Below, in pieces: positions 1 through 64,000 of a DNA stretch of 64,000 nucleotides. The notes beneath the pieces are model-generated. The model worked only from the letters and a program-made list of their open reading frames with translations. It had not been told where the DNA came from and ran no database searches. Both the position numbers and the translations under genes were made by a program. The stretch is taken from positions 1 to 64,000 of the forward strand of contig JAMCQL010000034.1 in assembly GCA_023381615.1 (NCBI GenBank). The letters run 5' to 3'. The DNA is from Bacteroidota bacterium. Lineage in GTDB: Bacteria > Bacteroidota > Ignavibacteria > Kryptoniales > JAKASW01. Every line of letters starts with the position of its first letter. Within the stretch, counting starts at the first letter, position 1.

Positions 1-225
1 CGAGTTTACCCATTTAGACTCTGAACGAGAGAATCTTGTAGAAATCAACATCGGATCTAAGTCACGTTGAGAGATGAGTCTACTAAGATTACCACGAATC
101 AACCTCCCCTTAGTCCCCTCCTTGACAAGGAGGGGATATAGTCTACGACCCTACGAGCCGTAGACTCGTAGAGGGGTGGTGAGGGCAAAATTCTTAAACC
201 TTTTCGCGTTTTGGGTAAACTCGTG
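1..225. repeat. MITE-like element, copy 1 (left end at window edge)
   Basis: This 225-bp non-coding unit recurs at 14197-14421 in the same orientation with one visible difference (position 2, G versus A). Its ends are inverted: CGAGTTTACCCA at the left and its reverse complement TGGGTAAACTCG near the right end (213-224). The interior holds two smaller palindromes, CCCCTCCTTGACAAGGAGGGG and a GTCTACG...CGTAGAC stem. No open reading frame looks real. The structure fits a small non-autonomous mobile element, but no transposase of matching ends is present in the window. Confidence 0.75.
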
Positions 226-490
226 TTTCATTCTGTTGAACACCGGCTCCAGAACACATTCTAATGAATTACCTCGCCGCAAGCGGCGGGGAATCAAAGC
301 CGATAGAGATTCAACTCCGCTCGTTCAAGTCATCTCAACCAACAAATCCTATGGTATTCCTGCTCTTTGCATATCTGTTCTCGAAGATCCTCTACGTGAT
401 ACTTATCACTACTCAATTCAGCCGCTAAACATAACTTGTTATTGTTGTCAGAGGAACACTAACTAAAAAACACAAAAAGGAGAGTAAACC
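226..490. other. Intergenic region upstream of the secreted propeller protein
   Basis: No convincing gene. The 96-codon ORF at 176-466 starts inside the repeat, has no signal or family resemblance and is probably chance. A stem-loop CCTCGCCGC-aa-GCGGCGGGG lies at 272-291. A clear ribosome binding site (AAAAAGGAGAG) ends the region just before the ATG at 491. Confidence 0.5.
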
Positions 491-3118
491 ATGTTTACTG
501 TTGTTCTACCAAAATCCGAAGGGAGAGCATGGCGCGGCATTTTAATTGCGATCGCGCTAATGACAATCCTATCGAGTAATTCGTTCGGTCAGCAGATGAC
601 GGCACAGTCATCTGTTCCCCTTTCAAAGATGCTAACCCCAAACGGAACCTTGAACATTCCAAAAAGTTTCCAAGGGAGCATCGACGCAAGAGGCTACCAG
701 TTCGCCGCAGACAAAAACGGCGTTCCGATATTCAAACCAATGAGCGATCCCAACGATGTAAATTGGGATCCTTCTTTCACAGTGCCCGGAGTCGGCGGGT
801 ATTTGTACACCGTCGCTGTTAACGGAAACTATCTATATGTCGGCGGGTGGTTTGGGACTGTCGGTAATGTTATTGCGCACGGCGTGGCTAAGTATAACCT
901 CGTGAGTAAAACATGGTCAACGTTCGATAGCGCCGGAGTTGGAGTAGGAGGAGGCATTGTTACTTGCTTTGCTTTCAACGGAAGCGATGTCTATGTTGGC
1001 GGACAGTTCACAACGGCTGGTACCGTCCCGGTAAGCAATATAGCAAAATGGAACCCAACGACGGGCTGGTCGGCTTTAGGCACAGGACTGAACGCCTACG
1101 CTTGGGCTATGTCGTTCTTTGGCGGCAATCTTTATGTTACGGGCGCCTTCACGCAAGCCGGCGGCGGCACGGTGAACTACATTGCAAAGTGGAATGGGAC
1201 AAGCTGGTCAGGCCTCGGCGGCGGCGTTAATAGCCAGACGTATGGCTTAGCTGTCGCAGGAGGAGCGCTTTACGTCGGCGGCTCTTTTACGCAGGCCGGC
1301 GGTAGTGTTACTGTGAACCACATTGCAAAATGGGATGGAACGACTTGGACTGCACTCGGATCCGGTACAGTAGGGACCGATGGCACTGTTGTCAATGTCG
1401 TCTCATACGGAGATACCGCGTTATACGTTGGCGGTACATTTGCTAACGCAGGCGGCAATCCAGCAAGCAACGTTGCCAAGTACAGCATTGCCGGAAACTC
1501 ATGGTCGGCATTGGGAGGCGGAGTGAATAACCTCGTTTATGGCCTGTTCATTGACGGAAGCAGTCTTTATGTGAGCGGCTTTTTCACAAACGCCGGGATA
1601 GTCTCCGCCAATTATATCGCGAAGTGGAACATTAACACCTCTTCATGGTCAAATCTTGGAACCGGCTTAAACAGTCTCTGTTACAGTGTGCTCGTAACCG
1701 GCGGCAAGGTCTACACTGGTGGATATTTCACTACCGCCGGAACTTCAAGTGCCTTCGGAGTTGCATCTTGGGACGGGACCAATTGGAGTTCGCTTGCAAG
1801 TAGTTCGACTGGAAGCGTAGGCGGCGGCGTCAATGCCATCGCCGTGAGAGGGGACAGTGTTTTCGTCGGCGGCGGTTTTCTTTCCGCAGGCTCCTCACAA
1901 GCGCAAAACATTGCTGTTTGGAACAGAGCAACAGGCCAGTGGTCGGCGCTTGACAATACTTTAACTGTCAAAGGCGTGAGCGGAACAGTTTTTTCGATAC
2001 TGCCTCTTAGCAACGGCGATGTCTATATTGGAGGAAGCTTCTTAAACGCCGGCAGCATCGCTGTGAACAATATAGTCAAGTGGAACCCAGCAACCGGCTG
2101 GTCAACATTGGGCAGCGGCTCTAACAACGGCGTTGACAATCGTGTGTACGGCATGGTTCAAGTGGGAACCGACCTGTATGTTTGTGGTAGCTTCCTGAAT
2201 GCAGGCGGAAGTTCAGCAAACCATGTTGCCAAGTGGAACGGGACGAGCTGGTCAACGCTTGGAACCGGTTTAAACGGCAATGGATTCGCCATTACACTTG
2301 CAGGCGGCAAGCTTTACGTCGGCGGAAATTTCACTACCGCTGGCGGAAATACCGTCAACCACATTGCCGCATGGGACGGCTCGACATGGTCAGGGTTGGG
2401 CAGCACAGCAGGGACTGACAACTTGGTGGGAGCGATTGCTGTCAGCGGCGACACAGCATTGTATGTCGGCGGAGGTTTCTTAAATGCAGGGGGCTCTTCC
2501 GCAAGTCATATTGCAAAATACAGCATTGCAGGAAACAGTTGGTTTCCGCTATCGGGCGGTGTGAACGGTGCCATTTTTTCCATCGCAGTGAAAGGCGACA
2601 CTGTCTTAGTGGGAGGCAGTTTTACGACCGCTGGACTATTGACGGTAAACAATATAGCAGTATGGAAAATCTCAACCTCAGCATGGTCCGGACTTGGAAG
2701 CGGGACTGATAGATATGTTAACGCTATTGCCCCCGGAACGCACTACAATATATATGTGGGCGGTTCTTTCAGTCTTGCTGGAAACAAGCCATCCTACGCT
2801 TTTGCCCGATACAACCCGAACCTGACTCCGGTCGAAGAACAGCGCCCTGTCGCTAGAACCTTCACGCTCATGCAGAACTATCCTAATCCATTCAACCCGA
2901 CAACGGTCATCAGCTTCCAGCTTCCGGCTCGAACCTTTGTAACGCTGAAAGTTTATGACATTCTCGGTCGTGAAGTGGCACAGTTGATAAGCGGAGAGAT
3001 GACTGCTGGTGAACACGCTGTGACATTCGACGGTTCAAGGCTTGCGAGCGGTATGTACTTCTACCGTTTGTCGAGCGGAAGCAACATCGTAACCAAAAAA
3101 ATGTTGATGGTCAAATAA
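491..3118 (+). CDS. T9SS-secreted protein with about 14 propeller-type repeats
   Basis: Predicted secreted or cell-surface protein of 875 aa. Residues 1-34 form a signal peptide ending near SFGQQ. The body is a run of about 14 degenerate repeats of roughly 45-50 aa, each with a YVGGxFTxAGG core followed by xxIAKWNGTxWSxLGxG, as in Kelch/galactose-oxidase-like or delta-60-like beta-propellers. The last ~85 residues form a type IX secretion C-terminal sorting domain: QNYPNPFNPTT, a VYDILGREV strand, GMYFYRL and a KKMLMVK end. A strong Shine-Dalgarno (GGAG) supports the ATG. It stands alone, with its own terminator downstream. Ligand and function are unknown; an adhesive or binding role is only inferred. 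Confidence 0.85.
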   Translation: MFTVVLPKSEGRAWRGILIAIALMTILSSNSFGQQMTAQSSVPLSKMLTPNGTLNIPKSFQGSIDARGYQFAADKNGVPIFKPMSDPNDVNWDPSFTVPGVGGYLYTVAVNGNYLYVGGWFGTVGNVIAHGVAKYNLVSKTWSTFDSAGVGVGGGIVTCFAFNGSDVYVGGQFTTAGTVPVSNIAKWNPTTGWSALGTGLNAYAWAMSFFGGNLYVTGAFTQAGGGTVNYIAKWNGTSWSGLGGGVNSQTYGLAVAGGALYVGGSFTQAGGSVTVNHIAKWDGTTWTALGSGTVGTDGTVVNVVSYGDTALYVGGTFANAGGNPASNVAKYSIAGNSWSALGGGVNNLVYGLFIDGSSLYVSGFFTNAGIVSANYIAKWNINTSSWSNLGTGLNSLCYSVLVTGGKVYTGGYFTTAGTSSAFGVASWDGTNWSSLASSSTGSVGGGVNAIAVRGDSVFVGGGFLSAGSSQAQNIAVWNRATGQWSALDNTLTVKGVSGTVFSILPLSNGDVYIGGSFLNAGSIAVNNIVKWNPATGWSTLGSGSNNGVDNRVYGMVQVGTDLYVCGSFLNAGGSSANHVAKWNGTSWSTLGTGLNGNGFAITLAGGKLYVGGNFTTAGGNTVNHIAAWDGSTWSGLGSTAGTDNLVGAIAVSGDTALYVGGGFLNAGGSSASHIAKYSIAGNSWFPLSGGVNGAIFSIAVKGDTVLVGGSFTTAGLLTVNNIAVWKISTSAWSGLGSGTDRYVNAIAPGTHYNIYVGGSFSLAGNKPSYAFARYNPNLTPVEEQRPVARTFTLMQNYPNPFNPTTVISFQLPARTFVTLKVYDILGREVAQLISGEMTAGEHAVTFDGSRLASGMYFYRLSSGSNIVTKKMLMVK

Positions 3119-3122
3119 CAAA

Positions 3123-3183
3123 GTGCGACTCACTTACGTGGGTTTCCCGAAACAAGGCGGTTTGCATGATAAGTGAGTCGCAC
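3123..3183. repeat. 14-bp perfect inverted repeat downstream of the T9SS protein
   Basis: GTGCGACTCACTTA (3123-3136) and its exact reverse complement (3170-3183) could fold into a 14-bp stem with a 33-nt loop. A second small palindrome, CCCCTCTCTATTTTTTAGAGAGGGG, follows at about 3211-3235. Their role is unknown; they may be transcript-end structures or repeat remnants. Confidence 0.6.
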
Positions 3184-3292
3184 ATGAAACTTGACTCACC
3201 CCTTTTATTCCCCTCTCTATTTTTTAGAGAGGGGACAGAGAGGTGAGTAGCTGATGAAGTAACAACTGCGAGAAAATCGCAGCAGAAACCCG

Positions 3293-3331
3293 AAGGCGGC
3301 GCAGGCAAGACTATCCTGCGCCGCCTTTTTT
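3293..3331 (+). terminator. Rho-independent terminator of the T9SS protein gene
   Basis: A perfect 13-bp GC-rich stem, AAGGCGGCGCAGG with CCTGCGCCGCCTT, has a 9-nt loop and runs directly into a T-run. It lies about 175 bp after the stop codon at 3118. Confidence 0.85.
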
Positions 3332-3374
3332 AATCTCTTTCCTTGTTACAGAACTAGGGTGTATTATTTCAATT

Positions 3375-3591
3375 GCCACGATCTTTAGATCGTGGCACAA
3401 ATGGGCTGTAGCCACCACGGCTTTAGCCTCATCATAAGCCATCTGATTATCCCAAGAAGTCGGGAAATTAGTCGTTTGCTCTTTCATCCACGACTTAAAA
3501 GTCGTGGCAATTACGACTTGTGCAACGCGCTCCATGGCGCACTCCTATTTGAGTTCACCACGCGTCTCGCGTGGTGAAAATGGAGCGCCAT
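3375..3591. repeat. Array of REP-like stem-loops
   Basis: Several perfect palindromes are packed into about 220 bp: GCCACGATCT/AGATCGTGGC (3375-3396), CCACGACTT/AAGTCGTGG (3488-3507) and TTCACCACGCG/CGCGTGGTGAA (3554-3578). The last is enclosed by ATGGCGC (3534-3540) and GCGCCAT (3585-3591). CCACGA...TCGTGG hairpins followed by CAATT resemble REP sequences that RAYT-type transposases mobilise. No RAYT gene is present here. The small ORFs on either strand are artefacts of the palindromes. Confidence 0.65.
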
Positions 3592-3771
3592 TAAGCGCCA
3601 AATTCCGAATTCTTTTGGCGGGAGTGCCGATGAAGTAACGACCGTGATAATGTTCTGAAAAGAACGCCAAGGCGGCATTTTCTTGCGAGAGCATGTTACC
3701 TCAACCGGAACAAACCTCCCTCGTCATCGCCTTAAATTCCCAACTTTAAAAAATTTTTCTTTGTTCAACTC

Positions 3772-3800
3772 TTGACATCGTTGCAACACTTTCTTATACT
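3772..3800 (+). promoter_or_regulatory. Near-consensus sigma-70 promoter of the ilv-leu operon
   Basis: TTGACA (3772-3777), a 17-bp spacer and TATACT (3795-3800) match the housekeeping consensus in 11 of 12 positions. Transcription would start near 3806-3808, only a few bases before the leader-peptide ATG at 3815, giving a very short 5' leader. Confidence 0.75.
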
Positions 3801-3814
3801 GAAACAAGGACGAA

Positions 3815-3985
3815 ATGACTGACAGCAGCACCACATACGATTCACAGACTTCGACAGCAAAAACTATTTTGCTGCACGCGGCTGATGTTGTCAGCACAGA
3901 TCTCCTCGGCCTCATTTCTATTATTTCCATCCTTATTCTCCTCCTCCTTAGCGAGGGGAATATCCTGCTCGGCATTATTAGCTAA
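3815..3985 (+). CDS. Leu/Ile-rich leader peptide (ilvL-type attenuator peptide)
   Basis: A 56-codon reading frame absent from the supplied ORF track: ATG at 3815, TAA at 3983-3985, preceded by AAGGA. Residues 31-45 are almost only Leu and Ile (12 of 15), and further Ile, Leu and Val residues lie on either side. It sits 15 bp after a strong promoter and about 200 bp before ilvB. Regulatory peptides of this composition are the control element of ilv/leu operons in enteric bacteria: ribosomes stall on Leu/Ile/Val codons when the charged tRNAs are scarce. The peptide itself is not expected to have a function. The hydrophobic run could alternatively be a small membrane protein, but the position and downstream hairpins argue for attenuation. 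Confidence 0.75.
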   Translation: MTDSSTTYDSQTSTAKTILLHAADVVSTDLLGLISIISILILLLLSEGNILLGIIS

Positions 3986-4107
3986 TAGCCGAAGGTTATT
4001 CCCCGAGTAAGCAAGTCTGATCTAAAAAATCATATCAACTCAAAGGGAATGACCTGAAGGCATGACTATGCCGAGAGATGCTTCGAGGTCAGACAAACTG
4101 TTTTTTT
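3955..4107 (+). promoter_or_regulatory. Candidate transcription attenuator of the ilv-leu operon
   Basis: Competing pairings overlap the end of the leader peptide. GGGGAATATCC (3955-3965) pairs with GGTTATTCCCC (3994-4004), enclosing a CGGC/GCCG stem. ATTCCC (3998-4003) can instead pair with GGGAAT (4045-4050). CTCGGCAT (3968-3975) can pair with ATGCCGAG (4068-4075). TGACCTGAAGGCAT (4050-4063) pairs with ATGCTTCGAGGTCA (4078-4091), followed seven bases later by TGTTTTTTT (4099-4107), the terminator candidate. A further strong hairpin (4124-4162) precedes the ilvB ribosome binding site. Which structure forms when ribosomes stall cannot be settled by eye. Confidence 0.6.
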
Positions 4108-4191
4108 AAACGCTGAGAAGTATAAGCACCATTGCAGTTTCCTTGTCGGGAACTGCGTGCTTCAAAAAATGTAAAAATGGAGACCCAGAGA

Positions 4192-5928
4192 ATGAGCACC
4201 AACGAAATAACCGGCGCTGAAATATTCGTCAGATGCCTGATTGAAGAGAACGTGGAATACATTTTCGGCTATCCCGGCGGCGCGGTGATCGGGGTGTATG
4301 ACGCGATGCACGACATGTCGAACATAAAACATATCTTGACGAGGCACGAACAAGGCGCCGTTCATGCAGCGGAAGGATACGCAAAAGCGACGGGAAAAGT
4401 CGGTGTCGTGGTTGTTACGTCAGGACCGGGAGCAACAAACACTGTTACGGGAATTGCAGACGCCCACATGGACTCCGTCCCGCTCGTCGTATTTACAGGT
4501 CAGGTAGCAACCCATCTTATCGGAAACGACGCTTTTCAGGAAGCTGATATAGTCGGAATAACCCGCTCGATCACGAAGCACAATTTTCTCGTCAAAGACG
4601 TTCGCGAGCTTGCTTGGACAATAAAAGCAGCATTTCACATCGCGTCAACAGGTCGTCCCGGACCAGTTCTCGTGGACATGCCGAAGGATGTGATGGCGGC
4701 AAGCGCTCCATTCATATATCCGAAGGAAATCAAACTTCGCGGCTACCACCCGTTTTACTTCGGACACATGGGACAAATCAACAAGGCGGTCGAGATAATA
4801 AATTCTTCGAAAAAGCCGGTACTGTACGTCGGAGGGGGCGTCGTCAATTCAAATGCTTCCAAAGAACTTTACAATCTCGCAAAGAAATTGAACGCGCCGG
4901 TTGCGATGACCTTGATGGGACTTGGCGCTTTTCCGGGTGACGATGAACTCTCCATGGGAATGTTAGGCATGCACGGAACATGGTATTCAAATATTGCAGT
5001 AGACCAGTGCGATTGTCTGATAGCTGTTGGGCCGCGCTTCGACGACCGCGTTACAGGCAATCCGCAATTCTTTTCTCCGAACTCAAAGAAAATCCATATC
5101 GACATCGACCCGTCTGCAATAAGCAAAAATGTAAAAGTTGATGTGCCGATTGTCGGCGACGTTCGCCACGTTCTCGAAAGGCTGATTCCTCTCGTTCAAC
5201 CGTTGGACACGGAGGAATGGCTTGCTCAAATAAACGGATGGAAATCCGAACATCCACTTCGGTACGAAAACGGAGACAAGATCCGTGCGCAGTATGTTAT
5301 AGAGAAAATTTATGAAGTGACCAAAGGAGAAGCGATTATAACAGTTGATGTCGGACAAAATCAGATGTGGACTGCGCAGTTCTATAAATTCAAATATCCG
5401 AGGACGAACATAACTTCCGGCGGACTCGGAACGATGGGCTTTTCCTTCCCCGCTTCCATTGGAGCCGCCTTCGGAGTAAAAGACAAGACGGTTTTCAGCA
5501 TAAATGGAGACGGCGGAATCCAGATGAACATCCAGGAACTTGCGACCGCAGCGTGGCACAAGCTTCCGATAAAAATCGTCATCCTTAACAACGGCTTTTT
5601 GGGCATGGTGAGGCAGTGGCAGGATCTTTTCTACAAGAAACGATACAGCAACACCTCGCTCGGACTCAGCAATCCGGACTTTGTGAAGCTCGCGGAATCA
5701 TTCGGAGCGGTTGGATTCAAAGCAGAAAAGACCGATGAGGTGGTTCATGTTCTACAAGAAGCAATGAAAGTAACAGATCGGCCGGTGCTCATGGACTTCA
5801 AAACCACTCACGAAGACAATGTTTACCCGATGATTCCGGGCGGTGGGACTGTCTCGCAAATTATGGATTATCCAAAATCGGCTAAGGAACTGAAAGAAAT
5901 AAAATCACGAGCGGAGGCAGTGAAGTGA
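4192..5928 (+). CDS. ilvB: Acetolactate synthase, large (catalytic) subunit
   Basis: ThDP-dependent enzyme that condenses two pyruvates to acetolactate, or pyruvate with 2-oxobutyrate, the first common step to Val/Leu and Ile. The N-terminal domain has GYPGGAVIGVYDAM and the catalytic Glu in LTRHEQGA (about residue 53). The central domain binds FAD, and the C-terminal domain has the ThDP/Mg motif GDGG...NN from about residue 438. The ORF track starts at 4132, but the ATG at 4192 has a good GGAG 9 nt upstream and gives the usual N-terminus (MSTNEITGAEIF), so I use that (578 aa). The stop overlaps ilvN by 4 nt. It is the first structural gene behind the leader peptide. Confidence 0.95.
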   Translation: MSTNEITGAEIFVRCLIEENVEYIFGYPGGAVIGVYDAMHDMSNIKHILTRHEQGAVHAAEGYAKATGKVGVVVVTSGPGATNTVTGIADAHMDSVPLVVFTGQVATHLIGNDAFQEADIVGITRSITKHNFLVKDVRELAWTIKAAFHIASTGRPGPVLVDMPKDVMAASAPFIYPKEIKLRGYHPFYFGHMGQINKAVEIINSSKKPVLYVGGGVVNSNASKELYNLAKKLNAPVAMTLMGLGAFPGDDELSMGMLGMHGTWYSNIAVDQCDCLIAVGPRFDDRVTGNPQFFSPNSKKIHIDIDPSAISKNVKVDVPIVGDVRHVLERLIPLVQPLDTEEWLAQINGWKSEHPLRYENGDKIRAQYVIEKIYEVTKGEAIITVDVGQNQMWTAQFYKFKYPRTNITSGGLGTMGFSFPASIGAAFGVKDKTVFSINGDGGIQMNIQELATAAWHKLPIKIVILNNGFLGMVRQWQDLFYKKRYSNTSLGLSNPDFVKLAESFGAVGFKAEKTDEVVHVLQEAMKVTDRPVLMDFKTTHEDNVYPMIPGGGTVSQIMDYPKSAKELKEIKSRAEAVK

Positions 5929-6416
5929 AAAAGCACACCATCTCAATCTTAGTGGAAAATAAATTCGGCGCTTTGAACAGGATCGTGGGGCTATTCAGTG
6001 CCCGCGGTTACAACATCGATAGCATTTCAGTCGGCACAAGTGAAGACGATTCCATGGCACGTGTTACCATAGTCTCAAAAGGCGACGACGACGTCATCGA
6101 GCAAATCATCAAGCAGCTCAACAAACTCATCGATGTAACAAAGGTTGTCGATCTGACTTACGACAGCTTCGTCGAACGGGAACTCGTCTTGATAAAAGTC
6201 GCGGCGAACCGCAGCTCGAGACCGGAGCTGATGCAGATTTCGGAAATCTTCCGCTCGAAAATAGTCGACATCAGTCCGCGATCGCTCACTGTCGAAGCAA
6301 CCGGCAGCGAGAAAAAAGTCGAGGCAATGATAAAAATGTTCGAGCCTTTCGGCATAAAAGAAATTGCGCGGACGGGGCGCATCGCCCTGAAGCGCGAATT
6401 CGAAGGAAGTGTATGA
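5925..6416 (+). CDS. ilvN: Acetolactate synthase, small (regulatory) subunit
   Basis: Regulatory partner of the ilvB product, 163 aa, the usual length of the long-form small subunit. The N-terminal ACT domain starts at residue 3 (HTISILVENKFGALNRIVGLFS, then RGYNIDSISVG), where valine binds in characterised homologues. The C-terminal half (RPELMQISEIFRSKIVDIS) is the second ferredoxin-like domain. The start is GTG, overlapping the ilvB stop by 4 nt (GTGA), which suggests translational coupling and equal synthesis of the two subunits. Confidence 0.93.
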   Translation: MKKHTISILVENKFGALNRIVGLFSARGYNIDSISVGTSEDDSMARVTIVSKGDDDVIEQIIKQLNKLIDVTKVVDLTYDSFVERELVLIKVAANRSSRPELMQISEIFRSKIVDISPRSLTVEATGSEKKVEAMIKMFEPFGIKEIARTGRIALKREFEGSV

Positions 6417-6420
6417 AGAA

Positions 6421-6520
6421 CAAGGGACTAAGGGACATAGAGACAAAGGCACAAAGATGTTCTGCTACTCTGCGCCTTTGTACCTCTGGAGCTTTGTCCC
6501 TTTTGGACTTTGTGCCTTTC
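6421..6520. repeat. CAAAG-type inverted repeat between ilvN and ilvC
   Basis: The gap holds AAAGGCACAAAG (6445-6456) and its reverse complement CTTTGTGCCTTT (6508-6519), with further GGGACAAAG-like words on both arms. Similar sequence occurs at 38011-38120, 29511-29610 and about 60081-60113. It forms an imperfect hairpin inside the operon and may affect transcript stability. It contains no ORF. Confidence 0.65.
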
Positions 6521-6536
6521 CAAACAATAAACCTAA

Positions 6537-7550
<1,014 letters not shown>

Positions 7551-7578
7551 GAGGACTTATCCGGAAGGACCTGACGGT

Positions 7579-9189
7579 ATGGAAAGAAAACTTTTCATTT
7601 ACGATACAACGCTTCGCGACGGCACTCAAGGAGAAGAAATCTCGTTCAGCGCCGAAGACAAGGTAAAAATTGCACAGCGTCTCGACGATTTCGGCGTTGA
7701 TTACATAGAAGGCGGCTGGCCCGGCTCAAATCCGAAAGACATGGAATTCTTCGAAAGAATGAAAAAAATCAAGCTCAGACATGCAAAGCTTGCCGCTTTC
7801 GGAAGCACCTGCCGCGCATCGTCAACGCCTGAGTCGGACGAAAACGTGAACCAGCTATTGAAGGCAGAGACTCCGGTCGTGACGATATTCGGAAAGTCAT
7901 GGGACATGCACGTGAAGGAAGCGCTTGGAACGACATCGGAAAGAAATCTTGAGATAATTTTTGAAACAGTGAAGTATCTCAAAGACAACGGCAAGGAAGT
8001 CATCTACGATGCTGAGCATTTCTTCGACGGCTATAAGTCAAACCCGGACTACGCAGCGAGCACGATTCGCGCAGCCGAAGCGGCGGGGGCGGATTTCATT
8101 GCTCTTTGCGACACGAACGGCGGAAGCCTTCCACACGAAGTCGAGGCGATCACGAAGACGGCTTCACAGGCTGTGAAAGTTCCACTGGGAATCCATGCGC
8201 ATAACGATTCCGAACTTGCCGTCGCAAACTCGCTTGCGGCAGTGCGCGCCGGTTGTGTTCAGGTTCAAGGCACGGTAAACGGATTTGGCGAACGCTGCGG
8301 AAATGCAAACCTCTGCTCCGTGATCCCGAATCTTCAACTGAAAATGAAATTTCAAATTATGCCGCAGAAGAAATTGAAGACTCTGACGGAATTATCGCGA
8401 TACGTAAGCGAGGTTGCCAACCTACAGCCGCGCAAAAATCTTCCCTACGTCGGACAGAGCGCCTTCGCTCATAAAGGCGGAGTCCACGTGAGTGCCGTAA
8501 TGAAATCTGCGTGCACTTATGAACATATTGAACCCGAACTCGTTGGAAACACACGCCGCGTTCTTGTGAGCGATCTCTCCGGAAAAAGCAACGTTTACTA
8601 CAAAGCCAGCGAACTCGGCATAAATGTTTCCGGAAACCAAGACCAAGTATCCTCGATAGTGAACGAACTCAAGTCACTTGAGAATGAAGGATATGTGTTC
8701 GAAGACGCGGATGCATCTCTGCAGATCTTAATGAGAAGGAATATCGGCAAAGTCGAAATGCCGTTCGAACTTGACGCCCTCCGAATAATCATCGAGAAGA
8801 AAGCAAACGCCGGCGTTACACACACGGAAGCCGTCATTAAGCTTAGAGTCGGCGATAAAATTGAGCACACGGCTGCCGAAGGCAACGGGCCTGTCAACGC
8901 GCTTGACAATGCTCTCAGGAAAGCGCTCACGCAATTCTACCCGCAGCTCGCTGAAACGAAGCTGTCGGATTACAAAGTGAGAGTAGTTGACGGCAGCGAA
9001 GGAACCAGCGCAAAAGTAAGAGTTCTGATCGAGACCTCCGATGAAGATTCGAATTGGAACACCGTCGGAGTTTCCGAAAACATCATTGAAGCGAGCTGGA
9101 AAGCGCTCGTTGATTCAATCGTTTTCAAACTAATGAAGGACAATGACAATCATAAACTCATAAATAAACATTTGGAGTTAGTAAAATGA
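7579..9189 (+). CDS. cimA: (R)-citramalate synthase
   Basis: Condenses acetyl-CoA and pyruvate to citramalate, the threonine-independent entry to isoleucine. The 536-aa protein opens with the HMGL-like catalytic motif [17 protein letters not shown]; the paralogous leuA has [12 protein letters not shown] instead. [19 protein letters not shown] carries the metal-binding His pair. A LeuA-type C-terminal allosteric dimer domain follows. [15 protein letters not shown]-like sequence near the N-terminus is typical of the CimA branch rather than isopropylmalate or homocitrate synthases. SD GGAAGGA precedes the ATG. LeuCD and LeuB from the same operon probably process citramalate further. Confidence 0.9.
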
Positions 9190-9416
9190 AATCACAGACG
9201 AGAATCGAATTGCTTGAAAAAGCGTTGAATGATGAAATGGAGTCGATACGAGAATATAATATCGATGCTGAAGCCGACGACGATGCTGAGACGAAGCGTC
9301 TCTTCCGTTCGCTCGCGAGCCAGAAATATGAACATTACCTCCAAATTGAAAAACACCTTCGGCAGCTCAAAGCAAACAACGACATCACCGACGCAATTAA
9401 CAACATGTTCATTTAG
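9186..9416 (+). CDS. Small helical protein, weakly ferritin-like, in the leu operon
   Basis: 76-aa protein of unknown function. Its ATG overlaps the cimA stop by 4 nt (ATGA), so it is very likely translated. Two amphipathic helices are evident, about residues 6-30 and 35-62. Acidic and His residues ([10 protein letters not shown], then [11 protein letters not shown] with Glu49-His50) recall one half of a rubrerythrin/ferritin-like bundle. The canonical ExxH is not intact, so metal binding is only a guess. The location between two homologous Claisen-condensing synthases may mean a regulatory or accessory role, but nothing in the sequence proves it. Confidence 0.65.
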
Positions 9417-9440
9417 AACATAACAAAAGGCTGGACGATC

Positions 9441-11000
9441 ATGAAAGATAAAATATACATTTTCGACACGACACTTCGCGACGGGGAGCAGTCGCCGGGC
9501 TGCAGCATGAACACGAAAGAAAAATTAAAAATGGCTCGGCAGCTCGAAGCGCTCAATGTTGACGTCATCGAAGCCGGTTTCCCCATCGCATCCGAAGGCG
9601 ACTTCGACGCCGTCAAAGAAATTTCGAAGGCAATTACTAATTCCACCATTGCCGCTCTCTCCCGTGCTACGCCGGTAGACATCGACCGCGCGTACGAGGC
9701 GCTGCAATACGCCGCAAAGCCGCGCATTCATACATTCATCGCGACAAGCGATATCCATCTCAAGCACAAATTAAAGAAAACGAGAGAAGAAGTTCTCGAG
9801 CAATCCGTGAATGCCGTCAGATACGCAAAGAAATTGACGCAAGACGTGGAGTTCAGCTGCGAAGACGCAAGCAGGAGCGACGTCGATTACTTGTGCCTTA
9901 TCATAGAGTCGGTGATTGAAGCCGGCGCGACCGTCATAAATCTCCCGGACACGGTAGGTTATTCCATCCCGTCGGAATACGGGAACATGATTAGGACGAT
10001 CCGCGAAAAGGTCAAGAACATCGACAAAGCAATCCTAAGCGTTCACTGCCACAATGATCTCGGCCTGGCCGTCGCAAACTCGGTTGCCGCTGTGTTGAAC
10101 GGCGCGAGACAGGTTGAGTGCACTATCAACGGGATCGGCGAACGCGCTGGCAACGCCTCGCTCGAAGAATTCGCGATGGCTTTGCGGACGCGACAGGACA
10201 TTTTACCGGTTTACAGCGAAGTGAGAACCGAAGAGATATACAAATCAAGCCGGCTGCTTTCGACTTTGACAGGCATGATGGTACAGCGCAACAAAGCGAT
10301 CGTTGGCGCGAACGCGTTCTCGCACGAAGCGGGCATCCATCAGGACGGAATCATAAAAAGCAGGATGACTTATGAGATAATGACGCCTGAGTCTGTCGGA
10401 ATAAAGCATTCTACTTTGGTTCTCGGAAAGCATTCCGGCAGGCATGCTCTGAAGAAAAGATTCGAAGAGCTTGGCTATTCCCTGACTTCAGAAGAGCTCG
10501 AAAATGTTTATACTGAATTCACCCGTCTCGCAGACAAGAAGAAAGAAATTCTCGACGAAGATTTGGTGGCGATACTGAACAACGAAGTTGATCGCGACGA
10601 GTTCAACTACTCACTTGCAAGTCTTCAAGTCATGACTGGAACGGGCGTAAAATCAACTGCAGTGCTGGAATTAACCGACGGTGAGCAAACCTATTGTGAT
10701 TCGGCAACAGGCGATGGCCCTGTCGATGCGGCATACAACGCGCTTGAAAGAATTGTGAAAATGAGCGGTCAGCTTGTCGATTACACAATAACTTCCGTAA
10801 CCTGGGGCGGAGACGCAGTCGGAGAAGTTTTCGTGAAAGTTATTTTTGATAATGTAATCTTCACCGGCCATGCTGCGAGCACCGACATCGTAACAGGAAG
10901 TGTCGAAGCATACTTGCAGGCAGCCAATCGCGCGCTCTCCGCAAAAGCGAAAAAAACATCTTCAGAAGGAGCAGTGAAGAACCAGGTTAATGCACTATAA
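9441..11000 (+). CDS. leuA: 2-isopropylmalate synthase
   Basis: First committed enzyme of leucine synthesis: acetyl-CoA plus 2-oxoisovalerate gives 2-isopropylmalate. The 519-aa protein has the catalytic opening [16 protein letters not shown] at residues 9-24. The metal site [17 protein letters not shown] and the second signature [15 protein letters not shown] follow near residues 200-240. The C-terminal ~130 residues form the allosteric domain that binds leucine in characterised enzymes ([12 protein letters not shown]). It lies 24 nt after the small ORF in the operon. It is homologous to cimA, and the pair are separable by their opening motifs. Confidence 0.95.
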
Positions 11001-11075
11001 ACAAGTGCAGTGTTTGCTATTTTGCAAACCACGAATTTAAGCTTGAACGAATAAAAACAGGAAGAGATTCTAAAA

Positions 11076-12371
11076 ATGGGAATGACAATTACCGAAAAGA
11101 TACTTGCGAGCCATTCCGGCAGAGATAAAGTTGTCCCGGGGGAAAATGTCTGGGTCGACGTCGATGTTCTCATGACGCACGACGTAACCGGTCCCGGCAC
11201 GATTTCAATCTTCAAAAAAGAGTTTGGAGAAAACGCAAAACTGTGGGACAGCGATAAAGTCGTCGTGATTCCGGACCACTATATTTTCACAAACGACCAG
11301 CACGCTCAAAGAAACGTAAACTTTCTTCGCGAGTTCGTTAAAGATCAGCAAATACAAAATTATTACGATGTCGGTTCTTCGCGTTATAAGGGCGTCTGCC
11401 ATGTCGCTCTTCCCGAAGAAGGTTTTACGCGCCCGGGCGAAGTATTATTCGGCACCGACTCTCACACCTGCACCGCCGGCGCATTCGGAGAATTTGCCAC
11501 AGGGATCGGCAACACCGACGGCGCATTTATCATGGGCACAGGAAAACTGTGGGTGAAAGTCCCATCCACCATGCGTTTTGTCTTCGAAGGCGAGATGCCG
11601 GAATATCTGATGGCAAAAGATCTAATCCTGCAAATCATCGGCGACATTGGCGTTGACGGCGCTTCGTACCAAACGATGGAATTTGCAGGCGACGCCGTTT
11701 ACAGTTTGAACATCGAAGAACGAATGACACTTTGCAACATGGTTATAGAAGCCGGCGGAAAGAACGGAGTGATCGCACCGGATAAAAAGACTATCGACTA
11801 TGTGAGGGCAAGAACCAACAGGACTTTCACATCAATTCAAAACGACGAAGATGCACAATTCGCATTTGAAAAAATATATGATGTAAGCAAATTGCTTCCA
11901 CTCGTGGCAAAGCCTCATTCTCCAGAAAATGTCGAGCCCGCGCAAAATTTATCCGACGTGAAAGTTGACAGAGTCTACATCGGATCATGCACAGGCGGCA
12001 AGCTGACGGATTTCGCTGCTGCGGCAAAAATACTTTACGGGAAAAAAGTTGCGGTAGATACTTTTGTTGTCCCTGCGACCTCCGACATAACAAAAAGCCT
12101 GTTTGAGACGAAAATTGATGGGAAATCGCTTCATTCAATTTTTCAGGAAGCCGGGTGCAGAATCGGAAATCCAAGCTGCGGAGCCTGCTTAGGCGGACCG
12201 GATGACACTTTCGGCCGTCTCAATGGAGAAGAAGTTTGCGTCTCGACAACGAATCGCAATTTCCCGGGAAGAATGGGTTCGAAGAAAGCGCAAGTCTATC
12301 TGGCTTCTCCCCTCACAGCCGCATCCACCGCTGTTACCGGAAAAATTACTGATCCAAGAAAGTTCCTATAA
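11076..12371 (+). CDS. leuC: 3-isopropylmalate dehydratase, large subunit
   Basis: Aconitase-family isomerase that, with LeuD, interconverts 2- and 3-isopropylmalate and probably processes citramalate as well. At 431 aa it belongs to the shorter archaeal/HacA-like branch rather than the ~466-aa enterobacterial LeuC. The 4Fe-4S ligands are visible as IGSCTGG (about residue 303) and NPSCGACLGG (about residue 367). TDSHTCTAGAFGEFATGIG is the substrate-binding signature. SD AGGAAGAG lies upstream of the ATG. The next gene, leuD, encodes the swivelling small subunit. Confidence 0.93.
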   Translation: MGMTITEKILASHSGRDKVVPGENVWVDVDVLMTHDVTGPGTISIFKKEFGENAKLWDSDKVVVIPDHYIFTNDQHAQRNVNFLREFVKDQQIQNYYDVGSSRYKGVCHVALPEEGFTRPGEVLFGTDSHTCTAGAFGEFATGIGNTDGAFIMGTGKLWVKVPSTMRFVFEGEMPEYLMAKDLILQIIGDIGVDGASYQTMEFAGDAVYSLNIEERMTLCNMVIEAGGKNGVIAPDKKTIDYVRARTNRTFTSIQNDEDAQFAFEKIYDVSKLLPLVAKPHSPENVEPAQNLSDVKVDRVYIGSCTGGKLTDFAAAAKILYGKKVAVDTFVVPATSDITKSLFETKIDGKSLHSIFQEAGCRIGNPSCGACLGGPDDTFGRLNGEEVCVSTTNRNFPGRMGSKKAQVYLASPLTAASTAVTGKITDPRKFL

Positions 12372-12407
12372 TCAAAGCAGGCATTCATTTTGGGAGAACA
12401 ATAGAAA

Positions 12408-13010
12408 ATGCAAGAGAATAAAATTATTGGAAGAGTATATGTGGTCGGTGATAATGTCGACACCGACCAGATTATTCCCGCAAAACATCTTGTCTACGAC
12501 ACACACTCACCGGAAGAAAGAAAACTGTTTGGCAAATATGCGATGAGCGGAGTGCCGGAAGAAAAATCGGGATTGCCTAACGGCGGAATAAAATTTGTGA
12601 AGGAAGGAGAACACAAATCTGAATTTACAATTATCGTCGCCGACAAGAATTTCGGCTGCGGCTCATCGAGAGAACACGCGCCGCTCGCCTTGCAAGTTGC
12701 AGGAGTAACTGCTGTTGTAGCGCAATCTTACGCCAGAATATTTTACAGAAACTCGGTCGACGGTGGATTTCTTATGCCGCTTGAGTCAGTCGAAAATATA
12801 CACGGATTTTTCGCAACCGGAGACGAAGTCAAAATAGATTTGGTCGCAAACACCATTATAAATCCTTCAGCGGGAAAATCCTTTGCGCTGCGCCCGATTG
12901 GCGATGCAGCGGAGATAATAAATGCCGGCGGGTTATTTGCCTACGCGCGGCAAATAGGCATGATAAAAACGTCCGAAGGATCCTTTGGAGAAGCGAAGTC
13001 AAATGTTTAA
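12408..13010 (+). CDS. leuD: 3-isopropylmalate dehydratase, small subunit (with C-terminal extension)
   Basis: Small swivelling subunit partnering LeuC. VVGDNVDTDQIIPAKHL and the catalytic loop FGCGSSREHAPLAL are intact. At 200 aa it is longer than the ~165-aa members that pair with short LeuC. Family similarity ends near IINAGGLFAY, and the last ~18 residues (ending TSEGSFGEAKSNV) are encoded partly by a palindrome TCCGAAGGATCCTTTGGA, whose reverse complement recurs in the leuB insertion 600 bp downstream. The tail is probably repeat-derived and dispensable. The stop lies 8 nt inside leuB. Confidence 0.9.
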   Translation: MQENKIIGRVYVVGDNVDTDQIIPAKHLVYDTHSPEERKLFGKYAMSGVPEEKSGLPNGGIKFVKEGEHKSEFTIIVADKNFGCGSSREHAPLALQVAGVTAVVAQSYARIFYRNSVDGGFLMPLESVENIHGFFATGDEVKIDLVANTIINPSAGKSFALRPIGDAAEIINAGGLFAYARQIGMIKTSEGSFGEAKSNV

Positions 13011-14160
13011 AATTGCAGTTATACCCGGAGACGGCATCGGCACTGAAGTTACCTCACAGGCAATTCGGATACTCAAGAAAGCTTCACGGATCTTAAACGA
13101 GCAATTTGAATTTGTGGAACTGAAGGCTGGCGGAATTGCGGTTGATACTTTTAGCAAACCGCTGCCCGATGAAACTCTAAAGGCTGCTCTTTCGAGCGAC
13201 GCTGTTTTACTTGGAGCGGTCGGCGGCCCGAAATGGGATTCGCTTCCCTACGAATTAAAACCTGAACAAGCTCTCCTCGGTCTCCGGAAATCTCTCGAAC
13301 TTTATGCGAACATTCGTCCGGTAATAATGTTCGATGCCCTCACTGAATCGTCCTCGCTGAAAGTCGATGTCGTGAGAGGAATTGATATTGTTGTCGTGCG
13401 CGAATTGACAGGCGGAATTTATTTCGGCAAACCGGCCGGAATCCGCCACTTGGCGGACGGAACGCGCCGCGGTGTTAACACGATGACTTATACTGAACCT
13501 GAGATCGAACGCATAGCGCACACCGCCTTCAAGCTTGCGAAAACGAGAAAGAAGTCGTCGCGAAGTCCCGCTGAACGGGATGGCGCAAAAGGCGCTCACG
13601 AGATCCCGTCCAAAGGATCCTTCGGATTCGCGGGAAAAGTCACTTCGGTCGACAAGGCAAATATCCTGCACACCTCCATGCTCTGGCGTGAAGTGGTTAA
13701 CGAAGTCCACAAATCCCATTACAACGACATCCAGCTCGACCATATGTACGTCGACAACGCCGCGATGCAGCTTGTCAGAAATCCAAAACAGTTCGATGTT
13801 ATACTCACAGAAAACATGTTCGGCGACATTCTAAGCGATGAAGCATCAATGCTCACTGGTTCGATCGGGATGCTCCCATCCGCAAGCCTTGGCGAGAAGC
13901 ATGCGCTTTACGAACCGGTTCACGGAAGTGCGCCCGACATAGCGGGAAAGGGGTTGGCTAATCCCATAGCGAGCATACTTTCAGCGGCGATGCTTTTGGA
14001 GTATTCCATCAAACAAAAAGAACTCGCAAAAAAGATTTTCCGCGCAGTCAAGTGTGTACTAAACGAAGGCTACAGAACAAGTGACATCGCGTATGATGGT
14101 TGCACCGCTGTTCCAACTGAGAAGATGGGACAGTTGATTGAACAAGCTTTCACCATGTGA
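13003..14160 (+). CDS. leuB: 3-isopropylmalate dehydrogenase (with in-frame insertion)
   Basis: NAD-dependent oxidative decarboxylase, third leucine step, which probably also acts on methylmalate in the citramalate route. I place the start at 13003 (MFKIAVIPGDGIGTEV) instead of 12985, since this is the family N-terminus and GGAG lies upstream; it overlaps leuD by 8 nt. Substrate and NAD motifs are intact: RELTGGIYFG, VTSVDKANIL, MFGDILSDEASMLTGSIGMLPSASLG and EPVHGSAPDIAGKG. About 28 extra residues (SSRSPAERDGAKG...GFAGK) split the usual LAKTRKK-VTSVDKAN junction, a surface loop just before the catalytic lysine strand. Last gene of the operon. Confidence 0.93.
   Translation: MFKIAVIPGDGIGTEVTSQAIRILKKASRILNEQFEFVELKAGGIAVDTFSKPLPDETLKAALSSDAVLLGAVGGPKWDSLPYELKPEQALLGLRKSLELYANIRPVIMFDALTESSSLKVDVVRGIDIVVVRELTGGIYFGKPAGIRHLADGTRRGVNTMTYTEPEIERIAHTAFKLAKTRKKSSRSPAERDGAKGAHEIPSKGSFGFAGKVTSVDKANILHTSMLWREVVNEVHKSHYNDIQLDHMYVDNAAMQLVRNPKQFDVILTENMFGDILSDEASMLTGSIGMLPSASLGEKHALYEPVHGSAPDIAGKGLANPIASILSAAMLLEYSIKQKELAKKIFRAVKCVLNEGYRTSDIAYDGCTAVPTEKMGQLIEQAFTM
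13555..13638. repeat. Palindrome-rich in-frame insertion within leuB
   Basis: 84 nt (28 codons) with no counterpart in the isopropylmalate dehydrogenase family. It is bounded by CGCGAA (13559-13564) and TTCGCG (13627-13632) and contains TCCCG/CGGGA (13566-13580), CGGGAT/ATCCCG (13576-13581 with 13603-13608) and TCCAAAGGATCCTTCGGA (13609-13626). It keeps the frame and adds a charged, Gly/Ser-rich loop. This resembles the protein-embedded palindromic elements known from Rickettsia, but is unrelated in sequence as far as I can tell. Confidence 0.6.
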
Positions 14161-14196
14161 AATTTGCAGTATGCTTTGACAAATCTGCAACCTTGG

Positions 14197-14421
14197 CAAG
14201 TTTACCCATTTAGACTCTGAACGAGAGAATCTTGTAGAAATCAACATCGGATCTAAGTCACGTTGAGAGATGAGTCTACTAAGATTACCACGAATCAACC
14301 TCCCCTTAGTCCCCTCCTTGACAAGGAGGGGATATAGTCTACGACCCTACGAGCCGTAGACTCGTAGAGGGGTGGTGAGGGCAAAATTCTTAAACCTTTT
14401 CGCGTTTTGGGTAAACTCGTG
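14197..14421. repeat. MITE-like element, copy 2
   Basis: Matches 1-225 with one visible mismatch and lies between leuB and the convergent TlpA-TPR gene. The 14-bp word GCAACCTTGGCAAG stands on both sides (14187-14200 and 14424-14437), as a target duplication would, though it overlaps the left end by 4 nt. A similar word occurs near 47799, so it may instead be part of another hairpin repeat. The ilv-leu segment is thus framed by two direct copies about 14.2 kb apart. Confidence 0.75.
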
Positions 14422-14457
14422 CAGCAACCTTGGCAAGGCTGCCGCATTAGATGGAAG

Positions 14458-15615
14458 TCAGTAGTGAATAGTAGAGGCTTCTCTTAGCCTCTGAGCCTTC
14501 ACGGAATCGGTAGCGGCTTCCCTCATCTTTTGGAATCGCATGTAAACTTTGTACCTGAAGAGCGGTATCCGATAGTCGTCATTTGAGAGCAATTCGGCGT
14601 GGGAAAACTCACGCAATGCACCTTGCAGATCGCCCTGGCAGCCTAAAGCATAACCGAGATAACAATGAGCCATTGCTTTTGTCGAATCCTGACTTACTGC
14701 CTTTTGGAGCAGCTCAATTGCCTCAGCAGTATTTCCCTGTTTTGTCAAGAGGAGTCCCTTGAGGCTCAGAGCATCTGCGGACTTCGGTTCTAACTTAAGC
14801 GCCCGTTCAAGTGCTTTGGCTGCCTCAGTTAGATTATCTTCGCTCAAATGTATCTCCGCGAGAAGCAGAAGTGGATTTGCAAACAGAGAATCGATGCTGT
14901 TTGCTCTTGCTACATACCTGCTTGCCGCCTCGACCCGCCCCTTCTTAAACTCCAACCGAGCCATATTATATATGCGCAGTGCTTCCTTATTTGGCTCATG
15001 CCCCTTCTGCACATGCACAACCTTTGGCGTTTTCACCCCGATCTTTTCTAACACGAAATCATAAAGCTGATCCCGGCCCACGATTGGGTATCCCGAAAGC
15101 TTGTAAAGAATTCTTAAACTTCTGTCGACTACAAAAGTCGTCGGAACCGCTATAACTCCGTACAAGCGAAATGTTTGAAGCTCGTGGTCAATCAAGTTCG
15201 GGAAAGTAACTTGCTTGCGCTGCAGTGTGTCAACAATCTTCTGGCGAATTGAATCCGTTATTACTTGCTGTTCAACGCATACCCCAATTATCTCCAAACC
15301 GTTGTTCTTGTACTTACCGTACAACTGCTGCAAGTCGTCGAGCATCTTAATAGAATCAGTTCCCCAAGTTGCCCAGAAAACAATGACCGTAAGTTTGTTA
15401 CCTAACATATCCTGCATGGAATGCTCTTTACCATCGATGCCTTTCAGTGTGAAGGGCGCCGCCAGAGAATCTGTCACGCTTTGGCCGACACAATTTGCGG
15501 AAACCAGCTGCACCATTAAGGAAAGAACGATACAAATGACGATATCTTTTTTACAGTTCAGCAAACTCACTAATGGCGGACATAGCGCTGCGAATGATCT
15601 ATTGCGTTTGTTCAT
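14458..15615 (-). CDS. TlpA-like thioredoxin-fold protein with TPR repeats, lacking CXXC
   Basis: 385 aa. The N-terminal membrane segment or signal (about 25-45) is followed by a TlpA/AhpC-TSA-type thioredoxin fold (about 52-200): FTLKGIDGKEHSMQDMLGN, then VIVFWATWGTDS and the cis-Pro loop VPTTFVVD. Where resealing or reducing TlpA proteins carry WCxxC, this one has WGTD, so it cannot do thiol chemistry. About four tetratricopeptide repeats fill residues 215-375. It follows the 13-to-15-heme cytochrome after one nucleotide and is probably the last gene of that operon. A scaffolding or chaperone role for extracytoplasmic cytochromes is an inference from context. Confidence 0.75.
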   Translation of the reverse strand: MNKRNRSFAALCPPLVSLLNCKKDIVICIVLSLMVQLVSANCVGQSVTDSLAAPFTLKGIDGKEHSMQDMLGNKLTVIVFWATWGTDSIKMLDDLQQLYGKYKNNGLEIIGVCVEQQVITDSIRQKIVDTLQRKQVTFPNLIDHELQTFRLYGVIAVPTTFVVDRSLRILYKLSGYPIVGRDQLYDFVLEKIGVKTPKVVHVQKGHEPNKEALRIYNMARLEFKKGRVEAASRYVARANSIDSLFANPLLLLAEIHLSEDNLTEAAKALERALKLEPKSADALSLKGLLLTKQGNTAEAIELLQKAVSQDSTKAMAHCYLGYALGCQGDLQGALREFSHAELLSNDDYRIPLFRYKVYMRFQKMREAATDSVKAQRLREASTIHY

Positions 15616-15616
15616 T

Positions 15617-16954
15617 TCACTTTTTTACCGGAGCAGATAGCGTTCGGCTGTATTGTTTCGGAGAATGGCAGCCTGGTGCACATCTTCCACCATCCGAGGT
15701 TTTTTCAAAGTGAATCGGAAGCGTCCATTTCCCAAACGGGACAGCCTCACGAATGTGCTTTGGTTCCTGGCTGGCGTGAGTTTCGTGACACGCACGACAC
15801 GTTCTGCCCTTGGTTCGATTCACATGGAGATAGTGCAGGTTACGATCACCGTCCCGGAATCCTGTCAAAGTTGTGGTTTTCGCATCTAACACAAGCGTAG
15901 GTTGGTGGCAGCTAAAGCAAAGATCATATTGATATTGTGAAAAAGAGGCATAAAACTCTTTAGGATAATACTTCTTCAGTATTCGAAAATTATCTGAGCC
16001 GTGCGGATCATGGCACCCTGAACAGTCTCGCTCGCGAATCGGTCCATGCCAATCTTTGTTTTGTGCTAACCAATCTTTCATGTTTATCAAGGTACTTCCA
16101 TCTGTGGCGGTGACCGGCTTGTCATGGCAGCTCAAACAAAGAGTCATCGGTTCATCTTTAAGCTGCTTAGGATATTGAGCTTCGTGTGGTGAATGACAAT
16201 TTAGACATTTGTTGTCAATGCCCATTGCTCCGTGTTTTACGGTTACTTTGGCAATATGGGTTTCAACATCTTTATGGCAACTGTAACATAAGTCCGGGAC
16301 ATCTTTGGGCAGCATATACTTTGAATCATTACTATGAGGGCTATGGCATTTTATGCAGAGTTCAGATGCCGGCTTGTGAACATACTTTGCTTGCGCAAAA
16401 GAGTCCTTAATGTCGGTATGACACTCAAAGCAAAGGGCATTCCCTTGCAGCAGCAATAGTTTCGTGTTGTCGCTCGAATGCGGTGAATGGCAGACTGTAC
16501 AGTCACCTTCGGCAGCGGGTCCATGTTTAAATTTTTTGCTCATTATGTCCCGATTATGGCAGCTAAAGCACAGCTCAGCAACCGGCTCTTTCTTTAATTG
16601 GTATCTGAAATCCGATTGATGTGGATCGTGGCACACCGTACACTGACCCTTCGTCACCGGGGAATGTACCACAGCCTTGTTGTTCATGGGGTCATGGCAA
16701 TTGTAACAAAGCTGATCGATTTTTTTTATTTGTTTAAACTTATGTGTCTCATTTGGCAGAAGTTCGTGGCATGAGATACAATCTTTTACGGCAATTGGCC
16801 CGTGAACAAATTTTGCCTTTCCGAACTTCTCATGACATCCGGTGGACACACAAGAAGGGGCAGCCTTATCTTGTGCATATAAAATGGTGCTTGTGCTAAA
16901 CAAATAAATCATTATGAAGAGAATGCAAAAAAGTATTTCTGTTTTTTTCATCAT
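15617..16954 (-). CDS. Multiheme cytochrome c, 13 CXXCH plus 2 atypical heme motifs
   Basis: 445-aa secreted electron carrier. The N-terminal signal (MMKKTEILFCILFIMIYLF...) is followed by tandem doubled-CXXCH units, most as CxxCHxPH with a preceding HGP histidine that probably supplies the distal heme ligand. I count 13 canonical CXXCH motifs. Two unusual ones flank them: CVSTGCH (CX4CH) at the N-terminus and CAPGCH (CX3CH) at the C-terminus, so up to 15 hemes are possible. Regular motif spacing suggests an elongated heme chain. The downstream TlpA-TPR gene is separated by one nucleotide. A periplasmic or outer-surface role in electron export is inferred from the cluster. Confidence 0.88.
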   Translation of the reverse strand: MMKKTEILFCILFIMIYLFSTSTILYAQDKAAPSCVSTGCHEKFGKAKFVHGPIAVKDCISCHELLPNETHKFKQIKKIDQLCYNCHDPMNNKAVVHSPVTKGQCTVCHDPHQSDFRYQLKKEPVAELCFSCHNRDIMSKKFKHGPAAEGDCTVCHSPHSSDNTKLLLLQGNALCFECHTDIKDSFAQAKYVHKPASELCIKCHSPHSNDSKYMLPKDVPDLCYSCHKDVETHIAKVTVKHGAMGIDNKCLNCHSPHEAQYPKQLKDEPMTLCLSCHDKPVTATDGSTLINMKDWLAQNKDWHGPIRERDCSGCHDPHGSDNFRILKKYYPKEFYASFSQYQYDLCFSCHQPTLVLDAKTTTLTGFRDGDRNLHYLHVNRTKGRTCRACHETHASQEPKHIREAVPFGKWTLPIHFEKTSDGGRCAPGCHSPKQYSRTLSAPVKK

Positions 16955-17019
16955 AATTTCCTTTCAATGGACTTCATAAAGGACTGAGTAACGTAACAAA
17001 AAATTGCATTATGTCGCGC

Positions 17020-18951
17020 TTATGGGTCATATGTATTAAACTGCGTCCAATGGCAGACTCCGCTCATCGAACAATTGCTTTCGGAATAGTTAAAAGGCCC
17101 GCTGGCTTTGCGAAATCCAGTGATCACTAACTTGTTATACGTGCCGGTGCCATTGTAGTTGTACGGATACGGATCAGATGCATATCCTATGAGCCTTGAG
17201 CGTTTAGAACCGTGCGGAACAACCACATGGCAAGTAATACACTTCACCGACGAACTTTGATGGGGTCCTCTAGAATGTACTCTATTTTGCCAAGTTCCGC
17301 CGCTGTACATGGGGTGACAATTGACGCAGAACAAATCGTTTTGCCAATTGTTCTGGTTGTTCTTGACATCATAAAGCGACCATAAGGCACCGCTCGCATT
17401 GGTGGGCCAATATTTTGCAGTTCCGGTGAGCATGTACTTATAATTTGAACCATGCGGGCCCTGCGGTACTGTTGAGGACGTAGGCTGATCGTTACCATGA
17501 CAGTCGCTGCAGTACATTGTCTGATTGCCGACATTATTCCACGTGGAGGTCATTTGGCTCGTGGTAAGCGTCTTTGGAGCGTATGATCCCGTCTGGTTAT
17601 TCGATCCTACTTCCACCGGATGCGCGGAATAGTTGTTTACGTTATACTCCATTGCTTGATCAGTAATGTTTGTACCTGACGGACCAATAATTGTAGTAAC
17701 GCCTGTCGGCGCTGAGCCAACTCCGTAGTATGAATGGCATTTGAAACATATCTGATATTCTTTAACTGCCGGATCATTCCGTGTGAAACTTGTCGGCTGC
17801 AGCCACTTTGCAGTGGAAGACGGTTCTAAACCCCATACACCCGATAAAACACTTGAAACGGCATCCGATTGTGTTGTATGAAGTCCGCTTTTTGCTGCAT
17901 GGGGATTATGACAGTCGGAGCACTCGGCATGGCGATTGGGCGGGCTTACATCCGCAGAATTTTCAGTGGAAGTATTCGTAATCGGTGACGCATTCACTGG
18001 ATTGTGCTTTCCACTAATATCGTAAGTCGGATGGCGGTACATTTTTGAAAACGGTCCACCGCTTACATTTGATACGTTCTTTTCAGTTATTCCACCGTTG
18101 GTCTTTCCTTTGTGACATGGGTCGCATACTCCTTCCTCCGTACTCTTCAATAATCGAGCAGCGCCCGGCGCGGAATGCGGCTTGTGGCAGCTTTCGCACC
18201 CATTATTCGCAACAGTCGAATAGCCCGTATGGCTCAAGCCGGTCGGCATTGTTTTTGGTGAAGATTGGTGAATCGACGGATTGGTTGACCAGTATGCGTT
18301 CTTGTGACACATCAAGCAAAGTGCAGAGCCGGCATTGTTCATTTTCAGAAACTTCTTCGTCGTTGGATCTATATCCTCTTTGTGAGGATCATGACATGTG
18401 GTGCATCTGATGTCGTCTGTAGTCACCTTTGCGTGAACGTTATGGCAGCCCGAGCAATTGAACTGATTCTGTTTGGCATGATCAAAAACTATAGCAATTG
18501 GATGATCATTAGACAGGTTTGCGCCGGTGCTTCCACCGATGTTGCTGGAGGCACTTGCAGACAACGACTGATCCGGGTCAAGCAATGACCCTCCACTTAC
18601 AGGGATCGTTCCTGTACCTACCGCTCCTATTGCAATTGTACCATCATGACATGAAAGACAAAGTTTTGATGAAGAGTTAGGATACTGAGTCTGGAACGTA
18701 GAGAGCATAGTGCTGCTTGCGTACTGGCTGTACGACACAGATGACATGGTGTGATCCCAAAGTGGAACCGACGGCGAAGCATGATGAGGAATGTGACAGA
18801 ATTTGCATACTTCTTGTTCGGTTGTTGACTTTATCGTTCCAGGTCCGCTAACAGAAAGATTGTGTTTCGAAAGAAGGATCTGTGCATTACCCGACAAGGC
18901 ATGCGTCATAAGGCCGAGAATAATTAAGCAATATTTGACATAACTTCTCAT
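17020..18951 (-). CDS. Large multiheme cytochrome c, 12 CXXCH plus one CX5CH
   Basis: 643 aa with a signal peptide ending near GNAQ. Canonical motifs are CKFCH, CLSCH, CSGCH, CTTCH, CLMCH, CESCH, CDPCH, CSDCH (twice), CFKCH, CVNCH and CITCH. CSMSGVCH near the C-terminus may be a thirteenth, unusual site. Long Ser/Thr/Asn/Gly-rich linkers separate heme groups, typical of exported surface cytochromes. The first ~170 residues (EVCKFCH...VPLW, LCLSCHDGT, LSNDHP) are homologous to the tetraheme protein at 23422-24111. The gene sits 4 nt after the NHL protein gene in the barrel-kinase-NHL-cytochrome operon. Confidence 0.88.
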   Translation of the reverse strand: MRSYVKYCLIILGLMTHALSGNAQILLSKHNLSVSGPGTIKSTTEQEVCKFCHIPHHASPSVPLWDHTMSSVSYSQYASSTMLSTFQTQYPNSSSKLCLSCHDGTIAIGAVGTGTIPVSGGSLLDPDQSLSASASSNIGGSTGANLSNDHPIAIVFDHAKQNQFNCSGCHNVHAKVTTDDIRCTTCHDPHKEDIDPTTKKFLKMNNAGSALCLMCHKNAYWSTNPSIHQSSPKTMPTGLSHTGYSTVANNGCESCHKPHSAPGAARLLKSTEEGVCDPCHKGKTNGGITEKNVSNVSGGPFSKMYRHPTYDISGKHNPVNASPITNTSTENSADVSPPNRHAECSDCHNPHAAKSGLHTTQSDAVSSVLSGVWGLEPSSTAKWLQPTSFTRNDPAVKEYQICFKCHSYYGVGSAPTGVTTIIGPSGTNITDQAMEYNVNNYSAHPVEVGSNNQTGSYAPKTLTTSQMTSTWNNVGNQTMYCSDCHGNDQPTSSTVPQGPHGSNYKYMLTGTAKYWPTNASGALWSLYDVKNNQNNWQNDLFCVNCHPMYSGGTWQNRVHSRGPHQSSSVKCITCHVVVPHGSKRSRLIGYASDPYPYNYNGTGTYNKLVITGFRKASGPFNYSESNCSMSGVCHWTQFNTYDP

Positions 18952-18955
18952 GCTG

Positions 18956-19975
18956 TTACTTCAGATACTGAAATACTTGAACACGCTTGTTGCCTGAATC
19001 CACAACGTAGATGCGATCCTTCGAGTCGATGAAAATTCCCGAAGGAAGGAGAAAATTACCAAACTTGTTCCCTGAGCCTCCAAAAGCCATTAGAAGTTTT
19101 CCTTCCTGATCGAAGATTTGCACAACATCGAAAAGCGCGTCGACAACATAGATGTGCCCGTCATTGTCTAACGCGATTCCCTTGGGACGCGCAAAATCGC
19201 CGAATCCATTCCCTAACCGGCCAAACTTGTAAACGAATGTTCCATCAGCGCGGAGGACTTGAATCCGAAAATTCATCGCATCGACAACGTAAAATCTATC
19301 AGCAACAGCCTCACGTGTATCATTTCCGGCACAGAGATACACTGGAAAGTTAAACTCCCGATCTGCAGTGCCTCTCCCACCGATGCGAAACTTTTCATGC
19401 CCCTGTAAGTCAAAAACAATTATCTGGTTTGCTCCCGTATCTGTCACATAGAGCAATCCGCCGTATATCGATATTCCCGTGGGTCTCGTCAATCCATCCT
19501 TAATTGAAAATAGATAATTCCCCTTTTTATCAAACACCATTACTTCACCCAGTTCAGAGTCAGTTACATAAAACGTCTCATCGGGTGCTACGGCCAAACC
19601 GATAGGCGACTTAAGCAGGTGGACGTTCCCTCCTTTGATGAACTTATACTCTTTGCGTTCGAAGTCAAAAATGTGCACACCGTGGTCACCTATATCTGTT
19701 ACGTAGATGCGGCCGTCACTGTCGACGGCAACGCTCTGCGGTCTGACGAGAGAACCAACGTTATCCTCTGCACCCAGAATAAAATCTATAGCTTTCTTCC
19801 ACCAAGGTTTTTCTATACCGATATCCGCTTTGCTTGAAAACGCATAGAGGAACTCTATCCGCGGCTTTTCCGGGGGCAGCGGCCAGACAAGTTTTCTGCT
19901 CGACTTTTGCTGAGGCAAACCATCAGCATTGAAGAGACTCACAAACATCAAAGCAATCAAAAATGGCTTCATCAT
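18956..19975 (-). CDS. NHL-repeat beta-propeller protein, cytochrome-associated
   Basis: 339-aa exported protein with a short signal sequence. It has the motif WPLPPEKPRIEF (about residues 31-42), then five to six NHL blades, each with xxPxGIAVDxxGxIYVVDxxxxxVQVFD (for example around residues 77, 165, 235 and 285). Such propellers often sit beside outer-membrane multiheme cytochromes and are thought to act as scaffolds. The start overlaps the kinase gene by 4 nt, and the stop lies 4 nt before the large cytochrome, so the three are co-expressed. It is paralogous to the lipoprotein at 24337-25377, which carries the same WPxPPEKPRIEF motif. Confidence 0.82.
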   Translation of the reverse strand: MMKPFLIALMFVSLFNADGLPQQKSSRKLVWPLPPEKPRIEFLYAFSSKADIGIEKPWWKKAIDFILGAEDNVGSLVRPQSVAVDSDGRIYVTDIGDHGVHIFDFERKEYKFIKGGNVHLLKSPIGLAVAPDETFYVTDSELGEVMVFDKKGNYLFSIKDGLTRPTGISIYGGLLYVTDTGANQIIVFDLQGHEKFRIGGRGTADREFNFPVYLCAGNDTREAVADRFYVVDAMNFRIQVLRADGTFVYKFGRLGNGFGDFARPKGIALDNDGHIYVVDALFDVVQIFDQEGKLLMAFGGSGNKFGNFLLPSGIFIDSKDRIYVVDSGNKRVQVFQYLK

Positions 19976-21540
19976 GCAACCGTTTGCGCTGTTACTTCTA
20001 TCACTTTCATGAACCTCGAGCTCTCCACACCTGTAGGAATCCTCACCGTGAACGTCGTGCCCTTGTCAATCCCGCTTTCGAAAAAGATCTCGCCGTGATG
20101 CTGCTCGATTATCCTCTTCGTCACAGCTAAGCCGAGTCCGGTTCCGTTACGTTTTCCAAACGTAACAAAGGGATCGAATATCTTGTCGTGAATTTCCACC
20201 GGAATTCCGCAGCCCGTATCGCTTATCCTAAACACAATGTGTCCATCCTCTCGGTCTGTGACGAGCAAAATCTCGCCATCTTTAGAAATCGCGTCCTCAG
20301 CGTTGTTTATGATGTTGAACAATGCCCGCTCCAAACGGTTGTCGTCGAATCGCGCACTGCCTGCACATCCATGATGAACAATAAGGTGAATTTTCTTTGA
20401 GTCAAGTTGACGCACGGCAGCCGATGAGATCGAATTTACGAATTCCTCCACGTCATGAATTTCCAATTGGAGTCTTATCTCGCCGCGCGAGAAATCAAGT
20501 AGTTCTTGCGTCATTGTGCTCATTCGGTCCAGAGAATTGTGAGCGATGCTGAAAATTCTTGACAACCTCTCATCAGTTTGGTCGCAGGTCATTTGCAAAG
20601 ACTCAAGCGCCAACCGTGTCGTCGTTATTGGATTTCTAAGATCGTGAACTATGCTTCCCGCCATCTGTCCTATCGTCGAAAGCCGCTCTTTACGTATCAA
20701 TTCACTCTGGACCTGCTTCAACCGTTCCCGCATGTTGTTGAAAGAACGTGCGAGTTTACCAAGTTCATCCTTGTGTCCCCCTTCGTCAACAACAAAATCC
20801 AAATTCCCACTCCCCACAACTTCAGTCGCTTGGACGAGCCGCCTGACAGGCTTCAACACAAGGAACTTGAAATTAGTAACGCCGACTACTGAGCCGACAA
20901 TTGCGAATATGAGAAAAGCCCAGACAGAACGCGCCCAGTTTGCTCTCATAACTGAAGTTACGTTTGGGGTCGAGACATACATATGTACAACACCTATGAC
21001 TGCGCCAACGGGAACGTCATGGCATGATTGACATTTCTTTTCTGCCCGAAGTGAGACAAAGGCTTCGACGCTGTCGCCTTTGAAGAAACAGAGCGGCGCA
21101 GTTGAGGAAGTTGTTTTTATCTCATCTAACAAATGACCGTCAAGAATGTCTGCGCGCTGCAGCTGCTTGAGACGTTCAATATTTTCTGGACGAAGGAGAT
21201 TTGAATCTAGATGTAAATTCTGGAACTGAAATTGAAATTGGAGGTGCTTTACATTTCCAATATTCACCCCATGCTCTTCTGATCCTTGAGTAACATTAGG
21301 AATACCGGCAACCATATTATTATAAGAACGGGCTGTAACGAGATTGTACACTGCCATTGCTTGTGTTCTTGCAAAACTCTCTGTCAACTCAAGTACTTGG
21401 TTTCTTTCATGGGTATAATTGAGATATATGCTCAATGCAACCGCAATCAGAAACAGCGGCATGATTATCAGATAAAACTTTGCTAAGAGGTTCATATTAC
21501 TAAATGTCACTTTGGTGCTTGCTTTCTGCTTATTCATCAC
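19972..21540 (-). CDS. Sensor histidine kinase with a c-type heme sensor domain
   Basis: 522-aa membrane kinase. TM1 about 20-41, extracytoplasmic sensor 42-204, TM2 about 205-226, HAMP 227-280, HisKA with His299 (SIVHDLRNP) and HATPase (NIINNAEDA, DTGCGIP, GTGLGL). The sensor contains CQSCH at 170-174 followed by VGAVIGVVHMYVS, so a covalently bound heme can report redox state or a gas or acceptor. The start is GTG at 21540, or the ATG one codon later. Lying between an outer-membrane barrel gene (6 nt) and the NHL gene (4-nt overlap), it probably senses the activity of the same electron-transfer system. Its partner may be the single-domain regulator at 25804-26235. Confidence 0.88.
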   Translation of the reverse strand: MMNKQKASTKVTFSNMNLLAKFYLIIMPLFLIAVALSIYLNYTHERNQVLELTESFARTQAMAVYNLVTARSYNNMVAGIPNVTQGSEEHGVNIGNVKHLQFQFQFQNLHLDSNLLRPENIERLKQLQRADILDGHLLDEIKTTSSTAPLCFFKGDSVEAFVSLRAEKKCQSCHDVPVGAVIGVVHMYVSTPNVTSVMRANWARSVWAFLIFAIVGSVVGVTNFKFLVLKPVRRLVQATEVVGSGNLDFVVDEGGHKDELGKLARSFNNMRERLKQVQSELIRKERLSTIGQMAGSIVHDLRNPITTTRLALESLQMTCDQTDERLSRIFSIAHNSLDRMSTMTQELLDFSRGEIRLQLEIHDVEEFVNSISSAAVRQLDSKKIHLIVHHGCAGSARFDDNRLERALFNIINNAEDAISKDGEILLVTDREDGHIVFRISDTGCGIPVEIHDKIFDPFVTFGKRNGTGLGLAVTKRIIEQHHGEIFFESGIDKGTTFTVRIPTGVESSRFMKVIEVTAQTVA

Positions 21541-21546
21541 ATTTGG

Positions 21547-23319
21547 TCATTGAAAACTAAAAGAAAATAGTCGATGGACTTCAAGAATTACTCCTTGCGT
21601 TTGAAAACCCGCAATGGTACGCAACGTATATCTTGCGGTAAACGTAAAGGCATAAAATTGGTAGTTTGCAATTCCGTCAATTCCCAAAATAAGTAACTTT
21701 GTGACGTTATTGAACGATCTTTCGCCTCTTAATTGGAAAGTAAGATTTCGGATAAGTCCGGACTCTGAGATGTTGACGCTCGTCTGAGTTACCTTTTCAA
21801 GGTACCATGAAGATATCCAACTTTGATAATGTCGAATCTCAACGGCTGTAGTCGGTGTCAATCGGGTTATAATATTGCCGCCAACTCGCGTGACCGATAG
21901 CGGAGAAATAGTAGTGTAAGTAAGGTATTTTGAATCGCTGCGGGAAGCCTCAGCTCCGATAATAAATCTAGGAATTATGCTAGTGGTAGTTCTCAACATT
22001 ATATTATTCTGTACTATGTTTCCAAGACTATAAGTCGTCGCAAACGACGCATCGTTTCGAAGTATAATTTCCAAGCCTTTAATTGCAGGTGAGGTGCCAC
22101 CGATACTCAACTGCGATTGTTGAACAAATCTTCTTGGACTGAGAGAATACCTTTCAAAACCAAAACTTGTCGAAGCAGAGCCTGTTATTTCAGCAATCGA
22201 AGTCGGTTTGTTAAAATAAACCTGAGCGTTTCCTTCTCCCCTGTCAACTGTTGTTCCAACATCGCCGAGTTCGTTTTCCTGAACCAGATAAGACGCCCCG
22301 AATAATCCTTGAACATTGTTTGAGAAAGAGACATGCGTTTGCTCCACTATTGAATTCGCATTGCTCCTGTTTGTTAGAAAACCTTGATAGATACCTTGTG
22401 CGTTCTTCAACTTTAATTCATGTTGAACTTTATCACTCTCCTTGTAGGTCGTCCCAACCTCTGCGGTCATAATCGTTCCATAATCGCGAGATGAATAGAT
22501 GACGTTAGAATAAACTTCTGTTTGGTTTGACACCTTTGAGTTTCCATAAAACTGGAATTCGTTATTTGTTCGTCTTATCTGGGCGAACTCGAAAGAACCA
22601 CCCAAAGGGTTAGCCGATGATGGATAACCGGTCGGTATCTTCAGATCGGATTGAAACCGTGTCCCTGAATATTGAAATGAATATTGTGCCGTTCCCTTAC
22701 GGTTTGAATTGGATAATCTCAGAGAAAGTACATCGCTCCTATCGCTGGTTGGGAAAATGTCGCTGATCGCTCGATTGCCGCTGCGTTCGATTGATAAATC
22801 AACTTGTGGAATATATGCGTTTTTCTGCAGGCTCCACCGAAGTCCCATTGTTTCAACTTCATTTGAAGTTTGAATCATCGGAGCGGAAAGATTAGACATA
22901 TCTCCGGAACTCATGTTCTCGGATAAGGAACGCACTGCATAAAATTGAACAGGATAACCTGTCTTCTCCAGAAGGGATAGAGACACATTATAGTAGCCGA
23001 GATTGCGGTTCCGCAGGGATTGAGTAGACCCAAGCCATTTGTTTTTTGACGAAAAGTCAGTTAGGGACGTTTGGATGCTGAAGTTGAGAAGCTGTGGGTC
23101 GAGAGCAAATCCGTTTACGCCAAGTACATAAAATTGTCCGTAGGTTTGTAGATCAAGGCCGTCCTGGGCTTGGCGCGTATGATAAGAGGAGAAATTATTT
23201 CTTAAATCGAGCGAGATACTTTTGATTTGTCCTAATACTGCCGCTGTGGGTAGAAGACATACCACCAACGCAGAAGCAAATTTTCTTATCATCCATCTGT
23301 TCGTAGAGAGCCACTTCAT
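21547..23319 (-). CDS. Outer-membrane beta-barrel, candidate electron-conduit porin
   Basis: 590 aa. After a signal peptide (cleavage near VLGQ), the rest alternates polar and hydrophobic residues in many amphipathic strands separated by Ser/Asn/Gly/Thr-rich loops. It ends in RLFSFSFQ, an aromatic terminal strand typical of barrel proteins. No heme motif and no TonB box or plug are visible. Its size, and the neighbouring cytochromes and NHL propeller, fit the porin of a porin-cytochrome conduit, but I see no specific MtrB or OmbB signature. It is first in the barrel-kinase-NHL-cytochrome operon. Confidence 0.7.
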   Translation of the reverse strand: MKWLSTNRWMIRKFASALVVCLLPTAAVLGQIKSISLDLRNNFSSYHTRQAQDGLDLQTYGQFYVLGVNGFALDPQLLNFSIQTSLTDFSSKNKWLGSTQSLRNRNLGYYNVSLSLLEKTGYPVQFYAVRSLSENMSSGDMSNLSAPMIQTSNEVETMGLRWSLQKNAYIPQVDLSIERSGNRAISDIFPTSDRSDVLSLRLSNSNRKGTAQYSFQYSGTRFQSDLKIPTGYPSSANPLGGSFEFAQIRRTNNEFQFYGNSKVSNQTEVYSNVIYSSRDYGTIMTAEVGTTYKESDKVQHELKLKNAQGIYQGFLTNRSNANSIVEQTHVSFSNNVQGLFGASYLVQENELGDVGTTVDRGEGNAQVYFNKPTSIAEITGSASTSFGFERYSLSPRRFVQQSQLSIGGTSPAIKGLEIILRNDASFATTYSLGNIVQNNIMLRTTTSIIPRFIIGAEASRSDSKYLTYTTISPLSVTRVGGNIITRLTPTTAVEIRHYQSWISSWYLEKVTQTSVNISESGLIRNLTFQLRGERSFNNVTKLLILGIDGIANYQFYAFTFTARYTLRTIAGFQTQGVILEVHRLFSFSFQ

Positions 23320-23363
23320 TTTTCAATACCTTGCAAAGAAAATGTCCAGCAACCGGCTTCATT

Positions 23364-23404
23364 CCACCTAAAGGTGGTGGAGGTTCGATCAATGCCGAAC
23401 CTCC
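23364..23404 (-). other. Tandem stem-loops between tetraheme cytochrome and barrel genes
   Basis: CCACCT-aa-AGGTGG (23364-23377) and GGAGGTTCG/CGAACCTCC (23379-23387 with 23396-23404) form two adjacent hairpins. No T-run follows on the minus strand, so this is unlikely to be a simple terminator. It may separate expression of the abundant cytochrome from the barrel downstream. Confidence 0.5.
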
Positions 23405-23421
23405 ACTCATTACGTTGAACA

Positions 23422-24111
23422 CTACTTGTTATGGCAGGTAAAGCACATCTGGCTTCCCGTATTTGCAACACGCAAAAACGTGGGATGGCCTGCGCCCGTC
23501 TTGTGCGGATCGTGACACGAGGTGCACTCCAGGGTAGCTGTTGCAACGGCACTGCCCTCGAGCGGGAGACTTATGCCGTTATAGCTTACGACAGCCTTCG
23601 TGCCTGACAATGCAGCTGTTCTCAAGCCGTTGTCACCGGATGTCACTTCGCTATTGTATGATGTTTGATACACGAAGCCCACCGGATGGTCGTTCGAAAG
23701 ATCTACGCCTATCGAATCCCAGCCGCTCATGTTACTGGCTGTCATAGTTGGCGCCGTGCCGACCCCCCTTCCTGGATTATTCAAAAGACTGTTGAACGCA
23801 ACGGTACCATCATGACAGCTCAAGCAATTTTTAGAAGCGTTGCCAGGCTGTCCAGGAGTCTGCTCCATGCTCGGGCTTGTATACACCGTGTATGTGGCTG
23901 CAGAGGCAGTTCTGTTCCACAGAACCGTGGTCGAAGACTGTGAGTGGGGGGTATGACAGAAGACGCAGACTTCATCCACGTTGGTGGATTTGATTGCCTG
24001 TCCGCCACTTGACGAAAGGTCGTGGTAGCTGTTTCTTATTTGCGCTGTTGAAATTTGTGCTGCAATAAGCACGCCCAGCAGCACAACTGCGGATTTGACG
24101 ATGTTTTTCAT
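23422..24111 (-). CDS. Tetraheme cytochrome c
   Basis: 229-aa exported cytochrome with CVFCH, CLSCH, CTSCH and CFTCH. The ORF track begins at 24252, but the ATG at 24111 has a strong AGGAG 8 nt upstream and starts a proper signal peptide (MKNIVKSAVVLLGVLIAAQ), so the upstream 47 codons are discarded. It matches the N-terminal portion of the 12-heme cytochrome in motif order, including EVCxFCHxPH, a Leu-Trp pair, CLSCHDGT and LSNDHP. A -24/-12-like site lies about 60 bp upstream of the ATG. It probably is a periplasmic or surface shuttle in the same pathway. Confidence 0.87.
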   Translation of the reverse strand: MKNIVKSAVVLLGVLIAAQISTAQIRNSYHDLSSSGGQAIKSTNVDEVCVFCHTPHSQSSTTVLWNRTASAATYTVYTSPSMEQTPGQPGNASKNCLSCHDGTVAFNSLLNNPGRGVGTAPTMTASNMSGWDSIGVDLSNDHPVGFVYQTSYNSEVTSGDNGLRTAALSGTKAVVSYNGISLPLEGSAVATATLECTSCHDPHKTGAGHPTFLRVANTGSQMCFTCHNK

Positions 24112-24168
24112 TTTCACTTCTCCTAATTGTTTGTTCCAAAGAAAAATTTTCAACTTCATATTACATGG

Positions 24169-24184
24169 GACAATTGCTATGCCA
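24169..24184 (-). promoter_or_regulatory. Possible sigma-54 promoter upstream of tetraheme cytochrome
   Basis: On the minus strand TGGCAT-AGCAA-TTGTC resembles TGGCAC-N5-TTGCA with correct spacing, but the conserved -12 C is replaced by T. The predicted start lies about 45 nt before the ATG at 24111. Confidence 0.35.
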
Positions 24185-24336
24185 TAAGGAGCAGATTTAC
24201 CTATCGACAAAGTGATAAAACCGCCAAAAACACTGCAAGAAACAACAGACATCTGCCTACGAAATAATGCAGATTCACAGATCTTTCCCCCTCAGTGTAG
24301 ATTGGGTGGTATTACGCAGTTGCTGGGTTAAATGGC

Positions 24337-25377
24337 TCAGTTTCCCCCTAAGAACCTGAAAACCTCCACGCGGCTATTGAGCTGGTCAACTACATAGATG
24401 AAATCATGTTGGTCAATAAAGATTCCCGCCGGGAGATCGAATTCTCCAGGTCCCGATCCCGCTGTTCCAATGAAAAGGAGTATTTGCCCCTTATCGTCGA
24501 ATATCTGAAAATTGTCAAATGCTGCATCAACCACGTAGATGTGATTCTGAGAATCAACGGCAATCCCCTTTGGACGCGAAAATGAGCCCGGCCGATCTCC
24601 TAATGATCCAAATTTGTATAAGAATTTCCCGTTGAGATCAAATATCTGGACACGAAAATTCATTGTGTCCATAACATAGACTTTGCCATCACGCACAAAA
24701 ATGTTAGTGGGATAGTTAAATTCGCCATCACCGCCGCCACGTTTTCCAAAAGAGAACAGGAACTTACCTGAGCGGTCATAAACACGGACTTCGTGTTTCC
24801 CTGTGTCGACGACGTACAATCTTTTAGTCCCCTCGTCGTAAGCCAAACCGCTTGGAGAAACAAACTCATCTTTTGCCCCGATCGCCATTTTGAGATTTCC
24901 CTGAAGATCATATCCAAAAACGCGCTTGAGCCTGCTGTCGGACACAAAGACCATACTGTCACCTATGGTAATACCTGTCGGAAGCGATAGTTTCCCCTCG
25001 CCAGCGTCTCCTATCATTCTAACTTTTTTTTCAACCTTATCGAAAACGAATACCTGTCCTAATCCCGTATCGGTCACATAAACTCGTCCCATTGAATCAA
25101 CAGCTACACCATACGGTTTGAAAAGTCTATCTCGGCGGGATTGTCCCAGAAAAGCTGCGAGAAACGATTTAAAAAAGCTCGTTCCGAAATAGTTTCCGTC
25201 CCTAAGTATTTCAACAAACTCTATTCGCGGTTTTTCCGGCGGCGGTGGCCAGAAAAGCTCGGTTCTCTGAACCGATGCGGCGCATCCACCAAGAAACAAA
25301 ACAAAACTGAGCAATAGGAAGCTCTGGACCAATCTCACTGCAGTTTTCGTTGCTTTGAAATTCCTTACTTCATTCAT
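24337..25377 (-). CDS. NHL-repeat lipoprotein, cytochrome-associated
   Basis: 346 aa. Lipobox FLGGC near residue 32 marks a lipoprotein. FWPPPPEKPRIEFVEIL follows, and then five to six NHL blades of the form PxGIAVDSQNHIYVVDAAFDNFQIFD. It is paralogous to the NHL protein at 18956-19975, including the WPxPPEKPRIEF motif, and stands directly before the tetraheme cytochrome as the other stands before the 12-heme one. The lipid anchor would place this copy at the inner face of the outer membrane, or at the surface. A structural role in a cytochrome complex is inferred. Confidence 0.83.
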   Translation of the reverse strand: MNEVRNFKATKTAVRLVQSFLLLSFVLFLGGCAASVQRTELFWPPPPEKPRIEFVEILRDGNYFGTSFFKSFLAAFLGQSRRDRLFKPYGVAVDSMGRVYVTDTGLGQVFVFDKVEKKVRMIGDAGEGKLSLPTGITIGDSMVFVSDSRLKRVFGYDLQGNLKMAIGAKDEFVSPSGLAYDEGTKRLYVVDTGKHEVRVYDRSGKFLFSFGKRGGGDGEFNYPTNIFVRDGKVYVMDTMNFRVQIFDLNGKFLYKFGSLGDRPGSFSRPKGIAVDSQNHIYVVDAAFDNFQIFDDKGQILLFIGTAGSGPGEFDLPAGIFIDQHDFIYVVDQLNSRVEVFRFLGGN

Positions 25378-25803
25378 CCTTGAGTAATCCTTCTGATATA
25401 TAGTTTAAGACCTCTGAAAAACTTTTCAAACCGAGCAGGTTATCATACTGAACTTGTCCCGATATCTAAGACTGGCGAATAATCCTGGATTTGTCATTGA
25501 AGGAATGAAATTCCAAATGCCGCCTTGCGGCATGAGTTCTTTGCGTGTGGATGATAAACCTCTCCCTAACCCTCCTAATAGGAGAGGGAAGGGTGAGGTT
25601 TAAATCCCTGTCATATTTCCACTTATGTCCGATGAAACATTTCAATTGACAAATCTGGTGAATAATTGAGACGCTGAGCCGAAGGCTTCCCTTCGGGAAA
25701 ACGAGCCTGCACTGGAATCTGCCTCCGGCGGACAGTCCATGGTTCAGGGTGACAAAAAGGCGCTTTTTCAGGAGTCTCAGTCTCATCATGCGGCGGCGAA
25801 AGC
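25378..25803. repeat. Intergenic region with hairpin repeats
   Basis: No plausible gene in 426 bp. It contains ATGCCGC-ctt-GCGGCAT (25517-25533) and a CTCTCC/GGAGAG repeat (about 25560-25585) of a kind common in intergenic DNA of this group. A further repeat-like tract (CTCCGGCGGA, around 25721) follows. The ORFs predicted here are on the wrong strand or uninformative. I see no strong promoter for the NHL lipoprotein. Confidence 0.5.
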
Positions 25804-26235
25804 TTACTCGCCTTTACGTTTGCGCCTAAGTATCTCATTAACAAGGACGACCAATTCTGACAGGTTGAATGGCTTATCAACAAAGTAGTCTATGCCGCTT
25901 TCCGTTGCACGGCGTCTGGATAACTCATCGCCATAAGCTGTTATCATCATAACAACACTTTTTGGAAAAAGCTGTTTCGACGCCGTGGCAATCTCAAAGC
26001 CATCATGTTGAGGAAGCTTCATATCAGTGATCACTAGATCAAACTTAGAAGAATTTAGCTTATCGAACGCCTGTTCAGCGCTCCGTACACTTGAAGCTCT
26101 GTAGCCCGCTTTCCTCAGACTATTTTCCAGTGACCAGCATATTAGCGGCTCATCGTCAACAATAAGAATATTGTAAACCGAACCGTTGAGCAAGGAGAGC
26201 CCGTGATTTCTGTTAGTTCTAACAGTTGCGATCAT
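25804..26235 (-). CDS. Single-domain response regulator
   Basis: 143-aa receiver (CheY-like) protein with no output domain. The acidic pair is in ILIVDDEP (27-28), the phosphoacceptor is Asp71 (LVITDMKLP), and the switch residues are Thr98 and Lys120 (VDKPF). The N-terminus of about 20 residues is extra, but the ATG is the only start that keeps the receiver whole. An excellent -24/-12 element lies 28 nt upstream of the ATG, so the NtrC-type activator gene next door may drive it. It could relay the signal of one of the heme kinases or act as a phosphate sink. Confidence 0.85.
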   Translation of the reverse strand: MIATVRTNRNHGLSLLNGSVYNILIVDDEPLICWSLENSLRKAGYRASSVRSAEQAFDKLNSSKFDLVITDMKLPQHDGFEIATASKQLFPKSVVMMITAYGDELSRRRATESGIDYFVDKPFNLSELVVLVNEILRRKRKGE

Positions 26236-26262
26236 CTTATTTTTGTTTATCAGGAAATAAAG

Positions 26263-26278
26263 TGCAAATTGAATGCCG
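26263..26278 (-). promoter_or_regulatory. Sigma-54 promoter of the response regulator gene
   Basis: Minus strand CGGCAT-TCAAT-TTGCA keeps the invariant GG and GC with exactly ten bases between them. Transcription would start about 15-20 nt before the ATG at 26235. The next gene upstream encodes a sigma-54 activator. Confidence 0.6.
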
Positions 26279-26374
26279 CCATAAGCTCATGTCATTTTTG
26301 AACAAAATCTATTGTTTTGAACGTTCCAATTAATCCCTGTATAAAAACTTATCAAGTATGCTGCGCCAATTGAC

Positions 26375-27751
26375 TCATTTCTTCTTCAACAGTCCATACT
26401 TTTTCATCCTGTAGCGGAGTGTGTCTCTGCCAACTTTCAAGAGTCGAGCGGCTTGAGATTGGTTGTAATTTGTCTTTTCCAATGCACGGATAAGGGTTTG
26501 CTTCTCGATCTCATACAGCGACAAAGCCACTCCTGCGTCTTCCGATTTGTCCGCTTCCTCAGCTTTTGGCAAGTTTCGGAGATGCCCAAGCTTAACATGA
26601 TGAGCAAAAATGAGATCGCCATCATCCAGCAGCACTGCTCGCTCCATGACGTTTCTTAACTCTCGCACATTGCCGGGCCAATGATATTGCAGGAAAAGGT
26701 CTCTGGTTTCATCCGAAAGTCCTTTGAAGTGTTTATGGAACATAGTATTGAACTCTTGAAGAAAGAAATTTGCAAGCAACAATACGTCATCACCTCGCTC
26801 CATCAAGGGCGGCAAATGAATGTTTGCAACGTTTAGTCGGTAATACAAATCGGTTCTAAATTTTCCCTCCGCTATTTTCGCTTCCAGCGGTTGATTTGTG
26901 GCAGCGATTATGCGCACGTCAACGGTGATGTCGGAATTCCCGCCTACTCGCCTGAAGGTCTTCTGCTCAAGGACGCGAAGTAATTTGGCTTGAAGCGCCG
27001 GCGTCATGTCGCCTATTTCATCGAGGAAGACAGTTCCACCGTCAGCCAGCTCAAATATTCCCTTCTTCTGTGCTTTTGCATCGGTAAAAGCCCCCTTCTC
27101 GTGTCCAAACAACTCACTTTCAATCAGAGTCTCGGTCAAGGCTGTGCAGTTTACGGTCATGAGAGGCTTACCCTCCCGGTCACTCAAGAAATATATCGCC
27201 CTTGCCACCAACTCTTTTCCGGTTCCGCTTTCACCTGTTATCAGGACAGTTGTAGTACTGCTCTTTGCGACCTTCTGAATTTGTTCAAACACTTTTTGCA
27301 TCACAGGTGAAGAACCGATCATACCACAAAAGCCGTATTGCTTTTCCTGCTCCCTGAGATAATGCGCAACCTGTCGTTTCAATCTGGTAGATTCAAGTGT
27401 CTTGTTAATAACAACTTTGAGTTCCTCTATGTTGACGGGTTTCGTAACGTAGTCGGATGCGCCTAACTTCATTGCCTGAACAGCAACGTCTGAACGATCA
27501 ACGGCTGTCACCATTATTACAGATACTTCATTTTTCTCTTTCCGCATTTCCTGCAGCACGTCGATCCCTGTTCCGTCAGGCAAACGCTGGTCCAATATGA
27601 TTAGATCCGGCTCTTTTTCTCTGACAAATGCAAGCGTTTGCTCAACCGTCTCAGCCTCCAGAACATCAAACCCTTCTCTGATCAACTCCTGTTTCAATGA
27701 CCATCGAATGAGTTTCTCATCGTCAGCTATTAAGATTGACTCGCCTCGCAT
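26375..27751 (-). CDS. NtrC-family sigma-54-dependent response regulator
   Basis: 458 aa with all three NtrC modules. The receiver is at 1-120, with phosphoacceptor Asp54 and KP at 104-105. The AAA+ domain (about 142-375) has Walker A GESGTGKE at 173-180, the sigma-54 contact loop as GAFTDA at 220-225 (usual GAFTGA) and Walker B FLDEIGD. The Fis-type HTH at the C-terminus (about 410-455) reads NYNQSQAARLLKVGRDTLRYRMKKYGL. The gene starts 6 nt after the heme kinase gene, making a clear two-component pair. Sigma-54-like sites in front of neighbouring genes suggest that it controls this electron-transfer cluster. Confidence 0.93.
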   Translation of the reverse strand: MRGESILIADDEKLIRWSLKQELIREGFDVLEAETVEQTLAFVREKEPDLIILDQRLPDGTGIDVLQEMRKEKNEVSVIMVTAVDRSDVAVQAMKLGASDYVTKPVNIEELKVVINKTLESTRLKRQVAHYLREQEKQYGFCGMIGSSPVMQKVFEQIQKVAKSSTTTVLITGESGTGKELVARAIYFLSDREGKPLMTVNCTALTETLIESELFGHEKGAFTDAKAQKKGIFELADGGTVFLDEIGDMTPALQAKLLRVLEQKTFRRVGGNSDITVDVRIIAATNQPLEAKIAEGKFRTDLYYRLNVANIHLPPLMERGDDVLLLANFFLQEFNTMFHKHFKGLSDETRDLFLQYHWPGNVRELRNVMERAVLLDDGDLIFAHHVKLGHLRNLPKAEEADKSEDAGVALSLYEIEKQTLIRALEKTNYNQSQAARLLKVGRDTLRYRMKKYGLLKKK

Positions 27752-27757
27752 ACTTAT

Positions 27758-29281
27758 TTAACCGTGTGATTGCTTGATAGGGATGCTAATCGTAACAACG
27801 GTTCCCTTGTGGACTTCACTCGAAATTGTAATTGAGCCTTTATGCTGCTCCACTATTCGCTTTGAGATTGCCATGCCAAGGCCGGTGCCTTTGTGTTTTG
27901 TCGTGAAAAACGGTTTGAAAATCTTTTCAAGATTCTCCTGTGAAATACCGGAGCCAGTATCGGTGATTTCAATCTTGACTGAAGAATTTTCTTTACTTGT
28001 TTTAACAGCAAGTGTTCCACCGCCCGGCATCGCCTGAACGGCATTAAGCATGATGTTCCACAGCAATTGCTGAAGGAGGTTCCTGTCTGCTATAATCGCG
28101 GTGTTATGATTTTGCAGGCTAACATCCATCTTGATGGATGCCGCCTTAAGCTGCAGGGAAAGAAGCGAAATTGTCTTTTCAACTACCTCGTCTATTTTCA
28201 CCTCTTCGAACACCGGAGGAGATGGGCGAGCATAGCTGAGCAGATCGTTAGTTGTACGGTTTATTCTTCCTAACTGCTCCATCATCTCAGCTATGATTTC
28301 CTTATGAGGATCATCTTTGGAAATCTCAGTATCGAATATCTGAAGCGCTCCAAGGACTCCAGCCACGGGATTTCTTATTTCATGAGCAATGCTTGCAGCC
28401 ATTTCGCCTGTCGTCGCAAGACGATCAGCTTGTTCGAGCTGCATCTGATGCATCTCGTGAAGTTTAGCATTTGTTTGATTCAATTGTTCAATAAGATTGT
28501 TGAAGGCGCGGCTCAGATCAGCAACCTCGTCTTTACTTTTCGGGGAATTGAACAGCGGGAACATTGTCTGTTCTCCGCTTTCAAGCTTGGCGAGACCATT
28601 CTCCACCTGATGCATGTGCGTCCGCAGCTTTCTGATAGGTGAGATCACCAGAACGAATAAAGCTATAAAAATAACAGATCCTAAACCACCGAATATCACT
28701 GCGGCCATCATGATGTTGTTAACACTGTGGCTGCGAGATATTGCGCGTAGATTGTTCATCGCTACATTCACAGCAAAATAACCGCACGTTGTTTCCGGCT
28801 CTTTGTGACAACGATAGCATTCAGGTTTTTTGACGATGGGTATGATAACATATTCATAGAGATCGCCATTTTCGCGAACTGTCCAGAAACGGTCGCCTTT
28901 CCACTCGGGCAGCGGACGAAAGTTTTCCATTGGAAATTTCTCAGATACACGGTCATCTTTTGCACTCAACGCAACGGTGCCGTCCGGTTTCAAAATGAAC
29001 GCATCGCTTGCCTCCCCAGACGTAATTGCCAGTTTGAGTGCAGATTGCAGGTGCTTGTTGTCGCCCTCAAGCATGACATGCTCAAGAAGAGCCTTCCCAA
29101 ATTCAGCAGTTGCATGAGCTGTCGCCTGCGCCTGCTTCTCCAACATCTGAGAGCCTGTTCGATATGCAAGGAATACAAACGCAAAACCTGTTGTCAAAAG
29201 AACCAGCACAACGGCAGCTGCAAATTTCCTACCAAGGGTAGGAAACATTTTTTCAAGAAAGTCTCTCAGCGCCTGTGTCAT
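27758..29281 (-). CDS. Sensor histidine kinase with a c-type heme sensor domain, NtrB-like partner
   Basis: 507 aa. TM1 about 19-40, extracytoplasmic sensor 41-189, TM2 about 190-213, HAMP, HisKA with His300 (SIAHEIRNPVAG) and HATPase (NIMLNAVQAM, DTGSGI, GTGLGMAISK). The sensor has CYRCH at 155-159 followed by GYFAVNVAM. This is similar in concept to the heme-c PAS sensors of Geobacter chemoreceptors GSU0582/GSU0935. It probably phosphorylates the adjoining NtrC-type regulator. The signal could be periplasmic redox potential, NO/CO or an acceptor; the sequence does not tell which. It differs from the other heme kinase in sensor sequence, so the two may read different cues. Confidence 0.88.
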   Translation of the reverse strand: MTQALRDFLEKMFPTLGRKFAAAVVLVLLTTGFAFVFLAYRTGSQMLEKQAQATAHATAEFGKALLEHVMLEGDNKHLQSALKLAITSGEASDAFILKPDGTVALSAKDDRVSEKFPMENFRPLPEWKGDRFWTVRENGDLYEYVIIPIVKKPECYRCHKEPETTCGYFAVNVAMNNLRAISRSHSVNNIMMAAVIFGGLGSVIFIALFVLVISPIRKLRTHMHQVENGLAKLESGEQTMFPLFNSPKSKDEVADLSRAFNNLIEQLNQTNAKLHEMHQMQLEQADRLATTGEMAASIAHEIRNPVAGVLGALQIFDTEISKDDPHKEIIAEMMEQLGRINRTTNDLLSYARPSPPVFEEVKIDEVVEKTISLLSLQLKAASIKMDVSLQNHNTAIIADRNLLQQLLWNIMLNAVQAMPGGGTLAVKTSKENSSVKIEITDTGSGISQENLEKIFKPFFTTKHKGTGLGMAISKRIVEQHKGSITISSEVHKGTVVTISIPIKQSHG

Positions 29282-29759
29282 CTTGCACCTGCCGGTTTCT
29301 TGATCTTTGAATGACAGAACATAGTGCCACTTCTAAAAAATAATATTGTGTTTTCAGGATAAAACAATTGATTCAACCAACCCCCTGCGTCCCACACAAC
29401 GGGACGCGTCCCCCTTGACAAGGGGGACAAAAAGCGCCCACGAACAACTGATCCGCGCCCAACATTTTCCTTCCTTACCAAGCTATGCATTACCCATAAG
29501 CCGGACTTAACCGCAAAGACCGCAAGGGACTCAAGAAAAATCGCCAAGAGCGCAAAGGGAAAGTAATTCCTTCTCTGCGTCCTTTGCGCCTTCTTTGCGA
29601 GAAAAGGAAACATGCGGGTAATGATAAGCCTTACCAAGGAGAGCCTGCCCCGACCTATCGGGGGGACAAAGCCGACGGCTCGGCTCGTCGAGGGGAGGTC
29701 AGTTCTATTCATTGAATGCCCTTACCTCAAAACACAGCCTTTTAGTTGGTGACATGCGT
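29282..29759. repeat. Intergenic region filled with palindromic repeats
   Basis: 478 bp without a credible gene. It holds GGGACGCGTCCC and GTCCCCCTTGACAAGGGGGAC near 29401-29430, a CAAAG-type inverted repeat (29511-29610, CGCAAAG arms) and a CCCCGACCTATCGGGG palindrome near 29650. The 144-codon ORF across this region is a repeat artefact. TGGCAC occurs at about 29323-29328 on the minus strand, but without a proper -12 element. Confidence 0.55.
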
Positions 29760-30692
29760 CTAAATTCCTCCACTTGTTGTAGTGTCCTGCGGCGATTTTT
29801 CAAGCGGCGGCGGCTCAGGAAGGGCAGGCGGCAATTTGCCTCCAATATCTCGCACAGCATTTAACGTCTCTGAAGAAAAGCTTAAGCCGAGAAACACACC
29901 GCTCACAAACTTTTCGGAAAAATGTGTCCCAAGTAACCCAAGTGCAACTTGAAGATGGTTCAAGAGAAAACACTTTATTCCTAATCTGCCGGCAACCATG
30001 CTTTGGCCGAGCAAATCTTCGTTCACGTCAGCTTCAGAAATCAAAAGGAAATATCTACTCATAGGAAAAGCCAAGCCGACCCCTCCGGCAAATCTGGCGC
30101 GTAAGGGTAACGATCCGTCTCTAACCAACGCATATCCAAGCTGAAGGTAACCTGTGCTTTCTCCCCACAGCGGGTATCCTGCTATGACGGAACCCATTAG
30201 AGTTGCTCCTTCCTGAGGTACATTAGCACCATCGGAAAGTTCAGTGCGTTGGAACCTCACGTCTGCAGAAATCCTGAGGTCATCTAGTTCGGTGTTCAAA
30301 AAGTTTATCTTCAATCCAAGTGTCGAATACGACCGCTGCATAAGCGGCGACTTTGTTGAAGTGTAAAATGCTCCGTACGCCTCGACGCGATTGGTAACGC
30401 CAAAAACTGCACCGACAGGAAACGAAGTTATTGATTGGCTGCGGCTAAAATTGCCATTGTAAAATATACCTACCCCCATCTCCCCCATCTCAACAACTGA
30501 AGGTGACGGCGTTAAAAAGAGTCCCGATGAAGCGTACTGGGTCAAGCCAACGATATTTTCTTCATTTCTGTTCACACTCGCGTTTACCTGCGCCTTGCAT
30601 AAATTTCCGAACAAAAAAAGAAATCCGGCAAAAATCCACAAACGAACAATCGGCGAAGCGATCCCTTTCGGGAGACGACCGAAACCTTGCAT
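29760..30692 (-). CDS. Predicted outer-membrane protein paired with octaheme cytochrome
   Basis: 310 aa from the ATG at 30692; the longer ORF from 30791 overlaps the cytochrome gene and begins with a non-signal sequence, so I discard it. The signal segment is SPIVRLWIFAGFLFLFGNLCKAQ. The remainder alternates like a small beta-barrel (SSGLFLTPSPSVVEMGEMGVGIFY, then repeated amphipathic strands) and ends in a Pro-rich tail (PALPEPPPLEKSP). It begins 7 nt after the octaheme cytochrome stop, so the two are translated together. A membrane partner for that cytochrome is likely; specific function unknown. Confidence 0.65.
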   Translation of the reverse strand: MQGFGRLPKGIASPIVRLWIFAGFLFLFGNLCKAQVNASVNRNEENIVGLTQYASSGLFLTPSPSVVEMGEMGVGIFYNGNFSRSQSITSFPVGAVFGVTNRVEAYGAFYTSTKSPLMQRSYSTLGLKINFLNTELDDLRISADVRFQRTELSDGANVPQEGATLMGSVIAGYPLWGESTGYLQLGYALVRDGSLPLRARFAGGVGLAFPMSRYFLLISEADVNEDLLGQSMVAGRLGIKCFLLNHLQVALGLLGTHFSEKFVSGVFLGLSFSSETLNAVRDIGGKLPPALPEPPPLEKSPQDTTTSGGI

Positions 30693-30699
30693 GGTACAC

Positions 30700-32004
30700 T
30701 TACATCTGATGGCATTTCTGGCATATTTCGGATCCCGCGGCGGGCAGCAGATATGAGTTTCTTGAAGCATGTGGATTATGACAACTGACACAACTCAGCT
30801 CTCTGTCAGGTTGAAGCGGATCCGGAGGTCCTGAAACGGGATGACCAGCCACAGGATGAGGAACCTTAGAAATGTCGTCGTGACAGGAGCCGCAGACGTC
30901 GTTTATCTTTGCAATGACCAGCGAGCGCTGCCGACTGCCATGAGGATCGTGACAGGTTAAACATTCACCTGACGCCGCCGGTGCATGGGTTACAGATTCA
31001 GACGAAAGGCTGTCCCTCACACCGACGTGACATCCGAAGCAAAGGGTAGCGCCATAATCCTTATCCGGATATAATTTGTATTTTGGTGAAGATGATGGGT
31101 CATGGCACAAGAGGCAATTCCACTCACGAGCAGGAGCGTGCGAGGATTTTTGACTTACCAGAATATCGTGACAGGTTTTGCACTCCTTCTCCACAGCAGG
31201 CTTCTGCTTCTTCACGGCTTCGGTCAGGGTTAACGAATGACATGGGGCGCATTGATGCTCAACGCTGTCGACATGAAATGGCTCACTAACAAATCCTTCC
31301 GGCACAGCTTCACTCATGGCTGCCGTTTTGTAGTAAAAGGCAATTGAGTCGTATGCACCGATGCTGCCATCAACATCCACAGTTCGCAGATAAAAAGAAT
31401 TTTTGCCCGGCGACAGCGACGTGGAAAATGAAAATATGTCGCCATACTTCCGGTGATAAGTTGAATCGCTGACCGATAGGCTTTTCACGGACCAGCCAAC
31501 GAAACTCACTTCACATGAAAGGGTATTCTTGTCATAGACTGCTGCAAGCATCTCTCTAAATGACGTAGATGACCAAAACCTCTTTAGATCAGTATTCGAT
31601 ACAAGTGAAAAATCATACCGATAAGTACGGTTGCCGCCAGCGAGACTGATTGTATTTAATACCGCTCGTTCCAAAATGAATTTGTCAGGAAACATATCCT
31701 GCACTTGCCTGGCGAAATTTTCTTTTTGAACTTTTGTCGCTGTTTCGATATTTCTTTTCACCTGCGCCCGTTCAAGAAGTTCGACGTACGCCGCTTTAGA
31801 CAAATTGAAACGACCCGTTATGACTGCGCCTGGACCCGTTATTACAACTTGACTGTGCTTGGGATAAAGGAACTCGAGGTCCGTGTTCCTTTTATCAATT
31901 TGTGCTTGCAGAATTTCACCTCCCCTGCAAAAGGCAAAGATCGAAAGGAGAACAACAACCCTCATAGGGCTACGACCGAATACGAGACTTCTCAAAGCGG
32001 GCAT
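30700..32004 (-). CDS. Octaheme cytochrome c with N-terminal beta-rich domain
   Basis: 434 aa from the ATG at 32004, which has GGAAAAG upstream; the track's start at 32040 is a TTG. The signal peptide lies near MRVVVLLSIFAFC. Residues from about 30 to 240 form a cytochrome-free, beta-rich region with two Ig-like stretches (LYPKHSQVVITGPGAV; FVGWSVKSLSV...FYLRTVDVDG). The C-terminal half carries eight CXXCH motifs (CAPCH, CKTCH, CLLCH, CFGCH, CLTCH, CGSCH, CVSCH, CQKCH) of the doubled type. The beta-domain may dock it to a barrel or surface partner. A sigma-54-like site lies upstream. Confidence 0.87.
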   Translation of the reverse strand: MPALRSLVFGRSPMRVVVLLSIFAFCRGGEILQAQIDKRNTDLEFLYPKHSQVVITGPGAVITGRFNLSKAAYVELLERAQVKRNIETATKVQKENFARQVQDMFPDKFILERAVLNTISLAGGNRTYRYDFSLVSNTDLKRFWSSTSFREMLAAVYDKNTLSCEVSFVGWSVKSLSVSDSTYHRKYGDIFSFSTSLSPGKNSFYLRTVDVDGSIGAYDSIAFYYKTAAMSEAVPEGFVSEPFHVDSVEHQCAPCHSLTLTEAVKKQKPAVEKECKTCHDILVSQKSSHAPAREWNCLLCHDPSSSPKYKLYPDKDYGATLCFGCHVGVRDSLSSESVTHAPAASGECLTCHDPHGSRQRSLVIAKINDVCGSCHDDISKVPHPVAGHPVSGPPDPLQPDRELSCVSCHNPHASRNSYLLPAAGSEICQKCHQM

Positions 32005-32081
32005 AACTTTTCCAAAATTTGATTGACTTGCAAACGACAATTTCCCTCATTCAGATAAACCTTCACCATCAATTGAGGATC

Positions 32082-32098
32082 ATCAACCCCTGTGCCAA
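32082..32098 (-). promoter_or_regulatory. Possible sigma-54 promoter of the octaheme cytochrome operon
   Basis: Minus strand TTGGCAC-AGGGG-TTGAT has a perfect -24 box and the right spacing, with A instead of C at the conserved -12 position. Transcription would start about 65 nt before the ATG at 32004. Confidence 0.45.
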
Positions 32099-32310
32099 AT
32101 CACCCACCTCGAAAAATAGCAATTTTATGAATGTTTGGGTTGACAACGGAAAAGCGTTAAACAAGTTTGAGGAAAAAGTGAACAATGATGCGTTTTTTGA
32201 CCCTGCTTCTCTTTACAGAGATTAGCTTCAGGCTTCATTGCACTTATTCGAGTACATTCACGCCCACCAAATGAACACATAAACGCAGCTCCTGAGGTAG
32301 CACAATTTTG

Positions 32311-32340
32311 TTGAAAAACACCATCTCAAGCCTTTATATT
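32311..32340 (+). promoter_or_regulatory. Sigma-70-like promoter of the amidase-spmAB operon
   Basis: TTGAAA (32311-32316), an 18-bp spacer and TATATT (32335-32340) end 24 nt before the amidase ATG at 32365. Confidence 0.5.
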
Positions 32341-32364
32341 TAACCTAAAATCAATGGCACATCA

Positions 32365-34704
32365 ATGAAAAAGCTCTTTCTGGCCCTCGCGCTCGGCATT
32401 TCACTGTTCTCTTGGAGCTGCACTCCATCGGTTTACTTTGTGAAACCCTCCGATTGGGATACGGCGGTAAAACAAGATTCCACTATCAATTATTATTCAC
32501 AATATCTGAAAGACTGGAAGATTTTTGTGGATCCAGGACACGGCGGCGAAGACAGAAGAAGCCACGGCCCTACCGGTGAAACTGAAGCCGACATAAATCT
32601 GAGAGTTGGACTTTCGCTTCGAGATTATCTGACGCGCGCCGGCGCAACGGTATTTATCTCGCGCACGAAAGACACGACCGTCAGCCTTCTCGATAGGCCG
32701 AAGCTTGCCGCAGAAAGCGGCGCGGATATTTTCATTTCGATCCACCACAACGCAACAGGGAGCAGCTATAAATATCCGCCGTTGAATTTCACTTCAACCT
32801 GGTACCACGCGTTTAGAGGCGACAGCGCTTACAGCCCGACCAATCACGACCTTGCAAAATATGTCGAACGCGATCTTGCTTACGCGATGGGAAATCCGGA
32901 ACCAAACTTCTTCTCATTTGACGGCACGCTCTCAGATTACCTCATCTATCCATTCAGCGGCTTCGCTGTCTTGAGATACTCGAAGATACCGGCAATTCTC
33001 ACCGAATGCTCGTTCTTTACAAGTCCTTACGAAGAGCGGCGGCTCAAACTCGACACATTCAACGAGATCGAAGCATGGGGAATTTTCAAAGGCTTGGGGA
33101 AATATTTCCAAGCAGGCATACCTGAGCTTTCTTATGCTGGCGATACTTTGTTCAGTCAGCTGCCAATCACATTTGAAGTCAGTTACTCGCAAGGAAAACT
33201 TGCCGGCGGGAAATATGCCATCGACAAGAATTATCTGGATGTAAGTCTCGACGGGAAGCCTGTCGCCGCTGAATTTAAAAATGAATCTAATCCGAAGGTC
33301 GATGATTCCCGACGGGTTGGCCTACGGCCTCGTAGAGGGTCAACGACTCCCTACGGGATTGTAGATCGACTCGTAGAGTCATCGACGACTCGTCGAGATC
33401 CCAACCTTCGTCGGGACAAGATCGCTTTTACTCTCAACAGCTTATTGCCGGGACGCCATTATTTCAGCGTGATCATAAAGAACGAAAACGGCAATCATTC
33501 ATTTCCCTTCTTAAGATATTTCGACTATGTGCCCCCTGCCGCAGAGATCACCGCTTCCGTTTTTCCGGACACACTCTCAGCCAAGTCTTCCGAGTTTTTT
33601 ACGCGAACCGAGGTGAGTTCAGTAGGTGGTTATAACATCTCAGATTTTGTGAACCTATCAATTGTACCCACAAATGCCGTCGCGGAAACCACCTTCCACA
33701 GTAACGAAGCGATTTACACAATTTTCAGAAAGAATAGTTCAGAAAAAGTTGTAATTAAGTATCTTATCGACACGCTTGAAACAGTCCTCACTCCTTCAAT
33801 CTCCGATAGCGTCTCGACGGCATCAATATCGGTCGCTTCACACAAAAGAATTCCGCTCGAAGGTGCAGCCATTTGTTCAGATGGAAAAACGATCGCATCT
33901 ACTCTTTCAAATGGATTTGCGGCATTCAAATACGACGGAGAGCCGCTGCAAATATCCCGACAAGGATATTACATTAAAAAACTTGAGACACTTCCGAAAG
34001 ACACGGTTCGATTGACGCCAATTGCCGATGGCGCCTTGATCGGAAAGACATTTTTGATTGATCCGGCATTTGGCGGAAATGAAAACGGACCCACATCCGG
34101 TTCTTTGCGCGCGGCGGATATCGATCTCGCCACTGCAAAAAAGCTAAATGATCTGCTTCAGGCTTTCGGTGCAAATTCGCAGCTCGTTAGGAGCGCCGAC
34201 ACAACGTTGACTGTGGAACGACGAGCGACTTTCTCAAAAAGGTTTTCACGCGGATTCTATCTCGTGATCTCCGCATCCAACGAGGATGCAAAATTTTCTT
34301 CAACAGTTTATCCAAGTATAGAAAATCACAAATTGGCAGAAGACCTGCTCCGAGCGTTTAGCGTGGAATTTGACACGTCCGGAGTAACGGGATCGGACGA
34401 CGGCATCTTCAAACTTGCGGCGCTTGGAACGGCAGCAATTGAAATTCCATCTCCAAAGACCGATTTCTACTCCGATAAAGATCTAGAACAACAATCGAAC
34501 GAAGTGGCGTGGAGGATTTTGGACGGCATCCTCAGTTATTTTGGCTACATCAAGGCAATCAACAAAACAGATTATGTTAAACTCGACAACGTCATTAAAT
34601 TACCACTTGATGAATGCTCCGCTTTATCCATCGATCCGTCACGGCTGAATATGATAAATAAAATCTTTCTCAACGATTACAGAGAAGCTTGCGAGGAGAA
34701 ATAA
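32365..34704 (+). CDS. N-acetylmuramoyl-L-alanine amidase lipoprotein with second, degenerate amidase domain
   Basis: 779-aa lipoprotein (lipobox FSWSC, Cys19) that should cleave the lactyl-Ala bond of peptidoglycan in the periplasm. The first Amidase_3 domain (about 50-255) has the Zn site: His59 in VDPGHGGED, Glu74 in GETEADINL and His127 or His128 in FISIHHNAT; catalytic Glu lies in LTECSFF. A middle beta-rich region follows, broken by an in-frame 37-codon palindromic insertion. Near residue 555 a second domain copies the fold but reads IDPAFGGNENG, AADIDLATAKKL and VISASNED, so its zinc ligands are lost. It is first in an operon with spmA and spmB. Confidence 0.85.
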   Translation: MKKLFLALALGISLFSWSCTPSVYFVKPSDWDTAVKQDSTINYYSQYLKDWKIFVDPGHGGEDRRSHGPTGETEADINLRVGLSLRDYLTRAGATVFISRTKDTTVSLLDRPKLAAESGADIFISIHHNATGSSYKYPPLNFTSTWYHAFRGDSAYSPTNHDLAKYVERDLAYAMGNPEPNFFSFDGTLSDYLIYPFSGFAVLRYSKIPAILTECSFFTSPYEERRLKLDTFNEIEAWGIFKGLGKYFQAGIPELSYAGDTLFSQLPITFEVSYSQGKLAGGKYAIDKNYLDVSLDGKPVAAEFKNESNPKVDDSRRVGLRPRRGSTTPYGIVDRLVESSTTRRDPNLRRDKIAFTLNSLLPGRHYFSVIIKNENGNHSFPFLRYFDYVPPAAEITASVFPDTLSAKSSEFFTRTEVSSVGGYNISDFVNLSIVPTNAVAETTFHSNEAIYTIFRKNSSEKVVIKYLIDTLETVLTPSISDSVSTASISVASHKRIPLEGAAICSDGKTIASTLSNGFAAFKYDGEPLQISRQGYYIKKLETLPKDTVRLTPIADGALIGKTFLIDPAFGGNENGPTSGSLRAADIDLATAKKLNDLLQAFGANSQLVRSADTTLTVERRATFSKRFSRGFYLVISASNEDAKFSSTVYPSIENHKLAEDLLRAFSVEFDTSGVTGSDDGIFKLAALGTAAIEIPSPKTDFYSDKDLEQQSNEVAWRILDGILSYFGYIKAINKTDYVKLDNVIKLPLDECSALSIDPSRLNMINKIFLNDYREACEEK
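33306..33416. repeat. In-frame palindromic insertion within the amidase gene
   Basis: 111 nt (37 codons) bounded by TCCCGACGGGTTGG (33307-33320) and CCAACCTTCGTCGGGA (33401-33416), which are inverted copies of each other with small gaps. The interior is full of CTACG/CGTAG and GACTCGTAGAG words, the last also present in the MITE-like element. It encodes an Arg-rich low-complexity stretch between VDD and KIAFTL. Removing it restores GTCGATGACAAGATC, a smooth reading frame. Confidence 0.65.
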
Positions 34705-34705
34705 G

Positions 34706-35674
34706 GTGCTGAATTATGTTTGGCTTGGATTAGTCATCATCGGCGTGCTCACCGCGGCTGGGAACGACATATATGATGCCGCGACCAACCGGTACCGCAA
34801 CGGCGATCAGTTTGAAGTTCAATACGACAGCACATCCGGAAATGCCGGCACAGTGGTTTACGGTACAAGATATTTCGACAAGTTCTATGACGTCAATCTC
34901 GAATCATCCAACGGATCCAATGTTCCGGACACGATGAAATTTTCCGCTTCGCTAAACGACAACACGATGCAAATCAAATTGAGCGACACAACTCCCTCGC
35001 TCTGGGAAACAATCGCAAAGACCGCCGGCGACGATAAGCAAATAACCGCAACGGTCGTCAAAAGAATGGGAACAAGCCTCTTCATTCTTCTTCCCACCAC
35101 TTCACTCGTGAAAACAAAAGCTGTGCTCGACGCGGTTATCAGTTACAGTTCAACCGCGGTCGAAATCGCTCTCGGACTGATTGGAGTCATGGCATTTTGG
35201 TTAGGCATCATGAAACTTGCCGAAGAAAGCGGTCTAATAAAGATTATCGCGCGAATGATGCGACCAATCATGACAAAGATCTTTCCGGATATCCCTCCCG
35301 ATCATCCGGCAATCGGTGCTATGATAATGAATGTCGCGGCAAATATGCTGGGACTGAACAATGCGGCAACCCCGCTGGGACTCAAGGCGATGGAAGAACT
35401 CGACAAGCTGAATCCGAAGAAAGGGACAGCGAGTAATGCCATGGTGGTTTTTCTTGCCATAAATACTGCGGGTTTGACATTGATTCCGGCAACAGCAATA
35501 GCAATCAGAGCCGCACTTGGCTCCAAGGACCCAACCGTCATTCTTATGACTTCTTTTTTTGGTGCGGGTCTCGCAACCATCGCCGGAATAGCTGCCGCCA
35601 AAATTCTGCAGAGACTTAAAGCATATCGCATTGAAGAACCCGCGTCCGAAGGATCCGGGGGAGAAGAAAAATGA
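34706..35674 (+). CDS. spmA: SpmA-like nucleoside-recognition membrane protein with extra domain
   Basis: 322-aa membrane protein homologous to Bacillus spore maturation protein A (Gate/nucleoside recognition family). The GTG start follows AGGAG by 7 nt, right after the amidase stop. TM1 (about 2-18) is followed by ~110 residues of polar, probably extracytoplasmic sequence rich in Asp, Thr and Ser that Bacillus SpmA (about 196 aa) lacks. From about residue 140 the family core returns: EIALGLIGVMAFWLG and the signature AANMLGLNNAATPLGLKAM. The C-terminal SEGSGG is encoded by TCCGAAGGATCCGG, a dispersed palindrome core. In non-sporulating bacteria the role of SpmAB is unclear; linkage to a wall amidase suggests an envelope role. 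Confidence 0.85.
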   Translation: MLNYVWLGLVIIGVLTAAGNDIYDAATNRYRNGDQFEVQYDSTSGNAGTVVYGTRYFDKFYDVNLESSNGSNVPDTMKFSASLNDNTMQIKLSDTTPSLWETIAKTAGDDKQITATVVKRMGTSLFILLPTTSLVKTKAVLDAVISYSSTAVEIALGLIGVMAFWLGIMKLAEESGLIKIIARMMRPIMTKIFPDIPPDHPAIGAMIMNVAANMLGLNNAATPLGLKAMEELDKLNPKKGTASNAMVVFLAINTAGLTLIPATAIAIRAALGSKDPTVILMTSFFGAGLATIAGIAAAKILQRLKAYRIEEPASEGSGGEEK

Positions 35675-36207
35675 TTAAAGAAATTCTCGGCGCGCTCTCG
35701 ATCGTTGCGATTCCTCTGATAGTGGCAGGTTTCGTGGTTTATGCCGCAAAGAAGAAAGTGCCCGTATACGAATCTTTTGTATCGGGCGCCAAAGAGGGCT
35801 TCGCCGTTGCGGTGAAAATTATTCCGTACCTTGTTGCGATGCTTGTTGCAATTGGAATTTTTCGTGCAAGCGGTGCCATGGATATTCTTGTCGGGGCACT
35901 CTCGCCGATTGCACATCTAATCGGAATGCCGCCTGAAGTTCTTCCGATGGCAATTCTGAGACCGCTTAGCGGAAGCGGTTCGCTGGGTCTTATGGCAGAT
36001 ATAATGAAAAGGTATGGACCGGATTCCTTCATCGGGATTCTCGTTTCGACGATGTACGGCAGCAGTGAAACAACCTTTTACGTAATTGCTGTGTACTTCG
36101 GCGCGGTTAACGTCTATCGTACGCGCCATGCTGTAGCAGCAGGTTTGATTGCAGACGCCGTCGGAATGCTTGGCGCTTTGCTGATCTGCAAAATCTTATT
36201 CGGATAA
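35671..36207 (+). CDS. spmB: SpmB-like membrane protein
   Basis: 178 aa, the length of Bacillus SpmB. About five membrane segments and the family motifs are visible: AKEGFAVAVKIIPYLVAMLVAIGIFRASGAM, LPMAILRPLSGSGSLG and STMYGSSETTFYVIAVYFGAV. Its ATG overlaps spmA by 4 nt, as expected for subunits of one complex. In Bacillus, spmA and spmB mutants are impaired in spore core dehydration. No sporulation genes are near, so a general transport or wall-related role is likelier here. Confidence 0.9.
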   Translation: MIKEILGALSIVAIPLIVAGFVVYAAKKKVPVYESFVSGAKEGFAVAVKIIPYLVAMLVAIGIFRASGAMDILVGALSPIAHLIGMPPEVLPMAILRPLSGSGSLGLMADIMKRYGPDSFIGILVSTMYGSSETTFYVIAVYFGAVNVYRTRHAVAAGLIADAVGMLGALLICKILFG

Positions 36208-36224
36208 TAAAAATGAGGTGAGTT

Positions 36225-37544
36225 ATGAAAATTCTATTGACAATGTGTTTCGCAATTGTAATGCTATCGCCGATTGCGTTTGCACAGCAATATCCGCAGC
36301 CCATGCTCCTTCCGGGCCAAAGCCAAATCTCCGGTGGACTGGGTATTTCGTGGATAAACGGAACCCCGTATTACATGATCGGAGTTATGCCCGATCTTTC
36401 GTTCGGTAAGCTCGGTGTCGGTCTTAATCTGACTTTGAACATTTCAGCCACCGACGGCACGATTCGAAAAGTCGATTGGTCAAACGGTGCCTACCGGAAA
36501 ATAATTCGTTATGTTAGTTGGGGACAAAGGCACGATCCGGTTTATGCGCGAGTTGGGCAGCTTGACATGGCGACTATCGGACACGGTTTTATCGTGTACG
36601 ATTATAACAACAGCGCGAGCTTCGACGATAGAACAATAGGAGCCGAGCTAAATCTTGATTTCACAAAGTTCGGTTTCGAGACAATGTACGGCAATTTCCA
36701 AACACCCGGTTTGATGGGCGGTAGAGCCTATGTACGCCCGCTGAAGTTCACACAGCTTGCAAGTGTTCCGATAATCGGCGGGTTTGAACTTGGCGCTACT
36801 TATGTAACCGATCAGAATCCATATTCGGGCGTGGTCAACGCGAGTTATAACCAAATCACTCAGCGCGACAGCGTAATTACCAATAAGGGGAAAATCGCGG
36901 AGTTTGGTTTTGATGCCGGATTGCCGCTCCTTCGGATCCCATTCGTGGACGTGGATCTCTACTATGATTACGCAAAAATCGTAAACTTCGGAAGCGGCTC
37001 TGCTGTCGGACTTCTCGCGGATTTCAACGGGCTTGGGCTTGCAAAAGTGTCTTTGAAAGTTGAGCGTCAGTTCATAGGAGACAAATTTATACCGGAATAC
37101 TTCAACCAATTCTACGAACTCGACAGGTATACTCCGAACGCCAAACCATTCATCAGCAAGGCTCAATTGCTCGACAGCATGAAAGCTTCGAGCGGATGGT
37201 ATGGGCAGATCATGGTGGCGGTTCTCCAGAATTTCCAGATAGTCGGCGGCTACCGTGGGATCGCAGATGATCCTCAAGGCGGACTTCTCCATCTTGAAAC
37301 ACGGTTCCCGAGTGTAGTCCCAATGATCACATTCAGCGCCGGTTACGACAGGCGAGGCGTTCAAAATTTCGGAGATGTATTCAAGCTCGATAATAGGTCT
37401 CTCTTGTATGCATTCTTCGGTTATAAGCCTTACCCGTTCATGACTGTCGGCTTCAATTACTATTGGACATTCATTCCGGAAAACGGGACTTACAGCGTAC
37501 AGAGGAGAGTTGAACCGCGCGTGATGTTTAATTTCTCATTCTGA
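36225..37544 (+). CDS. Predicted outer-membrane beta-barrel protein
   Basis: 439 aa with a clean signal peptide (MKILLTMCFAIVMLSPIAFAQQ) and SD GAGGTGAG. The mature part is a run of amphipathic strands with Gly/Asn turns (GGLGISWINGTPYYMIGVMPDLSFGKLGVGLNL) and a terminal VEPRVMFNFSF, the C-terminal Phe that the Bam machinery recognises. It lies 17 nt after spmB, so may share its transcript. No substrate signature was recognised. Confidence 0.75.
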   Translation: MKILLTMCFAIVMLSPIAFAQQYPQPMLLPGQSQISGGLGISWINGTPYYMIGVMPDLSFGKLGVGLNLTLNISATDGTIRKVDWSNGAYRKIIRYVSWGQRHDPVYARVGQLDMATIGHGFIVYDYNNSASFDDRTIGAELNLDFTKFGFETMYGNFQTPGLMGGRAYVRPLKFTQLASVPIIGGFELGATYVTDQNPYSGVVNASYNQITQRDSVITNKGKIAEFGFDAGLPLLRIPFVDVDLYYDYAKIVNFGSGSAVGLLADFNGLGLAKVSLKVERQFIGDKFIPEYFNQFYELDRYTPNAKPFISKAQLLDSMKASSGWYGQIMVAVLQNFQIVGGYRGIADDPQGGLLHLETRFPSVVPMITFSAGYDRRGVQNFGDVFKLDNRSLLYAFFGYKPYPFMTVGFNYYWTFIPENGTYSVQRRVEPRVMFNFSF

Positions 37545-37598
37545 AATCGGAACCTTTATAACAATACTTTCTGTTAGGAAAATAAAAATGGAGAAGAA

Positions 37599-38003
37599 AT
37601 GGTAAAAAGAACGCGGCTGGCTATTGTTGTTATCATTTCCATTGGAGTTGGCAGCTTGCTAATCCACAATAGAGTTTATGCTCATCCACAAACTCAACCG
37701 ACGTTTGCAAAAAATCTTCAAGTACTGAAGTTCGTGAAATCAAAGGAAGAGTTGAAGGGCTGGATGAAAATGATAAAGACCAGCCTCGGCGTTGACTGCG
37801 ACTATTGTCATAACACGGACAACTTCGCGAGCGATGAAAAACCGGCAAAGCGGAAAGCAAGAATGATGTTGAAGATGCTGATTCAGATTAGACAGGATTA
37901 TTTTTCTTATCCAAACGCAAAACAGCCGACATGTTACACTTGCCATCAAGGTCATAAGGAACCTGTCAATGAACCCTCGGGGGGTTTTAAGAGCAACGAT
38001 TGA
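37599..38003 (+). CDS. Diheme c-type cytochrome, reaction-centre-cytochrome-like
   Basis: 134 aa. A signal or anchor (about 6-28) precedes two heme sites, CDYCH at 67-71 and CYTCH near 117. LGVDCDYCHNTDNFASDEKPAKRKARMM closely resembles the LGVxCxxCH...DxKPxKxxAR pattern of photosynthetic reaction-centre cytochrome c subunit-like proteins that are widespread in non-phototrophs. SD GGAGAAG precedes the ATG. It stands between two barrel genes, one of them heme-bearing, suggesting that it shuttles electrons at the outer membrane. Confidence 0.85.
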   Translation: MVKRTRLAIVVIISIGVGSLLIHNRVYAHPQTQPTFAKNLQVLKFVKSKEELKGWMKMIKTSLGVDCDYCHNTDNFASDEKPAKRKARMMLKMLIQIRQDYFSYPNAKQPTCYTCHQGHKEPVNEPSGGFKSND

Positions 38004-38010
38004 GTCTGAA

Positions 38011-38120
38011 GAGGGCACAAAGGTGCTAAGGGACAAAGTGAAAGAGCAAATCATAAGTTCCAAATCTCAAACGCTAAACCTTTGCTCCTCTGTGCCTTTG
38101 TGCCTCTGCCCCTCTTTTTT
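38011..38120 (+). terminator. CAAAG-type inverted repeat, possible terminator of the diheme cytochrome
   Basis: GAGGGCACAAAGG near 38011 is partly complementary to CCTCTGTGCCTTTGTGCCTC near 38086-38106, followed by CCCCTCTTTTTT. The long imperfect hairpin plus T-run could end transcription. It belongs to the same repeat family as 6421-6520. Confidence 0.5.
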
Positions 38121-38140
38121 AAATTGCTGAAGGAGGAAGA

Positions 38141-39229
38141 ATGAGGTCGACTTTTATCTTTGTCGTATTTTTTTCAATTGTTAATGCAGCATTTGCCCTT
38201 CCTCGATTTGCAATTATGACCGGGATGCAATGCCTGAACTGCCACGTTAACCCGACGGGTGGCGAGCTCAGGAACAGTTACGGAAGTTCGGATTTCGTCG
38301 ACGACCATCTGAGATTGATTCCAGCACATGGGAACGATTATGATTTCAACCCTAAAATCAACGACAACATCCTCCTCGGAGGAGACGTTAGGTTCCAATA
38401 TCTCTATGACGGCAACACAAAGAACACAACTTTCCAGTCAATGGAAGGAGCGATCTACTCTTTAATTCGTCTTTACACTTCCACAAGCTTCTACGTGAAG
38501 TACGATTTTGCGAACACGGCATACGAAGCCTACGGACTTTATAATTTCAATTCGGGAGACTCATACGTAAAGGTAGGCGCGTTCCTGCCGTCGTACGGAA
38601 TACGACTCGACGATCATACGGCTTACACCCGCGGCGGAAATTTTGGATACTTGCAGGGAATTCCGCAAGTAGGACTGATCTTCTTTCCTGATTACCGCGA
38701 TTTGGGAGTGGAAGTAGGTTCGAAGTTCGACAACTTCTTCGTTACCGTCGACGCGACGAACGGCGACGGAGCAAGCAACATAAACTTCAACTCTAAGAAG
38801 GCATTCATCGGGAGCGTTGAATATTTGGCAAAGGGTTTCGTGAATTTCATGTTAGGCGGCTCAGCTTACGTTACCGGCTTGACCACAATGTACGGCGTGC
38901 ACGCGGGAGTCGGAATTGATAAGCGCCTGACGATTCTATCGGAATTTGATTGGGCTAAGTCGCTGCCGACTTTACTACCGGACGAAAAGTCCAACGCCGC
39001 ATTTGTTGAAGTCAGCTACAATTTCATGAACGGTTTGTTCGGTGTCGGAAGGTTTGACTACTTTCGAAACTCGGCGGGCGGGCAAATCTATGCCCGTTAC
39101 ATAATCGGCGCTGATATTTTTCCGATTCCCCATCTTGACTTCATGCCTCAAGTGCGTTTCAATACGACAAACGTAACTGGCGCTCCGCAGCCGGTTGAAG
39201 CGCTGATTCAGTCGCACATCTATTTCTAG
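38141..39229 (+). CDS. Monoheme cytochrome-porin fusion (Cyc2-like architecture)
   Basis: 362 aa. The signal peptide ends at FALP, and the heme motif CLNCH sits at 31-35 in the setting RFAIMTGMQCLNCHVNPTGG. The rest is a predicted outer-membrane barrel: alternating strands from about residue 65 with a final LIQSHIYF. One heme in front of a barrel is the layout of Cyc2 iron oxidases, whose N-terminus also has a Phe-Ala-Arg-x-Thr-Gly-Met-x-Cys pattern. The barrel sequence was not recognisable as Cyc2 by eye, so it is an architectural analogue. SD AGGAGG is strong. It may pass electrons across the outer membrane alone or with the preceding diheme cytochrome. Confidence 0.75.
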   Translation: MRSTFIFVVFFSIVNAAFALPRFAIMTGMQCLNCHVNPTGGELRNSYGSSDFVDDHLRLIPAHGNDYDFNPKINDNILLGGDVRFQYLYDGNTKNTTFQSMEGAIYSLIRLYTSTSFYVKYDFANTAYEAYGLYNFNSGDSYVKVGAFLPSYGIRLDDHTAYTRGGNFGYLQGIPQVGLIFFPDYRDLGVEVGSKFDNFFVTVDATNGDGASNINFNSKKAFIGSVEYLAKGFVNFMLGGSAYVTGLTTMYGVHAGVGIDKRLTILSEFDWAKSLPTLLPDEKSNAAFVEVSYNFMNGLFGVGRFDYFRNSAGGQIYARYIIGADIFPIPHLDFMPQVRFNTTNVTGAPQPVEALIQSHIYF

Positions 39230-39254
39230 GTTCGACAAGAAGCAGCAAAACAAA

Positions 39255-40679
39255 TTAAAGTATCTTTTCTATCCTCAGCGTGTTCGTCGTCCCGCGTGCA
39301 AGAAGCGGCGTCCCAGCAGTCAAAACGTATGTATCGCCGGAAGATGCCAAAGACTTTTCCTTGAGTATAGAACTCACTTGAGCTAACATGGCGTCCGTGT
39401 CGGAGAGCGAAGGCACTTCAACAGGAACAACTCCCCAGATTAGAAGCAATTTTCGCGCAACTTCCAGGCTCTCGGTCAAAGCGTAAATCGCAACTTGCGG
39501 CCGATATTTCGACAAGGCTCGCGCGGTCGTGCCGGTATTGGTGATCGGGACGATAAAAGAGGCATCGACAAATCTTGCAAGTGAACAGGCGACTTCGGCA
39601 ATTGCATCTGTGAAATCATCGCGAACGGTTTTGTAATTCAGTTTATGCTCAACCAAACCCAAATGCGATTCAGCCATCTTCACAATCGAAACCATTGTCT
39701 TCACGGCTTCCAACGGGAAATTTCCCGCCGCTGTTTCGCCGCTTAGCATTACCGCATCCGTTCCGTCAAACACGGCGTTCGCAACATCTGTCGCCTCCGC
39801 CCTCGTCGGTCGTGGTTCACGTATCATCGAATCGAGCATCTGAGTTGCAGTGATAACAGGCTTGCCGTATTCGTTGCACTTTTTGATGATAGACTTCTGC
39901 AACACGGGTACTTCTTCAATGGGGACTTCAACACCCAAATCGCCGCGCGCCACCATTATCGCGTCACTCGCTTCGACAATGGAATCAATTTCATCCAAGG
40001 CTTCCGGCTTCTCAATCTTCGCGATTATTCCCTGCGTTCCGTCTAATTGTTTAAGCAAATCCCGCAGCTCAAAGACATCGGAAACATGGCGCACGAACGA
40101 AAGCGCAATGAAGTCAACTTTCATCTTTACGCCAAACTCCAAATCGTCGATGTCTTTTTCAGTCAAAGAAGGGATGCTTACTTTAACACCGGGAAGATTG
40201 ATGCCTTTGTGCGAACTCAATTGCCCGCCATTTACAACGACGCAAGCGACGTTCTTTCCCGAAACCGATTTCACCTTGAGTTCAAGAAGTCCATCGTCCA
40301 TGAGTATCCTGTCGCCAATGACCACATCCTTGACAAGCCCTTCGTAGGTCACGGGAATTGTGATACCACTGCCGACAACATTATCGGTCGTCAGCGTGAC
40401 GACTTCGCCATTCTTTAGCTCCATGATGCCGTTTATTTGTCCGACTCTTATCTTTGGTCCTTGAAGGTCTTGTACGATCGCAAAACGCTTTCCGATCTTT
40501 GTTTCAAGTGTCCTGATGATATTGATGTGCCTCGCATGTTCGTCGTGCGTGCCGTGGGAAAAATTCAGACGGAAAACGTCAGCGCCTGCATCAACAAGAT
40601 TCTTAATCTCCTCCGCTGTGTCGGAAGCCGGACCTAACGTGCAAACAATTTTCGTTTTTCTATTTTGATTCTTTTGCAA
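39255..40679 (-). CDS. pyk: Pyruvate kinase
   Basis: Final glycolytic step: phosphoenolpyruvate plus ADP gives pyruvate plus ATP. The 474-aa length is normal. TKIVCTLGPASD opens the barrel; LNFSHG, the B-domain, and the active-site signature IMVARGDLGVEVP with the preceding IAKIEKPEALDEID follow, and then DAVMLSGETAAGNFP. The C-terminal domain is complete. The start is a TTG at 40679 overlapping the sirtuin gene by 20 nt; no ATG would keep the conserved N-terminus. It converges on the cytochrome-porin gene with a 25-bp gap. Confidence 0.95.
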   Translation of the reverse strand: MQKNQNRKTKIVCTLGPASDTAEEIKNLVDAGADVFRLNFSHGTHDEHARHINIIRTLETKIGKRFAIVQDLQGPKIRVGQINGIMELKNGEVVTLTTDNVVGSGITIPVTYEGLVKDVVIGDRILMDDGLLELKVKSVSGKNVACVVVNGGQLSSHKGINLPGVKVSIPSLTEKDIDDLEFGVKMKVDFIALSFVRHVSDVFELRDLLKQLDGTQGIIAKIEKPEALDEIDSIVEASDAIMVARGDLGVEVPIEEVPVLQKSIIKKCNEYGKPVITATQMLDSMIREPRPTRAEATDVANAVFDGTDAVMLSGETAAGNFPLEAVKTMVSIVKMAESHLGLVEHKLNYKTVRDDFTDAIAEVACSLARFVDASFIVPITNTGTTARALSKYRPQVAIYALTESLEVARKLLLIWGVVPVEVPSLSDTDAMLAQVSSILKEKSLASSGDTYVLTAGTPLLARGTTNTLRIEKIL

Positions 40680-41418
40680 CTCGACGATACTCCTTTATTT
40701 TCTCGACGACTTCTGTCATTACTTCCGATGCCGAGCCTTGAATTGAAAGATCGGCAAATTCTGAAAGAGGTGTTTCCTCGATGTTGACTTCTACAATCAT
40801 TCCGCCATGACTCTTAACGGTCATCGGGAGCTCCGCCGCCGGATAGACCACAGCGGAAGTCCCTACGACATACATCACCTCTGCTTCCGACGAAGCAACC
40901 TCTGCGGTCCTCCATTGGTCGGACGGCAGCATCTCACCGAACCATACGATATCCGGCCTTATCAAACCGCCGCATTCCGGACACTGAAAAGAATTATTTC
41001 TGTCAAAATCTTCGCCGTCATACCTTTTCCCGCAGCCGAGGCAGTAGTTTCTCTCAATGTTCCCATGAAGTTCGGCAACATTTTGTGAGCCTGCACGCCT
41101 GTGAAGGTTATCAATATTCTGAGTGACTAACGTGAAATGCGAAAACAGTTTTTCCATTTCGACAAGCGCCGTGTGCGCTGCGTTTGGCTTAGCGACACGT
41201 GTTACCTCTCTGCGGTGTTTGTACCATTCCGAGACAAGCTCGGGATTTCTCAGGAATGCGTCGAAATTAGCCAACTCTTCAGGTTTCAACTTACTCCACA
41301 ATCCGTCTGTTCCCCTGAATGTCGGGATACCGCTTTCGGCGGAAATGCCGGCGCCGGTAAGAACTACAACATTCTTTGCAGACGAGAGAACAGGTAAAAA
41401 CCTTTCCATAACTTTCAC
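40660..41418 (-). CDS. cobB: NAD-dependent protein deacylase, sirtuin class III
   Basis: 252-aa sirtuin that removes acyl groups from lysines using NAD. GAGISAESGIPTFRG (about 21-35), TQNIDNLHRRAG with the catalytic HGN, and the zinc knuckle CLGCG...CPECGG are all present. WYKHRREV supplies the Tyr and Arg (YxxR) that in CobB/SIRT5 select succinyl- and malonyl-lysine. The start is a GTG overlapping the penicillin acylase stop (GTGA), or the ATG three codons later. It is coupled to pyk downstream, which is interesting because glycolytic enzymes are frequent deacylase targets. Confidence 0.92.
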   Translation of the reverse strand: MKVMERFLPVLSSAKNVVVLTGAGISAESGIPTFRGTDGLWSKLKPEELANFDAFLRNPELVSEWYKHRREVTRVAKPNAAHTALVEMEKLFSHFTLVTQNIDNLHRRAGSQNVAELHGNIERNYCLGCGKRYDGEDFDRNNSFQCPECGGLIRPDIVWFGEMLPSDQWRTAEVASSEAEVMYVVGTSAVVYPAAELPMTVKSHGGMIVEVNIEETPLSEFADLSIQGSASEVMTEVVEKIKEYRRVAKESK

Positions 41419-43859
41419 TTTTCTGGGATTAGTTCAAGTTTATGCAAAGCATTGCTTTGCTTTAAGTCAATCGGAAAAAACTTCATCCTGCCTTGTCCGA
41501 AGGATCCTGCGGACAAGTAGCTGTTCAGGAAATCGGAATAATGAGAGCTCAGAAGTTGACCGCATTCTCCACCCGGCAAACTGAAATACATTCCGGGCTT
41601 GTTCATGTCAACAATCATTCTCATCGAAGGACCTATTAGCATGTTATAAGGTTTATCCAAAGAATATTCGCCGTTGTTTACTGTCGTATTGTTACCGCCT
41701 CGTTTGAATGGGCCTAAATCGTACAGTTTCTTAAGCAGCGAATTTGAACTCAGCGGATGTTTTAACTCAAGCGTGTGTATTCTCCCCCACATCCATTTGA
41801 TCGGATTTGTCCCAAATTTTTCTTTCAACATTTCCAGAGATTTCTCTAAACTTCCCGTCAACTCGGCGTTAAGCAAACTATCTCCGTTTGCAACGCCGTA
41901 AAGCTGGGCGGCATCGTTCGGATTCTTGAGCATGCCTTCAAGTATTCTCGTCGGCACATTGCTGATGAGGACATATCTTTGGAAGAGCGGTCTGCCGAGA
42001 ATAGGTTCGAAGAGTTCTTTCACGAGTTCTACGAAAGTCACATTCAAGATTGTTGACGCAGTGCTCTTAGCAGTAATTTTTCCATCGAAGTTCTTCAGAT
42101 AAACCAACTCCTTCGGGAAATACTTTTCGCTGTCGCAGGCGGCGAGGAGCTTGTTATTTAGCAGCGCCATGAACTCGGAATAGTAATCAAGCTGAAGCTC
42201 TCTGCAGAGCTGGACGCTCATTGTGTCATGCTCCGAAATGAAAGAGTTTATCCTGTCTATTCGAGAAGATGGCTCATATAGATTACTTATGTAATACGGA
42301 AAATTGTTAGTCGAAGTTTTGTTATTCGCAGTGGCAATGAAAGCTGATGATGGATTATAACTTTGAGGGAGCGATTCATACGGTATAAAGCTTTGCCAGA
42401 CATATTTGCTCGAATTCCCGGCTTGTGGTAAAAATGGCATTTGGTAATTCCGCAGCGGAATATTACCCGCCGCTTTGTATCCGATGTTCCCATTGATATC
42501 GGCATAAACAAAATTTTGTGCCGGCGCGCCAAAATATTTTAGTGCATTCAGAAAGTCTTGAAAGTTCCTTGCAGTATTTAAAAGGTAAATAGATTTTGTT
42601 TCATCGCTAGGCCAATAAGCCGTCCAGCGAAGCGCGACAACAGCGTTGGGCACAATTGGTTCTGCATGGTGCAGCGCACTCATCTCGTAAGATTTTGCCA
42701 TAACATCGCTGACAACCGGACCTTGTATCGTCATGCGCCTGGCAAATATGTAAGGCGAGCTTCCTTTTACCTCTATCGTGTCTTCTACACTTTGGAAAGA
42801 CACAAGCTTCCCGTCATACCAATAAAGGTTTGTGTTCGTAGAATCGGGTTGGACAATATAGAAATCAGAATCATCAGCCATGACGTTTGTCAGTCCCCAC
42901 GCGATATTCTCGTTTCTGCCGATAACAATTCCGGGCGTGCCGGGGAGACACACTCCCAAGACTTTCAGAGAGGGTGAACTGATCGAAACATAGTACCATT
43001 TCGCTGGTTGACTAAAAGCAAGATGAGGATCGTTGCACAATATTGCCGAACCTGTATTTGTCTTTGACGGCGAGATCGTCCAATTGTTGCTGCCGAAACC
43101 GTCCGGCGCTTTGACGCTTTCAATAAGCGCAAGCGCTTTTGAATTCACATCGATGAAATTATTCACTGCCGAAGCAGCAGAATTATTCTCTACGCCGGAA
43201 TATTTTTCTTTAGGATTGCCAGAGAATAGAGGAATGAGCAGCGCAGCCTTTTGAGGCCCCAATTTGTTGTACAATTCACCGAAAACAGGCTTTGTCCACC
43301 ATGAAATATTTAGTTCCCATGCCATCAACCGTGCAACGATAATGCAGTCCCGCGGTGTCCACGGCTTCGGCTCGAATTGCAGCATCGAAAACTCGGCGGG
43401 AAGCGCTTTCACGGTCGAGAGATATGCATTTACGCCGCTGCAATACCAACGAAAAATATCCTTGCTGTTGGGCGACGCAGTTTTGTACAAGGAGTCAGCC
43501 ATCTCGCTAAAACGAAGCGTACGGAAAAGCTCATCTACGGGAAGAGTCTTTTTACCAAATATTTCGCTAAGCCTCCCCTGCCCCAGACGCCGGTACATTT
43601 CCATTTGAAAAAGCCTATCCTGCGCATGCACGAACCCGAGCGCGAAGTAAGCATCGGAATCAGACTGTGCCACGATGTATGGCACATCGAGACTGTCCCG
43701 CATAATTCTTGTGTCAGATCCCAAATTTTCGACAAACACTTTGCCATCCTGTTGAGGCAGAGATGCGGTTCCGATTTTTCTGAGAAACAGAATAAGGCTG
43801 ATGAGTACAATGATCAGCGTAAGAGAAACAATCGCGAGGACAAACCTAAGCCGTTTCAC
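41415..43859 (-). CDS. Penicillin acylase family N-terminal-nucleophile hydrolase
   Basis: 814-aa exported amidohydrolase. Membrane anchor or signal at 4-27, A-chain region with MEMYRRLGQGRLSEIFG, then the autoprocessing site: GFGSNNW, where Ser257 becomes the N-terminal nucleophile of the B chain. NDPHLAF, RNENIAWGLTNVMADDSDFY and the late Asn region are family marks. Members cleave amide bonds of beta-lactams, acyl-homoserine lactones or other N-acyl compounds; specificity cannot be read here. It is first in the acylase-cobB-pyk run. A TTGTCCGCAGGATCCTTCGGACAA near-palindrome lies in its 3' end. Confidence 0.9.
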   Translation of the reverse strand: MKRLRFVLAIVSLTLIIVLISLILFLRKIGTASLPQQDGKVFVENLGSDTRIMRDSLDVPYIVAQSDSDAYFALGFVHAQDRLFQMEMYRRLGQGRLSEIFGKKTLPVDELFRTLRFSEMADSLYKTASPNSKDIFRWYCSGVNAYLSTVKALPAEFSMLQFEPKPWTPRDCIIVARLMAWELNISWWTKPVFGELYNKLGPQKAALLIPLFSGNPKEKYSGVENNSAASAVNNFIDVNSKALALIESVKAPDGFGSNNWTISPSKTNTGSAILCNDPHLAFSQPAKWYYVSISSPSLKVLGVCLPGTPGIVIGRNENIAWGLTNVMADDSDFYIVQPDSTNTNLYWYDGKLVSFQSVEDTIEVKGSSPYIFARRMTIQGPVVSDVMAKSYEMSALHHAEPIVPNAVVALRWTAYWPSDETKSIYLLNTARNFQDFLNALKYFGAPAQNFVYADINGNIGYKAAGNIPLRNYQMPFLPQAGNSSKYVWQSFIPYESLPQSYNPSSAFIATANNKTSTNNFPYYISNLYEPSSRIDRINSFISEHDTMSVQLCRELQLDYYSEFMALLNNKLLAACDSEKYFPKELVYLKNFDGKITAKSTASTILNVTFVELVKELFEPILGRPLFQRYVLISNVPTRILEGMLKNPNDAAQLYGVANGDSLLNAELTGSLEKSLEMLKEKFGTNPIKWMWGRIHTLELKHPLSSNSLLKKLYDLGPFKRGGNNTTVNNGEYSLDKPYNMLIGPSMRMIVDMNKPGMYFSLPGGECGQLLSSHYSDFLNSYLSAGSFGQGRMKFFPIDLKQSNALHKLELIPEK

Positions 43860-43910
43860 TTACACAATTTAGTGAAGAGGGAACTAATGTAACAAGAAAA
43901 CGAAGGTTAA

Positions 43911-44609
43911 CTATTGTACGAGATTAAAATAAAATCCTAATGATACCGACGGCACCAGATATCTTGTCTGCGGCATGAAGGACGACGAGAACAAATCAAA
44001 ATATCCCATTCCACCATTCAAATAGAGACCAACATACCGATCCATTCTCAAAGTGTTTCCGATACCTAAGTATGCAGATGCTCCCGTTGTAAACCTTGAG
44101 TTTGGAACGGAGTAGTTTATGAATGAACCATCCGTTGGAAACGCCCATCCCATGAGCAGCCCTGCGGTCGTCTCGCCATAAAGAGTGTAACTCATCGAAC
44201 CGAGCGTTGAATTCAAGAACGGAAGCCTCAACCCCAACTCAACAGGTATTAAGATACTTTGCGAATTTGCCGCAGTCGTTCCAAATGGCGATACAAAGGA
44301 TTGAGCTAAGTTCAATACGGAAACGCGAGCAATGTAATTGCCTTTTATCGGGAAAGTTCCCACGGCACCAATGCCAAGCGAAGTCCCTGTCAATAAGACG
44401 GGTGAATACTCGGGCGCCGAGAAAGCCATTCTGTTGGCAGTGAAACCCGAAAAGTCTCTTGTGAAAAGTCCGTTATAGGACGTTCCAAGGAAACTTTGCC
44501 GCTGCACATTTTCTGGACAAATACCGCCCTTAATGGTCTGAGAGTTAGCAGCAAATGCGGTGAACAAAACCACAAACAATGACAAGCCGAAAGATGCTTT
44601 ACGCGTCAT
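43911..44609 (-). CDS. Predicted outer-membrane protein, unknown function
   Basis: 232 aa. Signal peptide MTRKASFGLSLFVVLFTAFAANSQ, then a likely 8-10-stranded barrel with Gly/Ser/Asn-rich turns and a terminal VPSVSLGFYFNLVQ. I recognise no family. It begins 8 nt after the FadL-like gene stop and is probably co-transcribed with it, which hints at a shared envelope role. Confidence 0.6.
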   Translation of the reverse strand: MTRKASFGLSLFVVLFTAFAANSQTIKGGICPENVQRQSFLGTSYNGLFTRDFSGFTANRMAFSAPEYSPVLLTGTSLGIGAVGTFPIKGNYIARVSVLNLAQSFVSPFGTTAANSQSILIPVELGLRLPFLNSTLGSMSYTLYGETTAGLLMGWAFPTDGSFINYSVPNSRFTTGASAYLGIGNTLRMDRYVGLYLNGGMGYFDLFSSSFMPQTRYLVPSVSLGFYFNLVQ

Positions 44610-44617
44610 GGCACACC

Positions 44618-46063
44618 TCAGAAATTATACTTAAATGTGAACACAAAATTCGTGTTTGTAACTTTCTCGTTGGTTACACTGTATTTGTCATATTGCTGAT
44701 GAATCGTATTCCACCATCCATATTGATAAGCGACATCCAGATCGATGCTGTTTTGAAGTTTAACGCCGACTCCGCCGCTCAAGTATTTCTGCGCTCTGTC
44801 GGGACCGTCCCCCTTGTATGGCGACGGGAAATAACCTCCGCCCAATCTTATGAAGGGCACGAACAGCGAATACTCGGGATTAGTCAAAGCCAATTCCAAG
44901 CCGCCGCGAAAACTTGTAGTGGCACGATATTCCTGTTTGATCTGTGCATTCAGACTATTTATGAAATCTGACGGAAGATTTGAACTACCGAACTGTAATT
45001 GCGTCCAATCGACATACTCGACATCTGCCGCCAGTGTGAGCTGCGACGTTCCACCCGACGCGCCAAACCCGAATTTGAAGGGAGTTGTAACATCATAGTT
45101 ACTGCTTCCGCCCGGTGTCGTGTAAGGAACAACTAAGCCGGTAAGATAAGTAGCGGTTCCTTTGTCGGAATATTTCTCATTAACAGTGATGAACGATGGA
45201 AACGTTATCGTTGCGCCAAATCTTCCGAGAACTCTGCCGCTCTCATCAGTAAGACGGTACATGAACCCGCCTTTGGCGTTCCATCCGTTCAAGGTTTGGT
45301 CAACCTCATCGTTTAAAACAAAACTTCCGAGTCCAACAGCGCCGCTCATATCGGATAATCTCCCACGGTAAAATCCCTGTGGATCCGTTTCAGTGAATTG
45401 ACGCGTGTACTTGTACGAACCACTTATAAGATTCAAAGTCAATCCAATAGAAAAGTCCGGTCCAATATCCATAGCCCCTGCGGCAAGCCAATTATTCAGT
45501 CCGCCCGATTCATACACAATCCCGCTCTGTCCGACATTTTTGTTCACAATAATGTTACCGAGCGTATCCTCAAGCCCCACGTTGAAAGGTATATCGTACT
45601 TCACATTGTTAGCGTAAAGAGAAGGTATTATTGAGCTGTACGGGTTGAAACCATTGAATGACAAAGCGGTGTTGAAATCATTTCCGCGGTTGTACCCGAA
45701 AGCTACCACGAAACTTCCCCTGACCGTCGGGAACGGATAAACCAATCCTAAGTTTGAAAGATCGGTTTGGGAACTTGACGATGAGCTGTTTGTCCCAAGG
45801 TAAGTCGCGTTATCATTATAGCCAAGAAAATTCAAGCCCATTGAGATCTGCGATTGGCGGGACTGAGCTAATCCTGCGGGATTGAAAAATGTCGCATCAA
45901 AACCCTGTGACAGTCCGATTTCCGCATTTCCCATCGCAATTGACCTGGCGCTGACTCCATATCCACTCTGGCCTAATCTAAGAGCATCGCTGGGAAATTG
46001 AGCATACGCATTAACAGATACAAAAGCCAAAAAAAATAAAACCGCTGAAATTCTGCTTTCCAT
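44618..46063 (-). CDS. OmpP1/FadL family outer-membrane transporter
   Basis: 481 aa from the ATG at 46063, which has GGAA upstream; the track's first codon at 46078 is GTG. After the signal (cleavage near AYAQ), the N-terminal region shows the FadL/PorV-type hallmark GVSARSIAMGNAEIGLSQGFDATFFNPAGLA. Repeated strands and a final NFVFTFKYNF follow. FadL proteins move hydrophobic compounds across the outer membrane; PorV-like relatives work in type IX secretion. The latter would fit the sorting-domain protein at the start of the window, but sequence alone does not decide. Confidence 0.75.
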   Translation of the reverse strand: MESRISAVLFFLAFVSVNAYAQFPSDALRLGQSGYGVSARSIAMGNAEIGLSQGFDATFFNPAGLAQSRQSQISMGLNFLGYNDNATYLGTNSSSSSSQTDLSNLGLVYPFPTVRGSFVVAFGYNRGNDFNTALSFNGFNPYSSIIPSLYANNVKYDIPFNVGLEDTLGNIIVNKNVGQSGIVYESGGLNNWLAAGAMDIGPDFSIGLTLNLISGSYKYTRQFTETDPQGFYRGRLSDMSGAVGLGSFVLNDEVDQTLNGWNAKGGFMYRLTDESGRVLGRFGATITFPSFITVNEKYSDKGTATYLTGLVVPYTTPGGSSNYDVTTPFKFGFGASGGTSQLTLAADVEYVDWTQLQFGSSNLPSDFINSLNAQIKQEYRATTSFRGGLELALTNPEYSLFVPFIRLGGGYFPSPYKGDGPDRAQKYLSGGVGVKLQNSIDLDVAYQYGWWNTIHQQYDKYSVTNEKVTNTNFVFTFKYNF

Positions 46064-46145
46064 TTTATTTCCGTTCACGTTAAAGAATTACTTTAGAGAC
46101 GGGTTTCAAACCCGTCTCAACAATTTAAAATTTCAGAAAACTACG

Positions 46146-47294
46146 TTAATGCCTCGTTCTTCCGTTACCGCTTGAGCTTTCACTTCTCGCCGGTGCTGGT
46201 GGCGGAGGTGGCGGTGGAGCTGATTCTCTTACACTTGGCATTGAGAATCTCGGCTGATTATTCATTCGGGGCGCATTTTCGATATAACGCGGTGCCGCAT
46301 AATGACGAACTTCCTGTATCTGCGGATGATAATAATATCTCTGCGGCTCGGTATTTACCGGTCTCACTCTCTCAGCTTGAGGAGGCTGGGGATGCCAATA
46401 ATATTTCACCTGCGGAGAGACATTCCCGCCTCTGTAATATGAGACACCACTTCTGGAACGCCCCTGATTGCTGCTGTCATTTGCGTGACCGCCGCCGCCA
46501 CGTGTCGATCCGCTCTCTCGGACGCGCGGTTGATTCTGTGGCGCTGCCGGAGGTTGAGAATTAGGCACCGGATACTGCGACGGTGGAGGAGTATACTCTC
46601 GCGTTCTTGTGCGAGGCTCTACAGTTCCATTCGAAGGGGGATTCTCGTTTGTTCGAGTCCTTGTTGCCGGAGATGGTTGAACATTTCGTGATGCTCCTGA
46701 TCCGGCATTGGCGCTCCCAACACTCGTCCCTGCGCTCGGCTGAACATAAGGAACTGGCGAAGTCCCACCGCCATATCCTTCTCTACCGTTACGAGTACTA
46801 CCTATGTTTCTTATCCTGCCGGTAGATTCTGTATTGCCGTTCTGATAAACATATATCGGAGCGTATGGATAGAAGGGACTGTAATAATACGGCGAGTAAT
46901 ATGAGGAATAGGGAGAATAGTAATTATAAGGCCAGCCGTAGCCGCCGTACATCGAATAAGGATCCCAATATCCCGAATTCCATCCAAACCCAAACCACAA
47001 ATTATCCGAGTACCACCATGCAGGGCTCGGTGTGAAATAATTATAATTCCAGTTATAGTTACTGTAAGGATAGCCGTAACCGTAGTAATTGTAATTGTTT
47101 ACCATTGGTGCGGCAGTCGAATCGTAATATGAGTAACCCGAATCGCTGGAACTGTTGTAATAGCCCGAGTTGTAATTACCCGACGATCCATAATCACCGG
47201 AGCTGTTACTTGTCGTTGCAAACTGCGTGTAGCAGCCGGACAAACCGATCGCAACTACCAAAGAAACAGTCAAAGCAGCCAATTTTGTTTTCAT
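46146..47294 (-). CDS. Tyr/Asn/Gly/Pro-rich lipoprotein
   Basis: 382 aa from the ATG at 47294, preceded by GAGGTGAG; the track's extra 11 codons lack a signal. Lipobox LSGC. Residues of about 25-165 are nearly all Tyr, Asn, Gly, Ser, Pro and Trp (NYNYYGYGYPYSNYNWNYNY type). The second half is Pro/Arg/Gln-rich with REYTPPPSQYPVP and ends in PPPPPPAPARSESSSG. No enzyme motif is visible. Such low-complexity surface lipoproteins are found across this group and may be structural. The antisense ORFs here are composition artefacts. Confidence 0.65.
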   Translation of the reverse strand: MKTKLAALTVSLVVAIGLSGCYTQFATTSNSSGDYGSSGNYNSGYYNSSSDSGYSYYDSTAAPMVNNYNYYGYGYPYSNYNWNYNYFTPSPAWWYSDNLWFGFGWNSGYWDPYSMYGGYGWPYNYYSPYSSYYSPYYYSPFYPYAPIYVYQNGNTESTGRIRNIGSTRNGREGYGGGTSPVPYVQPSAGTSVGSANAGSGASRNVQPSPATRTRTNENPPSNGTVEPRTRTREYTPPPSQYPVPNSQPPAAPQNQPRVRESGSTRGGGGHANDSSNQGRSRSGVSYYRGGNVSPQVKYYWHPQPPQAERVRPVNTEPQRYYYHPQIQEVRHYAAPRYIENAPRMNNQPRFSMPSVRESAPPPPPPPAPARSESSSGNGRTRH

Positions 47295-47304
47295 GACACT
47301 CACC

Positions 47305-47586
47305 TCACTTATTTTGACGCAACCCATTGTCTAAACGCTTAATCTTTTCCGCAGGGTCATTCGGACCAGACTCATGTTTTTGACCTTCGGATTTCCAAGC
47401 ATTCAAATAATTTTCCATAATAAATGGCGCTGGAATAAAAACAGGCAGCGGATATTCTTGTGGCGAAATAAGCACCGCAGGCGGGTTGTAAAACATCTTA
47501 TAGTTTTCGGCAAGCTTCTTCGTGCTCAACGTGTCTGCGTTTACCGTTCCAATCGAAACATATGCTGCCAAAAGAACCGCTATCAT
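47305..47586 (-). CDS. Small exported protein, unknown function
   Basis: 93 aa from the ATG at 47586, with GAGGAG at a good distance; the track begins at 47616 without a ribosome site. A short signal peptide (MIAVLLAAYVSIGTVNA) is followed by a polar mature part ending KRLDNGLRQNK. It lies 10 nt before the Tyr-rich lipoprotein and is probably in the same transcript. No family was recognised. Confidence 0.55.
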   Translation of the reverse strand: MIAVLLAAYVSIGTVNADTLSTKKLAENYKMFYNPPAVLISPQEYPLPVFIPAPFIMENYLNAWKSEGQKHESGPNDPAEKIKRLDNGLRQNK

Positions 47587-47799
47587 CTCATCTCCTCGTC
47601 TTAATTTCAATAACAAATAAATTCAAAACAAGGTTCTTTCGAGGTCTTAAAATAAATTAATGCCACTTTCATAGACGGATAAATGACACCCGCGGTTACA
47701 TCTACGAACGCGTTCAAACGATAATCTTTAACCTTGTTAAGGCTGAAAAGCTCTTTACCTTGACAATGTCTCCGAGCCAAAGTAGCGGGTGGCTGCCGC

Positions 47800-47836
47800 A
47801 ACCTTGTCAAGGATAAAAAGAAACCTTGACAAGGTT
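47800..47836 (-). terminator. Hairpin repeat, possible weak terminator
   Basis: AACCTTGTCAAGG (47800-47812) and CCTTGACAAGGTT (47824-47836) are perfect inverted copies. Read on the minus strand, the first small palindrome AACCTTGTCAAGGTT is followed by TCTTTTT, right after the stop of the gene at 47843. Similar AACCTTGGCAAGG words flank the MITE-like copy at 14.2 kb. Confidence 0.4.
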
Positions 47837-47842
47837 CTGTAG

Positions 47843-48622
47843 TTACATCGACTGGACGTATTCAATCCGAATTGTCCGCAGACTTCCTGTTTTCTTCAAG
47901 TCCAGAAGATTCTTGTAATCAAATTCGACAGTGAATCCGTTTCCGACGCTCCACCTTACTCCTGCGTTCAAATAACCCGGACCGGGCCTCGACAACTTAT
48001 CCGGAAGTCCATTAGGATAATTGTCGTTGAGTCCGAAGTTATACTCCGCAACAATAGAAATATCGCGGCCTATCGTCTTGTCCGCGCCGACATAGAAATT
48101 CACATTCTTATTGCCGTCGCCGTTCTCAAGAGAATAATTCACGCCCCCATGGATCCCGAGATAACCAAGCATTGTAAAATACTTTGAAGCCGCGGCAAAG
48201 AATCCCGGAGACTTGTATAAGTATCTGCTGTATTCTGGAATGTAGACGTCCTTTCCCTGCGAATCGAATCCGAGCGTGACTGCCGGGAAGCCTGCGGTTT
48301 CATCAACAACCCTGAAACGTATGTTGACACCGGGAAGTTTATTCCAATCGACAGCGCCGGAACCAATCACATTCGTGCCGCCATAACTCAGTCCGAATGT
48401 AAGTCTGTTGAACGCTCCGGCTTCCAGAGACACCAATACACCGCTCATTTCGTAGAAGTGCACGCTCATCCCGATCATCCCATTATGCAAGATGCCCGCA
48501 GTCGGCATGTCGATTAAATATCGCGGCTCAACCTGCGCATCGCTGCCCGCACTTCCAGTAACATTACCTGCAAATGCTGCAGATGATATCAAGATTGTTA
48601 TGAGAAAGATTTTCAATTTCAT
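47843..48622 (-). CDS. Predicted outer-membrane protein, unknown function
   Basis: 259 aa with a clear signal peptide (MKLKIFLITILISSAAFAGN). The mature part has barrel-like alternation (GMIGMSVHFYEMSGVLVSLEAGAFNRLTFGLSYGG; VGADKTIGRDISIVAEYNFGLND) and ends RTIRIEYVQSM. The stretch IDMPTAGIL resembles repeat openings of YjbH/exopolysaccharide-type outer-membrane proteins, but I am not confident. It lies 12 nt after the amidohydrolase and may end the long minus-strand operon. Confidence 0.6.
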   Translation of the reverse strand: MKLKIFLITILISSAAFAGNVTGSAGSDAQVEPRYLIDMPTAGILHNGMIGMSVHFYEMSGVLVSLEAGAFNRLTFGLSYGGTNVIGSGAVDWNKLPGVNIRFRVVDETAGFPAVTLGFDSQGKDVYIPEYSRYLYKSPGFFAAASKYFTMLGYLGIHGGVNYSLENGDGNKNVNFYVGADKTIGRDISIVAEYNFGLNDNYPNGLPDKLSRPGPGYLNAGVRWSVGNGFTVEFDYKNLLDLKKTGSLRTIRIEYVQSM

Positions 48623-48634
48623 TATCGCCTCCTT

Positions 48635-50029
48635 TCAAAATTCGTCCTCTCCAAAAACTTTTCGGATAACTTTGGGCAGCTTTATCTTTTGGGATTCAGC
48701 CTCAATTTCCGAAGGTCTTTCCGCTCTCGTCTCCGGAATTCTTGGAGACGATAACTTCCCTTCTGAAACGAGAATGGTATTTTGCTCGTATTTTTTAAGT
48801 GCTTCAACTAATTCGATCTCTTCGTTTAGCAATTCGGCATCATGGTACAGAAGCAGTTTCCTGTCCCTGTAAACAAATTCCCCGTCAAGCATCACATCCG
48901 AAACGTCAGAGTCGGTATAATCTTCAATAAACGCGCCCGCAGATTCCGAAGTCGGCAGCTTCTCGAGGCGGCGCGCAGAAAGTTTTCTCGCATCGACAAA
49001 TGTTAAGTTGGCAACTTTGCCAACTTCAATGCTGCCAAGTTTTGAACTTAAATTGAACATTTCCGCGCCAACTCTCGTAGCGCTTGCCAAAACTTCTTCC
49101 GGTTCGCAGTCGAACTCGAGAAGCTTTTTCATTTGGGCAAAGATCCCGGGTGTTTCCCAATCGGAGCCGATCGCGTATTCGTAAAATATATTTCTGATCG
49201 ACTTGAAATTTGGCTGGTTTAGTTTACCGGGAATCAAAACGATCCTCGCACCCCCCGCTTTGGCGGCCTTCAAGGAATTGACAGGTGTACCATTAAGTCC
49301 GACTAGGACCGTAGCACTGCTGAGGAGCCCGCTCTTTTTTAGCAGTTGGATCAAATCCGAGTTGAAATTTGACTTCGTGGTTAATATATCTTCCTCGTCC
49401 TCATCCGTGTGTGTCATTATCCAGCCGGGTGAATCGGAATTGCTCCGCGCAACCGCGCTCAATCCGAACAGCGTCAAGTCTTTTTGATATGGAACAAAAT
49501 TTCCAGTCTTGAGATGTCGGTCAACCACTCGTCTCAAGAAACTACTCTGCTGTTCACCTTTTGCAAACGCGACCACATCAACGCCGGTCAATTTCACCGC
49601 CGAGTACATTCCGCGAGCACCTGCTTCGTCGCCAATCACCGCAAACGCAATTCCGCCGACTCCCGATTGAAGTCCGCTGAAGAAAGCAAGGTGGTACAGC
49701 TTTTCGTAAAAATTTTCATCCTGCGCCTCAAGCGCGGCTTCAACTCTCAGAAGGGATTTTTCCTGCCATTGAGAGATCGGCTTTCTTGGCTCGACAGAGC
49801 GGCAAATGATAGCTTCGGGATGGAAATGGGCGTTGAAGAAGGTCGGCAGAACGATCTTACCGGCGGCGTCGACAATCTCGGCTTCGGGATACTTACGCTT
49901 GAGGACTTCTATGTCCTTCGACAACTCGACAATCAAATTCGACCTTGTAGCGATGTTGAAAAATCCTGTCCACTTCTCATCGTTGCAAGTGAAACAGAAA
50001 GCGCCGGTGATAATTTTTGTCGAGTTCAT
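48635..50029 (-). CDS. Amidohydrolase-superfamily protein with altered metal site
   Basis: 464 aa with the TIM-barrel metal-dependent hydrolase layout of the chlorohydrolase/cytosine deaminase group. HxH is intact (NAHFHPE, His68 and His70), and THTDED probably supplies a third His. The usual LAHC-type His strand instead reads VLVGLNG, and the late Asp appears as IGSDWET. The C-terminal composite domain is present (GSIEVGKVANLTFVDA, VMLDGEFVYRD). Loss of one ligand may mean a changed metal centre or an inactive enzyme. Substrate unknown. It follows the glycosylasparaginase by 17 nt. Confidence 0.75.
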   Translation of the reverse strand: MNSTKIITGAFCFTCNDEKWTGFFNIATRSNLIVELSKDIEVLKRKYPEAEIVDAAGKIVLPTFFNAHFHPEAIICRSVEPRKPISQWQEKSLLRVEAALEAQDENFYEKLYHLAFFSGLQSGVGGIAFAVIGDEAGARGMYSAVKLTGVDVVAFAKGEQQSSFLRRVVDRHLKTGNFVPYQKDLTLFGLSAVARSNSDSPGWIMTHTDEDEEDILTTKSNFNSDLIQLLKKSGLLSSATVLVGLNGTPVNSLKAAKAGGARIVLIPGKLNQPNFKSIRNIFYEYAIGSDWETPGIFAQMKKLLEFDCEPEEVLASATRVGAEMFNLSSKLGSIEVGKVANLTFVDARKLSARRLEKLPTSESAGAFIEDYTDSDVSDVMLDGEFVYRDRKLLLYHDAELLNEEIELVEALKKYEQNTILVSEGKLSSPRIPETRAERPSEIEAESQKIKLPKVIRKVFGEDEF

Positions 50030-50046
50030 CGCTCCGCCTTCACAGA

Positions 50047-51060
50047 CTACTCATATAAATATTTCGAATCGTACAACTTGTTCGTGCCGTCGTTGCGCAA
50101 CGCGTACTGGAATCCTTTTCTAATTGCGGCGCCGCCAACCTCTCCTTTCGTGTTCAATGCAATATATGCAAGTTGGAAACTTTTATCAGCCTTTATCATT
50201 TTCAAGTGGACTTCTATAGCGCGCTTAATTGCCACTTCACAAGCCTCTTGCGGGCTCATTCCGCTCCTCATGCTTTCGACGACAAGATGGCTCCCGACAA
50301 TTCTCATATTTGCTTCGCCAATTCCGGTGGATGCCGCAGCTCCAACCTTGCCATCAACATACAAACCGGCTCCAATGATCGGCGAATCTCCAACGCGCCC
50401 GTGAATTTTCCATGCAAGTCCGGATGTTGTAACTGCGCCGCTTATTCGTCCTTTCAAATCCATCGCGAGCATACCAATCGTATCATGGTTATCCTCCAAA
50501 TCATTCATATCGTGCGGCGGAAGCCAATTGTCTTTGTCGCTCAAATTCTCCTTCCACTCCAGCCAACGTTTTCTTGCTTCGTCGGTCAGCAAATCCATCG
50601 GTTTAAATCCATGAGCCAACGCAAAACTGTAAGCGCCTTCGCTGACAAGAAGCACGTGCTTAGTTCGCTCCATGACTTTCCTCGCAACGCTGATCGGATT
50701 CTTGATATTCTGCAGGCAGCCGACTCCGCCGCAGTTTCCTCGCCAGTCCATTATGGAAGCGTCGAGCGTCACTTTCGTTTCCTCGTCAGGAAGTCCGCCG
50801 TAACCCACGCTCATAATGCTCGGATCGTCTTCGATCACTCTGACTCCCTGTTCGACGGCATCGAGTGAATTTGCGCCGCCCATTAGAGTCTTCCAAGCGG
50901 TTTCATTCGCTTGCATCCCATAATTCCACGTCGAGATAACGACTGGAGAAGCCATTTTGCCTCCGCTTCTGGTTATTAGCTTTGGTATTCCTAACTTGGT
51001 CGCTGTGTAGGCTCCGACTCCGACGACAGCGCTTTTTTTTATGAACTCGCGTCTTCTCAT
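50047..51060 (-). CDS. Glycosylasparaginase (isoaspartyl peptidase/L-asparaginase family)
   Basis: 337-aa N-terminal-nucleophile hydrolase of the T2 asparaginase family, which splits GlcNAc-Asn or related Asn amides. A twin-arginine signal begins it ([18 protein letters not shown]), pointing to export in folded form. The autocleavage site is HDTIGMLAMD, where Thr becomes the nucleophile; GRVGDSPIIGAGLYVD and GAAASTGIGEANMR form the substrate pocket. TWNYGMQANETAWKTL is the usual opening. The start overlaps the cysS stop by 4 nt. Likely role: degrading glycopeptides in the periplasm. Confidence 0.9.
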   Translation of the reverse strand: MRRREFIKKSAVVGVGAYTATKLGIPKLITRSGGKMASPVVISTWNYGMQANETAWKTLMGGANSLDAVEQGVRVIEDDPSIMSVGYGGLPDEETKVTLDASIMDWRGNCGGVGCLQNIKNPISVARKVMERTKHVLLVSEGAYSFALAHGFKPMDLLTDEARKRWLEWKENLSDKDNWLPPHDMNDLEDNHDTIGMLAMDLKGRISGAVTTSGLAWKIHGRVGDSPIIGAGLYVDGKVGAAASTGIGEANMRIVGSHLVVESMRSGMSPQEACEVAIKRAIEVHLKMIKADKSFQLAYIALNTKGEVGGAAIRKGFQYALRNDGTNKLYDSKYLYE

Positions 51061-52526
51061 TTCACAACTCTATATGAAGTGCCATCCTTTTTGTCTTCGA
51101 GCACAACACCCATGTTTTGCAGCTCTGTGCGAATCATGTCAGCCAATTTAAAATCTTTATTTTGACGAGCGTCAGCGCGCATTTTGATAAGCAAATTTAC
51201 AAGATCAGCTTCTAACTTTTCGTCGGCACCGTTATGATCTTCCGAAGGAATTATCCCAAGCACGTCGCCGGCAAGTTTTTTTATGAAAGCATAAACTAAT
51301 CCTGCAAACTCCTTACTCAACGAAATTGTCGAACTCAGCAACGAATTGACATCTTTCAACATCTCAAAAAGCGAGGCGATTGCCGCGGGAGTGTTGAAAT
51401 CGTCCGACATTGACGCAAGCCATTCATTGTAATACCGCCGGAGATTAACCGGCTCTTCAGGAAGATTATCAAAATTAATCTCGACTTCCTTTTCACCGGC
51501 AATGCTTTTCAGCTGCCGGACAACATTCTTCAATCGCTCAAGCCCTTTACCGGCACCTTCGATTGCTTCATCGGAATAATCGAGCGGACTGCGATAATGA
51601 CTCTGGAGAATGAAAAATCTAAGCGTAACGGGATCGTATTTTTTGAACGCATCTTTCAGCGACACGAAATTGCCAAGCGACTTACTCATCTTCACGCCGT
51701 CAACGGTCACCATGTTGTTGTGCAGCCAATACCTGACAAATTGTTTCCCGGTTACCGCTTCGCTCTGGGCGATTTCGCATTCGTGATGCGGGAATTGATT
51801 TTCTATTCCGCCGCCGTGGATGTCGAATGTTTCCCCAAGGTATTTCATGCTCATCGTGGAGCACTCGAGATGCCAGCCGGGAAATCCTTCGCCCCACGGC
51901 GATTGCCATTTCATCAGATGTCCGGCCTCAGCCTTTTTCCAAAGCGCGAAGTCGGCGGGATTTCTTTTCTCGCTGCGGACATCAACTCTTGCGCCTGCAA
52001 CAAGATCATCAAGACGCTTCCCTGAAAGTCTGCCGTAATTCGGGAATTTCGTCACATCATAATAAACATTCCCGTCGGCTTCGTAAGCGTATCCTTTCGC
52101 GATAAGCTGCTTCACCATTTCAATTTGTTCGACAATATGTCCCGCGGCCCGCGGCGAAATATTCGGCCTCTCCACTCCGAGCCTGTCCATATCTTCGAAG
52201 TAGCTTCTCATGTAAGTCTCGACGATCTCCATCGGTTCGACGCGATCCAGCCTTGCCTGCTTCTCGATCTTGTCCTCGCCTTCGTCCGCATTATCGGTGA
52301 GATGTCCAACATCGGTTATATTCTGCACATACAAAACCTTGTAACCGACAAAGCGGAAAAACTTCACAATGACATCGAACGACACATAACTCTTTGCATG
52401 ACCTATATGAGAATGGTTGTAAACTGTCGGACCGCAGACATACATTCCGACTCTGCCTTCTTGGAGCGGGACGAACTTTTCTTTTTGCCGCGTGAGTGAA
52501 TTATAAAGAAAAATTGCCATATTCAA
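51057..52526 (-). CDS. cysS: Cysteinyl-tRNA synthetase
   Basis: Class I aminoacyl-tRNA synthetase, 489 aa. The zinc and HIGH region [16 protein letters not shown] spans 31-46, the Zn ligands recur around [11 protein letters not shown] and [11 protein letters not shown], and the KMSKS loop reads VKMSKSLGN (about 270). The DALR-type C-terminal domain is present. The start at 52526 overlaps the restriction enzyme gene by 4 nt; an ATG two codons later is an alternative. An essential gene lying in translational coupling with a restriction endonuclease is unusual. Confidence 0.96.
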
Positions 52527-53293
52527 TCTATTTTTTCTAAGAACTTTTTCAAAAGCAACGAGCTGAAAACTGTCACACTTGCATTTTCGATCTTCTTAAA
52601 CTCTTGTGAGCTCGGTTTTATCCATAGAACTCCATCAACGATTGCAACTTTGTAGGCTTTTCCAGAAGTATTAGAAGCAAGTTTTAAAGCATCATCCAAA
52701 CCTCTACCTTGATTTCCACCAGTCGCGCTAAGAAACTTTGCCTCTCCAACAACATACTTTCCGTTCGCCTTCCCAACAAAATCTGGCATCTTACTTAGGC
52801 CTAAGTTTAATTGGATATTAGAGAAATCTAATATTTGTTTGTCACTTCCATCAAGAATTGCAATTCCTTTTTTTGACTTGATAAAATCATCGATGGAAAC
52901 AAGCTTAAAATTTTTCTTGAGCCAACGACCGAACTGTTGTCCCCTTGCTCGATTAGATTCTTTAGGAGCAAGAATCCCATCTCTCACCTCATCAAATCCT
53001 GCCTTATATAAAACCTCACAAATTCTTCTGACAGTCTTTGGATTGCGAGCAATGGCATTTCTATCTTCTCTTAAAAAACTTACATAAGAATCTTTAATTG
53101 GAAATTTTTCTAAATCGAGCAATTGGTTAATAAGTTGTTTGCAGTCTCTATTCTCGAATGATTTTCTTATTGCAGAAAGGATTCGATCGTTTACTTCTCT
53201 GAGTCCAGGGTCATTAGGATAAATATCATATAATTTGTCGAGGTAGTCTTTCGTTCTAGCGAGTTCAATTGTCTTTTTCCCCCAAGTATTCAT
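52523..53293 (-). CDS. Type II restriction endonuclease, PD-(D/E)XK fold
   Basis: 256 aa. The nuclease core is MPDF at 169-172 followed after 12 residues by GEAKF (Glu184, Lys186), the classic PD...ExK, and then GGNQGRGLDDAL, a motif shared by several type II enzymes. The first 130 residues are helical and probably recognise DNA. It partners the methyltransferase upstream through a 4-nt overlap. The gene is visibly AT-richer than cysS and recN, as is its partner, so this pair looks acquired. Target sequence is not predictable from the protein alone. Confidence 0.82.
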   Translation of the reverse strand: MNTWGKKTIELARTKDYLDKLYDIYPNDPGLREVNDRILSAIRKSFENRDCKQLINQLLDLEKFPIKDSYVSFLREDRNAIARNPKTVRRICEVLYKAGFDEVRDGILAPKESNRARGQQFGRWLKKNFKLVSIDDFIKSKKGIAILDGSDKQILDFSNIQLNLGLSKMPDFVGKANGKYVVGEAKFLSATGGNQGRGLDDALKLASNTSGKAYKVAIVDGVLWIKPSSQEFKKIENASVTVFSSLLLKKFLEKID

Positions 53294-54600
53294 TGATTGG
53301 TTCCCTTATGTAGTTTTTTGTCAATTGCTTCACATTCATAAACCGTGAACTCCGATAAATTTGGTACTTCACGGAGTTTCTTTATTGTAGCTTGGATTGC
53401 TAGGACTGAATTATCTATGCCTATCCATCGCCTACCCAACATCTCTGCTGCTAAAAGGGTTGTACCAGATCCTGAAAAACAATCTAATACAATATCCCCA
53501 GGATCAGATGTCGCGTTAATTATTCGTTTAAGCAACTCAAAGTTCTTCTCGGTAGGATATCTAGGATAAGGTGGATCTTTTAACTCCCACAAATCCTGTA
53601 ATTTTTTCCCTTTCGATAATACCTCCTCTGCAAATATCTTCTTCCTTGGATTGCCTGTGCTTGACCATTCAATGAGGTTCATTTTATCTAACCGAGTCAA
53701 TTCTTTCGGAGGAACTCGCCAGTGTCTACCGGACGGTGGAAAAAGACCATTCCAAGGCTGTCCTGTTGCCCCATTAGATGTTTCACCCGGTGCGTGTAAA
53801 GGCGTTGTTGTATACCTGCGACCACCAGAATCGATTTTGGGAAAAAGCCTCTCAATATCTTCCTTGGTCATCTCCACTCTTGGTTCGTTCCATAGGAAAT
53901 TTTCAGATTTTGAATAGAACAATATTAAATCCTTTATATTTCCAAAACCCTTTCTAGAAAAATTTTTAGGGTTGCATTTAATTCTTGTGATGTCATTTAT
54001 AAAATGCTTTTCTCCAAATATTTCATCCATTAGGATTTTGATATAATGCCCCACCTTATAATCGTTATGGACAAAGATTGTACCATCATCGGACAATAAA
54101 TCTCTAAGGAAAATCAATCTTTCCCTAATAAACTCAAGGTATTCAGACCCGACCATTTTATCACTGTAAGCAAGATTATCTCCATTGCCTGAACTTATTG
54201 TTGCAACCCTTCCATTGCCACTTCTAAATTCAAGACCTGTCGCAAATGGAGGATCAATATACACCTGTCGTATTTTACCTTTTAATCCACACTTAGTAAC
54301 TAGTGCTTTTAATCCTAAGAGATTATCTCCGTGAATTAGAAGGTTCGGATCATCGTGAAAACCAATTTGCCCATAGGATTTTACTTCCAGGAGTATAGCA
54401 TCTGGAACCGTTGCTATACACTCTGCGACAGTTTTCTTCCCTTCGTAATTCAAAGTGATCTTAGCTTTGGGAATGTCTATGACTTGTAGTGGCCATTGCG
54501 CAATTGTCTCATGAAGAATTGATGAACGATCGCTTCTTTTCAAATAAGCCGTTCTCTTATTTTCCTTTTTGGGAGACTTGTGTTTTGTGGTTCTCTTCAT
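53290..54600 (-). CDS. DNA amino-methyltransferase (N6-adenine or N4-cytosine) of the R-M pair
   Basis: 436 aa. Motif IV IDPPFATG (115-122) precedes motif I CFSGSGTTLLAAEMLGRRWIGID (near 380), the beta-class order. LLIHGDNLLGL and EFIRERLIFLRDLLSDDGTIFVHND are standard for Mod-like enzymes. The stretch between about 205 and 340 is the likely target recognition domain. DPPF can occur in either N6A or N4C enzymes, so the product is open. The ATG overlaps the recN stop by 4 nt, and the endonuclease follows directly. A start with a basic tail (KRTTKHKSPKKENKR) is typical. Confidence 0.9.
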   Translation of the reverse strand: MKRTTKHKSPKKENKRTAYLKRSDRSSILHETIAQWPLQVIDIPKAKITLNYEGKKTVAECIATVPDAILLEVKSYGQIGFHDDPNLLIHGDNLLGLKALVTKCGLKGKIRQVYIDPPFATGLEFRSGNGRVATISSGNGDNLAYSDKMVGSEYLEFIRERLIFLRDLLSDDGTIFVHNDYKVGHYIKILMDEIFGEKHFINDITRIKCNPKNFSRKGFGNIKDLILFYSKSENFLWNEPRVEMTKEDIERLFPKIDSGGRRYTTTPLHAPGETSNGATGQPWNGLFPPSGRHWRVPPKELTRLDKMNLIEWSSTGNPRKKIFAEEVLSKGKKLQDLWELKDPPYPRYPTEKNFELLKRIINATSDPGDIVLDCFSGSGTTLLAAEMLGRRWIGIDNSVLAIQATIKKLREVPNLSEFTVYECEAIDKKLHKGTNQ

Positions 54601-56312
54601 TTTATCCCAATCATTTCCTTTGCCCCTGAGATACTTGCTTTCGTAATATCATCACCGCTCAGGAGACGTGCAACCTCTTTAACTCTCTCGTCTTCTGAAA
54701 GTTGCGACACCTGAGTTACGGCTCTTTTTCCTTTGACGACCTTCTCAACGAGAAAATGTAGATCGGCTTTACCTGCTATCTGGGGAAGGTGCGTGATCGC
54801 GACTATTTGATGGAAACTCGAAAGGCTCTTCAAGGCGCGCGCAACTTTTGCGGCGACTCTTCCGCTGATTCCTGTGTCGATCTCGTCGAACACCAAAACC
54901 GGCAGTCGGTCGCTCTTTGCAAGTATTGTCTTAAGCGCCAGCATAATGCGGGATATTTCGCCTCCCGACGCTACTTTCACGAGCGGCTTCGGTTCTTCTC
55001 CAACATTTGTGGAAATGAAAAACTCGACGAAGTCAAACCCTTTCTCATTTGTCTCATAATAGTCCGTTCCGAGTTTCACAAGCGGCTTGAGCGCGGCAAC
55101 GCCGGCGGTATAAGTTCTATTTTCAACGTTGACTTCAAATTTCGCTTTCTCGATCCCGATCTCGGCAAGCACATTGAAAATGCTGCGGGAAACCCGCTCG
55201 GCAACTTCCCTTCGTTTTGATGAAAGCCGCTCGGCAATGTCGGAAAGTTTAGCCCGCGTTTCGGCGACTGACAATTCGAGTTTTGCGATCTCTTCATCGA
55301 AATTTTCGGCGAGCGCAAAATCCTTACCGATTTTCTCGCGATAAGAAATCACAGAGTCAATTGAACCGCCGTACTTTTTTTGAAGCATGCTCAGGGCGCC
55401 GAGCCGGTCACGAATTTCGTCGAGCCTCTGGGGATTGAAATCTATCCGGCTGCTGTAACTCTGCAAGAATCTCGTGATCTCGTCAACGATCGCGCGGGCA
55501 CTTTCGCATTCCTCTTTCAGATTATCGAACGAGCGGTCTATTCCAGCTAAATCCTCGAGTTGGTTCCTGACTATCACAAGTTGGTCGTGGACGGAAGATT
55601 CGCTCTCATAAAGGAGTTCATACAACTTGTTCGTCGCTTCGTAGAGCTTTTCCGAATTCTCCAGTATTTTCAGTTCGGCTTCGAGCTTGTCCATTTCATC
55701 GGTTTGAGGTGCAACCGCATCTATTTCTTTTATCTGAAACAAATATAAGTCGCGTTTCTCCTGCAGGGCATCACGCTTGGAGACAAGTTCCTTCAATTGG
55801 GAAATCAAACCGCTTAGTTCTTGATAGACATCGCGAAAACTATTCAACAGCGCATCAAGCCCGCCGAAGTCATCTAGGAGGTCGATGTGCGTCTCTGCCC
55901 TCAGCAGTGATTGATGTTCGTGCTGGCCGTGCAGATCAACTAACAGGTCTCCGAGAGTCTTCATCTGGGCAATCGGTATCGGCGTGTCGTTCACGAAAGC
56001 GCGTGTCTGGCCCTTCTGGTTGACTTCCCTGCGAACGATTATCTCTTCATCCATTTCTGTCAGAGCGTCCGCAAGCATGCTCTTCACTTTGCGATTGCCG
56101 GAGATCGTGAAGATTCCCTCGACGACCGCTTTCTCCGCGCCCGATCGCACATCGTCTGCCGATGCACGCTCACCTAATATCAGGCTCAAGGCATCGATGA
56201 TTATCGACTTCCCCGCCCCGGTTTCGCCGGTGATAATATTCAAACCGGTTCCGAATTCAATCTCGAGCTCTTCGATCAAAGCGAAGTTTTTTATCGAAAG
56301 TGTTTTTAGCAT
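54597..56312 (-). CDS. recN: DNA repair protein RecN
   Basis: 571-aa SMC-like ATPase of double-strand-break repair. MLKTLSIKNFALIEELEIEFGTGLNIITGETGAGKS gives the Walker A at about 30-37. Two coiled-coil arms fill about 155-370, and the C-terminal half holds the ABC signature ASGGEISRIMLALK, Walker B LPVLVFDEIDTGISG and the switch His (VAITHLPQIA). Full length for the family. It lies 4 nt after metH part 2 and is followed by the R-M pair without a gap. Confidence 0.95.
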   Translation of the reverse strand: MLKTLSIKNFALIEELEIEFGTGLNIITGETGAGKSIIIDALSLILGERASADDVRSGAEKAVVEGIFTISGNRKVKSMLADALTEMDEEIIVRREVNQKGQTRAFVNDTPIPIAQMKTLGDLLVDLHGQHEHQSLLRAETHIDLLDDFGGLDALLNSFRDVYQELSGLISQLKELVSKRDALQEKRDLYLFQIKEIDAVAPQTDEMDKLEAELKILENSEKLYEATNKLYELLYESESSVHDQLVIVRNQLEDLAGIDRSFDNLKEECESARAIVDEITRFLQSYSSRIDFNPQRLDEIRDRLGALSMLQKKYGGSIDSVISYREKIGKDFALAENFDEEIAKLELSVAETRAKLSDIAERLSSKRREVAERVSRSIFNVLAEIGIEKAKFEVNVENRTYTAGVAALKPLVKLGTDYYETNEKGFDFVEFFISTNVGEEPKPLVKVASGGEISRIMLALKTILAKSDRLPVLVFDEIDTGISGRVAAKVARALKSLSSFHQIVAITHLPQIAGKADLHFLVEKVVKGKRAVTQVSQLSEDERVKEVARLLSGDDITKASISGAKEMIGIK

Positions 56313-56316
56313 TCTG

Positions 56317-58083
56317 TTACTTCACATTAAAATATTTTGCCTCTGGATGATGGACAACTATCGCGGTCGTGCTTTGTTCAGGCACGAGCTGATATTCTTC
56401 AGTAAGCGTAACGCCGATTCTTTCCGGACGCAGCAGTTCGAACAGCTTCGCCTGATCCTCAAGATTCGGACACGCCGGGTAGCCGAAAGAGTAGCGCGAT
56501 CCTTGGTAGCCCTGCGAAAAAAGTCTTTTGGTTTCCTTTGCGTCATTGATGTGAATTCCTAATTCCATTCTTACAATTTTGTGCAAGTATTCGGCAAGCG
56601 CTTCGGCGCTTTCAACGCTAAGCCCGTGCAAGAAAAGATAATCCTGATAATTGCCGGATTCGAAGAGATGCTTCGTGTATTCGCTGGCTTTGGCGCCAAT
56701 CGTTACGATCTGCGCCTCAATCACATCGAAAACTCCAGAGCCTGTCGACTTGAAGAAATCGGAGATACAAAGAAACCTATCGCCTTTCTGACGCGGAAAT
56801 GTGAATCTCACCCACTCGATGAGCTGACTCATCTTCAATTCGCCCGGCTTTAGGGTTTTCCACTTTGAGTATAAATCCCGTTCTTCTTTCGGACGATAAA
56901 TAATCAGATCGTCACCGTCCGATTGACATGGGAAATATCCATAAATGACTTTTGGTTCGAAAAGCTTTTCTCTTTTTACCCGCAATTTCAGTTCATCAAG
57001 GACCGGATGGATTTCCGATTCCAAAAGTTTATTGTATTCTTCTTCGGTCTTGCCTTTCTTTGAGAACTGCCACTGTCCTCGGACAAGCGCAACTTCGTTC
57101 AAGTATTCCCAAATCTTTTCCACTTTCACATCACTTACAACAATACTTCCGTAAAACGGCGGCTGAGGAACCGGAACATCTTTGCTATCCGCCATTAAGA
57201 TAGCCTGACTGTGCAATTTTATATCAGCATTCTTCGAGTCTGCGGCTTTCTCTGCTGCTGCGCTCTTTCTGTTTAATTCAAGTGATTTGTTCAGTGATGA
57301 AGAAGTCGTGGTGACATCTTTCAATTCCGTAACATCCACTTTCCCGGACCGAATGTCTTCCATGAAATGCAGACCATCGAACGCATCGTTCGCATAGGAA
57401 AGATAACCTTCGTAGACTCTCCGCAAATCTTGCTCGACGTATCTTCGTGTCAAAGCAGCGCCGCCAAGAACCACAGGAATCTTCAGCCCGCGCTGTTCCA
57501 TCTGCTCCAGATTCTCTTTCATAATAACCGTGGACTTCACGAGCAAGCCGCTCATCCCGATTGCATCGGCGGCATTCGCCTCCGCTGCTTCAATGATCTG
57601 CTCAATCGGGACTTTTATTCCGAGATTGACCACTTTGTAGCCGTTGTTGGTCAGAATAATGTCAACGAGATTTTTTCCTATGTCGTGGACGTCCCCCTTC
57701 ACCGTCGCAAGAACCATAACTCCTTTTTGATTTCCTTCGACGCGTTCCATATAAGGTTCCAGGAATCCGACAGCCGTTTTCATGGTCTCGGCGGATTGAA
57801 GGACGAAGGGAAGCTGCATTTGTCCGCTGCCGAATAACTCTCCGACGGTTCTCATCCCATCGAGTAGGACTTCATTTATTAGTTGAAGCGGCGAATATTT
57901 TTCGAGCGCTTTTTTCAATTCATCGTCGATTCCGATCTTGTCTCCGTCGACAATTCGCCGTTTTAATCTCTCCTCCAGAGTCAAAGACTCTGAGCCTTCG
58001 TCTTTCTTGGATTGCGCTTTGGCGCCGGCGTAAAAGTTCATTAACTCGACGAGCGGATCGTAAACACATTTAATCTCGGCCAT
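56317..58083 (-). CDS. metH: Cobalamin-dependent methionine synthase, B12-binding and reactivation part
   Basis: 588 aa corresponding to the C-terminal half of MetH. Cap and B12-binding module: GSGQMQLPFVLQSAETMK then DVHDIGKN, with Asp131, His133 and Gly136 of DxHxxG, where the His ligates cobalt. A linker rich in Lys, Ala and Ser (about 262-300) leads to the AdoMet-dependent activation domain with GYPACPNLEDQAKLFELL and RIGVTLTEEYQLVPEQST. It starts with ATG two bases after the stop of the first part, in another frame, so the split is real rather than a single stop. Together the two products equal one full MetH. Confidence 0.9.
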   Translation of the reverse strand: MAEIKCVYDPLVELMNFYAGAKAQSKKDEGSESLTLEERLKRRIVDGDKIGIDDELKKALEKYSPLQLINEVLLDGMRTVGELFGSGQMQLPFVLQSAETMKTAVGFLEPYMERVEGNQKGVMVLATVKGDVHDIGKNLVDIILTNNGYKVVNLGIKVPIEQIIEAAEANAADAIGMSGLLVKSTVIMKENLEQMEQRGLKIPVVLGGAALTRRYVEQDLRRVYEGYLSYANDAFDGLHFMEDIRSGKVDVTELKDVTTTSSSLNKSLELNRKSAAAEKAADSKNADIKLHSQAILMADSKDVPVPQPPFYGSIVVSDVKVEKIWEYLNEVALVRGQWQFSKKGKTEEEYNKLLESEIHPVLDELKLRVKREKLFEPKVIYGYFPCQSDGDDLIIYRPKEERDLYSKWKTLKPGELKMSQLIEWVRFTFPRQKGDRFLCISDFFKSTGSGVFDVIEAQIVTIGAKASEYTKHLFESGNYQDYLFLHGLSVESAEALAEYLHKIVRMELGIHINDAKETKRLFSQGYQGSRYSFGYPACPNLEDQAKLFELLRPERIGVTLTEEYQLVPEQSTTAIVVHHPEAKYFNVK

Positions 58084-58085
58084 GG

Positions 58086-59915
58086 TTAGTTCCCCGCCGT
58101 CTCGAATTTTCTCTCGTCGAAAATCAATTCCTTGCAGAGCTCCCTGCCGTGTTCGTCGATCTTGTATAAAGGCATGATCTTCTGCGCGTTTACGATGGCG
58201 AGGTCAAGCCCGGACTCAATGGCATAATGGAGAAAAACGGAATTCAGAACATTTCTCGTATGAATATTCAAACCGAAGGAGGCGTTGGAGACTCCAAGCA
58301 GAGTGTATGATTTCGGAAACGCTTGCTTGATCATCTTTATAGCTTCGATCGTCTCGATTCCGGCCTTGCGGAATTCTTCATCGCCCGAGCCGAGCGTGAA
58401 AGTCAGTGTATCGAAGATCAGGTCTTCCTCGCGCAGACGATATTTGTCGATGGCCAGATCGTGAATTCGCTTTGCCACCTCAAATTTTTTCTCGCGAGTT
58501 TTCGCCATTCCCGTCTCGTCGATGGTCAGTGCGATGACAGCGGCGCCATATTTTTTACAGAGAGGCAGAACTCGCCGCAATCTTTCCTCGCCGTCTTCGA
58601 GGTTGATCGAATTGACAATCGCTTTGCCCGCATATCGCTTCAGCGCTTCTTCAATGACCGGATATTCCGTCGAGTCGATCATCAAAGGGAGCGCGACTTG
58701 CGTGTTGAATCTTTTCATCACTTCTTTGATGTCGCGGATTTCGTCCCTGCCGACATAAGCCACACACAGATCGAGAATATGCGCCCCTTCTTTCATCTGC
58801 TCCTTTGCAAGCTGAACCATAGCGTCGTAATCTTCTGCGAGAAGAAGCTCTTTGAATTTCTTCGAGCCGTTTGCGTTGCACCTTTCGCCGACGATTACGG
58901 GCGGGGGATCGAGATGAAGCGCAACGCTCGAATAGATCGACGAAACAGATGGCGTATATGAAAACTCTCTCTTCTTTGGTTTAGTCTCTGCTGCAATTCT
59001 AACGAGACGGGAAATGTGATCAGGCGTTGTGCCGCAGCAGCCGCCAATTATGCTGACGCCGAACTCCGTTACGTATCTCTTCATCCAGAACTCGAGTTCG
59101 TCCGGCGTTAAGCGATAGCAAGCTTGTCCGCCGACATTTTCCGGAATTCCTGCGTTTGGCATCACGAAAACCGGCTTGGGAGAATTCTCGCAAAGATACC
59201 GAACGTTCTCTTCCATCTCCTTCGGACCGGTTGCGCAATTGATTCCAAAAACCGTTACGATATCATAAGGTTCTATCGTGGTAAGCGCAGCAGAAATTTC
59301 CGTTCCCATCAACATCGTGCCCATGGTCTCAATCGTGATCGAAACGATGACGGCAACTTCCATCTTTCTTTCTTCAAAGAATTCTTGCATCGCAGCTAAC
59401 GCCGCTTTGACCTGGAGGAGATCCTGGCAAGTCTCCAAGACGAGAATGTCAACTCCGCCGTCGACCAAGCCTTTCACCTGCTCTTTGTAAGAATCGCGCA
59501 TCGCATCGAATTCAATGTGACCGAGCGAAGGAAGCTTTGTCGTCGGTCCCATCGACCCTGCAGCATAACGGCGCCTTTCGGGAGTCGAAAATTCATCCGC
59601 AACTTTACGCGCTATCTCGGCAGCACGTTTATTTATCTCATAAGACTTATCGGCGAGACCATATTCTCCGAGCACAACGGAAGTCGCACCGAAAGAGTTT
59701 GTTTCAATTATGTCTACACCGACTTCAAGAAATCCTCGGTGAACCTTTTCTGTGGCGTCAGGTTTAGTCAGGTTTAAATACTCATTGCAGCCCAAGAAAG
59801 CTTCGCCTCCGAAATCCGCCGCGGTGAGATCTTGAAGCTGGAGATTTGTACCCGTTGCGCCATCGAATACAAGTATTCTATTTTCTAAAATTTCAAGAAG
59901 TTCTTTGCCGGTCAT
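58086..59915 (-). CDS. metH: Cobalamin-dependent methionine synthase, homocysteine- and folate-binding part
   Basis: 609 aa equivalent to the N-terminal half of MetH. Homocysteine module: FDGATGTNLQ, DIIETNSFGAT, a zinc Cys in FGINCATGPKEME and the Cys pair in IGGCCGTTPDHI (about 300). The pterin-binding module for methyltetrahydrofolate starts near 335: VIVGERCNANGSKKFK, ILDLCVAYVGRDE, MIDSTEY and VNSINLEDGEE. No B12 domain; that is encoded by the next gene. It is first in the long minus-strand run. No B12 or SAM riboswitch was recognised upstream. Confidence 0.92.
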   Translation of the reverse strand: MTGKELLEILENRILVFDGATGTNLQLQDLTAADFGGEAFLGCNEYLNLTKPDATEKVHRGFLEVGVDIIETNSFGATSVVLGEYGLADKSYEINKRAAEIARKVADEFSTPERRRYAAGSMGPTTKLPSLGHIEFDAMRDSYKEQVKGLVDGGVDILVLETCQDLLQVKAALAAMQEFFEERKMEVAVIVSITIETMGTMLMGTEISAALTTIEPYDIVTVFGINCATGPKEMEENVRYLCENSPKPVFVMPNAGIPENVGGQACYRLTPDELEFWMKRYVTEFGVSIIGGCCGTTPDHISRLVRIAAETKPKKREFSYTPSVSSIYSSVALHLDPPPVIVGERCNANGSKKFKELLLAEDYDAMVQLAKEQMKEGAHILDLCVAYVGRDEIRDIKEVMKRFNTQVALPLMIDSTEYPVIEEALKRYAGKAIVNSINLEDGEERLRRVLPLCKKYGAAVIALTIDETGMAKTREKKFEVAKRIHDLAIDKYRLREEDLIFDTLTFTLGSGDEEFRKAGIETIEAIKMIKQAFPKSYTLLGVSNASFGLNIHTRNVLNSVFLHYAIESGLDLAIVNAQKIMPLYKIDEHGRELCKELIFDERKFETAGN

Positions 59916-60323
59916 AACATTCGATTTTTGTTTAATTTAGCTGTGCCGAGGGGAAATTCAAACTATATGATGAATGCGAAAAAAATCAGCCATCACCATT
60001 CGGCGATTGACAAACGAGGCTCACAATTCGTATTAATCTCTTAGCAGTTCATTTTGTGTAATAAAAGCAAAAATATTTTAACCGCAGAGGACGCGGAGAC
60101 ACGCAAAGACAATTGATTGGAAAATGCTGGGATCATTTATTCCCTTGGCGGATCGTGGCGATCTTCAAGGTCTTCTTGTTTTGACACTCCAAGGAGAAGT
60201 TGTAGTAAAAAGCTCAAACTGGAACGCTCAGAGCAACCAAAGCCGACCTGTACGCTTCCAAATCCGTTTGAACTAAATAAGTAACTACATAACTACAGAA
60301 GCTGGAATCAAATAAACCCTGTC
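59916..60323. other. Intergenic region between amino acid permease and metH
   Basis: About 400 bp with no plausible gene. It includes a fragment of the common CAAAG-type repeat (ACCGCAGAGGACGCGGAGACACGCAAAG, about 60080-60110). No riboswitch consensus for B12 or SAM was recognised in the metH upstream direction. Confidence 0.5.
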
Positions 60324-61706
60324 TTAGCTTCGCGATTCAGCCAATACCTCTTTATCAGGTTTTTCAAGTGGACCAAACGGCCATTCGCTCCTTTTCTTGG
60401 CCCAGAAGAGAAAGAAGATGCCTCCGACCGCGAGCCAGACAAGCCCAAGTGCAATCGCACTTATCCCGGATGAAATAAATATAAGACTGAATCCTATGAA
60501 TGCAAGGATGGACGGGACGGGATACAACCACATTTTAAATGGTCTCGCCATCTCAGGCCTCGTGCGGCGAAGAACTGTCAATCCGATAATCTGTCCTATG
60601 AATTGGATAAGTATCCTGCTTGAAACCGCGGCGGCAATAATGAAATCGAGATTGAAAAGGCATGCGACGGCTGTAATTCCTCCGACGAGCAAAAGCGAAT
60701 AATGTGGAAAGTGTTTCTTCGGATGGACTGCCGACAGCCAGTTGAAAAAGAATCCGTCCCGCGACGCAGCAAACGGCAATCTTGAATAGCTCATCATTAA
60801 CGCATAGATGGAACCGTAAGCAGTTATCGCGACAAGAATGCTCATCACTGATGCAGGAACAAAGCCGTAGAACTTCATCACAAGGTCAGTCGCTATGTGC
60901 TTTGATGATGCGATCTCACGCCACGGCATCGTACCAAGAATTGAGAAATTCATAAAAGCATACAGGATCGTGACTGCAATAACCGAGATGAATATCGCGC
61001 GCGGAAAAACGTAACCGGAATTTTTCACTTCCTCTTCCATATAGCAAATGTTATAGTAGCCCATCAGATCATAGATTGCTATCAGTGTTGCTCCGCCCAA
61101 ACCCATTACAAAACCCCAGGAGAACGTGACCCAACTCTTCGGAAAAGAGAAAGCATATTCGGGATGGAAATGTGTCGCACTGGTTACGATTGTCAACCCA
61201 ACCGTTACCAGCATGAAAGCCCAAAGAATGACGGTAACTGTTCCTGCGAACTTGACTTTATTGTAATGAAGCACGATGGTGACAATTCCAAAAAAGAATG
61301 CAAGAAGCCTTAGCTCAGCAGCGCTGAAATGTGGCAGCAAGAATGAGAGGTACTCGACCATACCAACGATGCCGGAAGCAATTTCAAAAGGCCCGCTCAA
61401 AAGAAAAGTCCAGATAAACAAGAACGCGATCATTTTGCCGACGAATTGCTTATACGCCTCGCGCAAATAAACATACGACCCGCCTTCACCCTTAATGGAT
61501 GTGCTGAGTTCCGCCCACACCTGCCCGTCCGATATCGCTATCAGCGCGCCGACTATCCATCCAATCATAGCCTGCGGGCCGCCCATTGCTGAAATGATGA
61601 GTGGAATTGTGATGAAGGGACCAATGCCTACCATCGTTGCCATGTTGGAAGCTGTCGCGTGAAGCAGTCCCAAGCTTCGCTCAAGATTTGTTCTCGGTTC
61701 AGACAT
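60324..61706 (-). CDS. APC-superfamily amino acid permease
   Basis: 460-aa inner-membrane transporter with about 12 hydrophobic segments. Early motif SNMATMVGIGPFITIPLIISAMGGPQAMIGWIVGAL with the unwound-helix glycines (MVGIGPFI) and the cytoplasmic loop GEGGSYVYLREAY are typical of the APC/LAT-type group. SRLPFAASRDGFF is the family loop before TM9. The most likely substrates are neutral amino acids or polyamines. It stands alone; neighbours on both sides are separated by repeat-containing gaps. Confidence 0.9.
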   Translation of the reverse strand: MSEPRTNLERSLGLLHATASNMATMVGIGPFITIPLIISAMGGPQAMIGWIVGALIAISDGQVWAELSTSIKGEGGSYVYLREAYKQFVGKMIAFLFIWTFLLSGPFEIASGIVGMVEYLSFLLPHFSAAELRLLAFFFGIVTIVLHYNKVKFAGTVTVILWAFMLVTVGLTIVTSATHFHPEYAFSFPKSWVTFSWGFVMGLGGATLIAIYDLMGYYNICYMEEEVKNSGYVFPRAIFISVIAVTILYAFMNFSILGTMPWREIASSKHIATDLVMKFYGFVPASVMSILVAITAYGSIYALMMSYSRLPFAASRDGFFFNWLSAVHPKKHFPHYSLLLVGGITAVACLFNLDFIIAAAVSSRILIQFIGQIIGLTVLRRTRPEMARPFKMWLYPVPSILAFIGFSLIFISSGISAIALGLVWLAVGGIFFLFWAKKRSEWPFGPLEKPDKEVLAESRS

Positions 61707-61996
61707 GTCGGCTGTTTTTCATTCTTAAGAGATTTTCAAATTGGCTTGCAGAAAACATTTCCATGCAAGTAAATGATTACCGCCATAGGTGGCGGCTTTC
61801 TTTCCCGCAGGATCCCGACCTTGTCGGGACAACCCCCTCTTTTTCTCCCCCTTGGCAAGGGAGAGACGTCCCGTCCCGACTTTGTCGGGAGACGGTGGGG
61901 GTCAATAAACCGGCGAAGCCATTCGGACATAACCACCGTCACAGAATGCGTGGTTTCCATTTCACTAAAGTAATAACGCACTCAAAGAGATTTTAT
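61707..61996. repeat. Palindromic repeat cluster between permease and glycoside hydrolase
   Basis: Two near-identical palindromes TCCCGACCTTGTCGGGA (61813-61829) and TCCCGACTTTGTCGGGA (61874-61890) enclose CCCCCTTGGCAAGGGAG. A CCGCC...GGCGG stem precedes them. The TCCCGAC/GTCGGGA ends match those of the insertion inside the amidase gene. They may also terminate the glycoside hydrolase transcript on the minus strand, though no clean T-run is seen. Confidence 0.6.
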
Positions 61997-64000
61997 TTAT
62001 TTGCTCGGAGAAACATAATACTCCGGCACATTCCAACCGGCAACTCTGAGAATTGGCGCTTTGCCATCCATATCTTGCTTCCAAAAATATCCTCGAATGG
62101 TTCTTTCTTCGCCGGGAAGAAGCGAGAAATAATTGTCATCCAAAAATATCGGCAAAATGGACTCCTCCTGTTTACCTTTTACCACGGCCAGAGAGATTTG
62201 AAATGCGAGATGAGAAGAAGAATTCTTGACATGAATATCAAAATACTCCCGCTTCGGGCGTTCCGTGAGATTCCACTTTGCCTGAATGTAAGTGTTGGGA
62301 AGAGCGTTCAGTTCCGTCAGGTCGGCATATTCCTTCTCAGGCGTAACATACCAGGTCGTTTTAGTTGTGTCGAGCATGTCCGGCTTCGTCGACAGGACAT
62401 AGAAATTCGTATTGACAAGTTTTTTATCGCGACTAAAAAGCTTCAGTTCAACAAAATATGTCTTGCTCAAATCGTTCAGCGAAGGAATCGCAATCAACTG
62501 TTCGCTGCGATTAGAATGGATGTCAAACATTTTCTTCTGCGCGAATTGTTCCGACATGTCAAAATTCAGAACTCGCACAGAAGCGGTCAGCTCTTTATGT
62601 ACCTTGAGAGTGTTGTTGACGACGTCAACTGCGTTCGTACCATAATTGTAAAGAATGTGAAGCGGCTCGCAAGCTTTGCGGGCGCCGTAGAATGCGCCAT
62701 TGGGCATCAAGTAGTAATCGAACAACTGCCACCACAACTTTGGCCATGCAGCATTGTACATCCATTGGATTATCCCCGTCGCGGTATATCGGTTCGTCTC
62801 AAAAGCCTCAAACATCGCTCTCATCCCTTCGTAGTTCAGGAACTGAGCTTTCCTTTCATAGTCATTTAAACTCACCGGCTTCCCCAAACGATTTTCCATC
62901 GCCTCATTATATCTTGTCAAATTATGAAACATCCCGCGGCTGCAATGATAATACCAATCGCTGCTAATAGGCCAGAGCGAATCAGCCGGCATCATCTTTC
63001 GCAGACTTTCAATCGGCGGCACTTGAGGCCCGGGACCTGTCTCTGTGTTAAATCCGAATGCGCCGCCGTTCTCCTTGTCCACATACCAATATGAAGGCGG
63101 GACATAGTCGTAAGGTCCATTCATCTTGACTCCCGTCGGACCGGAGATCTGGCTTGTGTGTCCTTTTGCCGAAGCCAGAGACGGCCTCGTTGAATCATAT
63201 TTAGAAAGTATCCGAAGATATTCTTTTTCAAGCTCCGGCCTCGGAAGTTTGTCACTCCCATACAACCAAAGGAAAATACTCGGATGGTTTCTTAACCATT
63301 TCACCTGATCTTTCCATGACTCAGCGGCTAACTTCATGTCCTCCGATGATTTTATTCCGCCGAACTCGTCCGCCTCCTTGCCGAACACATCCTGCCATTC
63401 CCATTGGGCACTCCAGCCAACCATGATAAGAATGCCCTTTTCATCGCACAGGTTATAAATGTCCTGACTCTCTCCCCAGAATCCTTCCATCCTGATCGTG
63501 TTGAGATTCATTTGCCGCGCATAGTTGATTTGCGCTTCCAAATTCTCGTGGGAATTATCGAGCAGCAGATGATCTGTCCAGCCGCCGCCGCGTATCAAAA
63601 TCTTTTCCCCATTCAACTTATAGCCGCGATATCCCTCGGGAGTAAAATATTCCGAAATTGTCCTGATACCGAACTTCAACTCTCTCGAATCAGACACAAG
63701 TTTCTTCGATCGAAATTCTAATTTAAGATCATACAATGACGGCTTGCCAAGGTCATGCGTCCACCACACTCGAGGGTTTCGGATGTTCAATTGCTTATAA
63801 TTCTCAGGAGTGAACTTCACAAACTTCTTTTCGTGTGCACCGAGAACTACACTCTTGTCAAACGTAATCGAACCCACCTTTCCAATCAGGACTCCGGAAA
63901 CAGCGTGCCCGGTATTGTTTTGAATCTCCGTAGAAATCTCAAGGTTCGCTTCCTTTAGAGTCACGGTGTCTAAGGTTGCCACGACGAAAGGAGAATTGAT
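61997..64000 (-). CDS. GH2 exo-beta-D-glucosaminidase-like glycoside hydrolase (5' end beyond window)
   Basis: At least 667 codons remain open to the window edge; the internal GTG at 63982 is not the true start. The sugar-binding N-terminal domain is missing, and the sequence begins in the immunoglobulin-like sandwich (SLYDLKLEF, FGIRTISEYFTPEGYRGYKLNGEKILIRGGGW). In the barrel, the acid/base position reads WLYGSDKLP with Asp rather than the Asn-Glu of most GH2 enzymes, and FNTETGPGP supplies the nucleophile Glu 70 residues later. This Asp/Glu pair with near-identical spacing is known from CsxA-type chitosan exo-glucosaminidases. Likely role: trimming glucosamine from chitosan-like oligomers; related mannosidase activity cannot be excluded. 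Confidence 0.82.
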   Translation of the reverse strand: MNSPFVVATLDTVTLKEANLEISTEIQNNTGHAVSGVLIGKVGSITFDKSVVLGAHEKKFVKFTPENYKQLNIRNPRVWWTHDLGKPSLYDLKLEFRSKKLVSDSRELKFGIRTISEYFTPEGYRGYKLNGEKILIRGGGWTDHLLLDNSHENLEAQINYARQMNLNTIRMEGFWGESQDIYNLCDEKGILIMVGWSAQWEWQDVFGKEADEFGGIKSSEDMKLAAESWKDQVKWLRNHPSIFLWLYGSDKLPRPELEKEYLRILSKYDSTRPSLASAKGHTSQISGPTGVKMNGPYDYVPPSYWYVDKENGGAFGFNTETGPGPQVPPIESLRKMMPADSLWPISSDWYYHCSRGMFHNLTRYNEAMENRLGKPVSLNDYERKAQFLNYEGMRAMFEAFETNRYTATGIIQWMYNAAWPKLWWQLFDYYLMPNGAFYGARKACEPLHILYNYGTNAVDVVNNTLKVHKELTASVRVLNFDMSEQFAQKKMFDIHSNRSEQLIAIPSLNDLSKTYFVELKLFSRDKKLVNTNFYVLSTKPDMLDTTKTTWYVTPEKEYADLTELNALPNTYIQAKWNLTERPKREYFDIHVKNSSSHLAFQISLAVVKGKQEESILPIFLDDNYFSLLPGEERTIRGYFWKQDMDGKAPILRVAGWNVPEYYVSPSK

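Follow-up and report, generated by a model that had tools for sequence, protein, structure and literature searches.

Background

Fused cytochrome-porins of the Cyc2 type, sorted into clusters 1-3, are known from Mariprofundus, Acidithiobacillus and Leptospirillum (Cyt572), and from Chlorobium too, and neutrophilic iron oxidation is traced with Cyc2 as marker gene. In porins of 16 strands, the constriction loop L3 follows strand 5.

The Cyc2 barrel itself is described as a 16-stranded porin, modelled on OprO/OprP, and the Cyc2 proteins tested oxidise dissolved Fe(II) (PMC8406198). The published signature consists of AXPXFAR[Q/K][T/Y] before the CXXCH heme site and PXL behind it (PMC8406198); the published length filter is at least 365 aa. 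According to a further study, the Cyc2 part of the superfamily was spread by transfer (PMC12442345).

The window (the whole stretch of 64,000 nucleotides analysed here, contig JAMCQL010000034.1) comes from a 3.37-Mb draft genome of the class Ignavibacteria, order Kryptoniales. It contains a pair of cytochrome genes, the second of which recalls Cyc2 in its layout.

The diheme and cytochrome-porin genes

The features of the pair are as follows.

37599-38003, plus strand: diheme c-type cytochrome gene, 134 aa (NF033196 c_type_nonphoto / CytoC_RC)
37797-37811, plus strand: first heme site of the diheme, CDYCH, residues 67-71; CxxCHN invariant among relatives
37932-37946, plus strand: second heme site of the diheme, CYTCH, residues 112-116; TCHQGH invariant among relatives
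38011-38110, no strand: imperfect, REP-like palindrome between both genes (RNA fold z -2.4)
38141-39229, plus strand: monoheme cytochrome-porin gene, 362 aa (NPTGG clade, assigned by profile to the Cyc2 superfamily)
38141-38197, plus strand: signal peptide of the cytochrome-porin by sequence inspection, residues 1-19, ending in AFA
38195-38284, plus strand: heme segment ALPRFAIMTGMQCLNCHVNPTGGELRNSYG, residues 19-48, in register with the Cyc2 signature
38231-38245, plus strand: heme site CLNCH of the cytochrome-porin, residues 31-35, invariant in homologs
38366-39226, plus strand: predicted outer-membrane barrel, residues 76-362 (about 16 strands by hand, 13 strong ones computed)
38564-38638, plus strand: conserved strand-and-loop YVKVGAFLPSYGIRLDDHTAYTRGG, residues 142-166, with invariant H159, probably at the place of porin L3

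A preliminary description of this DNA had proposed a diheme cytochrome beside a monoheme cytochrome-porin with the Cyc2 layout. Both genes are indeed present with their heme motifs, and in the second one the CXXCH at residues 31-35 stands right behind the signal peptide and is followed by a porin-like body. The pair had also been set apart from the large multiheme cluster, which agrees with their orientation, the cluster lying on the minus strand and the pair on the plus strand. Two sensor-kinase-like proteins of that cluster (19972-21540 and 27758-29281, minus strand) each carry a single CXXCH in their predicted periplasmic part and are possible c-type heme sensors.

The 134-aa protein scores 50.8 bits against Pfam CytoC_RC (cut-off 22.4) and 83.9 bits against NCBIfam NF033196 (cut-off 70), above both cut-offs. 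A PDB search matched it to PufC with E values down to 6e-18, the protein resembling one two-heme half. It is not PufC proper: its score against the NF040706 equivalog is 62.2 bits versus a cut-off of 150 bits, and it has two CXXCH motifs, not four hemes.

The 362-aa cytochrome-porin begins MRSTFIFVVFFSIVNAAFA / LPRFAIMTGMQCLNCHVNPTGG..., and a ribosome-binding site, AAGGAGG, is located at 38130. Its single CXXCH is N-terminal and ahead of the porin-like body, as in the published Cyc2 layout. Since this motif is kept in 39/39 homologs, picked from 39 loci by profile without selection on CXXCH, it is not there by chance. In a diverse alignment of 30 members, the invariant residues of the heme segment are P21, C31, C34, H35, G40 and R44, followed by G80, R84, M101, G146, P150, G153, H159, G189, E191, G239, E268 and G323; among these, R84, M101, H159 and E191 are candidates for the lumen. 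The heme loop of the clade reads CxxCHxNPTGGxxRN. The protein's own sequence has no match in Pfam or NCBIfam, and a PDB search with this single sequence returned only a chance match.

The palindrome between the genes is probably a dispersed repeat, outside the function of the pair. Its motif CCTTTGTGCCTCTG has 5 matches in the window versus 0.35 expected, with a copy near 6444-6488. Promoter and terminator scans found nothing above chance.

Relation to Cyc2 and FARKY proteins

By the published signature, PXL and length, the 362-aa protein is not a Cyc2. The motif PXFAR[Q/K][T/Y] is found in 0/55 members of the clade, the window protein reading PRFAIMT in the same register; behind CXXCH, in place of PXL, it reads CHVNPTGG; and with 362 aa it falls below the length filter, as do 15/55 relatives (<365 aa). 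These deviations are no argument against a Cyc2-like way of working.

A phylum-wide search with a DNA pattern for the Cyc2 signature yielded many proteins, of the types FARQT (the Cyc2 type) and FARKY. All those read have three residues between [T/Y] and the first Cys. The window protein, A-L-P-R-F-A-I-M-T-G-M-Q-C-L-N-C-H, has the same spacing, and its register is identical to that of the Cyc2 signature, A-x-P-x-F-A-x-x-T-x-x-x-C-x-x-C-H.

For the family versus FARKY, profile comparison with hhalign gave 99.5% at full length and 98.2% with barrels only. FARKY links to Cyc2 at 94-97%, the barrels giving 94%, and the heme segments of the family and of Cyc2 gave 95%. Compared directly, the family barrel and the barrel of Cyc2 proper reached only 9%. 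Controls stayed at or below 2%, both for reversed alignments and for an unrelated barrel family, the 439-aa one encoded at 36225-37544, for which only 10 relatives were entered. Independently, Cyc2 and FARKY proteins from outside the class match the family profile with their N-termini, at 1e-4 to 1e-5. Homology is supported, and it reaches Cyc2 through FARKY. The profiles thus support a distant homology of the cytochrome-porin to the Cyc2 superfamily, in its heme segment as well as in its barrel. The idea of a different-looking family that copies the Cyc2 layout therefore holds for the layout, but the protein is more than a lookalike.

In a tree of 64 sequences, NPTGG was recovered with 100/100, FARQT with 100/98 and FARKY weakly, with 82/49. 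NPTGG is a separate clade and does not lie inside the Cyc2 clade; the branching order given by this tree is limited because the alignments are so divergent. This branch of the superfamily is apparently undescribed so far, the consulted passages of papers on the respiration of Melioribacter, the evolution of Cyc2 and pathways of iron oxidation making no mention of it.

The source genome encodes two further members of the superfamily, each paralog having a different redox neighbour. A Cyc2-like protein, SIPSYARQTGLACSACHYNFPQLTPFGRLFKLNGY (SIPSYARQT...FPQLTPFGRLFKLNGY), is encoded in the gene run G000:C39:60909-70047 (locus L151:410-9548), with genes for a c-type monoheme, a c7-like pentaheme protein, a molybdopterin oxidoreductase, a 4Fe-4S ferredoxin-type protein and NrfD downstream; this run looks like a Cyc2-linked quinone-reacting complex. 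A tetraheme cytochrome is encoded in the same run, and so is a protein weakly similar to copper-binding ones. At G000:C83:43965-46315 (locus L152:3966-6316), the gene of a CCP_MauG diheme peroxidase is immediately followed by that of a FARKY cytochrome-porin.

Porin-like barrel and the DDH loop

Column-averaged periodicity of amphipathic strands showed 13 peaks, versus 3.6 +/- 1.6 in column shuffles (maximum 8), and the C-termini of the cytochrome-porins are aromatic (HIYF/HFWY). Against PDB, the best match of the family profile was Porin O, a weak one at E 0.034. Distant members of the family match Porin_4 (2.5e-6) and Porin_O_P (7.8e-4); with Porin_O_P (PF07396), the window protein has no match and the 7.8e-4 hit is the one among 30 relatives (1/30). 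AlphaFold2, run on a shallow input of 7 sequences (six close relatives added), returned a mean pLDDT of 32.5. Sequence patterns and profiles support a porin-like barrel as the predicted fold of the beta-rich body, and we infer that it is closed.

The longest conserved stretch, KxGxFxPxxGxRxDDHTxYxRGG, covers the end of strand 5 and the opening of the next loop, so that the R-x-DDH motif would sit where porins have their constriction loop L3. A putative metal site in the lumen, or a contact to the heme, is plausible at this loop, and M101 and H159 may be considered candidate distal heme ligands. Cyc2 and FARKY proteins lack the DDH motif, so that function may differ.

Distribution and inheritance

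Homologs of the cytochrome-porin occur in 138/197 sampled genomes of the class, among them genomes of 2.2-2.6 Mb. When the whole phylum was searched with the single sequence, 52 of the 53 genomes with a match belonged to the class. A phylum-wide profile search found full-length members (E < 1e-50) only in the class and, outside it, one partial match at a contig end. The gene is absent from seven genomes of the sister family within the same order, and the plasmids and viral contigs searched contain no relatives. Mapped on taxonomy, the cytochrome-porin tree has 12 label changes, where the minimum is 11 and shuffles give 31; so close an agreement fits mostly vertical inheritance.

Gene neighbourhood and partners

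The diheme gene lies directly upstream of the cytochrome-porin gene in 12/12 genomes of the same genus, with a gap of 45-137 bp in the 11 loci measured. The upstream genes beyond it are likewise conserved in the genus, so that part of the conservation of the pair is general inherited synteny. Downstream, gene order shifts within the genus and the pair persists. The early suggestion of the diheme as partner is strengthened by this constant position and by its being the sole NF033196 protein of the genome, and we regard it as the likely periplasmic partner of the cytochrome-porin. Sought in other genomes, the pair was recovered in all 12 of the genus; in other families, other cytochromes or none are adjacent, and this particular pair is specific to the source genus.

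Same-strand neighbours elsewhere include PSCyt1-like monohemes in families f4, f13, f17 and f18, of which Pfam confirmed one representative, small monohemes in f13, f17 and f23, and, in f10, monohemes of the Temptin_C type that carry a type IX secretion tail. The Temptin_C genes are located at L043:7185-7913, L044:7432-8100 and L045:7620-9530; their products have CxxCHxxPxGGG-type motifs resembling the heme loop of the cytochrome-porin, and secretion tails were seen in both proteins scanned (L043, L045). The Temptin_C protein is a possible extracellular partner of the cytochrome-porin in f10. Over the class, the surroundings of the barrel gene are enriched in CXXCH genes (18/84 versus 5/276, Fisher p 1e-8, kinship of genomes ignored). 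In 14 of 21 families, no heme gene lies within two genes of the cytochrome-porin.

Rieske-like and YceI-like genes, identified in part by Pfam and in part only by eye, recur near the cytochrome-porin in the distant families f8, f16, f21 and f25 (L065, L066, L074, L075). They were rejected as a shared module, being absent around the window pair.

The 439-aa predicted barrel (36225-37544, plus strand), which has no heme, occurs in 45/100 class genomes and matches NF047543 weakly, far below the cut-off. Outside the source genus it is generally unlinked to the cytochrome-porin. As a third component it was rejected, because other families have it far from the cytochrome-porin or on a different contig and because it is present in order-mates that lack the cytochrome-porin.

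Discussion

Kinship with a family that includes iron-oxidising Cyc2 suggests that the cytochrome-porin probably moves electrons across the outer membrane. We consider it reasonably probable, though well short of certain, that the 362-aa protein works as a redox porin of the outer membrane, belonging to a class-specific clade of the Cyc2 superfamily and passing electrons between a dissolved substrate and the diheme. After export, an N-terminal segment of about 55 residues would bind one c-type heme through Cys31, Cys34 and His35 and might act as a plug where the barrel, of roughly 16 strands, opens to the periplasm. Via this barrel, the heme could be reached by a small substrate in solution, in all likelihood a metal ion or complex that is redox-active, with the conserved R-x-DDH motif in the loop after strand 5 as a guide. 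Electrons would move among the substrate, the heme and the PufC-like diheme, which is supposed to contact the cytochrome-porin and would link it to the periplasmic electron-transfer chain.

Conservation over the class may point to a function that goes beyond specialised iron oxidation. A broader proposal is that the family forms a third branch of cytochrome-porins, class-wide and vertically inherited, with a lumenal DDH site and interchangeable cytochromes, and that its core task at the outer membrane is not Fe(II) respiration and may be, for example, reductive metal uptake or exchange with a soluble carrier. We put this forward tentatively, as possible and rather doubtful.

Electrons could also flow in the reductive direction, from a periplasmic cytochrome through the heme to a complex of ferric or cupric ions inside the barrel, whereupon the reduced ion could enter; the protein would then be a metal reductase and pore, serving nutrition or acting as an electron sink. 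Such a housekeeping role fits the conservation over the class, which is mostly vertical, and DDH, placed where L3 would be, may form a metal site, but no iron-uptake genes are adjacent in the loci read, and we hold this direction to be rather unlikely.

A true energy-yielding Fe(II) oxidase would oxidise Fe(II) in the barrel, as Cyc2 does, and send the electrons via the diheme to the respiratory chain. Superfamily membership, the common layout and the oxidation of dissolved Fe(II) by tested Cyc2 proteins (PMC8406198) speak for it. However, the clade is separate and has the Cyc2 signature in 0/55 members, it occurs across most of the class, even in genomes of 2.2-2.6 Mb, unlike a specialist metabolism, and the source genome has a closer Cyc2 relative in a respiratory-looking operon; we judge this role unlikely. 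An ordinary solute porin, with a structural or sensor heme and an unrelated diheme neighbour, is very improbable: the barrel resembles general and phosphate porins and many families have no cytochrome neighbour, but the heme site and the flanking P, G and R are invariant across more than 20 families, heme genes are enriched nearby and there are homologs with known redox function.

Published Cyc2 filters would discard the window protein by motif and length and, by motif, all 55 aligned relatives. Should the clade be redox-active, the class has monoheme cytochrome-porins far more widely than one would gather from the Cyc2 record. A branch that spans the class and is mostly vertical could help to root the superfamily and to tell which task is the older, Fe(II) oxidation or another. 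For the redox porin that we favour, the pair offers a compact test system of one barrel, one heme and one diheme partner.

Among known systems, the diheme shares with PufC, CytoC_RC and NF033196 proteins two CXXCH motifs in the pattern LGVxCxYCHN...NFASDxxPxKxxARxM; it is a single two-heme unit, whereas PufC has four hemes, and no context of a photosynthetic reaction centre was seen around it. With MtrCAB, PioAB, MtoAB and the porin-cytochrome conduits, the pair has in common a barrel and a cytochrome for electrons across the outer membrane. In contrast to MtrAB, PioAB and MtoAB, where a separate multiheme cytochrome is threaded through the barrel, the window protein has one heme fused to the barrel and no inserted multiheme wire, and its partner has only two hemes. 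The phosphate-selective porins OprO/OprP, the barrel class used to model Cyc2, are the weak top PDB profile match; they carry no heme, and their sequence similarity to the family is at the noise limit.

The closest profile relatives, over heme segment and barrel (98-99%), are the FARKY proteins of Chlorobi-like and related genomes, which fit the wider Cyc2 signature; unlike the window family, they keep AxPxFARKY and FPxxNxFGxxF...NGY and have neither the NPTGG loop nor the DDH motif. Cyc2 itself shares with the window protein a signal peptide closely followed by one CXXCH and, in the same chain, by a porin-like barrel, as well as the AxPxFA..T spacing to the heme site and distant profile homology. 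Where Cyc2 has R[Q/K] and PXL, the window protein has a CxxCHxNPTGGxxRN loop, and it differs further in its conserved R-x-DDH loop, its length of 362 aa, its other partners and its place in a separate clade.
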